Assembly: GCA_018806915.1 (NCBI GenBank)
Contig: JAGKQI010000049.1
Coordinates: 1,860,001 to 1,924,000 of the forward strand
DNA: 64,000 nt
Direction of reading: 5' to 3'
DNA from: Phytophthora colocasiae
Lineage: Eukaryota; Oomycota; Peronosporomycetes; Peronosporales; Peronosporaceae
The stretch's first letter is position 1. Every line of letters starts with the position of its first letter. The notes below the pieces were generated by a model, which was not told where the DNA came from, made no database searches, and worked only from the letters and a program-made list of their open reading frames with translations. Positions 1-64,000 of this stretch are shown in pieces. A program made the position numbers and the translations under genes.

Positions 1-59
1 ATGGGTCAGTGTTCTTGGTCAGTCTTTAATGGTAAAATAAAAAATAAAATACAACTCAC

Positions 60-202
60 ATGCGGATGAGGTTGCCCATAGTATGGTCCTCACGCAGGAT
101 AGTGAACTTGCCGGCATTGGAAATCTTCGTGTCCTTCTCGTACGTCACCTTTTGGGCGCCCTCAGGCAGCAGGTACGAGTCGGTACGGTTCGGCGCGTTC
201 AT
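60..202 (-). CDS. RPB11: RPB11-like RNA polymerase II subunit, first exon only
   Basis: First exon of the small RNA polymerase II subunit RPB11 (POLR2J), which dimerises with RPB3 and starts core assembly in the nucleus. The 47 codons read MNAPNRTDSYLLPEG, then a KDTKISNAGKFTI stretch and EDHTMGNLIR, which is the family signature (EDHTxGN) at its normal place about 40 residues in. I chose the ATG at 202 because the family begins with a short MNAP-type leader; the longer in-frame extension upstream does not look like RPB11. The exon ends in phase 2 at a GTGAGT donor (59-54). The rest of the gene lies beyond the left edge, so the product is partial. Confidence 0.85.
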
Positions 203-631
203 GCTGCTTTGCTCGAGCTCCAATTCACGACTGATGTCGTAATTTATAAAGACATTACTATCCGGATAAGGTATCCGGACCTTTATACTGTGATATCGCT
301 TTTGACAACTGCCAGAAATACGGCAAAATGGTAGCGCTCCACACAGACTACTTGCACAGATAAAACTTGGTACAAGCATGGAGAACCATTCGCTACAGCT
401 TGTGGCAGAGTTGCGAGGCGCTACCTGTCGTGTACAACGCCGGCCAGGATATAAGGAAAAGGCTGCCACGCGTAAACCCGGCACTACCTCACGAAGTAAC
501 TGAAGTAACTACGGCGGCCAATCAGAGCGCAAATAATGCAAAATTATTTTGTGTTTATAAAAATATTTTCATTTTAAATTTAAAATATATTTTGTTCATT
601 TTCTGATTCAAATATATTTTGTTCATTTCTG
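203..631. promoter_or_regulatory. Shared divergent promoter region
   Basis: 429 bp between the divergent RPB11 and ANGEL-like starts. It holds a CCAAT-type motif (GGCCAATCAGAG, about 515-527) and an AT-rich stretch with two copies of an ATATATTTTGTTCATTT-like sequence (about 585-630) just before the ANGEL-like ATG. No gene is visible. A bidirectional promoter is inferred from gene orientation only. Confidence 0.4.
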
Positions 632-2249
632 ATGGAGGACAAGGCTGAGCCAAAGCGACAACGGTCGAGACACTCTGGAGGTGACGACAACAGCGACGAG
701 AAGCGCCAACGTTCGGGACCGCGTAAGCCACGACCAGCTATTAGACCGTGGACGTTGTATGCACCACCCAGAAGTGATGAGGACCCGTCTGTCCCTTTAG
801 CAGCGTCCACTTTCCGCTTTGTGTCATTCAACGTGCTAGCAGGTAATGGTAGTATTACTTTTGATTAATACTCGTTGGAATGCAAACTGATATTGATTGG
901 GTTGCAGATTATTTGGTGCAGAATGATTGCGAGAAGGATCCTGCTAAACGCCAGCAGAAATACGAGTACGTGAATGCTGTTCTTCAGCCCTTTTAGTTAA
1001 TAGTATATTAATCGTGGAATTGTTTAGCTGGGAATACCGCAGCGTACGTTTGGTGAAGGAGATTTTGAGTTGGTCCCCGCATATCGTGAATTTGCAGGAA
1101 GTGGATCATTTTGAGGACTTTTTCGAGCCAAAGCTCAAGAAGGCAGGCTTTGTAGGCGTTTACAAAAGGAGGTGGGTGCATGAATGGCAGACAACTAGCT
1201 TGCACATGCTAACTCAAAGATGTAATTGTTGCTGACAGGACGGGGGAGACGACGCACGACGGCTGCGCGATTTTCGTGAAGAAGAGCATGTTTCGTATTG
1301 TGTCGTCGCATCCGATCGAGTATTACGTCCCAGATCATCCTGTACTAGATCGCCATAATATTGCGTTGGCAGCAGTAATTGAGGCGAAGAACAGCGCCAA
1401 TGGATCCAATCCAGCTCGCTTTGTGGTCGCGAACACGCATTTGCTGTTCAACCCCAATGTTCGTTGATTGTTTTCTTTGATCCAAGAATCGTCTCACTAA
1501 CATTATTACTTTGTTCTGTAGCGTGGAGAAATCAAAATGGCTCAACTGAACATGCTGCTGAAGCACCTGGTATCCCTGCGTCAAGAACATGACCCGATGC
1601 TGCCGGTTCTTCTCTCTGGAGACTTCAATCTTGCGCCGCACAGTCCACTTTACCATTATTTATCGACGGGAGTGCTGGATGCGTCTGGGCTTTCCCGATA
1701 CAACTTGTCTGGGCAAAATCTGGATAGCTATAAGCTCAAGGTATAGCTCTCGACTTGCATCATGGTCACAGATCTGCTAACCTGTGTTTCATTTTGAACA
1801 GCGAGCAGCTCGGGTTAACGAAAACGACCAGACTCGTCATCACGGATACGGAACTGCCTTTGGAAAATTTAACAGTGACCAAGCCCAACGGAATGATTTC
1901 CGCGCTTTTAAGCCCGATACGGTGTTTTCTCACGAGGTAAGTCAGCTACGAGTTGCTGAGGCTGGGGGACGAGCTAATAATTGGTGTTCTTGTGACTGTA
2001 TAGCTTGAGGTCACCAGTGCCTACGCCCAATCCCCCGACTACAAATGCACGGGTGAACCGAAGTTCACAATTTTCCACAGCGGCTCGAAGGGCACGGTCG
2101 ACTACATCTGGTATACTCGGAGCTCGTTGCACTGTCACGGCGTGGTGGAAATGGTTCCTGCAGGGCTGCTGTTCAAGCACGGCGAGTTGCCTACTCTCGA
2201 ACACCCAAGCGACCACCTATCGCTTGTCGCCGATTTCTCGTTGCGCTAG
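632..2249 (+). CDS. ANGEL/CCR4-like endonuclease-exonuclease-phosphatase protein (7 exons)
   Basis: Member of the EEP (exonuclease/endonuclease/phosphatase) superfamily, closest to ANGEL/CCR4-nocturnin proteins that act on RNA ends (deadenylase or 2',3'-cyclic phosphatase activity in relatives). Exons by GT/AG and frame: 632-842, 908-965, 1028-1171, 1239-1458, 1522-1740, 1802-1936, 2004-2249; 1233 nt, 410 residues, frame kept across all six introns (61-68 bp). Motifs in order: FRFVSFNVLADYLVQ (metal-site Asn), NLQEVDHF (catalytic Glu), KRRTGETTHDGCAIF, NTHLLFNP, LSGDFNLAPHSPLY (GDFN), GTVDYIWYT and HPSDHLSLVADF (catalytic SDH). All catalytic motifs are intact. The N-terminus is Lys/Arg-rich and may be a nuclear signal. 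Which EEP subfamily it belongs to is less sure. Confidence 0.9.
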
Positions 2250-2344
2250 GTTATTCACCAAGGCATGCTTTGAGTTGTCAACGTAAGATTCTTTGTTTAG
2301 CTATGGTGCGGACACTAACTACAAAACAATAGCACTATGCTCTA

Positions 2345-3763
2345 TTACTTCAGGAGCTTGACGATTCCGTAGCCCACTAGACCGACGACGGTCGCACCAA
2401 ACAGGTGGAAGCTCAGCGGGATACCGAAAGGAGGCACAGGTGGCACCGGGACATTGCCAGGGTCTTCGTACAGTGCCGTTCGGGTGTGCTTAGGGTCACG
2501 GAGGATAGCAGCCACACGACGGCCAGCAACGAAGCCATCTTCATGGAAACCACGGCCCAACCAGGCACCAGAGAGCGAGATTCCTTCTTCCTGAATGATC
2601 TCGTCCTGCGGCAGACAATCCGCGAGTAGACGCGGGTGGTCCCAGCGGAAGGCGGAGATTACCTGGTCCGGAGATGGACGCTTGCCCTGGAAGTCGTGCG
2701 GCGTGATGGTCACGAACACGTCCTTCTTGCTGTTAAGGCGCTGGATGCGGTTCATCCAATACGTCAGCACATACTGCTCGTCCTCAGTGATGAGGACGTT
2801 CCAGCTGCTCCATACCTTGTTGGACGGAGGTAGCATGATCGGATCGCGGTGAACGTACATCATACTCTTGTGATAGTGGAAGCGCATCAGCGAGCGGTAC
2901 GCCTTCTCGCTCCAACGCACCATCTCGGCACTCTCGTCGGCATGGGTGGCGAGCACAACGTGGTCGCACTCGATCCGCTCGCCGCTCTCGAGAATCACCG
3001 CCTTACCGCCCTTCTCGACCTGGTCCACAGCAGCGTTGTACCGGACAGTTCCATTGTACTCCTCCGTGAATAACTTGAGGAACGGCTCGATGTAGCCCGA
3101 GCCAACGTACCACCACAAGTGCTTGGGGCGGTCCGTGCGGCGTCCCAATGCACCGAGAATCACCTGCCACAGTGGCATATACAGCGAGTTGGAGTGGGTC
3201 TTGAGGCAACGGAGGAACTGCGTCACAGGAAGATCCAGCACGTCGTGCTTGGGTACCGTCCACAGGATGGACACGAAAGCCAGGAAGTAGTGACGGAAGA
3301 ACTCGTTCGAGTAGCGGTCCTTGGCAGCCCATTCACGCGTGGTGATAACCTCCTTCACTGGCATCGTCATGAGGTCCATCGTGAACTTGTAAATGTCAAT
3401 GAGCACGCGCCAGATGCGTCTGTCAAAGAGGTTGAGCACGCTGCCGTGGAACGGAGCACGAGACGAGAACTGCATGTCGCCCTTGACTTCCGACGTGACT
3501 GTGAGGCTCATGGGGATGCGCTTCTTCGTGGTGCCATCCGGCTGTGTGACACCCAGCGACTTGAACCATTCCTTAATGTTGGGGTTGGAGTCTCCGAACA
3601 TCATGAAGCCAATGTCCACCATTTCGCCGTCGATCTCCATCTCGTACGTGTGTCCACCGAGTGTCGCGTTCTTCTCCAGTAGAATCACTTCATGGCCATC
3701 CTTGACCAAGTGGTAAGCGGCGGAGGTGCCGCCAATGCCGGAACCGACCACGACGACCTTCAT
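2345..3763 (-). CDS. FAD-dependent amine-oxidase-like oxidoreductase, copy 1
   Basis: 472-residue flavoprotein of the NAD(P)-binding Rossmann/amine oxidase group (COG2907-like). The N-terminus is a dinucleotide-binding fold, VVVGSGIGGTSAAYHL (GxGxxG), followed by an acidic strand end and the GGHT motif (LLEKNATLGGHTYEM) that contacts FAD. A C-terminal GAWLGRGFHEDGFVAGR segment fits the second FAD-contact region. The last ~25 residues (FHLFGATVVGLVGYG) are hydrophobic and could anchor a membrane. Substrate unknown. I start at the ATG at 3763, directly before the Rossmann strand; an in-frame ATG at 3886 would add 41 atypical residues, and an Inr-like motif lies between the two. A close paralog is at 12783-14228. 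Confidence 0.8.
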   Translation of the reverse strand: MKVVVVGSGIGGTSAAYHLVKDGHEVILLEKNATLGGHTYEMEIDGEMVDIGFMMFGDSNPNIKEWFKSLGVTQPDGTTKKRIPMSLTVTSEVKGDMQFSSRAPFHGSVLNLFDRRIWRVLIDIYKFTMDLMTMPVKEVITTREWAAKDRYSNEFFRHYFLAFVSILWTVPKHDVLDLPVTQFLRCLKTHSNSLYMPLWQVILGALGRRTDRPKHLWWYVGSGYIEPFLKLFTEEYNGTVRYNAAVDQVEKGGKAVILESGERIECDHVVLATHADESAEMVRWSEKAYRSLMRFHYHKSMMYVHRDPIMLPPSNKVWSSWNVLITEDEQYVLTYWMNRIQRLNSKKDVFVTITPHDFQGKRPSPDQVISAFRWDHPRLLADCLPQDEIIQEEGISLSGAWLGRGFHEDGFVAGRRVAAILRDPKHTRTALYEDPGNVPVPPVPPFGIPLSFHLFGATVVGLVGYGIVKLLK

Positions 3764-3792
3764 AACAGCGAGAGTGTGCGGGACAAGGAGCT

Positions 3793-3807
3793 GATTCCAG
3801 AATGGCC
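3793..3807 (-). promoter_or_regulatory. Inr-like start motif of FAD oxidoreductase copy 1
   Basis: Minus strand reads GGCCATTCTGGAATC, resembling the oomycete Inr (CATTCY) followed by an FPR-like AATTT-type tail, 30-44 nt before the ATG at 3763. The match is partial. It supports the downstream start. Confidence 0.35.
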
Positions 3808-4259
3808 ATTGCGCACGTCTGAGAGCCAACCCCCCTTTTCGCCACCACAGGACACTTGACTTGGAGTTTGTAAGGGGACGATCCACCGAGAGGATCCACT
3901 TACAAACACTGCGATTGGACAGTCAAAACGTGGAGCGCTTCAACTTGACCACCTGTGTACGACACCTTTCGGCGAGGCTTCTTCACTCTGCATTGCAGGC
4001 ACATGCAAGTGCAACACGTTGAATCTGTTGCGGTGGTGCCGAGATTGTTAGTTGCCCGGCTCTGACTGCTCTGGGCATGCAACGCGTACGCTTGTACCGT
4101 GTCGGTCATGGAGAGGCCAGCAGTGCGTGTCCTTCGTGACGGTATCTGATCTGGTGTTGGTAAGCGAACTACGGCGCAATGGCATCGAGCTATGTATGCA
4201 CTCGAGCTCGAAAATAAGGCCAGACTGGTTATCATCGCCTTTGACGTCCGATTCAGAAC

Positions 4260-4273
4260 TTAACCCTTCTGCG
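4260..4273 (+). repeat. Left TTAA target site and terminal inverted repeat
   Basis: TTAACCCTTCTGCG, the exact inverse of the sequence at 12743-12756. CCC after TTAA is typical of piggyBac ends. Confidence 0.85.
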
Positions 4274-4936
4274 AAGCAATGGACTAAACTATAGTATACA
4301 AAGTTAAGTCAATGTCTTGTAAAAGGGCCCTCAGGCGCCCTTTTAGAGACATATCGCAAGATCATCCATGCCTCAAATCTCGCAAGATGCACGAGGATAC
4401 CTCCTTCATCAACCTCTAAGGGCACATCATGCGCCTTTCAAGTTGGCGATCTGATAGGCCGATATCCTGGAGCTAAACAAAAAATCTGGAAGAATACTCT
4501 AATTGGATAAAAAGAAGTTGGTGGGAAGCAGCTTCAGGTAACAAATCAAAAATTACGTCAAACATGAGCCACGTTTTTGAACGCCATGCTTGGAATGATG
4601 ATGCTTGGATGTTGTCTTGCATGAGCACTGGCGCCGCGCTTGCAACAACTACGTCTACACAAACACTTTCCGCTTGTTAATGGCAGTCCAGAATGGCTTT
4701 ATCATTCCCTACGTGTTCGCAATTAGCTTCTTCTACAAACAGCTAGCAAACTGGAATAAATGCCTTTGAATGCCAGAATTAATTCTTATTGAAACTTAAT
4801 TATTTCAAAAACACATAGCATATAAATTACAAAACAACAAGTGAACTATCAAAATGCGACCTGTTAAAATTAATCGCGAACAACGACGCGTGGCGACCGT
4901 CCAGCATTTCCCTCCCCCTCCCGTTTCGGAGAATTC
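4274..4936. other. piggyBac left subterminal region, non-coding
   Basis: About 660 bp between the left terminus and the transposase ATG. No ORF is convincing. It has a short hairpin AAAAGGGC...GCCCTTTT (4321-4344), and a related GGGCACATCATGCGCC motif at about 4419-4436. Both resemble sequence near the right end (12652-12680), so these are likely subterminal repeats for transposase binding. Confidence 0.5.
4321..4344. repeat. Subterminal hairpin, left
   Basis: AAAAGGGCCCTCAGGCGCCC followed by TTTT: 8-bp complementary arms around a short loop. A matching motif is at the right end. Confidence 0.5.
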
Positions 4937-5205
4937 ATGACGCTTAGTGAAGAAGCACCCGGAGAGAAGAAGGCACCACCACCAGGGCAAGTCAGCAAGC
5001 GACGCCGGCTTGATACGTCCACCGCGTGGGGCGTTCGGTTTCGTGATGTGTGGGCGGCGTTATTAAAAGATGGGTGGACATCAAAGCGACCAAGTGGCCG
5101 GAGCTTGGACTCGCGATACCAGTACATCGTCCCTCGTGGGCGTTATAATGGTGAGGAAGGGGTCGACTTCTTTCTCAGCGAAGACGCCTTGATGCAACAC
5201 CTCCA

Positions 5206-6400
5206 TGATGCCGTCCAAGGTAAGTAAGAATGGTGTGATTTGGTGCTACGTGTACTTGACATTGTTCGTGTATGTGCTATAGGTGACGAGCTACGAGAAG
5301 CAGTGGCAGAGCGTGGTGGCGGCGCAGTACAGCAGTGTCGCGGTGCAGCGCAAGACACCGGTGCAGCCGTTGACACCAACGTCCAAGGTGCGTGATGAAT
5401 GTGTACTGGACGACGGTGCACTAGTTGCTAATGTTGTGTGCATGCGTAAGGTGCAGGTGGTGAGCATCGAGCAGCAGGCGGACTACATCTCATCGATGCT
5501 GTGCAAGGTGTGTGAGGTCTTTATGGAGGTGGTGCTTCTGATGGCTGATGCTGCTATGTGTTTTGTAGGACTTGGACATCGGGACGATGCTGGCACAGCG
5601 TACGCTGGTACTGTCGGTAGAGGTGAGAAAGAACTACATGGACTGTGTGGGTGCTGTGGTTGTTGACGTTATTTGCGTACTGTGTATGTAGCTCACGAGC
5701 ATCGTGTAGGAGTTGTTGTTAGTGACGCCGCTGGCCGAGGTGGGAAGCCGTGTTGTGAGATGGACACAAGATGCTGACGTTGTGCTATGTGATATGCAGT
5801 TTCCAAGCGCCGTGGATCAGCAGCAGTGGATGATGAGGGTGGCGTTACTGGCCCAGGTGAGCGGAATTATATTGTAGAGGTGTTCTGTGTTAGTGACATC
5901 GTTATGCTTGCTGTGTAGTTACCAAACGTCGCGTGTGCGTGAGTTCTGCTAGTGGTGTACGTACGTCGAGACGTAGGCGTGCAGCTGCTGAACGTCCGAT
6001 TGGTGGACAATCTGCTCGTGGTCGTGCACTTCGAAGTGCTAGTAATGAACTTGCTTCGGGTGCTTTGGCTGGCACAAGTGACGGTCGTGCTTCGGCCATT
6101 GGACGTGCTGCTGGTGATGACTTTGTTTCGAGTGGCCAAGTTGGCAGCGATGAACTTGCTCGTGGTGGACGTGCGCTTCGAGGTGAACGTGCGCTTCGAG
6201 GTGAACGTCCAGCTGGTGATGAACTTGCTTCGAGTGGTAATGCTGGCACAAGTGGTGGACGAGTTTCGGACAGTGAACGTCCAGCTGGTGATGATCTTGC
6301 TTCGAGTGGTATTGGCACTAGTGGTGGACGAGCTTTGGACAGCGATCGTGCTACTGGTGATGAACTTGCTTCGAGTGGTAATGCTGGCACAAGTGGTGGA
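5206..6400 (+). repeat. Left arm of internal inverted repeat (shared exon module)
   Basis: Covers the end of exon 1, introns and exons 2-6 and the start of exon 7 of the transposase gene. It is repeated in inverse orientation at about 10840-12106 with few differences (a 2-bp change in the GGG run after exon 5, some substitutions). Introns are conserved as well as exons. Confidence 0.85.
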
Positions 6401-6815
6401 CGAGTTTCGGACAGTGAACGTCCAGCTGGTGATGATCTTGCTTCGAGTGGTATTGGCACTAGTGGTGGACGAGCTTTGGACAGCGATCGTGCTACTGGTG
6501 ATGAACGTTCTTCGAGAGGTATTGCTGGCACTAGTGGTGGACGAGTTTCGGACAGTGAACGTCCAGCTGGTGATGATCTTGCTTCGAGTGGTATTGGCAC
6601 TAGTGGTGGACGAGCTTTGGACAGCGATCGTGCTACTGGTGATGAACGTTCTTCGAGAGGTATTGCTGGCACTAGTGGTGGACGAGTTTCGGACAGTGAA
6701 CGTCCAGCTGGTGATGACCTTGCTTCGAGTGGTATTGGCACTAGTGGTGGACGAGCTTTGGACAGCGATCGTGCTACTGGTGATGAACGTTCTTCGAGTG
6801 GTAGTGCTGGTACTA
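6200..6815 (+). repeat. Coding tandem repeat in transposase exon 7
   Basis: Units of about 45-48 nt encode a Gly/Ser/Asp/Arg-rich motif such as GTSGGRVSDSERPAGDDLAS alternating with GTSGGRALDSDRATGDE. About a dozen units; the copy in the DOT1-like gene has fewer. Probably a disordered linker. Confidence 0.8.
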
Positions 6816-9639
6816 GTGGTGGAAATGATGTTCGTCGTGCGTGTGGCACTAGCGAACAACGTACAGCTAAACATGGGCGTACGGCTAGATATGGGCGTGT
6901 GTCTAGTGGTGGGCGTACTACTGCAGATGTGCGCACTTCTAGAGGTGGGCGTACGGCTAGAGGTGGCACTGCTAGAGGTGGTCGCACTATTCATGGTGGA
7001 CGGGTTGCTAGTGTTGGGCGTGTTGGCTTGGCTGCTTGCAACGAACCTAAGTCTAATACTGGACGGGCAGAAATGTATGGGTGTGTTTCAAGCAGTGCAG
7101 CAGTTGCAAGCGCTGGCAATAACATCACGGTTGGTGAAATTGATAACTCACGGTGTCTCAATGTTCGAGCATCTTGTGGCGGTAGTTTTAGTGTCGGTAC
7201 TACCCGTTACACTGGCGACAACGACGTTATATCAGTGGCCGATGAAGGTGATAGTGACGGAGTATCTGTGATTAGCGGAGGTGCCAGTAGTCCAGACACG
7301 ATGAATCTTGCGCCATCTTCATCACGTGCGAACACCCCAACATCTCGATCACCCAATGAGGCCAAAACAACACCACGATCCACGCCTATCCTACTCCAAG
7401 ATGTCTACATTGACAAACTGGTCGCGTTCACACCTGACAATGAAACGTGGATGAAGGCTAAGGCATACAGACCGATTGGTACATCCTACATTGTCGGCCG
7501 CATTTACCGTTCTGTGAAGAAGGGGAAGAACGCTACTCTCTTTCAAATCCGATGGCTGGATAGTCAATTTCAAAATAACTTGGAGATCATCAACGCTGGC
7601 GTCGCACAGCGTGGTATCAAGAATTACGTTGCACTTACACAGTTGAAAACTCCTAACTGGCGTGTTCTCGTGGAGCCTGATCCTGGTGAGGAGCTTGACA
7701 TCGACTCTGAAGCCTCCGACCTAGTGGAAGACCCCATTGAAGCGTTCGATCCTGGCAGCGTTCTTCCCACGAGTCTATCAGAGGTGGAGGCGATTAGAAA
7801 CATGCGATTTGTCCCCGGAGAAGACGTTGAATCTCCCTCCTACCTGTATGCGCATGCCGACGGTACAACCAAGACCCACATCCGCCCTGAGTACAAGCAC
7901 CTTTTCGAGCACTCTGCCTGCTCAAGCTTTTTCGCGTACATACCACTATTTTTCTGGCGCCAGACATTACACGAGACGAATCACTACGCTACTTTAAAGG
8001 ATATTCGCATCGGCAACCCGTTCACGCTGGACGAGTTGATGACTTTCCTCGGAATTTTGTTCTTCATGGCTGTGAATGATAAGGGGGAGTACGCAAACTA
8101 TTGGGGTCAACAAGCCGAAGACTTAGTCTTTGGAGGATCTACAACCGCTCTAGATTCTATCATGTCACTGTATCGATTCAAGCTCCTTCGGCGTTGCCTG
8201 AGCTTCAATGCTTCGCCAACCACTCTTGAGAAAGATGCTGCGGCAAGGATTAGGCCGCTTCTGAATCTACTAAAGATCACCGGGGGGCAGTACGTTAATG
8301 TCGGACGCAATGTTGCTTTGGACGAGGCTAGTGTCGCCTGCAGAACTCGCCAAGGCCGACACATGATCGTGTACAACCCCACCAAGCCAACGGGCAAGTA
8401 TCACTTCCGACTTTATATGGTGTGCTGTTCTACTACGTGGATAGCTCTGAACTACAAGCTTCACTGTAATCGAAGTGACATTTTGGACCGTTTAGACGGT
8501 GTTGTTGGGCTGGAGGAAGCCCAGAGTTTGAGAGAGGAGTTCGAAGCTGTATCGAAAATCCGGCAGCATGTGCTTGAAGTTACGACCTCTCTTTGGGACG
8601 AACCGAATTGTGAACATGGACAACTACTATACATCAGTGCAGCTGCTGCAGGAACTGCGGCTTAAAGGTCTCTATGGGAGAGGTACAATTCGTGCGAATA
8701 GCAAACACTTTCCTGCGCATTCAATACTGCCCAAAGATGATTGCACTCGTGGAGACTACCGACAGGCTGTGGCTCGGGATCACAGTATGCTAGCGGCATC
8801 CTGGTGTGATGGCAATGTAGTCAACATGATTTCCAATGCAGATTCGACAGCCATTACAAGTGTGGCTCGAGTGATTGGCAAAGAACGAAAGGAATTTACG
8901 TCGCCAGTGTGTGTTGCCCACTACAACGCCAATATGCAAGGGGTTGATAGACTTGATCAAATTAGAGGACGCTTCTCTATTTCTGACGGACACTCCTATA
9001 GACGTTGGCACAAAAAGCTGGCATTAGCACTAATCGATGTCGCGCGATCCAACGCATACCTCACTCAACGTCTCGTCAAAACGGACACCCCGCCCATCCG
9101 AGACCCTCATCGAAAGTTTATGATGGAGCTTGTGGGGGAATTGCTGAATGTACAGTGGAAAAACGCTCCAAGTGAAGGGCGCATGCTTTACACTGGCGCA
9201 TGTGCTACAAGAGACGAAATTGAAGCAGTAAACATGCCGCCGGCACGACCAAGCGTTGACCGTGTTAGAGGTGCGACGATGGTGTGTACGTCAGTTTCGT
9301 CAAGGCAAATTTATGACAAAAGGCAGAGGAAACGTCGACGCTGCATAGTATGCAGGTGGGAGGGCAGATACCCAACCGAGGTTACGACCTACTGCTATTC
9401 CCATGACGTATGCTTGTGCCGAGAACTGCACGACGTACCTGTCAAGCCGTGGATGTGCCCAAACACTACTGCAACATGTTGGGAAAAATTCCATCAGTTC
9501 TATCTTCAGCAAAATTTGTTTACTGACAAGGGCAACGTCAGGCGACACTCAAAGCTTGCCATGCTGAAAGCAGCAGCAGGTGACAACGAGTCGAGGCCAC
9601 CTGTAGTACGCCAAATTCAAATATAGGTGAAGTTGTTTG

Positions 9640-10012
9640 TTTGAGTGCATGTGTTTACCTGTATGTAACTTGCTTCTAGTGCATGTGTTTACCTGTATGT
9701 AACTTGAGTTTAGTATGCTTCTAGTGCATGTGTTTACCTGTATGTAACTTGAATTTAGTATGCTTCTAGTGCATGTGTTTACCTGTATGTAACTTGAGTT
9801 TAGTATGCTTTTAGCGCATGTGTTTACCTGTGTGTAACTTGAGTTTAGTATGCTTCTAGTGCATGTGTTTACCTGTATGTAACTTGAATTTAGTATGCTT
9901 CTAGTGCATGTGTTTACCTGTATGTAACTTGAGTTTAGTATGCTTTTAGCGCATGTGTTTACCTGTATGTAACTTGAGTTTAGTATGCTTCTAGTGCATG
10001 TGTTTACCTGAA
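9640..10012. repeat. 45-bp minisatellite between the two convergent genes
   Basis: About eight copies of a 45-bp unit containing GTGCATGTGTTTACCTGTAT and a GAGTTTAGTATGCTTCTA tail. It lies just 3' of both genes, so both 3' ends may run into it. Confidence 0.9.
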
Positions 10013-10078
10013 TTCCACTTAAATGTACGATGTGTTTGGTGCAAATTGACAGTAGTTATTGTTGGGAAGGCTGTGATA

Positions 10079-12442
10079 CTACTTTGTATTGCTGTTGTAC
10101 AGATACACAGGAACTCGATCAGCCTTCCAGCTACATCTCACAAGGATTTCATCTGCTAGACTCCAGCGAAGACAAAACGGCTCTGTGCACGACTTTCGAT
10201 GTCTTGGGCAGAATCGAGATGTAGCCGCCAGTAAGCGAGCCTTTGATAAAGTTGCGAGCTCTCGGGCCACCACCAGCTTCGCGTCTTCTTCAAATAAAAA
10301 AATATTCGCGAATACTAATGTAGCATCACGCGTAGCAGGGTTGCTTGAAAATGAAACATCCCGCACGTCTGTTTTCTTGATCATCACTTTGCCAAGGTGC
10401 GGGAATCTTCCAACAAACCGATGGAGGCAACGCTCTGCAAGTTGACAAAGATCACTCCGAACTTCTATGCCAACGCATGCCCGGGCTGATGTTGCTATCG
10501 CTACTTGAGCGATGATGTTGCCAACACCTGCCCCAACATCCAGAAAAATATCCCTATTGGTAACAGGACTCATCGCCCGAATTAGGCGAACAACTCCCCA
10601 AGAAAGAACTTCACCGGCATTATCCTGTGTCTTCCCAGCCTTCTGCCTCACGTCCCCGCGAGTGATGTCCCTAAAAATAAGTCCGACTGCAACCACAGCA
10701 TCGCTATGGGGTAATGGAGCAGGCGCTTGATCTACAATGAAACTCAATCAGCCGTAAACGACAGTGATTAAAGGAATGTACATTCTTACCGGATACGTCA
10801 GAATCACTGGATGAATTTAATACGTGAGGGCTGTGACCAGCCCGTCTACCACTAGTGCCAGCAATACCACTCGAAGCAAGTTCATCACCAGCTGGACGTT
10901 CACTGTCCGAAACTCGTCCACCACTTGTGCCAGCATTACCACTCGAAGCAAGTTCATAAACAGAAGCACGATCGCAGACAAAAGCACGTCCACCACTAGT
11001 GCCAATACCACTCGAAGCAAGATCATCACCAGCTGGACGTTCACTGTCCGAAACTCGTCCACCACTTGTGCCAGCATTACCACTCGAAGCAAGTTCATCA
11101 CCAGCTGGACGTTCACCTCGAAGCGCACGTTCACCTCGAAGCGCACGTCCACCACGAGCAAGTTCATCGCTGCCAACTTGGCCACTCGAAACAAAGTCAT
11201 CACCAGCAGCACGTCCAATGGCCGAAGCACGACCGTCACTTGTGCCAGCCAAAGCACCCGAAGCAAGTTCATTACTAGCACTTCGAAGTGCACGACCACG
11301 AGCAGATTGTCCACCAATCGGACGTTCAGCAGCTGCACGCCTACGTCTCGACGTACGTACACCACTAGCAGAACTCACGCACACGCGACGTTTGGTAACT
11401 ACACAGCAAGCATAACGATGTCACTAACACAGAACACCTCTACAATATAATTCCGCTCACCTGGGCCAGTAACTCCACCCTCATCATCCACTGCTGCTGA
11501 TCCACGGCGCTTGGAAACTGCATATCACATAGCACAACGTCAGCATCTTGTGTCCATCTCACAACACGGCTTCCCCCACCTCGGCCAGCGGCGTCACTAA
11601 CAACAACTCCTACACGATGCTCGTGAGCTACATACACAGTACGCAAATAACGTCAACAACCACAGCACCCACACAGTCCATGTAGTTCTTTCTCACCTCT
11701 ACCGACAGTACCAGCGTACGCTGTGCCAGCATCGTCCCGATGTCCAAGTCCTACAAAACACATAGCAGCATCAGCCATCAGAAGCACCACCTCCATAAAG
11801 ACCTCACACACCTTGCACAGCATCGATGAGATGTAGTCCGCCTGCTGCTCGATGCTCACCACCTGCACCTTACGCATGCACACAACATTAGCAACTAGTG
11901 CACCGTCGTCCAGTACACATTCATCACGCACCTTGGACGTTGGTGTCAACGGCTGCACCGGTGTCTTGCGCTGCACCGCGACACTGCTGTACTGCGCCGC
12001 CACCACGCTCTGCCACTGCTTCTCGTAGCTCGTCACCTATAGCACATACACGAACAACGTCAAGTACACGTAGCACCGAATCACACCATTCTTACTGACC
12101 TTGGACGGCGGCAGTTGCTGTGGCAACGATGCTTGTGGCAGCTGTAGCTGCCTTTCGTGAAAGAGTCCTTGGGCCACCTGCAAGTAACGACCGGGAAGGG
12201 GCTACACGACGGGAGCGCCGACGTGTGTGTTGTTCTCCGAAGAAGCATCGCGGGAAGGCCCTTACTACCTTGCCGTAGGTTCTCTTTAGGCTTTCCATCC
12301 GAAGCCGGAGCTCCTTAGACGTCCGCGTCCCATGCATCTGCCGGGCTACATATGCCCATGTAACCCGCAGGCCTTCGTCTTCGAATTGGGCAGCAATCTG
12401 CACTAGTAGCTTGTCTTCTGCGTCTGAGAACGTAGTTCGCAT
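10079..12442 (-). CDS. Myb/SANT-like + DOT1-like methyltransferase gene inside the piggyBac element (8 exons)
   Basis: Exons: 12442-12100, 12036-11932, 11868-11812, 11750-11697, 11627-11580, 11517-11461, 11398-10790, 10731-10079; 1926 nt, 641 residues, with frame intact throughout. Residues ~1-57 form a Myb/SANT-like DNA-binding domain (FSDAEDKLLVQIAAQF ... TWAYVARQM ... RLRMESLKRTYG). The middle is the Gly/Ser repeat shared with the transposase. The C-terminal ~215 residues are DOT1-like: DIFLDVGAGVGNIIAQVA (SAM motif), GIEVRSDL (acidic SAM contact), FANIFLFEEDA (the DOT1 Asn/Phe region) and a Cys-rich tail. DOT1 proteins methylate histone H3K79 in the nucleus. Here the domain may target chromatin at the element or its insertion sites (inference). 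The first exon could contain an extra intron near 12270-12180, but it is open as read. Confidence 0.8.
10840..12106 (-). repeat. Right arm of internal inverted repeat (shared exon module)
   Basis: Inverse copy of about 5206-6400, mapping nearly base for base (position p pairs with about 17319 minus p). It spans exons 2-7 of the methyltransferase gene. Homology stops within exon 7, where the sequence turns to the unique GHSPHVLNSSSDSDVS segment. Confidence 0.85.
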
Positions 12443-12651
12443 TAGTCCAATATGTTGATAATATATCTATGTAAATATCTTACCTTTCTATTGGCGGGGG
12501 GGATCTCAAATGGACGGCAGAGAGACGCCACACAGGAAGATTATGCTGCGCATCGAAAAAAAAAGGTCGTAGTTTATAAAATACCCTAGCCGTAAGAAAA
12601 CAAAGTGCAGTTATTGGTAGAAATTCTGGAAGTTCTTTAAAGTACGTTTTT

Positions 12652-12680
12652 TTCTAAAAGGGCCTTTATGCGCCCTTCAA
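12652..12680. repeat. Subterminal motif, right
   Basis: TCTAAAAGGGCCTTTATGCG then CCCTTCAAG, with partial self-complementarity, resembling 4321-4344 and 4417-4443. A further GCGCATAATGCGCC palindrome is at 12722-12735. Confidence 0.5.
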
Positions 12681-12742
12681 GCAGTCTGTTTTCGTACCTA
12701 AATGAAAAACATACCCAAAGAGCGCATAATGCGCCCCTGCAC

Positions 12743-12756
12743 CGCAGAAGGGTTAA
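12743..12756 (-). repeat. Right terminal inverted repeat and TTAA target site
   Basis: CGCAGAAGGGTTAA, the exact inverse of 4260-4273. Confidence 0.85.
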
Positions 12757-12782
12757 TACACCAATTCACTACACGTGCCTAT

Positions 12783-14228
12783 TTAGAACTTGACGTCCAG
12801 GTACTTAGCAACGCCGTAGCCTACGAGGCCGACGACAGTCGCGCCGAAGAGGTGGAAGCTGAGCGGTACGCCGAAAGGAGGTACAGCAGGGGTCGCGATG
12901 TTGCCCGGGTCTTCGTATAGCACTGTCTTCTTGTGCTTCGGATCGCGGATGATAGCAGCAGCGCGGCGACCGGCAACAAAGCCGTCCTCGTGGAAACCAC
13001 GACCCAGCCAGCAGCCAGACAGCGTGACACCTTCCTCCTGGATGATATCGTCCTGCGGGATGCAGTCCGCAAGCAGACGCGGGTGGTCCCAACGGAACGC
13101 CGAGATGGTCTTGTCCTCGTCCGGGCGCTGGCCCTCGAACTCCTCGTACGGCGTGATGGTCACGAACACGTCCTTCTTGCTGTTAAGGTGCTGGATGCGG
13201 TTCATCCAGTACGTCAGGATGTACTGGTCCTCGTTGCAGATCAACACGTTCCAACTGCTCCACACCTTGTTCGACTTTGGCAGAAGAGCGGGGTCACGAT
13301 GCACATACATCATACTCTTGTGGAAGTAGAAGCGCATCAGCGAACGGTGCGACTTCTCACTCCAGCGCAGCATGTGCGCGCTCTCATCGGCGTGCGTGGC
13401 TAGTACAACGTGGTCACACTCAATGCGCTCGCCGCCCTGAAGGATGACAGCCTTGCCACCCTTCTCGACCTGATCAACGGTAGCATTGTAGCGCACCGTG
13501 CCGTTGTACTCCTCAGTGAATAACTTGATGAATGGCTCAATGTAAGCGGAACCAATGTACCACCAAAGGTGTTTCGGGCGAGCCGAGCGACGACCGAGCG
13601 TACGCATGATCACCTGCCACAGAGGGATGTACAGCGAGTTGGAGTGGGTCTTGAGGCAGCGGAGAAACTGCGTTACAGGCAGGTCCAGCACATCATTCTT
13701 AGGCACCGTCCACAGGATGGAAACGAAGGCCAGGAAGTAATAGTGGAAGAACTCCTTCGAGTAGCGGCCCTGGGCAATCCACTCACGCGTGGTGATGTCC
13801 TCCTTCACAGGCATCGTCATGAGGTCCATGGTGAATCGGTAAATATCACGCAGGACGCGCCAGATACGTAGATCAAAGAGATTGAGCACACTGCCATGGA
13901 ATGGGGAGCGCGAAGAGAACTGCAGGTCCCCCTTAATCTTGGAAGTGACCGTCAGACTCATGGGAATGCGCTTCTTGGTGGTGCCATCGGCCTCTGTCAG
14001 GCCGAGGGACTTGAACCAGGCCTTCACGTTGGGGTTGGAGTCTCCGAACATCATGGAGCCAATGTCCACCATCTCACCGTCGATCTCCATCTCATACGTG
14101 TGTCCACCGAGCGTCTCGTTCTTCTCAAGCAACACAACTTCATGGCCGTCCTTGGCTAAATGGTAAGCGGCGGAGATACCGCCAATACCGGAACCGACAA
14201 TAGCGACCTTCATTTCTTGTACCTTCAC
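12783..14228 (-). CDS. FAD-dependent amine-oxidase-like oxidoreductase, copy 2
   Basis: 481-residue paralog of the gene at 2345-3763, similar along its whole length: VAIVGSGIGGISAAYHL (dinucleotide fold), LLEKNETLGGHTYEMEI, a middle region with TMPVKEDITTREW, and GCWLGRGFHEDGFVAGR near the end, then a hydrophobic tail (FHLFGATVVGLVGYG) that may anchor it. Same strand as copy 1, so a tandem duplication is likely. The ATG at 14228 gives MKVQEMKV; an ATG five codons on (14213) matches copy 1 exactly. I keep the first because an Inr-like motif lies 23-41 nt upstream. The piggyBac right end is in the 3' flank, so its 3' UTR or terminator may be altered. Substrate unknown. Confidence 0.8.
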   Translation of the reverse strand: MKVQEMKVAIVGSGIGGISAAYHLAKDGHEVVLLEKNETLGGHTYEMEIDGEMVDIGSMMFGDSNPNVKAWFKSLGLTEADGTTKKRIPMSLTVTSKIKGDLQFSSRSPFHGSVLNLFDLRIWRVLRDIYRFTMDLMTMPVKEDITTREWIAQGRYSKEFFHYYFLAFVSILWTVPKNDVLDLPVTQFLRCLKTHSNSLYIPLWQVIMRTLGRRSARPKHLWWYIGSAYIEPFIKLFTEEYNGTVRYNATVDQVEKGGKAVILQGGERIECDHVVLATHADESAHMLRWSEKSHRSLMRFYFHKSMMYVHRDPALLPKSNKVWSSWNVLICNEDQYILTYWMNRIQHLNSKKDVFVTITPYEEFEGQRPDEDKTISAFRWDHPRLLADCIPQDDIIQEEGVTLSGCWLGRGFHEDGFVAGRRAAAIIRDPKHKKTVLYEDPGNIATPAVPPFGVPLSFHLFGATVVGLVGYGVAKYLDVKF

Positions 14229-14250
14229 TAGAAAGCTATTGCAGACACGC

Positions 14251-14269
14251 GTCCAATGCGGAAATGACC
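14251..14269 (-). promoter_or_regulatory. Inr-FPR-like transcription start of FAD oxidoreductase copy 2
   Basis: Minus strand GGTCATTTCCGCATTGGAC closely follows the oomycete Inr plus flanking promoter region pattern (CTCATTYNNCAWTT). It lies about 23 nt before the ATG at 14228. Confidence 0.55.
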
Positions 14270-15885
14270 AAGCTCCAAGCTACGGCGCAATGTCCACCAG
14301 AGGCTTGCCTGCGGATACTGCGGATAGCAGTTGCTTCAGCTCAGCTTACACATCACCACAACTGCAGCGGACGACGTCCACTTACAAAACCCAAGTCAAT
14401 TGAACAAAACAAGGCGTATTTATTTGCTGTACACGCGTATCTGTAGACCTGAAATGCAATTGCAAACTTCCTGCAAATTGATAGCCCGCGAACTCTACGT
14501 CACGCAGGTCCCACCGGAACACTATCGCATGATGTGGACTCAATAGCATGTACGCTGTAATGTCTGCAATTGCAGCAACCGACCCATGGGCCATTCATGG
14601 CAAACATACACTGCAACCATCTCTGATGGCGGATACGTAAACTTGAATGAAGCACCACTGACGGCTACTTGACCCTCTGAAACGTGAACCTTTGTGAGAG
14701 TTTTGCCATAAAACGCGTGTACAGATCGTCAAGTGTTGCAGGTCTTGCCGCTTGGTCTGGTTTCTGTATGGCTCGACTGCCAACGTTTCTTTTGCTGTGG
14801 CCCGGTTTTGAGTGGTGCGGACCCACGAAATCACCAATGCGAGGGCGACAGCTCCGCTGTCCGCCGGCAGTTTGTTGATCGCGACAAGGCTTTGCTTGCT
14901 TGCTCGATGCGGGAATGGCAGGGAAAGCTGTAGTTTGCCATTTGGCGACACGAATCAAGGGTAGGCCCTGTAGGTGTATATGCCTCGCGTGTGAAGTGAT
15001 GACGACAGGAAATGGTAAATCTTACCAGCAACGAATCGCTACGTACCTTGACTGCCAGCTAGCTTGGTGATCAAGTGGCTGGAGTCTTCAAGTGGAATGG
15101 CGCGTACCAAATCCTGTTTGCAGTGTGGTAAAATGACGAATGCGCGTCAACGGTTCAAGCACTTAATTGTTTGCGGATTTTATGACGAAGTCTCTGCAAG
15201 TAAACGAACTTTCGGGCCTCGCACAGGCGCCAACAAGTTGTGGCAAGACCTAGTGGATGCTCGTATATCTACGATGACCCAAAGCCCTGGGCGTCTGCCA
15301 TTGAAGATGTAGAAGGTCATTTTATCGACTCGATCCTAGTTTTTAGCTTCCAGACACTTTATGATGAAGTTGTAGCGGAGGATGAAGAGCAGAGTGTCTC
15401 GATCGCTATTGATTGTAATAACGAGGTTTCAGCCCATGATTCGCCTTCGTAGGGCGTTTTTAAGCTGTTGACGAGACTTGTGGCAGCTTTCCTTGGAGGC
15501 GAACTTGTTCAGCAATAAACGAGGGCAAGTAGTGCACGTACAGGTAGAAACAATCTATCGTAGATGCAGGCAACGCCAGCATTTCTCTCTGTTCCATCGG
15601 ATTCTCAACGATACTTCTGCAGTACCTCTTTGAGGGGTGTTGGTCATTATCGACCTCCGCAACGAAAGCAACATGGTGTGTTCGCTAGCATGTCTTTTAT
15701 ATATCTCGCACTTGCAGAGGGGGGGGGCGAAGGGTATAATAGCATCGTTACTTAGGCTAGAAATGTAATAAGTGGTTCAAGATCGCAAACGCACTGTATC
15801 GACTCGTTAAGGTGCGAATTGGTTTTGGGGGAATCGAGGAGAAGATTTCTTTCTGGAGTGTGAAGCAACAACAGGAAGAGACAGC
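14270..15885. other. Intergenic region with little content
   Basis: 1.6 kb between FAD oxidoreductase copy 2 and RPN2. Only short, unrelated ORFs are present, apart from a possible zinc-finger remnant (15097-15450). A G-run (GGGGGGGG) is at about 15720-15727. No RNA gene or repeat was recognised. Confidence 0.5.
15097..15450 (+). pseudogene. Possible BED/hAT-type zinc-finger transposase fragment
   Basis: An ORF starting MARTKSCLQCGKMTNARQRF continues to HLIVC, giving a C-x2-C...H-x3-C spacing like a BED-type finger. The frame then shifts near 15270 to an ORF with DDPKPWASAIEDVEGHFIDS and an acidic end. It is short and broken, with no catalytic motif. It could equally be chance or a host gene fragment. 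Confidence 0.25.
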
Positions 15886-18800
15886 ATGACCGTCGCGCTC
15901 GGCAATTCCGGTACGTTTGTGGCCATTGGAGGGTGTTCCCCTGTGTCTCCCCGATTCCCCTCTATCTCTTCTCTCGGGATTCGGAACTCGGGGCTCGATA
16001 CGCCTTCTACAGCCGTCAGAAATCTAACTTTGTATGGGTGGATCTTTTGGTCCGACTTTGTCTGTATCTGCTCAGCCGCGGGCGTTCTCGCACTCCTGGA
16101 AGAAGACGACAACTCGCTTAAGGTGAAGTGGTTAATTGCACTTCTAATGCACCTCGTTTGACTCTCTGAAGCTCCGTATTAACGACATTATGACTGTTTA
16201 TCAACTCTCCCAGGCCCATGCCCTACAGAAGCTGAACCAAGTGGTGGACCACTACTGGGCCGAGATCGCAGACGCTATCCCCCTTATTGAGGAGCTATCG
16301 GAGGAGAAGAACTTCCCGGACCGCGAACTGGCGGCCTACGTGGCCTCCAAGTGTTTCTTCCACTTGGAGGAATACGAAGACGCACTGCGTCTGGCCCTTG
16401 GAGCTGGCAAGTACTTCGACCTCAACACCCGCTCCCAGTACACAGACACGATCATTGCTACGTGCATTGACAACTACGTGGCGGTGCGTGCCAAGGAGGA
16501 CCTGGAGGCCGAGAAGGAGCTGGACCCGCGTCTCACTCAAGTGGTTGAGCGCATGTTCGAGCGCTGCTACGCTGCGGGTGAGTTCCGTCAGGCTATGGGC
16601 ATTGCACTGGAGGCTCGACGTCTTGATCAGGTGAAGGAGTGCCTCGCACGTGCCACGGACGTGTCGGCGGCGCTGTCGTACTGCTTTGAGATCTGCAAGA
16701 CGGTGGTGAGCAATCGCCACTTCCGTCTCAAGGTGTTCGAGGTCATGTTGGAGGTGTATCGCTCACGTCCGACCCAGGAGCACTCGAGTGTGTGCCAGGT
16801 GCTGCAGATGCTAGACAATCACGTGGAAGTGAGCAAGATCCTGGATCAGCTCGTGCGTGGCAGCGACCGCGACTGCCTTGTCGCCTTCCAGGTCGCGTTT
16901 GATCTCAACGAAAATGAGAATCAGAAGTTCCTGATGAACGTTTACCACGTACTGCCAAGCCCTCCTGCTCCTGTGGCTGAACCGGCTGCAGACACGACCA
17001 CAGCTGAAGAGGGAAAGACAGATACTCCCGCTCCAATTGTGCCTGCTACTCCTCCGGCAGCCCCTACTGGTGCGTGTGCTGATTATTGGGACAAGTTGGC
17101 CAAGCTGAAGACAATCCTGTCAGGTGAATTCCTCGTGGACTTGAATCTGGACTTCCTCCACAGCCACAGCGACTCGGACCCTCTCGTTATGAAGACGATT
17201 AAGACTGCAGTTGAGAATCGCAACTCAGTGCTGCATCACGCGGCCGTGATCGCTCATGCCTACATGAACTGTGGCACGACTTCGGATGTTTTTTTGCGTG
17301 AGAACTTGGAGTGGCTGGGTAAAGCCACCAACTGGGCCAAGTTCACTGCCACTGCTAGTCTGGGTGTTGTACACAAGGGCCACGTTCGTGAAAGCATGAA
17401 TCTGTTGGCTCCTTACTTACCGCAAGGCGGTATGACGACGTCTCCATACTCGGAGGGTGGCGCTCTGTACGCTATGGGGCTAATCCACGCGAACAAGGGC
17501 TTTGCAGGTTCAGGCAGCAAGACTACGATGGAGTATCTGAGCAATGCACTCAAGAATGCCGGATCGGATGAGACTGTGCAGCATGGCGCTTGTCTGGGCA
17601 TTGGCCTGTGTGGTCTGGCTTCACACGACTACGAACTATATGAAGAGTTGAAGACTGTGCTGTTTACGGATTCAGCCGTCGCCGGCGAGGGTGCTGGTAT
17701 TGCTATCGGCCTTGTGTTGCTTGGTGCTGGAGGCGAAGGACGCAATGGTGAGATCGTGAAGGACCTGCTAGCCTACGCGCACGACACGAAGCACGAGAAA
17801 ATCATTCGTGGTTGTGTGATGGGCATCGCGCTGATGATGTACGAGCGGGAGGAGCAAGCCGACGCGTTGATCGAGCAACTTACCCGTGATAAGGACCCGT
17901 TGATCCGTTACGGTGGCATGTACACTGTGGCCATGGCTTACGCTGGCACTGCGAACAACACTGCCGTTCGACGGCTGCTACACGTGGCTGTCAGTGATGT
18001 TTCCGATGATGTGCGTCGTGCTGCTGTCACGTGTTTGGGCTTTATCTTGTTCAGAACTCCTGTGCAGGTGCCAAAGCTGGTGTCGTTGCTGGCTGAAAGC
18101 TTCAACCCTCACGTTCGTTACGGCGCCTGTGTGGCCGTTGGAATTGCGTGCGCTGGTACTGCGAAGAACGAAGCTATTCAGCTGCTAGAGCCGCTCCTTG
18201 ATGACGCTGTAGACTATGTGCGCCAAGGTGCTCTGTTGGCGCTGGCCATGGTTATTATGCAGGAGTCCGAAGGCCGCAACCCGAAGGTGGCTGCTATCCG
18301 TGCGAAGATCCTCAAGCTGATTACGGACAAGCACGTTACCACGATGACGAAGATGGGTGCAATCCTGGCCCAGGGTATCTTGGATGCTGGTGGTCGCAAC
18401 GTAGTTATCTCGCTCCAGTCTCACACTGGATTCACCAAGATGGCTGCTGTGGTGGGTCTGGCGATCTGGGCACAGCATTGGTTCTGGTACCCTCTTTTCA
18501 ACTTCTTAGAGCTGTCGTTCCAGACTACGATGGCAGTCGGTCTTAACAAGGACCTGAAGCTTCCGCGCGGCTTCGAACTGACGTGTAACGCTAAGAAATC
18601 GGCCTTTGCCACGCCTAAGCGCATGGAGGAGAAGAAGGAAGAGAAGAAGGAGCTGGTTGCCACAGCTGTGCTATCCACAACTGCCAAAGCACGCGCACGC
18701 CAGGCGAAACAGGACGCGAAGGAAAAATCATCGAAGCCTGCGGACGCTAGTGGGGACATCGTGATGGAAGAGAAGGACGCGCCTGCGGCCGACGAGGAGA

Positions 18801-19135
18801 AGAAGGAGGACAGTGGTGACGCGATGGAGGTGGATGCTGAGGAATCCAAGCCCGTACCTACTAAGAAGGCAGCGCCGGTCAAGGAGCCGAGTGTCTTCAC
18901 ATTTACGACACCTGCGCGTGTGACGTTGGCACAGGAGGCTGTGCTCTCCATGGATACAACGCAGAGGTACGTTCCGGTGATGCACCCAGCGCAAAGGCTG
19001 ACAGGAGTTATCATGCTGCGTGACACAACGCCCGATGAGGCTGAGGATGTGGAGGCCGTGAAGGCACCCGCTGCCGCTGGCGCGGAAAACGAGGCAGACC
19101 CGCCTGAGCCGTTCGAGTGGGAGCCCCCGCAGTAG
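15886..19135 (+). CDS. RPN2: 26S proteasome regulatory subunit RPN2/PSMD1 (3 exons)
   Basis: Largest non-ATPase scaffold subunit of the 19S regulatory particle base, which holds ubiquitin receptors and bridges to the ATPase ring. Exons 15886-15910, 16076-16122 and 16214-19135, 997 residues, frame closed at both junctions. The first two tiny exons give MTVALGNSAAGVLALLEEDD, the normal RPN2 N-terminus; exon 3 continues AHALQKLNQVVDHYWAEI. An ATG at 16190 lies in the last intron and is not the start. The middle (about residues 400-750) has proteasome/cyclosome repeats rich in Gly and Ala, e.g. GACLGIGLCG, GAGIAIGLVLLG and RYGACVAVGIA. A charged Lys/Glu segment near residues 820-900 and an acidic C-terminal tail are typical. 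Confidence 0.95.
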
Positions 19136-19279
19136 GAACAGACCGTGTTCAGTACTCGAGCATCGATAGCAGAGCAAGGCAGTCGTGAGCGACACATCCA
19201 ACTCGGAATATAATTTTCACTCAAATTGGCAAATGATGATTTGGATGCAGACTTTCGATTTGCATGCACGGTCTCACTT

Positions 19280-19294
19280 CTCATTTGCACTTCC
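19280..19294 (+). promoter_or_regulatory. Inr-FPR-like transcription start of MOT1-like gene
   Basis: CTCATTTGCACTTCC matches the oomycete Inr/FPR pattern well and lies 17 nt before the ATG at 19312, which is why I reject the upstream ATG at 19264. Confidence 0.6.
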
Positions 19295-19311
19295 CCCTTC
19301 TTCTACGCAAC

Positions 19312-19487
19312 ATGTTGGACTTGTCAGGAGACTTTGAGGGAGCAGCAGCAATGCCCATGCTGCCTAAAGGAGCAGCCGACCAGTTCGAGAAGGTGACGGG
19401 GTCGCAAGTCGGACGTCCGCTGTACCAGAAGCTGTTTGTGTTCATGAGGCCGGGATGGCGAGCGTATCTGAAACAGTTCATGACTCT
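19312..19487 (+). pseudogene. MOT1-type molybdate transporter, 5' part, split by LTR insertion
   Basis: Codes for MLDLSGDFEGAAAMPMLPKG and on to KQFMTL, about 59 residues, then runs into an LTR at 19488. The sequence resumes in frame after the last LTR at 31660 (both sides share ACTCT), joining TL to KEASGAFGD. The host gene was therefore intact before the 12-kb insertion. A product from this fragment alone would lack all membrane segments. Confidence 0.8.
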
Positions 19488-19756
19488 TGTTGAAGTTACC
19501 ATCTCTGCAGTGATGACGGTATTAAATTGTGCAGTTCCATATAGAGAAATCCTATTTAACTGGACTGGTTGGTGGAGAATAACTCCCCTCCAGAACACCA
19601 GACTCTCTAATTCATCACTTCTTCTTTTACTATCTTCAGCACACAAGCCCATTCTTCATCTACACTCAAGACTTCCTCTCCAATATTCTATGCATTATTT
19701 TATTCGTCTCCATCCTTCGTCTACCTAACAACTCTGTGCAAATCATTACTTCAACA
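19488..19756 (+). repeat. LTR 1 of non-coding LTR element
   Basis: 269 bp beginning TGTTGAAGTTACC and ending TTACTTCAACA, so the ends form an inverted TGTTGAAGT/ACTTCAACA pair. It lacks about 11 bp (ACTTATCTAAG region) present in LTRs 2 and 3. Left flank is ACTCT (19483-19487). Confidence 0.85.
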
Positions 19757-20984
19757 GGTTATGGACTCCAATGCTTCACCTGCGTGGATGAAGAACCGGA
19801 GACGCTTGATTCAAGCTCCTCTAAAAAATCAACGAGGCAAGAGAATCGCCCCGGAGAGGCCGCGTGTCTAGCAAGCCTGACGGCTGCCACGTGTATTCCT
19901 GCAAACCCTACACTAAATGTGCCAGCCACTAAGCTGTAGCACTGCATGAGCTGTACTATCACCATGCTGAGGGGCTACGAAGCCTCCGCGCCAGCGTTCG
20001 AGCTGTACCGCTGCATGAGTTACAATTTCCGTGCTATTCCGGCTACTGCCGAGGTGTGAGGGCACGATGCCCTATGCGCCAGATCTGACGCTGCTGCGCT
20101 GCATTAGCAGAACATCTGCCATGCTCTGTCTTTTATCCAGCAGGCCAAGAGCTCTGGAAAACTAACTGCACTACTGCACGAGCACCACGCAGCCGTGTTA
20201 TGCCGGCCGTAACGCCGATGTTATAGGAGGCATTCCGTTGTGCTCTACGTACATGTACGTGCCTTTACCTTTTGAACCACGCAGCATCGCTGCAGCACTA
20301 GCCAATGGCAGTCTGGCAATATAGTACTACGTATTACTACCAATAAAACGGTATTAATATTTTGCAATGTCGAGCAGTACTGTAGCATTCTATGTACTAC
20401 AGTAGTACTACTACTATATGTACACTACCAAGTGTAACACTTTCTAATCTGCCTAAGTTTCGTACGACCAAAATATACTGGCTCGATGCCAAGCTATAGC
20501 GAACTACCCTGGTAGAACTACGGCTTGTAATTTGTTAAAGCAACATCAAATTCGGCTTTACAGACTTGCGTCTATTATCAAAAGTATGTGCTGAAATGTA
20601 CGAAACTGGGAGGCATTAGCGCCAAAACCGAGCATTCATACGCCAAACTACATTCAGTCACTGGCATGAATTTCAAACATTTCCAGCTATACAAAACGTA
20701 ACAACAAAAAGAAGAAAATTCTCAATACTTTCTGAAATACACGACACGCTTCTGTCTACAGAAAGCAAACTATAAGTTTTACTGCACATTGATTTGATAG
20801 TTTACAAGTCTTAGCACTTGAGAAGTAAAACATAAATAAAATCTTCTAAACGAGAAACAACTCGATGAGCCTCTAGGGAGAATAATAGCCCCAATGATGA
20901 AAGCTGAGCACTAACTGCAAAAATGATGCGTACACTGCTGATGACACTGTGTGGTTATTTGTGCTGTAAAAGCTGTAGCCTTTC

Positions 20985-21929
20985 TTAACCCCTCCAGCCC
21001 GGCTGATTTTGACCTTCTTAAGCTGCATTATGCAGCACAGTTATACTAGGAATTTGTATAGAACGTCGCTCAAAGGGCTTGGGAAGTGTGCACACGCTCG
21101 GCGATGGACAGGACACTTCCCGCTTAAGCTGCATGTTGCAGAACAAATTGTATCCAGATGCCCCATGCAAAGCTGCATAATGCTGCAGAAGGACCGTGCA
21201 GTGTTGCACAAAGACCATGTGCAATTGGCCAGAGACCAGTCGAATACCGAGAAACCAAACTCGAATTTTTAGAAAATGAAAAGGCATACGAAAAGCAAGT
21301 AAACCGGTACCGCAATCAGATGATTACCGCAAACAGGTTTCCACCTGTTTGCGGTAATCATCTGATTGCGGTACCGGTTTACTTGCTTTTCATACAAAGT
21401 CCTATATACTATTTTACAGCGTTACGTCGAGAAACAGCTGATCAAGGAGTCGGTTCCGCTGTTTTCTGCTGATGGTCCACATGCACCATACGAGCAATGC
21501 ATAATGCAGCATAAGTTCGCTGCATAATACGACATAAAGTGACTAGCAAGGTAGACTACTCATTATTTTCCGAAGCTGTATGTGTCCTCCGTTTTTTTTC
21601 TTGGTGTAGGCGTTTTCTCAGTTCTCAAATGAAACGGATGGTTGGCGGGCGCCACTGTTGCAACATTTACCTGTTCATGAGCATATCTATCCTGCTGAAT
21701 AGCATATTTTTGAAAAATGTAAGACAGCGTTTATGTCTGGCAAATCGTGAAGCTTTTTCGGTGCAAGATATTTGCCCATCATTTTTGTATCTTGATTTCA
21801 GTATGCGTCGATTCGTGTGATTTTTTTTCACATACAAACATCAAGATAAATTCAACGTTACGCTGCATAATGCAGCTTAATAAAAAGGCCTAAGCTGCAT
21901 TATGCAGCACTCCGGGTTGGAGGGGTTAA
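20985..21929. mobile_element. TTAA-flanked MITE (piggyBac-like, non-autonomous)
   Basis: Present in body 1 and absent from body 2, where the empty site reads TTTCTTAAAACTATT. The ends are TTAA plus CCCCTCCAGCCCGG on the left and CCGGGTTGGAGGGG plus TTAA on the right. It has no transposase. Copies of a TAAGCTGCATTATGCAGC-type palindrome sit near both ends and elsewhere. The ends differ from the big piggyBac element (CCCTTCTGCG), so it is another family. Confidence 0.85.
21291..21390. repeat. Perfect 100-bp hairpin palindrome within the MITE
   Basis: Two 48-bp complementary arms (from AAAAGCAAGTAAACCGGTAC to ...AAACAGGT) around a 4-bp TTCC loop. No mismatch seen in the arms. Confidence 0.9.
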
Positions 21930-22474
21930 AACTATTTGAACCTATAAACTCTCATAGTTAAAACAGTTTAAAAATGAACCAGTTTCAGGAAACTGGGAGG
22001 CAGATGTACTTTGTAAGTCCAGCCAAAGAAACATAACTCAAAAACCGAAAGACAACATGTGAAGAAATACCCACAAAGAGCACAAAACTGGCAGTTTAAA
22101 AAATGTAAACACTGCTTACACAAATATCAATACGAACAGATGTATCCTCCGAGCCTACAATACAGCGAACAGGTTTTGATCCTTAAAATTAAAGGTTTTC
22201 CTGAATAGCTTTCTCAACACGCGAACAAAAGCGTTAATAACGACGGTGAACAGGTTTTCTCCTCTAAGGTTTTCCTGAATAGCCAAAATATCAATGAAAA
22301 CAAGAAATTTGCACAACCACGCCAAAACCGGCAAGAAAATGACAAATCTGACAACGAAGTCAAAGAAAAAAGGTCATATTCATGTTCGCATAGGACTGTT
22401 AAACCAGCCACCTGTGGAGCATTAAATTCTACTCGCCAGATAGAGCGTCATACACATTCCTCGATGTGGGAGGC

Positions 22475-22754
22475 TGTTGAAGTTACCATCTCTGCAGTGA
22501 TGACACTTATCTAAGGGTATTAAATTGTGCAGTTCCATATAGAGAAATCCTATTTAACTGGACTGGTTGGTGGAGAATAACTCCCCTCCAGAACACCAGA
22601 CTCTCTAATTCATCACTTCTTCTTTTACTATCTTCAGCACACAAGCCCATTCTTCATCTACACTCAAGACTTCCTCTCCAATATTCTATGCATTATTTTA
22701 TTCGTCTCCATCCTTCGTCTACCTAACAACTCTGTGCAAATCATTACTTCAACA
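22475..22754 (+). repeat. LTR 2 (shared, middle)
   Basis: 280 bp, TGTTGAAG...CTTCAACA. Followed by GGTTATGGACTCC, the same sequence that follows LTR 1. Confidence 0.85.
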
Positions 22755-22815
22755 GGTTATGGACTCCAACGCTTCACCTGCGTGGATGAAGAACCGGAGA
22801 CGCTTGATTCAAGCT

Positions 22816-22968
22816 TGTGACGGGCTTCTGTCACACGGTCGCCGTGGTGCACGGCGACCAATCAGATTAGCTTGTGTTTTGTTGGTTCACGGCGCCCGAC
22901 CCGGGCGCCACACAGATTCAATAGACAGAGTTTCATTTACCACAAACAAGGAGCACCGCCCCGTTACA
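22816..22968 (+). repeat. Gypsy 5' LTR
   Basis: 153 bp, TG...CA ends; followed by TCTGGTAGCAC, a probable primer-binding site (tRNA not identified). Confidence 0.85.
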
Positions 22969-23001
22969 TCTGGTAGCACTTTGTAGTCCGTCCACACGAC
23001 C

Positions 23002-24051
23002 ATGAACGACGCTTCCTATTTCACTGAAGGGGCTGGTGCTGCCCTCGAGCATGCCAGCTTCCCCCACTTGTCCGCCTTCGAGTGGGAGGCGCTACACCGC
23101 CTTGCCGCGGTGTCCGGAGAAGGAGTCACCAAGACCTTGCTGACTGCCGGAACGGAAGAAGATCAACGACTGGCTGCTCACGAGTTCATGGCGCGTGAGC
23201 TCGCCGACCTGCGTCGGCGTGCGACGACTCCCACGCCGACCAAGAACAAGACTGACATCGTGAAGCTCGATGTCTCCTGCTACAGTGGCGATGGCGCCGC
23301 TCGCCTCCAGCTGAACCGCTGGTTCTGTGAGATCGACATCGCGATCGAAGCTCGGCAGCTGTCTACCGAGTTCGCTCGTACCCGGTTCCTTTTGTCCAAG
23401 TTGACTGGGAAGGCCAAGGAGTGGGCGCTCGGCAAGCTTGTAGCCGACCCCTCCTGCTTTCAAACGATGGAGTCACTAAAGAGCGACCTCCGCCTGGCCT
23501 TTGAGCCCCCTCAAGACGAGCGTGTTCAACGCTCGGCGTTCCTCTCGCTAAAGCAGGGACGGATGTCCATGCTCGAGTACATCCAACGGGCTCGTCACTT
23601 GGTGTCGTGCATCACGACAAATCCGGTGGACATGGCGACTCAAGTCCATGTCTTTATCTCTGGCATGAACGCTGGTTACCAGCGCTTCTATCTGACTCGG
23701 AAGACGCCCGACTCGCTGGAGGAAGCGTTTGAGACAGCGCTGCGAGAAGACTACAGCGTGTCCGCCTCCGAGGCATTCTCTCTCACCAGACCTCCAACTT
23801 CGGAGCCCGAGCCGATGGAGATTGACGCCATCCAAGATTATCGTGGTCGTCGGCATGACAGCTCGCCGACGACATCTGCCCGTCCAGCTCCGAATACTGG
23901 TCGCGGTTCACGCCCTCTTCGATGCTTTCGCTGTCGGAAACTCGGACACCGCGCGGCTGTGTGCCGCGCCCCTGCGCCGGTACTCGCACACGTTGTTGCC
24001 GCCGATGCGGATGATATGGTCGCCGACCCAAAAAACGGCGACGACCAGTAG
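23002..24051 (+). CDS. Gypsy Gag protein
   Basis: 349 residues, uninterrupted. The middle (about 90-250) is a retrotransposon gag domain with the helical pattern WAL/KEWALGKLVADP ... LKSDLRLAFEPP ... LKQGRMSMLEYIQRARHL. A single CCHC zinc knuckle, CFRCRKLGHRAAVC (about 313-326), binds RNA. It lies 34 bp after the 5' LTR. Gag forms the cytoplasmic particle that packages the element RNA. Confidence 0.85.
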   Translation: MNDASYFTEGAGAALEHASFPHLSAFEWEALHRLAAVSGEGVTKTLLTAGTEEDQRLAAHEFMARELADLRRRATTPTPTKNKTDIVKLDVSCYSGDGAARLQLNRWFCEIDIAIEARQLSTEFARTRFLLSKLTGKAKEWALGKLVADPSCFQTMESLKSDLRLAFEPPQDERVQRSAFLSLKQGRMSMLEYIQRARHLVSCITTNPVDMATQVHVFISGMNAGYQRFYLTRKTPDSLEEAFETALREDYSVSASEAFSLTRPPTSEPEPMEIDAIQDYRGRRHDSSPTTSARPAPNTGRGSRPLRCFRCRKLGHRAAVCRAPAPVLAHVVAADADDMVADPKNGDDQ

Positions 24052-24077
24052 GTGCGGGGCGCCCTACTGGATGTGAT

Positions 24078-24767
24078 GTGGAAGGCGGATCTCTGGTGGC
24101 AGATCCTCCTCCCAGCCCCCCTGTGCTTCATGCGCAATTCTTTGCCACCACCTCCGGCAGTGATCCGAGACTGATCATCCTCAGTATACACGTCAATGGC
24201 GCGAAGCGTCCGCTTCGCGCCCTGCTGGATTCAGGCGCGACGAACAACTTCGTTCGCGCCGAGAGTTTGTCGGTGTTACCGGCGGACACGCGAGTTAGGG
24301 ACGGCCCCGGCCACATGGTTGTAAAGTATGCTGACGGGAAGCCGCGGCGTGTCCCGCGGCGTTCTGCCACCTTCTCTTACGAGTTCGACGGTTTCCATGG
24401 GTCCGATGACTTTCTGGTGATCGAGTTGAGCGGATCCTTCGACTGTGTCTTCGGTATCCCGTGGCTTGCTCGTCACCAACCTCATATTGACTGGTTGGCT
24501 CGAACCGTCCGCCCGCGCGACATTGATGTGAATGCGGTATTGACATCCCTGCGCGGGACGCCCAACCGATGGCCGCACGTTGCAGTCATGGACCCCAACT
24601 CCATGACTCCCGCTGTATCCGAAGTGAGCGATGGCCCTTCGGGTGCTCGCGAGCCTGTGACGTGTGCCGGTCTTGAGCAGGTGACTCAAGACATGTCTGA
24701 CGTGGTCGAGCATGAGTTCCACGTCCCGATGAGCAGCGGCTCTCGGCAACAGACAACACCGTGGTAG
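24078..24767 (+). CDS. Gypsy aspartic protease region
   Basis: Retropepsin-like domain with the catalytic ALLDSGATNNFV motif, a KYADGK flap-like stretch and DCVFGIPWL near the end of the fold. It is in a different frame from gag, so frameshifting or decay separates them. It ends at a TAG within a 60-bp repeat whose next copy reads TCG at that place, so the stop looks like a point mutation. Confidence 0.7.
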   Translation: MEGGSLVADPPPSPPVLHAQFFATTSGSDPRLIILSIHVNGAKRPLRALLDSGATNNFVRAESLSVLPADTRVRDGPGHMVVKYADGKPRRVPRRSATFSYEFDGFHGSDDFLVIELSGSFDCVFGIPWLARHQPHIDWLARTVRPRDIDVNAVLTSLRGTPNRWPHVAVMDPNSMTPAVSEVSDGPSGAREPVTCAGLEQVTQDMSDVVEHEFHVPMSSGSRQQTTPW

Positions 24768-24890
24768 AACCGGGGTTCCCACGTCCCGATGAGCAGCGGC
24801 TCTCGGCAACAGACAACACCGTGGTCGAACAGGGGTTCCCACGCCCGGATGAGCAGCGGCTCTCCGTTGACGATGAACAAGAAGATGTGG
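24721..24890 (+). repeat. 60-bp tandem repeat in protease-RT linker
   Basis: ACGTCCCGATGAGCAGCGGC starts units at 24721 and 24781, with a diverged unit at 24841. In another frame it codes for VVEQGFPRPDEQRLSATDNT, a 20-residue repeat that continues as VERGLP/VEQGLP motifs. Confidence 0.8.
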
Positions 24891-24975
24891 TTGAGCGTGG
24901 TCTCCCACGCGCGGTCGAGCAGGGGCTCCCGCATGTGGTTGAGCAGGGGCTCCTGATAGAGTTGACGCCGATGTC

Positions 24976-27900
24976 GTGTCTCGGCGTCTGAGTACAGCAG
25001 ACTTGGTCGAGCGTGGTCTCCCACTGCCTGCTACGGAAGTGTTTACCCGGCCAGTCCGTCGCCGTGGCCGTCGCAAGCCCCGGCGACCCCGCGTTCCTCC
25101 GAATGAGTCAGACGCGTCTGACTCCGAGGTTATCTCCGTTCTGGTGGGGGATGACGCGGCATCGATCCTGCGAATGCACAATGTCGAAGTTGCACGCCCG
25201 CCGTGCGATGCATCAGAGATCACCAAGTTGCCTGGTCTGTCTTGGAAACACTTTCTCCGCGACTTGAAGCATGGTGAGATCGAGCAGGTTTGCATGATCG
25301 TCGCGGACAACACCGCGACGATCGCGGCTGTCGATGTAGACGCTGGTGACCCAGCGTCCAATACCCGGGAACGCCCGAAGGCGCTGAGCCTAAGTCCGCC
25401 CGCGAGGCTTGCTACTTGGCTCCAGTCGTTGCCGGCACTCGAAGCCGCCGGCAACCCAGTCGCCCCCCTGGTTCGCGAGTTCATCGACATCTTCCCTGAT
25501 AAGGTGCCAGCCGCCCTTCCACCGGACCGCGGAGTCCGACACGAGATCGACCTCGTGCCTGGTGCGAAGTATTGCGTGACGAGACAGTGGCCGCTTCCCC
25601 GTGATCAAGTCGAAGCAATCGACGCCTTCTTCGAGGTCGCCGACAAGCCGGCCACGTCCGTGAGAGTTTGTCCCCGCACTCCAGTCCGACATTTTGCGTG
25701 AAGAAAGCAACCGGTGGATGGCGGATCGTCCACGCCTTCAATAAGCTCAACGATGCCACCATCCCGGCGCAGAAGCCGATCGAGGAAAGACATGGTGCTC
25801 GACACCATGTCGGGCAGCACCACATACAGCGCGATTGATCTGATGGACGGCTTCTATCAGATCTTGATGCGGGAGGATGACGTACCGCTGACTGCAGTCA
25901 GCACGCCCAGTGGAATGCTTTGGGAATGGCTTGTGATGCCTCAGGGGCTAAAGAATGCTCCTGCTACCTTCAACCGAATGGTGTCGAACTTGCTCCGCCC
26001 GTACCGGGACTTCGCGCCCAGCTACTTCGATGACATTTTCATCCACAGCCGTGCTGAACGAGGCTTGACGGACGTCGAGGTGCATCTGCAACACCTGCGG
26101 CAGGTGTTCGAAGTGATGCGAGAGAACAAGCTGTACGCCAACTTGAAGAAGTGTATCTTCTGCGCTCCCGAGATCCCAGTGCTCGGGAGCTACGTCAGCA
26201 AGGAAGGTGTCCGTGCTGACCCCGAGAAGATTGAAGCCATCTGCGCTTGGCCCGTGCCTCAGGATCAGAAGCAGCTCCGGCAGTGGCTGGGGCTCGCGAC
26301 GTATCTTCACCATTACTCGAAGAACTTCGCGCTGACCATCCAACCGCTGTCTCAACTCCTGAAGGCAGACGCCATGTGGTCATGGCGCCCCGAGCACCAA
26401 ACAGCCTTCGACGCGGTGAAGACGAGTTTGTCGACCGCGCCCGTCTTGATGCTTCCAGATCACTCCAAGCCGTTCCACGTTGTATGCGACGCGAGTGACT
26501 TCGCGATCGGCTGTGCCTTGATGCAGTTTGACGACGTGGGCCGCGAGCGAGTGGTGAGTTACCAGTCGCGACAACTGGAAGCAGGCGGAACGGAATTAGC
26601 CGGTCCATGAGAAAGAGCTGCTTGCCATGCGCGACGCACTCATCAAGTTCCGTGTGTATCTCCTAGGCGAGAAGTCCTTCGCAATCTACACAGATCACGC
26701 GTCGCTGAGGACAGCGACGAAGAGCCCCCACTTGTCCCAGCGCATGGCACGCTGGTTATCGCTCTTCTCCGAGTACAACTTCGTCGTGCATTACAAACCG
26801 GGCAAGTCCAACATCCTCGCCGACGCGCTTTCACGCCGGCCAGATTACGTGCAGCGCGGCCGCCACGCAGTTGGCGACGAGGATGATGACGACTGTTCCG
26901 TCTGTATCGCCGAAAGCGTCGCTGCCGCTGAAGTCACAGCGACCACACCGCTACGTGACCTGATCGTCGACGCGTATAAAGATGACGCGTCCTGTTCCGA
27001 GCTGATCGACTTCCTGCGCAACCCCAGTGGCTCAGCTGAGCGCAAGCTGTCCTCACGAGCACGCGCTCGTGTCGGCCGCTACTCACTTGAAGGCGCGCTG
27101 CTGACTTACCGCGTCGACCAAGAAGATTGCCCCCGCGTCGTCGTCCCGCTTGACGACGACCTCCGAGCTCGGTTGATCCACGAGTTCCATGACACCCCAA
27201 GTGGCGGCCACCTCGGTCGCGAGAAGACCTTTGCATCTCTCTCTCGCGACTTTTATTGGCCACACATGTACAAGTGGGTGAGGAAGTGGGTGCGCTCGTG
27301 TGAAGCGTGCCAGCGCGTGAAACCGGCTCCATCAAAGCAGGCCCCGCTCCGACCGCTCTCAGTCGCCACTGATGCGTGGTCGTCTGTGAGCATGGATTTC
27401 GTCTTCGGCCTACCTCGGGATACCCGAGGTCGTACGGGTATTCTGGTCTTCGTCGACCGCTTCAGTAAGATGGTTCATCTCACTCCGGTAGCAGCCTCGA
27501 TCACTGCGCAACAGTCTGCTGCGCTCTTCGTTGACGTGGTGTATCGCCACCACGGTCTTCCGTCCTCGATTGTGTCGGACAGGGATCCTCGATTCACGTC
27601 CGCCTTCTGGAGGGAGCTCTTCAAGCTGTTGGGGACGCGGCTGAGTATGTCCACCGCGTCGCATCCAGAGACGGACGGCCAAACCGAGCGCGCTAACCGA
27701 GTCGTCGAAGATGTACTACGCAGCTTTGCCACGTCGTTCAAGTCATGGAGCTCTTTCCTGCCGATGGTGGAGTTCGCCATCAATAATGCCGTGCACGCGT
27801 CAACTGGCTTGACGCCGTTCTTCGTAAATTTCGGCCGTCACCCGCGCTCCTTGGGCTGGAGCGCCCCCTTCCAGTTCAACTGTCCGAGAATCACGACGCT

Positions 27901-28964
27901 GCAACTGCCACCCCCACTGGTGGTGCCTCCGTCGCGACGCACGAGATGGCCGCTGTCCCGAATGTGAACGCGGTGAGCACGAGGTCTTCCGCGCGGATCC
28001 CAAGCCAGCGTCCTCTTACACGGGCCGCCGCGCGAGCGGCGACTGCTTCTCCACGGGACGTTGCCGCTTGGACCAGTCGGACGCTAATCAACCCGCGTCC
28101 ACGTCGCGCAGCCGAGCTTCACACTGCCCCCGATCCGGTCGCGCCTACTGAGCCTCCGCCAGCAAACTTTGCGCCCAACGCGGCGCCGCAGCGAAGCGAC
28201 GCTGCGGCTGTCCGTGAGTTCGTGCAACAGCGTGAGTCAATTGTCCGCTACGTCCGCGATGCGATTGCTGCAGCCGTCGATCGCCAGAAGGAGAATGCCG
28301 ACCGCAGCGGGCGCCGTAACATGGAAACATTCCACGTTGGAGACCAAGTCCTATTATCTACCAATGGGATTTCCCCAACGCTCGTCACGAACTTGGGCGC
28401 GAGTAAGCTCGCGCCGCGATTCGATGGACCGTTCAAGGTGTCGAAAGTCATTGGAGATGCTTATCGGCTACAGCTACCGCCTACAATCAAGCTACACCCT
28501 ACATTTTACGTCGGTCGACTTCGCCGCTACCACCCAGCGTCGCTTCCTAGCGATAATCCGGTACCGCGTGACGCGGTACCCACAGCTCCTGCCGCAAGAC
28601 CCGATTCTCATGCTCCAGCTGGTCAACGCGATGCTCCAGGCGCTCCAGGCGACGCTCCATCGCCCACTCGCGCTCGGTTCCTTCGCGACGGTCCGGCCCC
28701 CCTTGTTGATCGTGATGGTGACGTTCGTCACATCGTGGAGGCCATTCTTGACCACGATGACTCGACCAGTGGTCGCAGCGCTCGTCACTGCGACGGGGTA
28801 TCCTGAGCTTTCGCCGGTACCTGGTACGGTGGATAGGTCCGCTGGACGACAGCTGGGAGCCTCGCTCCACCCTCCTAGAAGACGTTCCGGGCCTCGTTGA
28901 GGCGTACGAGGCGGCTCTGTTGGCGCGGGATGATCCTCAGGGCGCGGTAGCGAACCGCGCCTAG
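24976..28964 (+). pseudogene. Gypsy pol: RT, RNase H, integrase, chromodomain; multiply frameshifted
   Basis: Read across frames: RT N-terminus (FIDIFPDKVPAALPPDRGVR), a frame change near 25690 and again near 25775, the RT core (YSAIDLMDGFYQI, MPQGLKNAPATF, SYFDDIFIHS with YxDD-type FDD), RNase H (VVCDASDFAIGCAL, then after a break at about 26590 YTDHASL and KPGKSNILADALSR), integrase with HHCC finger and DDE core (MDFVFGLPRD, VSDRDPRFTS, HPETDGQTER), a break near 27860, a GDQVLL/LAPRFDGPFKV region, and a chromodomain-like end YLVRWIGPLDDSWEP in yet another frame ending at TAG 28964. Enzyme motifs are present but at least six frame changes are needed. Confidence 0.85.
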
Positions 28965-29451
28965 CCTCGTACAGCGACCGGCGATACAGCTCGATCCACT
29001 GCTTCTCTTCCTTAGTCTCTGGATACTCTTTCACGATTTGCGCCCAGTCAGCGTCGCCCGGTCGCGGCGTTCCAAAGCGGCGACAGCCGGCGCAGCCTTC
29101 AAGGTGATGGACGTAACAGCAAGGACGATCCTCGTCCCAGGACAGCGAGCACACGCGCGCCGCCAGCTCTCCCAGCGCGTGGCGCTGATGGGTCTCCTCG
29201 CGGTCTTCTATTGTCGCCATGAAACGTCGCGCACCCTCTGCGTTCCAGCGTCGGACGAAGGCCGTCCACGCGGCATCAAGCGAGCGCTGGGTCACCGCGA
29301 GCGTCGCGGTGACGGGCTTGCCCCGCGTCGAACGCCAGCGTCGGAACAACTCTCGCATCTCGTCGGGACTCAGCGGGGCCTCGAAGCCACTGCAGTCGTG
29401 CAGCGGCCACTCTCGGAGAGTCTGTGCGTAGGTGTGGCTTGTGGTGTTCAT
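28492..29451 (-). CDS. Antisense ORF at the 3' end of the Gypsy element
   Basis: An open 319-codon frame opposite to pol. The first ~170 residues (29451 to about 28940) lie between the end of the chromodomain and the 3' LTR, where no sense gene is read; the rest overlaps the pol 3' end. Visible features are a Cys/His cluster (CCYVHHLEGCAGCRRFG) that could bind zinc, a WAQIVKEYPETKEEKQW segment and a basic C-terminus. Not recognised. A genuine accessory gene is plausible for the non-overlapping part. The overlapping part may be a chance shadow, because GC-rich DNA leaves frames open. Confidence 0.4.
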   Translation of the reverse strand: MNTTSHTYAQTLREWPLHDCSGFEAPLSPDEMRELFRRWRSTRGKPVTATLAVTQRSLDAAWTAFVRRWNAEGARRFMATIEDREETHQRHALGELAARVCSLSWDEDRPCCYVHHLEGCAGCRRFGTPRPGDADWAQIVKEYPETKEEKQWIELYRRSLYEARRGSLPRPEDHPAPTEPPRTPQRGPERLLGGWSEAPSCRPADLSTVPGTGESSGYPVAVTSAATTGRVIVVKNGLHDVTNVTITINKGGRTVAKEPSASGRWSVAWSAWSIALTSWSMRIGSCGRSCGYRVTRYRIIARKRRWVVAAKSTDVKCRV

Positions 29452-29509
29452 CGTGAAGCAATTTGAAGATTGAGAAGCTCTTCAGGCTTCTTTCTAAGGT
29501 GGGGAGTGG

Positions 29510-29662
29510 TGTGACGGGCTTCTGTCACACGGTCGCCGTGGTGCACGGCGACCAATTAGATTAGCTTGTGTTTTGTTGGTTCACGGCGCCCGACCCGGGC
29601 GCCACACAGATTCAATAGACAGAGTTTCATTTACCACAAACAAGGAGCACCGCCCCGTTACA
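29510..29662 (+). repeat. Gypsy 3' LTR
   Basis: 153 bp, one visible mismatch to the 5' LTR, followed by the AAGCT target duplication. Confidence 0.85.
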
Positions 29663-31379
29663 AAGCTCCTCTAAAAAATCAACGAGGCAAGAGAATCGCC
29701 CCGGAGAGGCCGCGTGTCTAGCAAGCCTGACGGCTGCCACGTGTATTCCTGCAAACCCTACACTAAATGTGCCAGCCACTAAGCTGTAGCACTGCATGAG
29801 CTGTACTATCACCATGCTGAGGGGCTACGAAGCCTCCGCGCCAGCGTTCGAGCTGTACCGCTGCATGAGTTACAATTTCCGTGCTATTCCGGCTACTGCC
29901 GAGGTGTGAGGGCACGATGCCCTATGCGCCAGATCTGACGCTGCTGCGCTGCATTAGCAGAACATCTGCCATGCTCTGTCTTTTATCCAGCAGGCCAAGA
30001 GCTCTGGAAAACTAACTGCACTACTGCACGAGCACCACGCAGCCGTGTTATGCCGGCCGTAACGCCGATGTTATAGGAGGCATTCCGTTGTGCTCTACGT
30101 ACATGTACGTGCCTTTACCTTTGAACCACGCAGCATCGCTGCAGCACTAGCCAATGGCAGTCTGGCAATATAGTACTACGTATTACTACCAATAAAACGG
30201 TATTAATATTTTGCAATGTCGAGCAGTACTGTAGCATTCTATGTACTACAGTAGTACTACTACTATATGTACACTACCAAGTGTAACACTTTCTAATCTG
30301 CCTAAGTTTCGTACAACCAAAATATACTGGCTCGATGCCAAGCTATAGCGAACTACCCTGGTAGAACTACGGCTTGTAATTTGTTAAAGCAACATCAAAT
30401 TCGGCTTTACAGACTTGCGTCTATTATCAAAAGTATGTGCTGAAATGTACGAAACTGGGAGGCATTAGCGCCAAAACCGAGCATTCATACGCCAAACTAC
30501 ATTCAGTCACTGGCATGAATTTCAAACATTTCCAGCTATACAAAACGTAACAACAAAAGAAGAAAATTCTCAATACTTTCTGAAATACACGACACGCTTC
30601 TGTCTACAGAAAGCAAACTATAAGTTTTACTGCACATTGATTTGATAGTTTACAAGTCTTAGCACTTGAGAAGTAAAACATAAATAAAATCTTCTAAACG
30701 AGAAACAACTCGATGAGCCTCTAGGAGAATAATAGCCCCAATGATGAAAGCTGAGCACTAACTGCAAAAATGATTCGTACACTGCTGATGACACTGTGTG
30801 GTTATTTGTGCTGTAAAGCTGTAGCCTTTCTTAAAACTATTTGAACCTATAAACTCTCATAGTTAAAACAGTTTAAAAATGAACCAGTTTCAGGAAACTG
30901 GGAGGCAGATGTACTTTGTAAGTCCAGCCAAAGAAACATAACTCAAAAACCGAAAGACAACATGTGAAGAAATACCCACAAAGAGCACAAAACTGGCAGT
31001 TTAAAAAATGTAAACACTGCTTACACAAATATCAATACGAACAGATGTATCCTCCGAGCCTACAATACAGCGAACAGGTTTTGATCCTTAAAATTAAAGG
31101 TTTTCCTGAATAGCTTTCTCAACACGCGAACAAAAGCGTTAATAACGACGGTGAACAGGTTTTCTCCTCTAAGGTTTTCCTGAATAGCCAAAATATCAAT
31201 GAAAACAAGAAATTTGCACAACCACGCCAAAACCGGCAAGAAAATGACAAATCTGACAACGAAGTCAAAGAAAAAAGGTCATATTCATGTTCGCATAGGA
31301 CTGTTAAACCAGCCACCTGTGGAGCATTAAATTCTACTCGCCAGATAGAGCGTCATACACATTCCTCGATGTGGGAGGC

Positions 31380-31659
31380 TGTTGAAGTTACCATCTCTGC
31401 AGTGATGACACTTATCTAAGGGTATTAAATTGTGCAGTTCCATATAGAGAAATCCTATTTAACTGGACTGGTTGGTGGAGAATAACTCCCCTCCAGAACA
31501 CCAGACTCTCTAATTCATCACTTCTTCTTTTACTATCTTCAGCACACAAGCCCATTCTTCATCTACACTCAAGACTTCCTCTCCAATATTCTATGCATTA
31601 TTTTATTCGTCTCCATCCTTCGTCTACCTAACAACTCTGTGCAAATCATTACTTCAACA
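31380..31659 (+). repeat. LTR 3 of non-coding LTR element
   Basis: 280 bp; ends ACTTCAACA and is followed by ACTCT, the target duplication that pairs with 19483-19487. Confidence 0.85.
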
Positions 31660-32833
31660 ACTCTGAAAGAAGCTTCCGGGGCATTTGGAGATATTGGATT
31701 GTTCCTGCCGCTCACTGCTCTGGCCATTGGACGTGTGAATGGCACACCGCAAATTGAGTTTGGGGCGGCACTGTTCTTCGCGGGAGTCTTCACCTCGAGT
31801 CTGGCGCTTCACTTCAATATACCGATACCAGTTCAGCCCATGAAGACCATCGCAGCTGTGGCCATTGCTGACAAGATCCCCAATGAACAAATTATTGCTG
31901 CGGGTATCCTCATGGGGGCGATAGTGGGGTTCCTGGCTCTGACCAACATCATCACACATGCCAGCAAGGTCGTTCCAGTAGCAATTGTGCGTGGGATTCA
32001 ACTGGGTGTCGGTATTAACTTGATGGGGAAAGGCTTCAAAAGCGCATGCGTGTCCAACATCCAGATCATTTGGTTTGGTCTGGATTCCATCTTTGTATCG
32101 CTGCTACTAGGAGCGCTGTGCATCGTGTTCATTCGCAACAAGAAAGTACCAATGGCGCTACTGCTCTTCATTTACGGCATGATTGTCGCAGTGTACCAGT
32201 ACATTCGTCTGCGTGAGGAACTGCATCTGCCTGCATTAGCGTTTGGACCCAAGTTCGTCGCGCCGGTGGTGCCTTCTGCACACGATTTCGGCGAAGCATT
32301 CGCGTATCTCGTTCTTCCTCAACTGCCGCTTACTCTACTGAACTCTGTCGTCGCCCTCGAGTCATTGGCAGCAGAGCTCTTCCCCACACACGACAAGCCA
32401 GCAGGTGTACGTCGTGTGTGCTTTAGCATCGCCGGCGGTAACCTGCTCTTCGCCTGGTTCGGCAATGCTGCCAGTGTGTCATGGAGCTGGAGGCTTAGCC
32501 TCTCAATTCACGTTCGGTGCACGCAGCAGCTTGGCAATGGTGTTCCTCGGAGTTTTCAAGATGTTATTCGCGTTGCTACTGGGCTCTACCTGTGTATCAC
32601 TACTACAGACAGGAATTTTTCCAAGTTCCGTACTGGGAGTGATGCTGGTTTTCAGTGGATTAAGTCTCGCCATCGTCGGGCTGAAAGTCGACACTAGCGA
32701 GCATGACACAGCAATACTATTGCTAACCACAGCATCAGGTTGCCTTGCGTTTAACACGGGCGTAGGCTTCCTACTGGGTCTTGGCTGCCATTTTCTGCTT
32801 CGAATGGCACTTCAACGTCAAGTTCCCGAGTAA
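31660..32833 (+). pseudogene. MOT1-type molybdate transporter, 3' part, with a second lesion
   Basis: Continues the gene from 19487. Family motifs are GAFGDIGLFLPLTALA, IPVQPMKTIAAVAIAD and LPQLPLTLLNSVVALE, diagnostic of the MOT1/SulP-related molybdate importers. About ten hydrophobic segments follow, so it is a polytopic membrane protein. Near 32465 the frame breaks: LFAWFG should be followed by AMLPVCHGAGGLASQF, which reads in another frame, as if 2 bp were missing. It then runs to a stop at 32833. With the 12-kb insertion the gene has two independent lesions. The frameshift could also be a sequence error. Confidence 0.8.
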
Positions 32834-33025
32834 CAAAAAGTCGATAACAGATTCAACAGGAATATGTGCACCACACATTAATCTGCCCACTTTGTCTGTC
32901 TCACTTTATCGTGTGTTGGCTGGTACTGGAGCTCTTCGCTCGCTCGCACTGAGCTTGAAGAAGACCAAACGTAGCGCTCCCAATCCCGTCGGAGCGCGTT
33001 AAACTCAGTCAAAGCGTGCAGCGAA

Positions 33026-34543
33026 ATGGCAGGCGATCACATGGGCCGTAGCTTCGAGATGCAGCGTTTAGTGCCGTCTGTGCAACAGTCGAGAGCTTAT
33101 GACGGCTATGAAGGCAGCTTCGACGGTCGTGGAGCTGCTGTCGGTGCCTTCTCATTGTTAAGCGGTCGAGCTGACTACGGTACTAGTGCTAAAGACTCGG
33201 TACGAGACCTGCCGCCGCCCTGGCCATCGTCGTCGGCGATCTCCGTCACAGCGTCTTCGTCCAATAAACTCTCGAACTGGCAGACGTTCTACCACTTGTT
33301 GTCGTTTATTACGGGAACAGGAATGCTGTGTCTACCACTAGCACTTGTCGAGATCAACTGGTATGGCGTACTACTCCTTATTGCAGCAGCGGTGGTGAGT
33401 GCGTACACGTCCAAGTTACTGGTGGACGCACTGGAAGCTGTGCGTTGGCTCAGAGGTACCAGCGTCTCGTACAGCGACCTCGGACAGGAGTGTTTTGGTG
33501 CAGCTGGTAAAGTACTTACGAGTGTGCTGGCACACGCGTCTTTTCTGATTCTCTCGACCGGGTACCTGGCACTGGCGTCGTCATGTCTGGTGGATGTACT
33601 GGGGCTTCAGTATGGCACAGTCATGATCTTAGTAGCCGTGTGCGTGTGGTTTCAAGTGTTGGTGCCATCGCTGAAGACTCTGGCAGTTCTCTCAGCCGTG
33701 AATGTGGCTTTCAGCTTCTGGATCGAGTCGGTCATTCTGGGCGACGCCATGTATCCGCTCAAGCAAATTGCGCTGGAGCATTCGGACTTCGTTTTCGTGA
33801 CACCAGACCTCTCGAACGTGACGATGATGGGGAAACTTTCGTACACGTTTTCTCTGCTTCTAGGCGGACTTTTTGGCCACTCGATCATTCCTACATTATA
33901 CGACGCCATGGCAGATCCAAGCCAATGCAGTTCGGTGGTGGCTCGCTCGAAATTGGGAGCGACTGCGCTGTTGTATCTACCCATTTGCTGCGTCACGTAC
34001 GCTGTATACGGTGCAACGCTGCAAGCTCCAGTCTTCTTCAACATGCGCAACGTCGTCGTGCGCAACGTGGCTATCGTCCTGTACAGCATCCACCTGTTAT
34101 TATCGTATGCAGTCACTTTGTTCCCTCTCCAGCGCGCATTTGAGCAATGGATTGTGCAGTCTCCAAGCAGGAGCGGTCGTAACAGCCCTGTCGAAGCTGC
34201 CGCTGCTGCAGGAGCTCTGCCATTCGTGACTTCCAGCCCTGCAGCTCATAATACCCAAGAAGGACGATGCGGAGGAGTGGAGACCACTGTACGCGTGCTG
34301 TGTCGGACTGTTTTGGTGCTAACAACGCTCTTCCTGGGCTATTTCACGTCTCCTAGCACGATTGACGTCTTCGCATGGATGCTGATCCCCACTGCACTCC
34401 TGGCTCTTGTCCTCCCGTGTGTCTTCTATTGGCAGTTGTGTAGCGAAGACGCTACACGCACAGACCGCGTCGCCACTGTCTTTATCAGCGTGGTCGGTAT
34501 CGTCACTTCTTGTTGGAGTCTTGTTGTGATCGTGGAGTGTTAA
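33026..34543 (+). CDS. Amino acid/auxin permease (AAAP) family transporter
   Basis: 505-residue multi-pass membrane protein of the AAAP (Aa_trans) family, which moves amino acids with protons across the plasma or vacuolar membrane. The N-terminal ~85 residues are hydrophilic. The first membrane segment carries the family pattern NWQTFYHLLSFITGTGMLCLPLAL (GxGxLxLP region); later segments include SYSDLGQECFG and a GGLFGHSIIPTLYDAM stretch resembling the conserved H-x-x-P-x-x re-entrant motif. About eleven hydrophobic segments. It is only distantly similar to the AAAP pair at 45764-51701. Substrate unknown. Confidence 0.85.
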   Translation: MAGDHMGRSFEMQRLVPSVQQSRAYDGYEGSFDGRGAAVGAFSLLSGRADYGTSAKDSVRDLPPPWPSSSAISVTASSSNKLSNWQTFYHLLSFITGTGMLCLPLALVEINWYGVLLLIAAAVVSAYTSKLLVDALEAVRWLRGTSVSYSDLGQECFGAAGKVLTSVLAHASFLILSTGYLALASSCLVDVLGLQYGTVMILVAVCVWFQVLVPSLKTLAVLSAVNVAFSFWIESVILGDAMYPLKQIALEHSDFVFVTPDLSNVTMMGKLSYTFSLLLGGLFGHSIIPTLYDAMADPSQCSSVVARSKLGATALLYLPICCVTYAVYGATLQAPVFFNMRNVVVRNVAIVLYSIHLLLSYAVTLFPLQRAFEQWIVQSPSRSGRNSPVEAAAAAGALPFVTSSPAAHNTQEGRCGGVETTVRVLCRTVLVLTTLFLGYFTSPSTIDVFAWMLIPTALLALVLPCVFYWQLCSEDATRTDRVATVFISVVGIVTSCWSLVVIVEC

Positions 34544-34838
34544 TGCCAACGGCTAGTAAGAACATAGTAGCAGTAACTTAAAGTGACCCATGATTAATTG
34601 TGCAACAACTACCACTTCAACATGCAATTATGTGTGCCACATAAATATTGACGTCACCTCGAAGCGTCTGCATGGATAACCGACGACCTAGCGACATGCG
34701 CTTTAGATAACTGAAGCTTTTACCCTCGAGTTCTCGGCGTGTTGCCATTGCTTAATTCAGGAGCATTCCGACAGTTCCACGATCGTAACGTACGGCCAAC
34801 CACCGGCGTCACTCCTGAAACAGCCAGTCCAAGCAAAT

Positions 34839-35435
34839 ATGAGCGAGAAGCACTACTTCACCGAAGAGTTTCCAGATCATGACTACCAGAGCACGACCGA
34901 GTCTTCCCACCCGCAGACGCCATTGTGGCCATCCTACCTACCAGTAGACCAAGACCGTATCGTCGTCTTTGAGCGCAGTAAGAACGCGCAGTTAGTCGTG
35001 TATTCGGCCAACTTCCGCGACAAGAAGACCCGCGAGTTGGACCCCAAGTGGCCGCTGGACATCAACTGGCAGAGCTTCGGCTGGACTGCACACCCTACTA
35101 GTAATTCCACTGGAATGATCGAGCGTAGATTGGCATGGGGGTATTCGCACAAAACTGTGCAACCAGAAGGTCCCGTTGCAATTGAAGCGGTTGGAACGAG
35201 CTTCTCCGTGACGTTGAATGCACTACCCAGTCGCCCTGCTCTGCTCTACGTTGACGCTAAAGGACGGGTCATCCTTCAAACTACTATCAACGGAGTTCCT
35301 TCGCGACTCTGGAAGATCTACGTGAAAACCAACAACAGCGTGGCCTTCATCCCCAAGGTGCTCTACGTTGATCTATATGGCACACACGTTGACGACGATC
35401 ACTCGACGTACGAGCGCATCACTGTCTCATCCTAA
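34839..35435 (+). CDS. DUF4833-like protein
   Basis: 198-residue soluble protein. The core RIVVFERSKNAQLVVYSANF (about residues 40-60), followed by a PLDINWQSFGW segment and a C-terminal LYVDLYGTHVDD strand, resembles the DUF4833 family, whose function is unknown. No signal peptide or membrane segment is evident. An Inr-like GAGCATTCCGACAGTTCC lies at 34761-34778, about 60 nt before the ATG. Single exon. Confidence 0.65.
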   Translation: MSEKHYFTEEFPDHDYQSTTESSHPQTPLWPSYLPVDQDRIVVFERSKNAQLVVYSANFRDKKTRELDPKWPLDINWQSFGWTAHPTSNSTGMIERRLAWGYSHKTVQPEGPVAIEAVGTSFSVTLNALPSRPALLYVDAKGRVILQTTINGVPSRLWKIYVKTNNSVAFIPKVLYVDLYGTHVDDDHSTYERITVSS

Positions 35436-35537
35436 GTTAGCAACAACGGCCCATTCCGTATAGAAATACACAATTCCTTCTTTCTCGTTACCTCCAGGCT
35501 AGTTCAAACGCTCTCCTGATCCGCTGTCATAAACCGT

Positions 35538-37403
35538 TTAAAGTTTCTTCCCATCGTAGTTCCAGTTGTCATTGCCGCCGTGACCGTGAGGAGGGGACAA
35601 GTTGTAAGCTGCAGCTACCTCCTCGAGAAAACTAGTCGAATTGTGAATACATGAGCCACCCAGTAGAACGCGTTGGCCTGAATTCGTCGCAGTCGCCTTT
35701 TGATTGAATTCGGCCACCTTCATGGCTTCCTCAAACGTGACACCACCACACACAAAAACAATCACGTCGCGTACACGTTTCACACCGTTGCTTCCGCTGA
35801 GGTCAGTTGATGTTGCAGCTGCGCCACCATTCACAACGCCAAATTCTTGGTCCAGCAACTGGCCCTTCAGGATTAACTCCAACTTCTTTGCAAGTGGCGG
35901 CACGTGCTGTGCGTATACGTTCGGAACGCCCTGTACGCCTTGCGTCACGGCCTTCATGAACTTCTTCAGACCAGCGCGATCCCCATACAAGTCCCCTTGA
36001 CGAGCCTTTTGCCCGCCAAATTTCAGGAACGCGTCAATCAGAGCGACGCGGTCAGAAGAGAGACCACCTCCGTGAGGTGCCGCAAGCAGTTCTTTAACAG
36101 TCTTCAGCTGCACTGAGCTGTGTGTTTCGTAACGCAACGCGTACAAAATGGCCAGCCGCAGCTTGTTCATCGGCTTGACCTGAGCATCCTTCAACTTTGC
36201 CACCACATCACGGAAATGTGCGTTGTGGTCATCTCCACATGCCAGCTCCTGCTCTAGTTGGCTCACGTCCATGAGCCCGTCCACTTCTACACGGCGAGCC
36301 AACTCGCCCATCAGCGTCACGTGCTTAGAAACTGTGACTGACTGAGATCTGAACGCCGGATAGTTCTCCAAGAAGCGCTGCATGTCGTCAATAGACTGGA
36401 TACTCTCGTGGGTCTGGGTCTGCGCCTGATACTTGTCCACCAATTGCTTAACTGCCATACCAAGGTCACCGAAGTTGGCGTTCACCTGCTGAGCAAAGAA
36501 ATCGTCCGATGTTGTTGACAACACTAGCTCCGTCATATCCTTGCGCACATTTGGCGCGTCGCGGAGATCCACACGATTCTCGTGTAGTCCAAGGAGTTCG
36601 TGCACCATGGCTTGGTAGCACCACTGTGTCAGCAACGGCGTCACGGGGTCGTCCTTGCGGTCCAGTACATACACCAGCGGAGTTACTTCTGGTCGTCTAA
36701 AATCAAAGAGCCCATCCTGCTCCAGCTGCATCCTCGCCGACACTTCCCTTGCCAGCTTCTCGGCCACTTCCGACCCTTTGGCATACCGAATCGTCGGTCT
36801 CTTCTTCATTGAGAGCAGCACAGACAACAATCCTTCCACACTTCTCTGAAAGAGCTGAGGAGGCGTCATCTTGCTCTTGTCCACAGGGTCCGTAGTTAGT
36901 ACACCAGCCGTAGCAGTAGATAGTAAAGCTCCTCCGGGGGTGGATGATGGCATCCTGACACTGAGCTGGGTGGAATTGTGTAGGCCAAAGTCAAATAGCG
37001 AGTCGTTGACTGCCAGATAGTCCGCATAGTACTCCTGGATCTGTACCACGACCTCTTTCTCGTCAGCTTCTGCGATCTTCTCGAGTGCCTCAACAGGTAG
37101 GATATTGGAGAAAAAGAGGTGGTAACGCCCATATTTAGGCGCCTTGAGCTCACGACGGAGCAACTCCACGTTGCGTGCTGTAGGGCGTACAAACACCGCG
37201 GCTTTAAGGTGCAGCATGGGCTCGTGAACGGCGTCCAATTGCTCTACAAGGAAGACTTCGCGCTGTAAAATGTGAGATTGGGACATGACCATACTGATGA
37301 CGCTCTTGGTATCAGCGTCCAGCAGCAGCGCCTTCATCCCCTCGAGCTGCGGATCCGAGATGATCTTCTCCAGGTAGTTCTTCACGCCGGTGATCGCGTC
37401 CAT
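35538..37403 (-). CDS. VPS45: VPS45-like Sec1/Munc18 protein
   Basis: 621-residue SM protein that binds syntaxins and promotes SNARE fusion at the trans-Golgi/endosome. The N-terminus (YLEKIISDPQLEGMKALLLDADTKSVISMV, then VFLVEQLD and FVRPTARNVELLRRELK) is the typical VPS45 beginning. Later segments are ILDR-like VLDRKDDPVTPLLTQWCYQAMVHELLG and the C-terminal DVIVFVCGGVTFEEAMKVAEFN, the latter a strong SM family signature. Slightly longer than the usual ~570 residues because of a low-complexity C-terminus (GGNDNWNYDGKK). Single exon, no lesion seen. Confidence 0.92.
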   Translation of the reverse strand: MDAITGVKNYLEKIISDPQLEGMKALLLDADTKSVISMVMSQSHILQREVFLVEQLDAVHEPMLHLKAAVFVRPTARNVELLRRELKAPKYGRYHLFFSNILPVEALEKIAEADEKEVVVQIQEYYADYLAVNDSLFDFGLHNSTQLSVRMPSSTPGGALLSTATAGVLTTDPVDKSKMTPPQLFQRSVEGLLSVLLSMKKRPTIRYAKGSEVAEKLAREVSARMQLEQDGLFDFRRPEVTPLVYVLDRKDDPVTPLLTQWCYQAMVHELLGLHENRVDLRDAPNVRKDMTELVLSTTSDDFFAQQVNANFGDLGMAVKQLVDKYQAQTQTHESIQSIDDMQRFLENYPAFRSQSVTVSKHVTLMGELARRVEVDGLMDVSQLEQELACGDDHNAHFRDVVAKLKDAQVKPMNKLRLAILYALRYETHSSVQLKTVKELLAAPHGGGLSSDRVALIDAFLKFGGQKARQGDLYGDRAGLKKFMKAVTQGVQGVPNVYAQHVPPLAKKLELILKGQLLDQEFGVVNGGAAATSTDLSGSNGVKRVRDVIVFVCGGVTFEEAMKVAEFNQKATATNSGQRVLLGGSCIHNSTSFLEEVAAAYNLSPPHGHGGNDNWNYDGKKL

Positions 37404-37668
37404 GGCTAATGTGCGGCACCCCTAAAAACCCTTTCCACTTTAGAAAATGGGAGACAAAAATATCCCGTGATGGCATGCGAAAACTGATATTTCGTGTTGA
37501 AACACAAACTATCTTTTATCACAGTTTCTCACACTACAACTAACGGAAATTCCCGATTAATACCCTCTACCCGAATAGTGCCCTCCGAGGGTAACCCGAT
37601 AGTAACCTTCAACAGAAGTGACCAGCTATTTTGTTGCAGCGCCAGCAATTCACTAGCACTGTCTACAG

Positions 37669-38090
37669 GTGTGCGTCTGTCCTATACCAGCAACGCTCAT
37701 TCAGCAAAATGCCGTCAAGAATTCCCATGACATTGGCATCTACAAGACGTTCAAAAATCTACTCTACATGGAGATCATTGCGTGGAAGGAGAGCGACAAG
37801 GTCGAGCACACTCGCTTCGGCAACCCGCGTATGCCGTCAGTAGCTGTAGTTTGTGAGTGGGTAAGAAAGGCATGGCAGATACTACTGTCATCAACTCCGT
37901 CGCTGCTGCTGGCTTTACAGACAGCTACCTGGACTGGCATATTGAAAAGCACGACGTCTACGGTGAGCGAATCCGTACAAGCTGGGAAGCCGCTGACGAA
38001 GATCACGAGGACCCTGAGAACGTAGGAAACTTTAATCTGGACGAGCTGCACGATGCTCTTGATGATACTGCCCAGGGTTGTGAAAAATAA
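37669..38090 (+). pseudogene. pogo/Tigger-like DDE transposase C-terminal fragment
   Basis: Two frames joined near 37870: HDIGIYKTFKNLLYMEIIAW ... RFGNPRMPSVAVVCEWVRKAW, then DTTVINSVAAAGFTDSYLDWHIEKHDVYGE and an acidic tail. The pattern (D-I/V-x-x-xxFK, then GNPRMPS, then AW..I..S....GF) matches the end of DDE_1/pogo-type transposases. The N-terminal two thirds are missing and there is one frameshift. The transcription direction would place the missing part outside the left inverted repeat, so this may be a captured or rearranged piece. Confidence 0.55.
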
Positions 38091-38542
38091 GATTGTTATT
38101 TAATTGGGCTCCAAGACTCGGGTCAATCAATAATTTGTTTATTGCAATTTTGTTTTCAATCATATCATCGAGCTCTGATTGGTAGAAAACCACCTAACCG
38201 TAACCTTAACCCAAACCCCTTGACGCTCGCTAAGGCTTCGCGAGAACTTTAACTACACCGCTTTCAAAGCGTGGCGCTTTAACGACGATGGCTCGTGGGC
38301 TGAGGTATTTCGCAGTTGGTGTGAACTCCTTCGTAATGGCATCAAACAGACACCGCACGTCCAATATAGTCGCATGTTTGGGTCTTGCAGAAAATTGCAA
38401 AGTGAGGAGACTGCTAGAGTGTCGAGCGCTACCTCAGAGCTGTCTCGTCGAAGTTGTTTACGTCGTACAGGCCCAGAAGACCACTGCTTGCTCATTATTG
38501 ATGCGTTAAGAGTACTCAAGTAGCTCGTGACTTCACGATAAC
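38091..38542. other. Non-coding relic sequence before the Copia element
   Basis: About 450 bp of the DNA-transposon relic. TCAATCAATAATTT at about 38124 recurs at about 44171 beyond the Copia. No convincing gene; short ORFs on both strands are not recognised. Confidence 0.4.
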
Positions 38543-38773
38543 TGTGAACAACGGCAGTTGGCGTCTGTCGTGTTCCAAGTTTCTCTTCGCAGTTGAAGTG
38601 GTGAATTCGGATTTGGTAATGCTGAGTCTCGTCGCAGAGTATATATTTATCTTTAGTATTGTATACTGTAGCCTACTGATAACAGAGACTGCGCTCAGTC
38701 GTAGTTCTCTCGCAATCCCAATTGTGCTGAGTGGGCGAGCAGTTGTTTGTGTCTTCTGTGCCTAAAGCTAACA
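38543..38773 (+). repeat. Copia 5' LTR
   Basis: 231 bp with a TATA-like TATATATTTATC inside; followed by GGTACTGAGCCC, the probable primer-binding site. Confidence 0.88.
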
Positions 38774-38840
38774 GGTACTGAGCCCAAGCGTTCGAAGACC
38801 GTGAGAACTAACACTCTCAGGCTTCAGTGTTGCCTTCTCT

Positions 38841-41150
38841 ATGGCGACACCACAGACAAGTACTGCTGCCTCGTCAGCAAGTAGTACCTCGATGGTGGGG
38901 ACAACGGCAACTGGAAGCGTTGGACCAAATGTATCGAGTTCGGCTAGTGTTGTAATACCCACAGCAACTACATCGGCAGCTTCTATTGGAGTGTTGGGTA
39001 CTACTGGGAGCAACATGTCCGGTGGATTTACGTTTTCAAGTGTGATGACTGGTAGACAAGCAACAATGCCTATGGGGTCTCAATCTTCTGTGGCTAGTGT
39101 TGGGGCCACGGGCATACCGTCCTTTACGACGTTGCCTGGTACTGGAATGGCACACAGTTACGGATATGGATTTCCTACTGGTATGTATGGCTCAGGAGCA
39201 ATTGGTACTCATATTAGTCACCCCGTTGGAGGTGGTGGAGGTGGAATTAAGGACATCTCAAACAAACCTCCTGTAATGAAGAGCAGTTTTGACCTTTATG
39301 CGGTGCAGCTGAAGACGTATTTGACTCGCTTAGGTTTGTGGAGTTTAATTGACGGTACGGAGATACGTCCACTCTACGATGTAAACCTGCAAGCTGATTT
39401 TGACGCACGGGATAATGCTGCTCGAGAGGCAATTTTACGTGGTATCCCTGAGGTAGACGCCGAGTTAATATGCCACGAGGTTTCTGCGAAGGATATGTGG
39501 ATTCGCTTTGAGAACAAGCAGACCAAGCGAGAGTATGCAAACTACATTTTCGCTCGGGAACAGTTATACTCGAGTAAAAACAATCGTGATTTGGAAATGA
39601 CTGATTGGCTTCGAGATATCCAGTTGAAGCGTAGAGAACTTTCACATTATGGCAAAGTGATAAGTGACGAAGAGTTTGCTGAAATTCTTCTGGCCAATGT
39701 GACTCGGACACACCGAGACGTTGTGCGTCAGTTCTCACGCCACTATGCTGCACTTGCCTTACCTGGAACTCAACTGATGCCACCCACATCCGCGCAAGTG
39801 ATGAATGCTCTCCTTGCAGAGGAGGCTCTGGACGAGAATGTCGCGGATGCTCCTAGGGCGATTGGATCTACTAGTAAGCAAAAGACGAATTCTGGAGCTG
39901 ATAGTGGAGGAAATAGCAAGAAAAAGCGCCGAGGGAGATACAAGGCAAAGCAGAAGAATAAGGATGGGAATTCTGGTAAAACCAAGAAAGTTGTTTGCTG
40001 GAAGTGCGGTGAGCAGGGCCACATTCGGCCTAACTGCCCTAACGAGAAATCTGATGATAATTCTCAAAACCAGAAACAATCTGCGGGAATGGAAGCCAAG
40101 CGTTGGCAGAATAAGCAAGGAGGTGAAGATAAAGGTGGAAAGAAGAGTGTTGATGCATTGACAGTGCGCAAGATTGGTGCGACTGCAGTTGGCACTCGTT
40201 CTCGGAAGTCTGGAATGACAGAGTGGGTTCTGGATACAGCAACTGACGTACATGTCTGTACTGACATGAGCTTGTTGGACAACCCACAGCGAGATAATGA
40301 ACACCTTTTTCTCGACTTCGATGGTCAACCGAAAGGAGAACGGCTGGTTGGTGATGTGCGAGTTATTGTGACCAATCTAAACGGAAACCAAGAGGAATTT
40401 TTGACTCTGATTGGTACTATTCATACGCCTACTGGACCAGATAACCTGTTGAGTTCTCACTTACTTGAAGAACATGGGTGGAAAATGGCTTTCGAACGGG
40501 AGAATGGAATAGCCTGCTGCTACCTGATGAAAAATGAAGTGAAGCTCAGACTGGAGAAGAAACGAGGTCGTTATCGACTACAAGCGAGATCCTGTGGAGA
40601 TCGTGAAGTACATATTATCTCACAAGCAGCTAAACGGGATACAAACGCTCTTGAGAGATGGCACCTTCGGTATGCTCATCTGAATTATCCAGCATTGCGA
40701 CAAATGATTTCGCATGAGACGGCTACTGGGTTTGACGGCTTGGATAGTGGTAATACGGAAGAACCAACTGACAAATGCTGGACATGCTGGACATGTCGGG
40801 CATCGAAACTCAAGCGTATGTCGTATAAGAAGACAATAACAAGACGAACTACCGAATATTACCAGAAGCTGATGTCGGATATGTGCTATGTAGGAGTGGA
40901 AACTCACCTCGGCTACAAGCATTTCCAGCTGATACAAGATGAAGCAACACGATACGTGTGGGGTTTCTTGATGAAAGCAAAGGAAGAAGCCACTACTGTT
41001 GCGATCAACCACGTGAAGTGGTTGCTGGCCCAAGGGCACAGAGTCGAAGTATTCTCGTGTGACCGAGGAAAGGAGCTGGTAAATAAACGGATGAAAGCAT
41101 TTCTCAGGGCGGAAGGAGTAGAGTTCTTGTGGACAAATGCACAGTCCTGA
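38841..41150 (+). CDS. Copia Gag-protease-integrase (N-terminal ORF)
   Basis: 769 residues. The N-terminus is Ser/Thr/Gly-rich (about 1-135). The gag domain follows with the UBN2-type pattern (LRLGLWSLIDG-like region, WIRFENKQTKREYANY, WLRDIQLKRRELSHYG). A CCHC knuckle CWKCGEQGHIRPNC is near residue 387. The protease motif is WVLDTATDVHVC, DTA in place of DSG. GAG_pre-integrase ALERWHLRYAHLNYPALRQM with the CWTCWTC zinc site leads to the integrase core (first Asp in SDMCYVGV, second in FSCDRGKELVN). It stops shortly before the catalytic Glu because of a frameshift at about 41140. Confidence 0.88.
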   Translation: MATPQTSTAASSASSTSMVGTTATGSVGPNVSSSASVVIPTATTSAASIGVLGTTGSNMSGGFTFSSVMTGRQATMPMGSQSSVASVGATGIPSFTTLPGTGMAHSYGYGFPTGMYGSGAIGTHISHPVGGGGGGIKDISNKPPVMKSSFDLYAVQLKTYLTRLGLWSLIDGTEIRPLYDVNLQADFDARDNAAREAILRGIPEVDAELICHEVSAKDMWIRFENKQTKREYANYIFAREQLYSSKNNRDLEMTDWLRDIQLKRRELSHYGKVISDEEFAEILLANVTRTHRDVVRQFSRHYAALALPGTQLMPPTSAQVMNALLAEEALDENVADAPRAIGSTSKQKTNSGADSGGNSKKKRRGRYKAKQKNKDGNSGKTKKVVCWKCGEQGHIRPNCPNEKSDDNSQNQKQSAGMEAKRWQNKQGGEDKGGKKSVDALTVRKIGATAVGTRSRKSGMTEWVLDTATDVHVCTDMSLLDNPQRDNEHLFLDFDGQPKGERLVGDVRVIVTNLNGNQEEFLTLIGTIHTPTGPDNLLSSHLLEEHGWKMAFERENGIACCYLMKNEVKLRLEKKRGRYRLQARSCGDREVHIISQAAKRDTNALERWHLRYAHLNYPALRQMISHETATGFDGLDSGNTEEPTDKCWTCWTCRASKLKRMSYKKTITRRTTEYYQKLMSDMCYVGVETHLGYKHFQLIQDEATRYVWGFLMKAKEEATTVAINHVKWLLAQGHRVEVFSCDRGKELVNKRMKAFLRAEGVEFLWTNAQS

Positions 41151-43854
41151 GGAAAATGGTCTTGTCGAAAAGATGAACGGCGTCTTGTTGTCACGCGTAC
41201 GTAGTTTGCTGACAACTGCGAACATGCCGGATCTGTTGTGGGGTGAAGCTTTCACGTTTGCGGTGGAAGTAGTGAATGTGAGTCCATCTCGAGGCCTAGA
41301 TGGTGACACACCTTACGCGCGACGATTTGGTGAGAAGCCATACGTTGGAATCATGCGTGTGTGGGGATGTGTTGTGCACGAGTTCACGCCCAAGGTGCTA
41401 CGCACTAACAAGCTGGAGAATCCTGGTAAATTGGGTCTTTTCCTTGGATTCGCGAAGAACTCAGAAGGGTTTCGCATTTTGAATCTACGAAATGGAGAAA
41501 TTAATGAGAGACGTTCGGTGGAGTTTGATGAGAGCTGGACCGTGGAGTGTTCATATGTGGAGCATTTATTGGCAAATCGGTACCAGCGTGGACATTACAG
41601 TCTTCCGGATGTGATTCCGTTGGTTCGACTTCCTGTAATGGCAGCAGTGACTCGTCATGAGTTAGCTGCACCTCCTGCAAAACGTCAACGTTTGGCAAAT
41701 GCACAAGGTAGTGGACAACCTAGTGGTGTGGTAGAGCAGTCTTCGGTTAGTGCGGGGAATCCTGTGACTGAACCGTCGAGCTTGTCTCCAGCGAGAGTGC
41801 CTTTGGCTGATGCTCGGCTGTCACCGTTAGATGGACCGCAACGCCAGGTGGAGTACTTTGAGTACGACCAGCTACATAATGGAGACAGCGATCTCGAGGA
41901 AGATTTGGGTGAGCCTAACAGCCTCTCAATGCCTCAACGAGAGCTGCGAGACTCTGTTGAAGTGCAGAATGCTGATGATGAAGATGTGGAGGAGGAAGTT
42001 GAAGGTGTTATAGCTTCGGGTGAACCAAGGGAAAGATATCAAAGCTCAGTGGGAGATAATGAGTCTGGAAGTGAACATGGGAGTGACTCAGATTATCGTG
42101 ACGTCTTTGAAGAAGAGAGTGATGAAGAGTTTGGTGCTGGAGAATCGTTTCGGCGCTCATCACGAATTCGCAGACCCAACGTCCGCATGAAAGACTATGA
42201 GTTAGAGTTGCCAGAGAGTCTGGTGATCCAGGCCATGCATGCAGTGATGGATCCAGTCTCAGTGCAAGCAGCTTTGGATGCGCCGGATGCAGAACAGTGG
42301 ATTGAAGCTCTGAACAAAGAGTACAGTGAAATGTTGAGAAATAAAACATGGGAACTAGTGGAGAAACCAGAGGGCGTGAAGGTGTTGACCAGTAGATGGG
42401 TGTTTGTGCGTAAGCGCAATGCTCAAGGCCAAGTTGAGAGACATCGAGCCCGGATAACTATTAGGGGCTGTCAACAAAAGTACGTCTGGGAGACTTACGC
42501 TCCGGTGGTGTGTATGGAAGCAGTAAGATTGATTCTTCTGCTGGCTCTACACTACAACTTAGAGTGCCGTCACATTGACTTTGTGACAGCTTTTCTCAAC
42601 GGGCCCATTGATGCAGAGGTTTACATGAAGCAACCAGAATTCTTTAACGATGGAACTGGGCGACTGTGTAAGTTGCTTCGGAGCCTGTATGGTTTGAAAC
42701 AGACACCGCGGATGTGGTACCAGACACTTGACAATTATTTGAATGAGTGTGGCTTTAAGAGATCAAAGATGGATGGAGGCATTTACTATCGCTGGGTTGA
42801 CAGTAGTCCTATCTTTCTGACTCTCTACGTGGATGACATTGTGATTGCTGCGTCTGCGGAGAACACCAAGCTGGTGTTGACTGAACTGGCCAATAAGTTT
42901 CAAGTGAAGGACCTAGGAAATGTGAATCACTTACTATCGATAGAAATTAAGTACACCCCAGGTCTATCGCTGACGATTTCTCAGCGAGGATACATTGGAA
43001 GAATTCTTGAACGGTTCAAGATGGACAAATGCAAGCCCATGCCAACGCCACAGACCAAGGGCAATCTTCCTCTTCCTGGTGACCCTGACAGAGAAGTGGT
43101 ATGTGTGAATAGCAATCCGGACATGGACTATCAATGCATTGTAGGTTCGTTGCAATATCTGGTGAGTTGTTCTCGGCCAGATATCGCCAATGCAGTGCGA
43201 ACACTTGGCAAATTCCTTACCTGTTTCACGAAGGAGCATGAAGTGATGGCAAAACGTGTTCTGCGGTATCTGCAAGGTACACGCGACTATGGTTTGGTAT
43301 GGATCAAGCCAATACCGAGAGGAATACGGTTGGTGGCCTATGCTGATGCTGACTTAGGAAACGAGAAAGATGATCGTAAGTCTATCACTGGCTACGTTCT
43401 TCAGCTCAATGGCTGCACTTTCGCCTACAAGAGTAAGAAGCAGTCGATCATGACGGATGATACTTGCAGTGCTGAATTTGTGGCTGCTAGTGAGTGTTCA
43501 ACTATGATCATGTGGACGCACAATTTGTGCAAAGAGCTGAAGCTCCGACGGACAGAGCAAACCGTCCTGTACGAGGACAACCAAGCTACTATCAAAGTGA
43601 TGGAAGAAGTAAGCAGTGGATACAAAGTTCGAAGTGTGGATTTGAAATTTCACAAGGTTCGGGACTTTGTGGAACGCAAGGTGTTCCGTGTGGAGTACTG
43701 CCCAAGTGAGGATAACTTGGCAGACATTTTTACTAAGCCGCTAGGCCCACAGCAGTTCTGTAAACTGCGTCAAGCTCTCAATGTGGTGCCAGTGCCGACT
43801 CAGGAGTCGTTGCACGCGGCTAGCGACGTTGAAACTGTGGATGAGACTCTGTAA
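41137..43854 (+). CDS. Copia integrase end, reverse transcriptase and RNase H (C-terminal ORF)
   Basis: Starts with the integrase Glu motif HSPEENGLVEKMNGVL, which should follow WTNA of the upstream ORF. The junction looks like loss of one CA from a short CACA run. After a long acidic linker, the RVT_2 domain shows WVFVRKRNAQGQVERHRARI, HIDFVTAFLNGPID, KLLRSLYGLKQTPRMWY and the catalytic LYVDDIVIA. RNase H shows YADADLGNEKDDRKSITGY, SAEFVAASE and LYEDNQATIKV; the end is DNLADIFTKPL. All catalytic residues are present. Confidence 0.9.
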   Translation: MHSPEENGLVEKMNGVLLSRVRSLLTTANMPDLLWGEAFTFAVEVVNVSPSRGLDGDTPYARRFGEKPYVGIMRVWGCVVHEFTPKVLRTNKLENPGKLGLFLGFAKNSEGFRILNLRNGEINERRSVEFDESWTVECSYVEHLLANRYQRGHYSLPDVIPLVRLPVMAAVTRHELAAPPAKRQRLANAQGSGQPSGVVEQSSVSAGNPVTEPSSLSPARVPLADARLSPLDGPQRQVEYFEYDQLHNGDSDLEEDLGEPNSLSMPQRELRDSVEVQNADDEDVEEEVEGVIASGEPRERYQSSVGDNESGSEHGSDSDYRDVFEEESDEEFGAGESFRRSSRIRRPNVRMKDYELELPESLVIQAMHAVMDPVSVQAALDAPDAEQWIEALNKEYSEMLRNKTWELVEKPEGVKVLTSRWVFVRKRNAQGQVERHRARITIRGCQQKYVWETYAPVVCMEAVRLILLLALHYNLECRHIDFVTAFLNGPIDAEVYMKQPEFFNDGTGRLCKLLRSLYGLKQTPRMWYQTLDNYLNECGFKRSKMDGGIYYRWVDSSPIFLTLYVDDIVIAASAENTKLVLTELANKFQVKDLGNVNHLLSIEIKYTPGLSLTISQRGYIGRILERFKMDKCKPMPTPQTKGNLPLPGDPDREVVCVNSNPDMDYQCIVGSLQYLVSCSRPDIANAVRTLGKFLTCFTKEHEVMAKRVLRYLQGTRDYGLVWIKPIPRGIRLVAYADADLGNEKDDRKSITGYVLQLNGCTFAYKSKKQSIMTDDTCSAEFVAASECSTMIMWTHNLCKELKLRRTEQTVLYEDNQATIKVMEEVSSGYKVRSVDLKFHKVRDFVERKVFRVEYCPSEDNLADIFTKPLGPQQFCKLRQALNVVPVPTQESLHAASDVETVDETL

Positions 43855-43867
43855 CACGAAGTGGGAG

Positions 43868-44098
43868 TGTGAACAACGGCAGTTGGCGTCTGTCGTGTTC
43901 CAAGTTTCTCTTCGCAGTTGAAGTGGTGAATTCGGATTTGGTAATGCTGAGTCTCGTCGCAGAGTATATATTTATCTTTAGTATTGTATACTGTAGCCTA
44001 CTGATAACAGAGACTGCGCTCAGTCGTAGTTCTCTCGCAATCCCAATTGTGCTGAGTGGGCGAACAGTTGTTTGTGTCTTCTGTGCCTAAAGCTAACA
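43868..44098 (+). repeat. Copia 3' LTR
   Basis: 231 bp, one visible mismatch to the 5' LTR; followed by ATAAC. Confidence 0.88.
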
Positions 44099-44315
44099 AT
44101 AACGTGCAGAACGCAAGCTAAACGCCACAGTGAAATGGAGGATTATTTGGACGTGATTGAGACCTCGCTCAATCAATAATTTAGTGTGTTTTAATTGAAT
44201 TATTTGAAAGTCAAAATGATTGTTAGACGGAATTTGCAGGACATTTGCAGGACATGGATAATGTGTTATTTTAACCAATGAGATTCTTATATAGAGTAGC
44301 TTTCACCCAATTACA

Positions 44316-45020
44316 TTAGTGATGTTGTTGAGCTCTGCGTTGCAGTGCCACGACGGTAATCCAGGTGAGCTGGCCTCGACGGCGTTTACGGCTTCTTCCC
44401 GTCAGTTCGGGGACAGCGACGCTCTTCGCACACGTAGCGAAGGTTACAACGGCTTCCTCCACGCTCTGTCGAGAGCGCCAGGTCCCGGTACGTCTTGCTT
44501 CATCCTCTACCTTGCGCATTAGGTATCGAGCATCACTAAGTCGTTTCTGTTGATTTCTGTTTGGCATATCGCGTCTATCAAGCAATCGTAGAGGAGGTGT
44601 TCTTTTGTTGGCGTTGCCACATTGCCACAGGACCCATAGCATTGCAACTGTGCAGTCAGGTATTTTGAAGTCCGATGGAACTCGCCGAAAACGGCCTCCC
44701 CAGAAGTATGTTGGAGTAGAAGAGACGCTATCCGCGTGGAGATCGTTCTGCTGTGGATTTTTCGTCAACTTCTCAATCAAAGTGGAAACCCCTGCCGCTT
44801 CTAGACACCGTTTCAATGCACTATCTAGACCGTCAAATGTCACGACACCTGCCCCAATTGCCCGTTGCTCCAGCTCGCCTATAATATCCTTCACAGTCAC
44901 AGTCCGTGAGTCATCAATATGCTCGACGGTTTTAAGAGTTACTTCCAATAGTGACTTCATTTCACGTAATATAGCAACATGAGGCGGTACACCCGTTGCC
45001 TGTAGACGATTACTGGTCTG
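44316..45020 (-). pseudogene. Crypton C-terminal (GCR1_C-like) remnant
   Basis: The minus-strand ORF from 44960 and its open upstream extension (TGVPPHVAILREM) align in layout with the C-terminal part of the Crypton proteins at 52095-59300: TGVPPHV, then a helical region, then FRRVPSDFKIPDCTVAMLWV (cf. FSRVTADFHIPGMSLMTAWE), LRLLDRRDMPNRNQQKRLSD (cf. YRFLQWRDLSTSKKRKTLSN) and a basic end RSRKRRRGQLTW. The similarity is distant. An in-frame stop lies just upstream, at about 45025, and no recombinase domain is seen, so it is a relic of an older Crypton family. Confidence 0.55.
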
Positions 45021-45040
45021 AGTACCGGCTTATAGAGAAC

Positions 45041-45660
45041 GATCCACGCGATGAATCTACAGTACGAGTTCTGGTACACTGCGCGATCGAGTACTTACGG
45101 TGTATCTCCGTGACTTATCCTCCCAGTCAACACGTTGTGAAATAGCGGACTGAACTTGTATAGAAAATTGTATACAGAAATCACTGGACGGTTGTCCTGC
45201 AAAAGTTGTCGAAATCGTTTATGAATCAGACCTATAGTGAGCGCCTGCTTATTTCTGATTGTGCTGCTTTCCATTTGGATTTTGCAGGACATTGTGTCCT
45301 GCAGAAACCTGACCGATGGGTTCAACGTCCTGCAAATTCTGGAGAATGTTTTTTTCACAACCCTGATACAGGTTTCTGCCTCAATAAAGAAGTTGGAGTC
45401 TGCATGCAAATGGCAAGGTTATAAGAAATAGACAAGACAGTTCGATTTCAAAATATTGTCAGTTCATAAAATGGTGATATGCAGCTCGGAAGGTTATCGG
45501 TTTTTCAGGCTTCTTTATTGAGGCAGAAGACTGTACTGCCCTGATCGACGAGTAACCTTTCGGCAATACAGAGTAACCTTTCGGCAATACAGAGTAACCT
45601 TTTCAAATTTTGGGAGGGTACTATTAAATAGTGCCCGGGGTATTAATCGGGAATTTCCGT
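45041..45660. other. Non-coding relic sequence with short repeats
   Basis: About 620 bp up to the right inverted repeat of the DNA transposon relic. It holds TCCTGCA/TGCAGGA words in both orientations (about 45195-45340), two copies of a CTTCTTTATTGAGGCAGAA-like sequence in opposite orientation (about 45370-45395 and 45505-45530), and a 21-bp tandem repeat. No gene seen. Confidence 0.4.
45551..45602. repeat. 21-bp tandem repeat
   Basis: About 2.5 copies of AGTAACCTTTCGGCAATACAG, starting at 45551, 45572 and 45593, close to the right inverted repeat. Confidence 0.85.
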
Positions 45661-45763
45661 TATGTACTGGTTGACGAGTAAACTCAATTTAGAGGTTATC
45701 AAGAGATTACAATAACTATGGTGGGTGGTGCTACGATACTGCGGCTTCGTCCTTCATCGGCAT

Positions 45764-47254
45764 TTACCCTTCGTGCACGGCAGTGTAGTTGTAATACACC
45801 AGGTTCTCGTACTCGCTGTCGCAGTACGGGAACTCCGTGTCCGAGTCCGTCGGCGCGAACAGCGTCTTGCCGGACGTGTACGTCACGTAGCAGCCCAGGA
45901 AGCCGCATACGACCACGACAATCAGCGCTGGCACCTTCTCGTACAGTGGAAGTTCGTTCCACAGCTTCTTGAGCAGGAAGATAATCGGCAGCAAGATGCT
46001 GATCAGCGTGATGCACGAGGCGCCCACGAAGTCCACCAGGTCGGAGAAGTGGTCCTTGAGGATAATCGAGAGGATGACCAGCACCACGATGATGGCAATA
46101 CGCAGGATCACGTACTTGATGGCGTTCACGCCGTGGTACTCGGCAGCCTCCGCCTCCACGTCGCCGTAGTACGGATTCTCAGCGTCGGCGTTCGAGATGT
46201 ACGACATCTTGGACGAACGACGATCATCGCCATTGACGGCGTCCTTGCCGGGTGTGTTGGCAGCAGCATACGAGGCGGCAGCGTAGGTGAGTGCGTTCTC
46301 CACGTCGTCCTCCTTCTTCTTGTGCATCTTGAGGATCATCCGCTCGGCCAGGTAGAAGGCCGGGTTCAGGATGACCGAGAAGGCGATCGTGATGTGCAGC
46401 TGCATGAAGAAGTAGGCCATGACGACGGCGCCCCAGTCCGACCTGAAGCCCAGCGTGGTCAGGCCGCTCGTCGCGTCCGGGTAGATGGAGTACAGCAGGT
46501 TGCCCGTGATCTGGCAGCCCACGGCCGAGTACGCCGTGCTGGCCAGGATCAGGAACAGAACCGAGATGAAGCCCATCGTGACGAACACCACGCGGGGCAT
46601 ACGCGTCGGTTCGCTGTGCTGACGCTGCAGGGCCGGGATCACAATACCGGCGTTGTAGGCCAGCGACAGGTTTCCGAACATCCCCGCGACCTGCGAGAAC
46701 TTGATGTCGGGTGACGGTGGGGACGGGTGGCCACGCATGCCGTACATGACGACGGCCACGCCAATGACGTCGGCGATGAGAGTTCCCGCACAACCGGCAA
46801 AGGCCGCACCAGCACCTTCCTTGAGCGTCGGGATGAGGCACACGGGCAAGCACATGAGTGCCATGAAGCAGATCCAGTAGGTGGCGCTGAAGGCGTCCGG
46901 AAAGAGGCCATCCAGCAGTGTTCCGCCCAGCACGAGGAAGACGCAGGGCACTAGCAGACACGAAGCCATCTGTGAGATGACCGAGAGCCATCGGCCCCAC
47001 TTGCCCATGCACCACTCGCCCAGGTCACTGTAGGTCTTGACACTCTTGGGTGCCAGCAGCATCACGCGGCAAATGGCCACGGACGCGTACACGTTGGCGA
47101 AAGCCATGAAAGCCATGCCGATGACGGCCAGCACGGGCCCAGCACGCGAGAAGTTTCCTGGCATACCGAGTGTGCCAATGCCGTAGACGCAGCAGAAGAT
47201 GTTGAGCGCCATCTTGAGGTCCTCCCCGGTGAAGAACTTCTTGGCGCAGGCCAT
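45764..47254 (-). CDS. AAAP amino acid transporter, palindrome left copy
   Basis: 496 residues from the ATG at 47254. Membrane permease of the AAAP family: first segment MALNIFCCVYGIGTLGMPGNFSRAG (GxGxLxxP-type), then TYSDLGEWCMGKWG, FGNLSLAYNAGIVIPALQRQHSEP (the conserved re-entrant region) and about eleven hydrophobic segments in all. A hydrophilic loop at about residues 355-405 contains KKKEDDVENAL. A longer in-frame start at 47395 is rejected because an Inr-like motif (47331-47348) lies between the two. Nearly identical to the gene at 50211-51701, and both are transcribed away from the palindrome centre. No lesion, so both copies can be functional. Confidence 0.88.
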   Translation of the reverse strand: MACAKKFFTGEDLKMALNIFCCVYGIGTLGMPGNFSRAGPVLAVIGMAFMAFANVYASVAICRVMLLAPKSVKTYSDLGEWCMGKWGRWLSVISQMASCLLVPCVFLVLGGTLLDGLFPDAFSATYWICFMALMCLPVCLIPTLKEGAGAAFAGCAGTLIADVIGVAVVMYGMRGHPSPPSPDIKFSQVAGMFGNLSLAYNAGIVIPALQRQHSEPTRMPRVVFVTMGFISVLFLILASTAYSAVGCQITGNLLYSIYPDATSGLTTLGFRSDWGAVVMAYFFMQLHITIAFSVILNPAFYLAERMILKMHKKKEDDVENALTYAAASYAAANTPGKDAVNGDDRRSSKMSYISNADAENPYYGDVEAEAAEYHGVNAIKYVILRIAIIVVLVILSIILKDHFSDLVDFVGASCITLISILLPIIFLLKKLWNELPLYEKVPALIVVVVCGFLGCYVTYTSGKTLFAPTDSDTEFPYCDSEYENLVYYNYTAVHEG

Positions 47255-47330
47255 GGTTTCGAGTGATGAGGTTGTCGAGAGACGCGAGCACGGGGTGAGT
47301 TGGATTTCCGAGGAGAAATGCGCGCCGTGG

Positions 47331-47348
47331 GGCAAATTCGAGAATGGA
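47331..47348 (-). promoter_or_regulatory. Inr-FPR-like start, left AAAP copy
   Basis: Minus strand TCCATTCTCGAATTTGCC: Inr-like CCATTCTC followed by FPR-like GAATTTGCC, 77 nt before the ATG at 47254. Mirrored in the right arm. Confidence 0.55.
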
Positions 47349-48524
47349 TCTACTAGAGTACAAACCGAGTGCAACGAGAAAGCGTACCGGTCCAAGATGA
47401 ATCGGACGAGGCACCGGGATTCTCGCGAGGGAGATATACGGAGCTCGTCGACCGATGATGAGGATGCGTCCGTGAGCGCATCCTTTGGTCATGGACCGTG
47501 CTCATACGGCTCAGCTCACTGAGTCGGACACCCGACGACGTACATTCATCCTATCGTGATAGACTTCCAAACAGCTCAAATGAAGCTTCACTTTTCTTTT
47601 TGCAGTTTTGTTTGGACAACCTTGTGAGTGTAAACGATGTGCAGCCTTCCAACCGCCAATCAGAAAGCGATTTTTCAGTCATGTTGAAGTGCACAGAACG
47701 GGAGCCGATCAGCGAGATGATCAAGTTGGGTCCCCCATGTCCCCCGCTACTGTCTTCCACGTGACGCCCATCTGTATAATCTCGCGGGGACGTACAGCAA
47801 CCTCAACACGTAGACACCTGCGCCACTCGCACATGCACGTACATGTACACTTCCAGGCGGTAATGAGCCATTCCGGCGCATGAAGCTGAAGTATAGGAGG
47901 AGTTTCAATTTGGTACATGTATCCAAGGGGTGCAACTCCATTCGTGCTGCACATCCAGGCAGAACATCGACCCGATGATTGGGGCACCGTCTTGAAGCAG
48001 GCAACCGGGCGGGTGCAATATCATAGGTCAGCTAAGGACCCTTATTCTCAGTAACTTACACGACTTTGTGTATGCTTGGAGCAGGTCCAGCACATGCTTC
48101 CACACGGAATCTCGTGCAAGTACATGTAGTCACTAATAAACCTCACTCATCTCTCGAGTTATTGACGGCGCAATGTACGTACATCATGTACGGTACATGT
48201 ACATGCACGTGAAGGCTTACAGTATGGCTAGCTGCATTCCTTGCGCTAGGACTATAGGAGCGATATACGGTTAGAGATGCGCACGGGCGCGGCTGGCGAC
48301 GATGGCATGGCGAAGACCTCCCTCCTGCAGAGCAATGCTGGTGCAAGGTTCTTGCCCTCCCAACGGGGAGTCCCATCACCCGGTCTTTTGTATATAAAAC
48401 GAAGGAGAGCATCTCCATGGAGAATCGGTGCATTACATGGCACAACTTATATCATGCACCGGCATTCGAGTCGAGCGCTTGTGTTCGGCAAGCACACTAT
48501 GTGCACCTCGCAGCAGAAAACCAT
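47349..48524. promoter_or_regulatory. AAAP 5' flank, palindrome left arm
   Basis: 1.2 kb of upstream sequence shared with the right arm, with many ACATGTACATG/GTACGTACAT words (about 47830-47850, 48174-48210), short palindromes and no convincing gene. Confidence 0.45.
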
Positions 48525-48927
48525 GAATCGTTCTTGACATGTAGCACAACTTGCTACGTTTCGAAGTTTGGGTTATCATGTACATGTGCAAGTACTTAAA
48601 TTCACTTGAGAATGCAGCATTGTACATGTACCGGTAATGATTAAAATGTATTTGATGATTTGCAATCGGTGAGTTATCCATTCCAAGAAAAATGGCGATC
48701 TTCGTGCAGTACTCCATGGGCTAAACTTCAGCTTAGCAAGGAGACAGATCTGGCAAGTTAACGCTAGCGAGGTACATGTAGTAGCCACGCAAAATAGCGG
48801 GAACGATTCAACGTGACCTCGGCGGCGTCACGATCGACGCGGAGACCGTCACGAGCGGTGGGTCCCCTGTACGATTTCTGGTGCTCTGCCAGAGAGAGGC
48901 CGCAGACAATTAGATTTGACGCTCGTC
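48525..48927. other. Palindrome spacer
   Basis: 403 bp of sequence not shared by the arms. Both halves carry ACATGTAC words. No gene, terminal repeat or element was recognised. Confidence 0.6.
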
Positions 48928-50116
48928 CATGGTTTTCTGCTGCGAGGTGCACATACAGTGTATGTAGTGTGCTTGCCGAACACAAGCGCTCGACTCGAAT
49001 GCCGGTGCATGATATAAGTTGTGCCATGTAATGCACCGATTCTCCATGGAGATGCTCTCCTTCGTTTTATATACAAAAGACCGGGTGATGGGACTCCCCG
49101 TTGGGAGGGCAAGAACCTTGCACCAGCATTGCTCTGCAGGAGGGAGGTCTTCGCCATGCCATCGTCGCCAGCCGCGCCCGTGCGCATCTCTAACCGTATA
49201 TCGCTCCTATAGTCCTAGCGCAAGGAATGCAGCTAGCCATACTGTAAGCCTTCACGTGCATGTACATGTACCGTACATGATGTACGTACATTGCGCCGTC
49301 AATAACTCGAGAGATGAGTGAGGTTTATTAGTGACTACATGTACTTGCACGAGATTCCGTGTGGAAGCATGTGCTGGACCTGCTCCAAGCATACACAAAG
49401 TCGTGTAAGTTACTGAGAATAAGGGTCCTTAGCTGACCTATGATATTGCACCCGCCCGATTGCCTGCTTCAAGACGGTGCCCCAATCATCGGGTCGATGT
49501 TCTGCCTGGATGTGCAGCACGAATGGAGTTGCACCCCTTGGATACATGTACCAAATTGAAACTCCTCCTATACTTCAGCTTCATGCGCCGGAATGGCTCA
49601 TTACCGCCTGGAAGTGTACATGTACGTGCATGTGCGAGTGGCGCAGGTGTCTACGTGTTGAGGTTGCTGTACGTCCCCGCGAGATTATACAGATGGGCGT
49701 CACGTGGAAGACAGTAGCGGGGGACATGGGGGACCCAACTTGATCATCTCGCTGATCGGCTCCCGTTCTGTGCACTTCAACATGACTGAAAATCGCTTTC
49801 TGATTGGCGGTTGGAAGGCTGCACATCGTTTGAACACTCACAAGGTTGTCCAAACAAAACTCCAAAAAGAAAAGTGAAGCTTCATTTGAGCTGTTTGGAA
49901 GTCTATCACGATAGGATGAATGTACGTCGTCGGGTGTCCGACTCAGTGAGCTGAGCCGTATGAGCACGGTCCATGACCAAAGGATGCGCTCACGGACGCA
50001 TCCTCATCATCGGTCGACGAGCTCCGTATATCTCCCTCGCGAGAATCCCGGTGCCTCGTCCGATTCATCTTGGACCGGTACGCTTTCTCGTTGCACTCGG
50101 TTTGTACTCTAGTAGA

Positions 50117-50134
50117 TCCATTCTCGAATTTGCC
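50117..50134 (+). promoter_or_regulatory. Inr-FPR-like start, right AAAP copy
   Basis: TCCATTCTCGAATTTGCC, 77 nt before the ATG at 50211; mirror of 47331-47348. Confidence 0.55.
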
Positions 50135-50210
50135 CCACGGCGCGCATTTCTCCTCGGAAATCCAACCCACCCCGTGCTCGCGTCTCTCGACAACCTCATC
50201 ACTCGAAACC

Positions 50211-51701
50211 ATGGCCTGCGCCAAGAAGTTCTTCACCGGGGAGGACCTCAAGATGGCGCTCAACATCTTCTGCTGCGTCTACGGCATTGGCACACTCGGT
50301 ATGCCAGGAAACTTCTCGCGTGCTGGGCCCGTGCTGGCCGTCATCGGCATGGCTTTCATGGCTTTCGCCAACGTGTACGCGTCCGTGGCCATTTGCCGCG
50401 TGATGCTGCTGGCACCCAAGAGTGTCAAGACCTACAGTGACCTGGGCGAGTGGTGCATGGGCAAGTGGGGCCGATGGCTCTCGGTCATCTCACAGATGGC
50501 TTCGTGTCTGCTAGTGCCCTGCGTCTTCCTCGTGCTGGGCGGAACACTGCTGGATGGCCTCTTTCCGGACGCCTTCAGCGCCACCTACTGGATCTGCTTC
50601 ATGGCACTCATGTGCTTGCCCGTGTGCCTCATCCCGACGCTCAAGGAAGGTGCTGGTGCGGCCTTTGCCGGTTGTGCGGGAACTCTCATCGCCGACGTCA
50701 TTGGCGTGGCCGTCGTCATGTACGGCATGCGTGGCCACCTGTCCCCACCGTCACCCGACATCAAGTTCTCGCAGGTCGCGGGGATGTTCGGAAACCTGTC
50801 GCTGGCCTACAACGCCGGTATTGTGATCCCGGCCCTGCAGCGTCAGCACAGCGAACCGACGCGTATGCCCCGCGTGGTGTTCGTCACGATGGGCTTCATC
50901 TCGGTTCTGTTCCTGATCCTGGCCAGCACGGCGTACTCGGCCGTGGGCTGCCAGATCACGGGCAACCTGCTGTACTCCATCTACCCGGACGCGACGAGCG
51001 GCCTGACCACGCTGGGCTTCAGGTCGGACTGGGGCGCCGTCGTCATGGCCTACTTCTTCATGCAGCTGCACATCACGATCGCCTTCTCGGTCATCCTGAA
51101 CCCGGCCTTCTACCTGGCCGAGCGGATGATCCTCAAGATGCACAAGAAGAAGGAGGACGACGTGGAGAACGCACTCACCTACGCTGCCGCCTCGTATGCT
51201 GCTGCCAACACACCCGGCAAGGACGCCGTCAATGGCGATGATCGTCGTTCGTCCAAGATGTCGTACATCTCGAACGCCGACGCTGAGAATCCGTACTACG
51301 GCGACGTGGAGGCGGAGGCTGCCGAGTACCACGGCGTGAACGCCATCAAGTACGTGATCCTGCGTATTGCCATCATCGTGGTGCTGGTCATCCTCTCGAT
51401 TATCCTCAAGGACCACTTCTCCGACCTGGTGGACTTCGTGGGCGCCTCGTGCATCACGCTGATCAGCATCTTGCTGCCGATTATCTTCCTGCTCAAGAAG
51501 CTGTGGAACGAACTTCCACTGTACGAGAAGGTGCCAGCGCTGATTGTCGTGGTCGTATGCGGCTTCCTGGGCTGCTACGTGACGTACACGTCCGGCAAGA
51601 CGCTGTTCGCGCCGACGGACTCGGACACGGAGTTCCCGTACTGCGACAGCGAGTACGAGAACCTGGTGTATTACAACTACACTGCCGTGCACGAAGGGTA
51701 A
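50211..51701 (+). CDS. AAAP amino acid transporter, palindrome right copy
   Basis: 496 residues, same as the left copy apart from rare changes (e.g. GMRGHL vs GMRGHP in the third loop). Full AAAP architecture and no stop. Its 3' flank is only 75 bp before the Crypton array, and the array is transcribed toward it, so 3' end formation or antisense transcription may differ from the left copy (inference). Confidence 0.88.
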   Translation: MACAKKFFTGEDLKMALNIFCCVYGIGTLGMPGNFSRAGPVLAVIGMAFMAFANVYASVAICRVMLLAPKSVKTYSDLGEWCMGKWGRWLSVISQMASCLLVPCVFLVLGGTLLDGLFPDAFSATYWICFMALMCLPVCLIPTLKEGAGAAFAGCAGTLIADVIGVAVVMYGMRGHLSPPSPDIKFSQVAGMFGNLSLAYNAGIVIPALQRQHSEPTRMPRVVFVTMGFISVLFLILASTAYSAVGCQITGNLLYSIYPDATSGLTTLGFRSDWGAVVMAYFFMQLHITIAFSVILNPAFYLAERMILKMHKKKEDDVENALTYAAASYAAANTPGKDAVNGDDRRSSKMSYISNADAENPYYGDVEAEAAEYHGVNAIKYVILRIAIIVVLVILSIILKDHFSDLVDFVGASCITLISILLPIIFLLKKLWNELPLYEKVPALIVVVVCGFLGCYVTYTSGKTLFAPTDSDTEFPYCDSEYENLVYYNYTAVHEG

Positions 51702-52094
51702 ATGCCGATGAAGGACGAAGCCGCAGTATCGTAGCACCACCCACCATAGTTTTTGTAATCTCTTGATAACCTCTAATTCTCTTGAATTCGTTGGCGTCTG
51801 GCCTCCACTTTGTATTGCGGCCATTGCGTTTTGTGTGCGTCTGTGCGCCAACGAGTTCGAAAATCGCCTCAGAGTGTCCATACAAAATAACGGCCATTCA
51901 GGGATATCCAAGAATTCGTTGGCGTCAGGCGCACATAAATATACCGTAAAAAACGAAATCTGTGCCACCACGTATTTCGGTAGTAAACGCCTTCTTCAAC
52001 TCGTGATCGTAGTTCTCATCGACAAGGTATACCCTCTCTCCTCATGAACACAGCATATTTAAGTTTTTTACTTACGTGTTTTACATTCGCTACA

Positions 52095-52976
52095 CTATCC
52101 AGTTCGGGCCGATGTACGGCGGTTTGCTCGAATAACGTTGAGAGCGGTAGACCATTTGAGCTGATCCTTGCGTCGTTGACGTTTCTTGGGGGTGACATCG
52201 CTGAGAGGAAGCTTTGCCAGTACGCTTTGCAGCATTTCGCGAGCTTGTTGAATAGTTGGAGCTGAAATCCAGGAACAGTGGGGAATTTTAGTTTGTATCT
52301 CCATCATCATGCATCGATAATTTGACAGTGTCTTTCGCTTCTTACTTGTGGACAAGTCCCTCCATTGCAAGAAACGGTATGGTCCAATTCGACCAGAAGG
52401 ATCACCACAGCACCAATGCTCCCATGCGGTCATCAATGACATGCCAGGAATATGAAAGTCGGCAGTTACCCTAGAAAATCTTTCGTTCACAAGTGATAAA
52501 GTTTGTGGTGCATTTTGGAGGGTGTCGCTATGTTCGTCGATAACCTCGTCGTGGGCTGCATCGTTGTGCTGCATTTGATGATGATTGTTACTTCGGAGGG
52601 ATTCTAAAATTTCGGTAATTCCACATCCTTCAAGCGCCTGCGAGAGACCGGCATGCAAATCTGTTGTTGACAGGGATCTTTGGCAGCGCGATAGCTCTGT
52701 GGTTATCTGCTCTAGGAGTGTTGGACCTAGTTCAGACACCGATTGCGAGAGTCGTTGCAGTTGGGTTGACTGCTTCTCCATAGCCACAAGTAAATGAACG
52801 TGGGGTGGGACCCCAGTGGGCCTTATTCGATCCGATGGCCACGCCATTCGACAAGTAACACGCTGTTTCAATTGATATATCAGTTCCACATTCCCAAATA
52901 CTGGATTCCGATATAGCGGATGTTGTGGGCCTAATATCGTGCGTAAATATTCCCAGTGATAAACTAAAGACGCCAA
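52095..52976 (-). pseudogene. Crypton unit 1: C-terminal part of YR protein (frameshifted off)
   Basis: 293 codons equal to the C-terminal half of the intact protein in unit 3: coiled-coil-like Gln/Leu-rich region (TQLQRLSQSVSELGPTLLEQ), then a GCR1_C-like DNA-binding domain (RVTADFHIPGMSLMTAWEHW, then YRFLQWRDLSTSKKRKTLSN) and a basic tail KKRQRRK. It is cut from the recombinase part by a 1-bp loss: GGAAAAAATGG here against GGACAAAAATGG in unit 3. Confidence 0.85.
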
Positions 52977-53014
52977 TAGAAATCCACCAGTCCGCAGTAA
53001 GTGTGGAGGTAAGT

Positions 53015-54196
53015 TTATAAAGCACAGGTTGATGTTGTCACGAACAAACTCGTCAACATCGGAAAAAATGGTGGTAATATAGCAAAACCAGTATCATCAA
53101 AAGGTAGACCAGCTACATAGCGGCCTACAATGCGATCTCCAGCGGACTCGTAACGGATGTAAGTGTCTTGTACACCAGGTAGTGTCCAACCAGCTCTGAT
53201 ACAAATGGCCGCAGCAGAAGGCCCCCCGTTGGAGCACGAAGAGACAAAGGTTGCAGACCCTTTTCGAGCAGAATGCGTTCCGATATCTGAGGCCACTAGT
53301 CCTTCATTTGCCAGGATTTCCTTCATCTGTTCTGTTTCCATTACTCGCTTCAGTATTTTTGAGAACCTGTCGTACTGATTGCCACCTGGGAATAACTTGG
53401 AATTCGAGAGTCCTAAAACAGCGCCATAGATAGCTAATGAAAGTACCGGGCAAATTTCTGGGATGAATGGATTTGCATATACGTGTCTGGCATCACGGGG
53501 TCTTGTGCCGTCCTGGTCATTCTTCATATGCCCAAAAAGAATTGCTAATGCATCTCCATCCCAACTCAAATGACCGGAGTGAATTGATGACGTGTTTCCA
53601 GCGCGACACATCAGATTCCAGCTCAAAAGTAAGAAGGTGTGAGCAAATACAAACTCAGTATCGTTATGTTTGAGAAACGTGGCACAAAAGTGCCGTAATA
53701 CCGAAAATGAAAGAGGTTCCTTGCCCTCTGTCAACTTTACACCAGCATTGTGATTGCGTCGTGCGACGTCGCGCTTCAAACCCTTAAAAAATAGTGTCAG
53801 ATTACCCGCAAATTCAGGTGACATTGTTTGCCCATATCCACGGTAAAGATGGAACAGACTCGAGCGCATCGAGTCGTAGACCGATCGACCAGGTTTTCCT
53901 CCACTTCTACCACTAAGAGACATCAAAAACTCCTCAAAATCGTCAGGTTCGTGAAGATCGTAATTCAGAGGTGATATTTCACGATTCTCTTCCATGAAAC
54001 GAGCTATGCTGCCAAGCTTCAGTGATGCAGTTCCATAGTCGTCTTGTTCCAAATCGCAGCTACGCAAGCTGCCGAGAAAGGTATCGCGTAGGAGATGTCT
54101 CTTCCGTCTGTAGAGCCATGCTACATAGCGGCATATTCCCCGTACGTATATTGATGCTGTCTTTTGGCCGATAACATTGTCTTTCACGGCCCTCAC
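53015..54196 (-). pseudogene. Crypton unit 1: tyrosine recombinase part
   Basis: 393 codons with the full recombinase domain: Arg in LMCRAGNT, His/Arg in GTHSARKG, Trp in RAGWTLP and Tyr in DTYIRYE. It ends a few residues after GFAILPPF because of the 1-bp frameshift shared with unit 2. An in-frame TAG stands directly before the first codon. Confidence 0.85.
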
Positions 54197-54645
54197 CTAT
54201 TCTCGAAGGTCGACTTCATCGTCGCCCGGACTCATGTTGTGAGCAATCCAGAACTGTATCCACAAGTATCGAATCACTTCGTTTAAATACGAGCAAAGGA
54301 AAGTCACACAAATTCTTGCTACACATATTTCTCTTGAATTCGTTGGCGTCTGGCCTCCACTTTGTATTGCGGCCATTGCGTTTTGTGTGCGTCTGTGCGC
54401 CAACGAGTTCGAAAATCGCCTCAGAGTGTCCATACAAAATAACGGCCATTCAGGGATATCCAAGAATTCGTTGGCGTCAGGCGCACATAAATATACCGTA
54501 AAAAACGAAATCTGTGCCACCACGTATTTCGGTAGTAAACGCCTTCTTCAACTCGTGATCGTAGTTCTCATCGACAAGGTATACCCTCTCTCCTCATGAA
54601 CACAGCATATTTAAGTTTTTACTTACGTGTTTTACATTCGCTACA

Positions 54646-55527
54646 CTATCCAGTTCGGGCCGATGTACGGCGGTTTGCTCGAATAACGTTGAGAGCGGTA
54701 GACCATTTGAGCTGATCCTTGCGTCGTTGACGTTTCTTGGGGGTGACATCGCTGAGAGGAAGCTTTGCCAGTACGCTTTGCAGCATTTCGCGAGCTTGTT
54801 GAATAGTTGGAGCTGAAATCCAGGAACAGTGGGGAATTTTAGTTTGTATCTCCATCATCATGCATCGATAATTTGACAGTGTCTTTCGCTTCTTACTTGT
54901 GGACAAGTCCCTCCATTGCAAGAAACGGTATGGTCCAATTCGACCAGAAGGATCACCACAGCACCAATGCTCCCATGCGGTCATCAATGACATGCCAGGA
55001 ATATGAAAGTCGGCAGTTACCCTAGAAAATCTTTCGTTCACAAGTGATAAAGTTTGTGGTGCATTTTGGAGGGTGTCGCTATGTTCGTCGATAACCTCGT
55101 CGTGGGCTGCATCGTTGTGCTGCATTTGATGATGATTGTTACTTCGGAGGGATTCTAAAATTTCGGTAATTCCACATCCTTCAAGCGCCTGCGAGAGACC
55201 GGCATGCAAATCTGTTGTTGACAGGGATCTTTGGCAGCGCGATAGCTCTGTGGTTATCTGCTCTAGGAGTGTTGGACCTAGTTCAGACACCGATTGCGAG
55301 AGTCGTTGCAGTTGGGTTGACTGCTTCTCCATAGCCACAAGTAAATGAACGTGGGGTGGGACCCCAGTGGGCCTTATTCGATCCGATGGCCACGCCATTC
55401 GACAAGTAACACGCTGTTTCAATTGAGATATCAGTTCCACATTCCCAAATACTGGATTCCGATATAGCGGATGTTGTGGGCCTAATATCGTGCGTAAATA
55501 TTCCCAGTGATAAACTAAAGACGCCAA
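54646..55527 (-). pseudogene. Crypton unit 2: C-terminal part of YR protein
   Basis: 293 codons, same layout as in unit 1 with rare changes (ISQLKQ for IYQLKQ). Separated from the recombinase by the same 1-bp loss as in unit 1. Confidence 0.85.
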
Positions 55528-55565
55528 TAGAAATCCACCAGTCCGCAGTAAGTGTGGAGGTAAGT

Positions 55566-56747
55566 TTAAAAAGCACAGGTTGATGTTGTCACGAACAAAC
55601 TCGTCAACATCGGAAAAAATGGTGGTAATATAGCAAATCCAGTATCATCAAAAGGTAGACCAGCTACATAGCGGCCTACAATGCGATCTCCAGCGGACTC
55701 GTAACGGATGTAAGTGTCTTGTACACCAGGTAGTGTCCAACCAGCTCTGATACAAATGGCCGCAGCAGAAGGCCCCCCGTTGGAGCACGAAGAGACAAAG
55801 GTTGCAGACCCTTTTCGAGCAGAATGCGTTCCGATATCTGAGGCCACTAGTCCTTCATTTGCCAGGATTTCCTTCATCTGTTCTGTTTCCATTACTCGCT
55901 TCAGTATTTTTGAGAACCTGTCGTACTGATTGCCACCTGGGAATAACTTGGAATTCGAGAGTCCTAAAACAGCGCCATAGATAGCTAATGAAAGTACCGG
56001 GCAAATTTCTGGGATGAATGGATTTGCATATACGTGTCTGGCATCACGGGGTCTTGTGCCGTCCTGGTCATTCTTCATATGCCCAAAAAGAATTGCTAAT
56101 GCATCTCCATCCCAACTCAAATGACCGGAGTGAATTGATGACGTGTTTCCAGCGCGACACATCAGATTCCAGCTCAAAAGTAAGAAGGTGTGAGCAAATA
56201 CAAACTCAGTATCGTTATGTTTGAGAAACGTGGCACAAAAGTGCCGTAATACCGAAAATGAAAGAGGTTCCTTGCCCTCTGTCAACTTTACACCAGCATT
56301 GTGATTGCGTCGTGCGACGTCGCGCTTCAAACCCTTAAAAAATAGTGTCAGATTACCCGCAAATTCAGGTGACATTGTTTGCCCATATCCACGGTAAAGA
56401 TGGAACAGACTCGAGCGCATCGAGTCGTAGACCGATCGACCAGGTTTTCCTCCACTTCTACCACTAAGAGACATCAAAAACTCCTCAAAATCGTCAGGTT
56501 CGTGAAGATCGTAATTCAGAGGTGATATTTCACGATTCTCTTCCATGAAACGAGCTATGCTGCCAAGCTTCAGTGATGCAGTTCCATAGTCGTCTTGTTC
56601 CAAATCGCAGCTACGCAAGCTGCCGAGAAAGGTATCGCGTAGGAGATGTCTCTTCCGTCTGTAGAGCCATGCTACATAGCGGCATATTCCCCGTACGTAT
56701 ATTGATGCTGTCTTTTGGCCGATAACATTGTCTTTCACGGCCCTCAC
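55566..56747 (-). pseudogene. Crypton unit 2: tyrosine recombinase part
   Basis: 393 codons with all catalytic residues, as in unit 1; terminated early by the shared frameshift. The TAG just upstream is also present. Confidence 0.85.
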
Positions 56748-57197
56748 CTATTCTCGAAGGTCGACTTCATCGTCGCCCGGACTCATGTTGTGAGCAATCC
56801 AGAACTGTATCCACAAGTATCGAATCACTTCGTTTAAATACGAGCAAAGGAAAGTCACACAAATTCTTGCTACACATATTTCTCTTGAATTCGTTGGCGT
56901 CTGGCCTCCACTTTGTATTGCGGCCATTGCGTTTTGTGTGCGTCTGTGCGCCAACGAGTTCGAAAATCGCCTCAGAGTGTCCATACAAAATAACGGCCAT
57001 TCAGGGATATCCAAGAATTCGTTGGCGTCAGGCGCACATAAATATACCGTAAAAAACGAAATCTGTGCCACCACGTATTTCGGTAGTAAACGCCTTCTTC
57101 AACTCGTGATCGTAGTTCTCATCGACAAGGTATACCCTCTCTCCTCATGAACACAGCATATTTAAGTTTTTTACTTACGTGTTTTACATTCGCTACA

Positions 57198-59300
57198 CTA
57201 TCCAGTTCGGGCCGATGTACGGCGGTTTGCTCGAATAACGTTGAGAGCGGTAGACCATTTGAGCTGATCCTTGCGTCGTTGACGTTTCTTGGGGGTGACA
57301 TCGCTGAGAGGAAGCTTTGCCAGTACGCTTTGCAGCATTTCGCGAGCTTGTTGAATAGTTGGAGCTGAAATCCAGGAACAGTGGGGAATTTTAGTTTGTA
57401 TCTCCATCATCATGCATCGATAATTTGACAGTGTCTTTCGCTTCTTACTTGTGGACAAGTCCCTCCATTGCAAGAAACGGTATGGTCCAATTCGACCAGA
57501 AGGATCACCACAGCACCAATGCTCCCATGCGGTCATCAATGACATGCCAGGAATATGAAAGTCGGCAGTTACCCTAGAAAATCTTTCGTTCACAAGTGAT
57601 AAAGTTTGTGGTGCATTTTGGAGGGTGTCGCTATGTTCGTCGATAACCTCGTCGTGGGCTGCATCGTTGTGCTGCATTTGATGATGATTGTTACTTCGGA
57701 GGGATTCTAAAATTTCGGTAATTCCACATCCTTCAAGCGCCTGCGAGAGACCGGCATGCAAATCTGTTGTTGACAGAGATCTTTGGCAGCGCGATAGCTC
57801 TGTGGTTATCTGCTCTAGGAGTGTTGGACCTAGTTCAGACACCGATTGCGAGAGTCGTTGCAGTTGGGTTGACTGCTTCTCCATAGCCACAAGTAAATGA
57901 ACGTGGGGTGGGACCCCAGTGGGCCTTATTCGATCCGATGGCCACGCCATTCGACAAGTAACACGCTGTTTCAATTGATATATCAGTTCCACATTCCCAA
58001 ATACTGGATTCCGATATAGCGGATGTTGTGGGCCTAATATCGTGCGTAAATATTCCCAGTGATAAACTAAAGACGCCAATAGAAATCCACCAGTCCGCAG
58101 TAAGTGTGGAGGTAAGTTTATAAAGCACAGGTTGATGTTGTCACGAACAAACTCGTCAACATCGGACAAAAATGGTGGTAATATAGCAAAACCAGTATCA
58201 TCAAAAGGTAGACCAGCTACATAGCGGCCTACAATGCGATCTCCAGCGGACTCGTAACGGATGTAAGTGTCTTGTACACCAGGTAGTGTCCAACCAGCTC
58301 TGATACAAATGGCCGCAGCAGAAGGCCCCCCGTTGGAGCACGAAGAGACAAAGGTTGCAGACCCTTTTCGAGCAGAATGCGTTCCGATATCTGAGGCCAC
58401 TAGTCCTTCATTTGCCAGGATTTCCTTCATCTGTTCTGTTTCCATTACTCGCTTCAGTATTTTTGAGAACCTGTCGTACTGATTGCCACCTGGGAATAAC
58501 TTGGAATTCGAGAGTCCTAAAACAGCGCCATAGATAGCTAATGAAAGTACCGGGCAAATTTCTGGGATGAATGGATTTGCATATACGTGTCTGGCATCAC
58601 GGGGTCTTGTGCCGTCCTGGTCATTCTTCATATGCCCAAAAAGAATTGCTAATGCATCTCCATCCCAACTCAAATGACCGGAGTGAATTGATGACGTGTT
58701 TCCAGCGCGACACATCAGATTCCAGCTCAAAAGTAAGAAGGTGTGAGCAAATACAAACTCAGTATCGTTATGTTTGAGAAACGTGGCACAAAAGTGCCGT
58801 AATACCGAAAATGAAAGAGGTTCCTTGCCCTCTGTCAACTTTACACCAGCATTGTGATTGCGTCGTGCGACGTCGCGCTTCAAACCCTTAAAAAATAGTG
58901 TCAGATTACCCGCAAATTCAGGTGACATTGTTTGCCCATATCCACGGTAAAGATGGAACAGACTCGAGCGCATCGAGTCGTAGACCGATCGACCAGGTTT
59001 TCCTCCACTTCTACCACTAAGAGACATCAAAAACTCCTCAAAATCGTCAGGTTCGTGAAGATCGTAATTCAGAGGTGATATTTCACGATTCTCTTCCATG
59101 AAACGAGCTATGCTGCCAAGCTTCAGTGATGCAGTTCCATAGTCGTCTTGTTCCAAATCGCAGCTACGCAAGCTGCCGAGAAAGGTATCGCGTAGGAGAT
59201 GTCTCTTCCGTCTGTAGAGCCATGCTACATAGCGGCATATTCCCCGTACGTATATTGATGCTGTCTTTTGGCCGATAACATTGTCTTTCACGGCCCTCAC
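57198..59300 (-). CDS. Crypton tyrosine recombinase with GCR1_C-like domain, full length
   Basis: Tyrosine recombinases of Cryptons cut and join DNA through a circular intermediate. The 700-codon frame has an N-terminal core-binding-like region (SIYVRGICRYVAWLYRRK), the catalytic domain with Arg198 (LMCRAGNT), His308-x-x-Arg311 (GTHSARKG), Trp337 and Tyr346 (DTYIRYE), and a C-terminal GCR1_C-like DNA-binding domain at about 560-630 (DFHIPGMSLMTAWEHW ... YRFLQWRDL) with a basic tail. The first ATG in this frame is only at codon 68, yet homology-like sequence starts right after an in-frame TAG (59301-59303). A short peptide MSPGDDEVDLRE is encoded just before that TAG, in frame. The true start therefore needs an unseen intron, readthrough, or a non-ATG codon. 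Confidence 0.88.
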   Translation of the reverse strand: MRAVKDNVIGQKTASIYVRGICRYVAWLYRRKRHLLRDTFLGSLRSCDLEQDDYGTASLKLGSIARFMEENREISPLNYDLHEPDDFEEFLMSLSGRSGGKPGRSVYDSMRSSLFHLYRGYGQTMSPEFAGNLTLFFKGLKRDVARRNHNAGVKLTEGKEPLSFSVLRHFCATFLKHNDTEFVFAHTFLLLSWNLMCRAGNTSSIHSGHLSWDGDALAILFGHMKNDQDGTRPRDARHVYANPFIPEICPVLSLAIYGAVLGLSNSKLFPGGNQYDRFSKILKRVMETEQMKEILANEGLVASDIGTHSARKGSATFVSSCSNGGPSAAAICIRAGWTLPGVQDTYIRYESAGDRIVGRYVAGLPFDDTGFAILPPFLSDVDEFVRDNINLCFINLPPHLLRTGGFLLASLVYHWEYLRTILGPQHPLYRNPVFGNVELIYQLKQRVTCRMAWPSDRIRPTGVPPHVHLLVAMEKQSTQLQRLSQSVSELGPTLLEQITTELSRCQRSLSTTDLHAGLSQALEGCGITEILESLRSNNHHQMQHNDAAHDEVIDEHSDTLQNAPQTLSLVNERFSRVTADFHIPGMSLMTAWEHWCCGDPSGRIGPYRFLQWRDLSTSKKRKTLSNYRCMMMEIQTKIPHCSWISAPTIQQAREMLQSVLAKLPLSDVTPKKRQRRKDQLKWSTALNVIRANRRTSARTG

Positions 59301-59432
59301 CTATTCTCGAAGGTCGACTTCATCGTCGCCCGGACTCATGTTGTGAGCAATCCAGAACTGTATCCACAAGTATCGAATCACTTCGTTTAAATACGAGCAA
59401 AGGAAAGTCACACAAATTCTTGCTACACATAT
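59301..59432 (-). promoter_or_regulatory. 5' leader of Crypton unit 3
   Basis: About 130 bp holding the short MSPGDDEVDLRE frame and its TAG, and an AT-rich TACACATAT end. Transcription must start here or in the adjoining Copia LTR. No clear Inr motif was found. Confidence 0.35.
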
Positions 59433-59436
59433 ATAT

Positions 59437-59762
59437 TGAGTTTCTTTGTCAACCAGTTGTTGTTGTAGCATACTGGATCGATAGGTTTTGCCGCAATAGT
59501 AATTGCAAGTAATTTCTTCTACTGCCACCATAACAAACAATGACTGTCGTTCTGAATCAGCAAGTGATCGATACCACAGACCGTGTCGTAGTTGAATCAA
59601 ATGCACTCACACACAACTTGTTTGGTTAAAGGAAACTTTCGGACTGAAGGCAGGTCCGCCGAGTGCGGAATCGATGCCTTTCTACCATCACTCTGCTAGC
59701 TAAGTTTCATAAGACGTCTTCAACTTCTCAGATCGTCTCAAAAGACGGTACGGTTTCCAACA
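59437..59762 (-). repeat. 3' LTR of second Copia element
   Basis: 326 bp. On the plus strand it runs TGAGTTTCTTTG...GGTTTCCAACA, i.e. TG...CA ends. The purine tract GGAGGAGGGCG lies just before it on the minus strand. The 5' LTR is outside the window, so the right boundary is inferred from one copy. Confidence 0.6.
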
Positions 59763-59784
59763 CGCCCTCCTCCGAAGTAAATCG

Positions 59785-60232
59785 TTACTGAGGAAGATGC
59801 TCCTTAGACAAACCGACCATCGCACATAAAGTCTCGAGTCTGTCGCTGGCCAGGGGCTTCGTCATGATATCGGAAGGATTAACTTCGGTCTTGACCTTCC
59901 ACAAATCCATGGTTCTCTTAGCCACTTGGTCTCTCACGAAGTGCCAACGTAACTCGATGTGTCGCGTTCTGCGACTGTAAGTTGGGTTCGTCGCCATGAC
60001 GAATGCCGCTTGGTTCAATGCCCATGCGGAACTTAGTTTCCAACTCCGGAAACACCTCAATCAATACATTGCGAAGCCCTTGGCCGTCCATGCATGCCTC
60101 ACATGCTGCAACGTACTCCGCCTCTGCGGTAGATTGAGCTACAATGCTCTGACGCCTAGATGCCCATGAAATGGCACCGCCCGCCATGCAATGCACAAAG
60201 CCCGTGATGCTCTTGCGTGTATCTGGGTCATT
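59785..60232 (-). pseudogene. Second Copia: RNase H end, broken
   Basis: Continues the RT frame after an in-frame TGA (CDSD-stop-NDPDTRKSITGF, where relatives have DSDW, so TGG became TGA). AISWASRRQSIVAQSTAEAEYVA carries the RNase H Glu motif. The frame then shifts near 60022 to NQAAFVMATNP, TRHIELRWHFVRDQV and SDIMTKPLASDR. Confidence 0.8.
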
Positions 60233-61873
60233 TCAGTCAGAGTCACAATATCCATCCACAACCAGCTCTGGGTTCTGCTTTCCACTCTTCTCCCTGGAGT
60301 ACACAATTCCTAGCGTTTTGGTCCCAATGAGGTACCGCAGTACTCTCTTGGCTGCACCGATATGCTGCTGTGTAGGATTCTGTACGTAGCGACTGAGCTG
60401 ACCAACCACAAACGCGATATCCGGTCTCGTGCAGGTTGTCAAGTACATCAAAGATCCGACCAGCTCACGATATGGAAACGTCTTGCCATTTGCGGCCACC
60501 TGCTTCCGTTGATCTGTGTCGGTGTCTTTCACCGTCAAACGCATGTTTGTCTCCATTGGTATTCTACTGGGATGAGCGTCAGTAAAGTTGAACCGCTCAA
60601 TGACCTCCTCGCAGTACTTGGTCTGGTGTATCTTAATAGACTTTTCGTTCTGCTCCACCTGAACTCCCAAGTAAGTGTTGAGTAGGCCCTGGTCCTTGAG
60701 GCCGTAGTCCATGTCGAGTTTCTCGAACATCTTCTTCTTGAACTCCTCGTTCTTGGTTGCACACAAGATGTCGTCGACATAGAGAAGAACAATGGCGAAC
60801 TCGCCGTCTTTGTCGTAGAAGTACAAGCAAGGCTCAGTCTTGCACTGCTTGAACCCGTAGTTCACGAACCAGTTATTCACTTCTGAATTCCACTCTCTCC
60901 CGGACTGCCGTAGCCCGTATAGTGCCTTGTTGATGATGTAAATCATCCCGCCATCCTCGCACGGATAGCCTTCGACCTCCTCCAGATACTGCTTAATGCC
61001 TAGCGCAGCATTGAGGTAGGCTGTGTTTATCTCTCCTTGGTAGATCACCAGGTTCAGAAGAATGCACACTGCAACAAACATTCTGAATGTCGCCATGCGT
61101 GCGACCGGCGAGAATGTGTCTGTGAAATCAATTCCGAAACGCTGCTTATCACCTCGAGCCACGACTCGTGCTTTGAAGGTCACAATGTAGCCTAAGTGAT
61201 CAGTCTTCACGTCGAAAACCCACATTGTCTTGATGGCATGCTGTCCTGCCGGCATATCCGATCTTGGAATCTGCTTCAGCACATCCTTGGACTTTAGTGC
61301 AGCCATCTCCTTGTCCATAGCCTCTTTCCAGAAACTCGCTTGTTTTGATCTCATTGCTTCTCTGTAGTTCCTGGGTATTTTGATGTCACTAGCCCGTAAA
61401 CCACCCTTGCCGCGTCGATCCGCATGCAGCGCTTTGAACGCCGAACAAACCTCAAAATCTTCGAATGGTTCACGCTCAGCAATTTCTCGAAGTCCAGCTC
61501 GTCTTGCTGCTATTACTCGCTGTGCGTTCACCTTGGTACGCTTCCGGTCTTGTGTGCGACGAACCTCTTCGTCTCTAGGGTGTACTTTTCCCACTAGCAT
61601 CTGCTGAGGAAATCCAAGAACATCATCCCGGACTGAGTTTTGTGTTGATTGCCTTGGAGGATCATCTACTTCGTCACTCAGGTTGCTGTTCCACTCAGCT
61701 TCAAGTTCATCACTCGGGTCAAACAAGAAATCGCATCCATTCTCGTCACTCCACATCTTCTGAGACTGAAACAAGGTCTGCGACGTGACTAGCAACATCT
61801 TCGTGTTCAAAATCAACGAATTCATCGACTCCAACGTCATCATCACCGTCAAGTTCACAATTATCGTGTTCAC
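60233..61873 (-). pseudogene. Second Copia: reverse transcriptase
   Basis: RVT_2 domain: FWKEAMDKEMAALKSKDV, MWVFDVKTDHLGYIVTFKAR, INTAYLNAALGIKQYLEEVE, INKALYGLRQSGREWNSE, the catalytic LLYVDDILCA, and TCTRPDIAFVVGQLSRY. The first ~35 codons are out of frame with the real protein; the link to the upstream ORF is a frameshift around 61750-61780. It ends at a TGA that replaces a Trp codon. Confidence 0.85.
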
Positions 61874-64000
61874 TCACTGCCGCATCGGCATCGTCATCGC
61901 TCTCGACTTGAGCATCGTCTAAATCACCGTCATCGCTCTTGATGCTCACTTGAGCATCGTCAAAATCACCATCATGTTCACGATGTTCATCCTCGTTCTC
62001 ATGTTCCTCGGTGCTGGCATCATCTTCGCCCTCCTGCGTTTGAACTAACGCAAGCTCGTAGTCTGGCATGGAACTATTCTCCAACATGTCGTGCCATACT
62101 TGTTGGTCTCCATCGGCCAGTTTGCTGCTTGGAGTGCTACTCGGTGCATCCTCGAATGTAGGTAGTACACTGTTCTGTACCATCTCATTCCACTGAGTCG
62201 CTTTCTCGGCATCCAGCTCTTCACTCTCAGCCACACTGACCATGTCCACGTTACTGTCTTCGCGAACTGAATCTTCATCACACTCCGCGTGTTGTGAAGA
62301 TTCTTCACTGTCACTATCTCCATCGTCAAAGTAGCCATCTTCGACAAACTCTGTAAACGTTTGCAGCCATTTGTTCACTTTGGTCTTGAACGTACTGCCG
62401 TATCTGTCCTTATACTTAATCGATTCGTTCACTTTCACGTCTGCAACGAAGCCTTTCTGATGCTCCGTAGGGAAATACACTTGACAACCCACAACATCTT
62501 CCTGGTAGCCGATAAGAAATCCCACCTTGCAGTTCACAGCCAACTTCGTACGCTTGGCGACCGGAGTGTGGCAATACACCAGTGAACCAAAAGTCCGGAT
62601 ATGATGAAGATCCGGTTTCGTTCCATACACCATTTCATACGGCGTACGGCCAGCCCCCTTACAGAAAACTCTGTTCTTGATGTAGACTGCTGTCTGTAGG
62701 GCATGTGTCCAGAACGATCTCGGTAACCCCGAGTCGTGCATCATAGTCTTGACCATACTGATCAGCGTCTGGTGAGTTCGCTCTACCAGGTTCAACTGCG
62801 ATGATTTAGGACCAACTTTGGTGTGAACAATTCCCTTGTCTGCGTACCAACGCTCCATTGCATTGTTGCAAAACTCCTTGCCTTTGTCCGTTAGCACCTC
62901 CTTCACGGGTCCAACCACTTCGTCGTCTTTATCGTGAGTCTCAGCACACCACTGGCGAGTCACAACTGTGTCCACCCGGCGTCCGTGTTGCCGTTCGGCC
63001 CACGTGATATACTGCTTCATGTATTCGTTCACTTCCCCTTCTGTCTTAGACTTCAACAGGTACGTGGTCACGAAGCGAGAGAATCCGTCCATAATGACCA
63101 ACACTGCACTGTACTGTGTCCCATTGTGTAGTCCAGGAATCAATAAGTCAGCGAAGATCATGTCATTCACCTTCTCAATGTTTCGCTCGAGCTTCTTGCA
63201 AAATGTCTTACGTCTCTGCTTGCCGAAATGACAGTCAGCGCAATCCATTTTCCCACGTTTCTTTAGCATGATGCCCTTGGCCATCCCGCGATCAACCATC
63301 AGGCGTATGTACTCTGAACAAGTGTGTCCGAGGCGCGTGTGCCAGACGTCAAGATCCTCAACTCCATCAGTTACTGCGAAATTTGCCAGTACACGCTTCT
63401 TAACTGCTGCAGTCTTCTTGCTGTTGACTTTGACACCGCCAATATTGTGCACTTCGAAAGTCCATAAGCGATGGTCTTGTTTCGTTCGAATCACCTCGGT
63501 ACCATCCTTTGACATGCCGAAAATCATTGCCTCCTGATCCCAAGACATCTTGAAGCCCTGCTCCAATGCTTGTCCCGGCGAGAACAGGTTGCATCCAGCC
63601 GCAGGTACATATAGTACATCCTCCACGAAAACGAAAACCATCTCTTCATCAATCATGCTGGCTAGTATAATCGTTCCAAAGCCTTCTGCTTGGGCATCAA
63701 CACCATCAGCAAACCCTGATATTGTCGGGTTCCAGTCACTGTCCTCCATGCTGTTCAACACAGTAAAGTACTCCTTGCTTGTCACAATGTGAGCGTTGGT
63801 CCCGCTATCGAAGTACCAACGGCTTGGATCGTAGTTCTTAGCGACGCGCTTCACTACTTCTCCCACCACCACGTCACGTTTGTGTGCGAGGTTGACAACT
63901 TCATCTGCGTTTTGTGAGGTCACTTTCTCCACAGACTTCTCACCAATGCGTGCCATCTTGGCCTGTCCATTCTTCTTGGCGCCGGATTTCTCCTCCAGCT
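61746..64000 (-). CDS. Second Copia: protease-integrase (open at window edge)
   Basis: The frame is open through 64000 (EEKSGAKKNGQAKMARIGEK), so the start is outside. Protease WYFDSGTNAHIVTSKE; GAG_pre-integrase LDVWHTRLGHTCSEYIRLMV with the CADCHFGK zinc site; integrase core with MIFADLLIPGL (first Asp), VLTDKGKEFCN (second Asp) and SQLNLVERTHQTL (Glu). A long acidic Asp/Glu linker follows. Stops at 61746, about 30 codons after it should pass into the RT frame. Confidence 0.85.
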   Translation of the reverse strand, partial: LEEKSGAKKNGQAKMARIGEKSVEKVTSQNADEVVNLAHKRDVVVGEVVKRVAKNYDPSRWYFDSGTNAHIVTSKEYFTVLNSMEDSDWNPTISGFADGVDAQAEGFGTIILASMIDEEMVFVFVEDVLYVPAAGCNLFSPGQALEQGFKMSWDQEAMIFGMSKDGTEVIRTKQDHRLWTFEVHNIGGVKVNSKKTAAVKKRVLANFAVTDGVEDLDVWHTRLGHTCSEYIRLMVDRGMAKGIMLKKRGKMDCADCHFGKQRRKTFCKKLERNIEKVNDMIFADLLIPGLHNGTQYSAVLVIMDGFSRFVTTYLLKSKTEGEVNEYMKQYITWAERQHGRRVDTVVTRQWCAETHDKDDEVVGPVKEVLTDKGKEFCNNAMERWYADKGIVHTKVGPKSSQLNLVERTHQTLISMVKTMMHDSGLPRSFWTHALQTAVYIKNRVFCKGAGRTPYEMVYGTKPDLHHIRTFGSLVYCHTPVAKRTKLAVNCKVGFLIGYQEDVVGCQVYFPTEHQKGFVADVKVNESIKYKDRYGSTFKTKVNKWLQTFTEFVEDGYFDDGDSDSEESSQHAECDEDSVREDSNVDMVSVAESEELDAEKATQWNEMVQNSVLPTFEDAPSSTPSSKLADGDQQVWHDMLENSSMPDYELALVQTQEGEDDASTEEHENEDEHREHDGDFDDAQVSIKSDDGDLDDAQVESDDDADAAVSEHDNCELDGDDDVGVDEFVDFEHEDVASHVADLVSVSEDVE

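Follow-up and report, generated by a model that had tools for sequence, protein, structure and literature searches.

The window, a stretch of 64,000 nucleotides from the 92.5-Mb assembly of Phytophthora colocasiae (GCA_018806915.1, 105 contigs; positions 1860001-1924000), holds an element that is almost certainly an 8.5-kb piggyBac DNA transposon coding for two proteins, the transposase and a fusion of a Myb-like part with a DOT1 methyltransferase domain. The same pair of genes is found in several transposon families of this genome. Transposons are normally silenced by chromatin; here many of them carry a predicted chromatin writer with a Myb-like part. The best explanation of the whole, to which we give a probability of about 0.55, is a two-gene piggyBac whose sequence-guided chromatin writer would act on the element's own copies against silencing.

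Termini and genes of the element

A single TTAA/CCCTTCTGCG pair brackets the piggyBac transposase gene on the forward strand and a convergent Myb-like/DOT1 gene on the reverse strand. One terminal pair enclosing both genes was the central claim of an earlier note on this DNA, and it was borne out: TTAACCCTTCTGCG was found exactly at 4260-4273 (+) and 12743-12756 (-), with the Pfam domains DDE_Tnp_1_7 and DOT1 between the two sites. The features of the element are as follows (positions in the window, strand, description).

4260..4273, +, left terminus: TTAA target site and CCCTTCTGCG; exact in 13/13 family copies with both ends read
4324..4341, no strand, subterminal palindrome AGGGC..GCCCT, candidate protein-binding site; exact
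4937..5219, +, piggyBac gene exon 1 (GWT.KRP..SLD.RY.Y region); splice model; dN/dS 0.37 in comparison with both C58 copies
5210..6455, +, internal inverted repeat, left arm, covering exons 2-6 and the first part of exon 7; pieces I1 and I2, 99% complementary
5283..5856, +, piggyBac gene exons 2-6 with introns (5283-5387, 5457-5507, 5569-5622, 5692-5739, 5800-5856); splice model
5919..9626, +, final exon of the piggyBac gene, with repeat linker, DDE_Tnp_1_7 and Cys-rich tail; Pfam, tail by eye
9626..10120, no strand, 45-bp tandem repeat between the convergent genes; self-comparison of the sequence
10079..10731, -, Myb-DOT1 gene exon 8: DOT1 methyltransferase domain; Pfam, profile and predicted fold; dN/dS 0.125-0.182
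10790..11398, -, Myb-DOT1 gene exon 7: repeat linker, length differs among copies; splice model
10862..12109, -, internal inverted repeat, right arm; 99% complementary to the left arm
11461..12036, -, Myb-DOT1 gene exons 2-6 with introns (12036-11932, 11862-11812, 11750-11697, 11627-11580, 11517-11461); splice model
12100..12442, -, Myb-DOT1 gene exon 1: Myb/SANT-like part; splice model, Pfam
12659..12676, no strand, subterminal palindrome AGGGC..GCCCT at the opposite end; exact
12743..12756, -, right terminus: CGCAGAAGGG and TTAA, inverted copy; exact in 13/13 family copies with both ends read

Short inverted termini beginning with CCC are characteristic of piggyBac elements, and such termini were found both in the window family (CCCTTCTGCG) and in a second family (CCCTTTCGCG). 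The TTAA site, the CCCTT-type termini and the DDE_Tnp_1_7 transposase are shared with the piggyBac superfamily, whereas the Myb-like/DOT1 gene and an internal 1.25-kb inverted repeat common to both genes set the window element apart. The palindrome AGGGC..GCCCT occurs exactly twice in the element, near either end, versus a mean of 0.09 in shuffled sequence.

DDE_Tnp_1_7 matched both pieces of the transposase with 76.5 and 85.1 bits (Pfam cut-off 22.4). The frame is broken near 8.6 kb, confirming the frameshift described earlier. In two other copies, C58a and C105b, the whole Pfam domain lies in one uninterrupted frame. The Cys-rich C-terminal tail of the transposase is visible by eye and has no Pfam match.

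The Myb-DOT1 gene had been described as an intact frame of 641 codons in eight exons. The eight exons, the open frame and GT-AG borders at all introns were recovered, but the length is 639 codons plus the stop. The C-terminal domain is DOT1 as proposed (PF08123, 57.8 bits versus a cut-off of 23). The N-terminal Myb domain reached only 21.9 bits versus a cut-off of 24.4, and the scores of all three proteins tried stayed below their cut-offs (16.8 versus 27 bits for C83 of the second family and 25.8 versus 27 bits for P0015 of P. fragariaefolia), so we use the wording Myb-like.

A profile built from 14 sequences retrieved 20 PDB sequences, each carrying a DOT1 or H3K79-specific methyltransferase name, with yeast Dot1 at the top. 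In the alignment of the profile to yeast Dot1, the SAM-binding DxGxGxGN motif and the GE-LP and N-FLF motifs are kept, and catalysis by the predicted DOT1 part is plausible because of these motifs; the window copy has GEVLS where the family has GEVLP. The predicted model of the DOT1 exon (pLDDT 87.2, pTM 0.87) gave 1963 structure matches, of which the best 50 were all DOT1 enzymes, with TM-scores by query length of up to 0.79. The predicted fold and the motifs are thereby like those of the DOT1/DOT1L H3K79 methyltransferases; here, in contrast, a short domain is joined to a Myb-like part, lies in a transposon and exists in many copies.

The internal inverted repeat was absent from the earlier note. 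In both genes, exons 2-6 with their introns and the beginning of exon 7 fall within its arms, those of the piggyBac gene in the left one. The central linker is therefore common to the two proteins, and what distinguishes them is exon 1 and the C-terminal domain. Both arms are present at more than half length in 11 of 17 copies and one arm in the other 6, which include diverged copies and copies with unread stretches. The copy on C69 has the Myb exon at both ends, as expected if sequence was exchanged between the arms. No internal inverted repeat was found by self-comparison of the second-family element C83, which has the gene pair, so the repeat is not necessary for the pair. In the longest stretch of the linker aligned with the C78 copy, exon and intron sites changed at similar rates (20/282 and 24/323). 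This result suggests that the shared linker is nearly neutral, almost unconstrained and evolving much like its own introns. A separate small Myb gene in another frame of exons 2-6, where G/C-rich third positions were seen by eye, was considered and dropped because the frame is not conserved: substitutions by codon position were 8/9/3 in the alternative frame and 3/8/9 in the Myb-to-DOT1 frame in comparison with C78, and 6/7/3 and 3/6/7, respectively, in comparison with C58a.

Recurrence of the gene pair in the genome

In the 92.5 Mb there are 38 exact occurrences of the 14-base terminus and one of the reversed pattern. Of the 16 neighbouring inverted pairs that the terminus forms, 15 measure 7.8-16.6 kb, and every one of these contains the transposase, DOT1 and Myb; the remaining pair spans 68 kb and is no element. 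The DOT1-like gene thus recurs with these termini, and the ends at 4260 and 12756 belong to one element that recurs with the same termini, the two points on which the case made in the earlier note depended. The 13 copies read at both ends have exact termini and TTAA on both sides, at 12 distinct sites with distinct flanks, the flanks of C58a and C58b being identical. In the 16.6-kb copy on C50, the transposase halves lie about 8 kb apart. The DOT1 exon had 19 genome matches of at least 91%. Copies of DOT1 at about 91% on C29 and C71 have no transposase within 25 kb. The transposase stretch had 17 matches of at least 96%, followed by relatives at about 70% and below, in a scan that scored 40 of 59 candidates.

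The second family is represented by C83, an element of 5.9 kb with the termini TTAACCCTTTCGCG, whose transposase and DOT1 are 66% and 48% identical to those of the window. It carries one exact AGGGC..GCCCT palindrome near an end (shuffle mean 0.09). Its terminus occurs 78 times in the genome (control 0) and forms 20 neighbouring inverted pairs. Eight of these are 5.3-5.9 kb long; seven hold both genes, and the eighth, C93, has the termini and a transposase without a detected DOT1. Five pairs of 349-352 bp hold neither gene, three pairs span 19-27 kb (two with both genes), and four pairs of more than 100 kb are no elements. On C52, the sole Myb match lies at the end away from DOT1.

The association extends across the genome. 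The matches listed in the merged scans comprise 144 DOT1 loci and 167 transposase loci. Of these DOT1 loci, 89 have a piggyBac transposase at a distance of 6 kb or less; random placements, 1000 in all, gave 5.5 on average and never more than 14 (true lengths for 24 contigs, the furthest hit as the length for the others). As scans were added, the paired count went from 61/135 through 81/143 to 89/143, and the inclusion of 21 fragment rows of a DOT1 scan brought in the locus C4:527767 and made it 89/144; from two of the scans, only rows not plainly overlapping listed loci were entered. At 6 kb, 55/144 DOT1 loci and 78/167 transposase loci are unpaired, and both counts are upper bounds because the transposase scans scored 40/59, 116/1055, 105/424, 103/536 and 119/619 candidates. 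With 78/167 transposase loci lacking DOT1, the gene is not required by every piggyBac here. The 89 pairs are convergent in 54 cases, tandem in 31 and divergent in 4, and this varied gene order allows more than one capture.

The first 71 aa of the Myb-like part had 140 genome matches. In 123 cases a DOT1 follows downstream within 2.5 kb on the same strand, at a median distance of 232 bases, and these matches together cover 122 of 143 DOT1 loci; 2 matches have DOT1 nearby on the opposite strand. The 144th DOT1 locus (C4:527767), which is outside this count, has a Myb match 100 bases upstream. The two parts often share a single open frame, of 432 aa on C22, C57 and C9, 416 aa on C100 and 409 aa at two loci on C33.

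We also compared the identities of transposase and DOT1 to those of the window at paired loci. The Spearman coefficient was 0.80 (76 pairs, within 12 kb; 21 fragment rows of the DOT1 scan left out), 0.79 without the window family (n=62) and 0.52 in the most distant set (n=46). Consistently, with C83 as the reference it was 0.83 (62 pairs, within 6 kb), 0.75 without the reference family (n=55) and 0.61 (n=45). Because the pairs are not independent of descent, this parallel divergence of the two sequences is an indication, and no proof, of a shared history.

At least 23 of the unpaired DOT1 loci, 36-38% identical to that of the window, belong together as a group, and none of the scans showed a transposase near them (C9:1188777, a member of another group, is excluded). 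Eight of them lie in open frames of exactly 329 aa.

Constraint and decay of the two genes

The dN/dS of DOT1 exon 8 between the window and copies at 92-93% was 0.125 (C58a) and 0.135 (C78), and it was about 0.18 against the isolated copies on C29 and C71. The ratio was 0.06-0.12 for the Myb part, with small numbers of 6-7 changes, and 0.117-0.204 for the transposase core. Judged from these ratios, constraint between subfamilies acts on both genes, namely on the DOT1 exon, the Myb part and the transposase core.

The intact DOT1 frame beside a broken transposase had been taken as a sign of selection on the methyltransferase. This argument fails on both sides, since 9 of 14 copies at 97.5% or more carry indels in the DOT1 exon and the transposase domain is uninterrupted in C58a and C105b. 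The constraint on the methyltransferase is real (dN/dS 0.125-0.182), but it is not restricted to DOT1, the transposase core being constrained too. We tried to model the full Myb-DOT1 frame in 17 copies; among the 10 modelled at all eight exons it is open in 3 (the window, C20 and C50a), and the other 7 stopped at exon 1, presumably through missing sequence, indels or diverged anchors. Selection on DOT1 alone was rejected on these four grounds, i.e. the indels, the few open frames, the whole transposase domains and the ratios of both genes. Gap positions outnumber changed codons in 7 of the 9 indel-bearing DOT1 exons (15 versus 1 on C21), and assembly error may add to decay in these copies, the two being inseparable here. 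Over time both genes are constrained, and single copies decay or are misassembled.

Possible roles of the methyltransferase

In the mechanism that we favour, the Myb-like part, perhaps together with the transposase, would bind the element, and the subterminal AGGGC..GCCCT palindromes are possible binding sites. The predicted DOT1 part would then methylate nearby nucleosomes, most likely at H3 lysine 79, and the methylation would leave the element's own copies accessible, so that they can be transcribed and cut, as an anti-silencing device. The methylation may keep copies open, which is the favoured alternative, restrain them or serve transposition, and the anti-silencing step taken by itself is tentative, with somewhat less than an even chance. 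As for an anti-silencing system, the gene is coded inside the termini and recurs there (15/15 and 7/8 pairs). Small RNAs derived from piggyBac are described in P. infestans (PMC3522703), so there is silencing to be countered.

The Myb-like part could instead be what matters, aiding the transposase in end-binding or nuclear entry, with the DOT1 part targeting integration or assisting structurally. Harbinger elements offer a precedent, in which a second protein helps the transposase to bind the ends or to enter the nucleus. This rather unlikely alternative agrees with the conservation of the Myb-like part (dN/dS 0.06-0.12) and with one kind of subterminal palindrome in two families. However, the DOT1 domain is itself constrained (0.125-0.182), and it keeps the DOT1 motifs, the SAM-binding one among them, for which a scaffold would have no use.

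A little less likely again is self-restraint, where DOT1 would mark the copies of its own element for repression and thereby limit their number. Brown algae are relatives, and in the brown alga Ectocarpus, H3K79me2 lies on about a third of intact transposons and is linked to silencing (PMC12477816); an association of the mark with intact, silenced transposons is also given in PMC11541908, and brown algae have an expanded set of DOT1 genes (PMC13076208). By analogy, the brown-algal mark on silenced transposons points away from anti-silencing. On the meaning of the H3K79 mark in oomycetes, nothing was found in the literature searched. A gene that silences its carrier should be easily lost, yet this one is constrained.

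It is improbable that a host DOT1 gene was caught once and is merely hitchhiking. Decay of the copies (indels in 9/14 DOT1 exons), the varied gene order and the second-family element C93 without DOT1 would fit such a passenger, but constraint between subfamilies, recurrence inside two sets of termini and the parallel divergence of DOT1 and transposase argue against it. A host DOT1 family with chance piggyBac insertions, to which the 55/144 DOT1 loci without a detected transposase might point, is highly improbable, because exact terminal pairs whose flanks differ enclose DOT1 and because the likely host DOT1, a 522-aa frame on C28 with the best Pfam score, is 30% identical to that of the window, has no Myb match and has no transposase on its contig in the genome scans. 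A viral origin was also considered and dropped, no relative being found in a scan of viral contigs.

The proposed chromatin writer has partial parallels among known systems. Our literature search found no report that joins piggyBac and DOT1, although the Repbase Reports 2014 entry 'DNA transposons from oomycetes' may list these elements. The SET and DOT1 folds are unrelated. The suggestion that the combination is undescribed thus stands within the literature searched; the general kind is already published, since HarbingerS and MuDR transposons of Phytophthora carry genes for SET histone methyltransferases (Kojima and Jurka 2014, cited in PMC12730594). Like the window element, these are oomycete DNA transposons with a histone methyltransferase, but they belong to other transposase superfamilies and have SET in place of DOT1 (PMC12730594). 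Fungal DNA transposons with a TET/JBP dioxygenase also bear an enzyme for epigenetic marks, although they act on DNA methylation and are other elements in other hosts (PMC12730594). The VANC anti-silencing proteins of Arabidopsis VANDAL transposons, which induce the loss of silent marks (PMC10398659), would be alike in the proposed working, as a second, sequence-guided protein on the element's chromatin; the enzyme predicted here would write a mark instead, and the likeness is one of working, not of homology.

A survey of regulators in P. infestans lists one DOT1-like enzyme and reports that canonical DNA methyltransferases were not found (PMC4030286). The transposon-borne gene helps to explain the roughly 144 DOT1 loci here versus that single enzyme, and it makes it testable whether a transposon steers its own chromatin where, by that survey, canonical DNA methyltransferases were not found. 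What makes the case interesting is how widespread the pair is, which class of enzyme it brings and that a DNA-binding-like part is built in. More speculatively, Myb-guided DOT1 might be a long-standing second gene of most diverse oomycete piggyBac lineages that diverged with the transposase and accounts for nearly all of the DOT1 expansion here, and it may have fed into a broader use of H3K79 methylation at transposons in stramenopiles; we regard this broader reading as possible but on the unlikely side.

Relatives in other species come from protein searches, which show proteins without genome context, and the gene pair was seen in one genome. In P. megakarya, inverted duplicated blocks of hypothetical gene families, with inverted repeats, are tied to PiggyBac-like TEs and called so far species-unique (PMC7341134). 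Perhaps these blocks are the window's family, seen without the DOT1 gene; a word search of the main text of PMC7341134 gave neither 'DOT1' nor 'methyltransferase'. The named matches in three protein searches were from Phytophthora only (P0006 through its label Phyca11), accompanied by three without an organism name (P0002, P0010 and P0029). Annotated Phytophthora 'histone H3-K79 methyltransferases' may be transposon genes. The best match to the DOT1 exon was a P. megakarya protein with 89% identity, and annotated proteins with both parts were found in P. fragariaefolia (P0015, precomputed Pfam PF13837 and PF08123) and in P. palmivora (P0012, Myb part by eye).

Repeats and a second frame in the shared linker

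The linker common to the transposase and Myb-DOT1 genes (exons 2-6 and the start of exon 7) holds repeats with a unit of 141 nt (window 5919-6853 and 10790-11398). The length of the right-hand exon 7 differed from that of the window element in 8 of the 9 other modelled copies (-231 to +282 nt), and in six of these eight the change was a multiple of 3. In the linker exons (window 5283-5939 and 11398-12036), a second frame is also open, with third positions that are G/C-rich by eye; no conservation signal was found for this frame.

Rearranged copies and solo or broken ends

In two other copies carrying transposase and DOT1, the placement of the Myb exon points to exchange or inversion between the element halves (positions in the assembly under study, G000):

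C69:203527-212389, window-family copy, Myb exon at both ends
C52:1497741-1503224, second-family copy, Myb exon at the far end

Contig C81 holds four Myb-like exons (96-97%) adjoining exact CCCTTCTGCG termini, those of the window element's family:

C81 near 562050, 629284, 815908 and 852300, Myb-like exons at CCCTTCTGCG

Genome scans found neither DOT1 nor transposase with them, and these sites, all on a single contig, are broken or solo element ends.

Elements and loci without a detected transposase

The second family's terminus, TTAACCCTTTCGCG, forms five short inverted pairs in the genome, which are probably MITE-like non-autonomous piggyBac elements:

C36:993045, C50:846455, C58:1448628, C82:82469 and C94:525457, inverted TTAACCCTTTCGCG pairs, 349-352 bp each

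At least 23 DOT1 loci, most with a Myb-like match, form a group with open frames of at most 329 aa. Genome transposase scans found no piggyBac transposase near them, and they may perhaps be DOT1-only non-autonomous elements or a different transposon type. Examples are:

C57:2611035, C36:653021 and C105:1055447, DOT1 loci without a detected transposase nearby

Genes flanking the window element

Two similar genes in tandem, which the earlier note names as flavoprotein genes, flank the element, one on each side:

window 2345-3922, minus strand, flavoprotein-like gene
window 12783-14279, minus strand, flavoprotein-like gene
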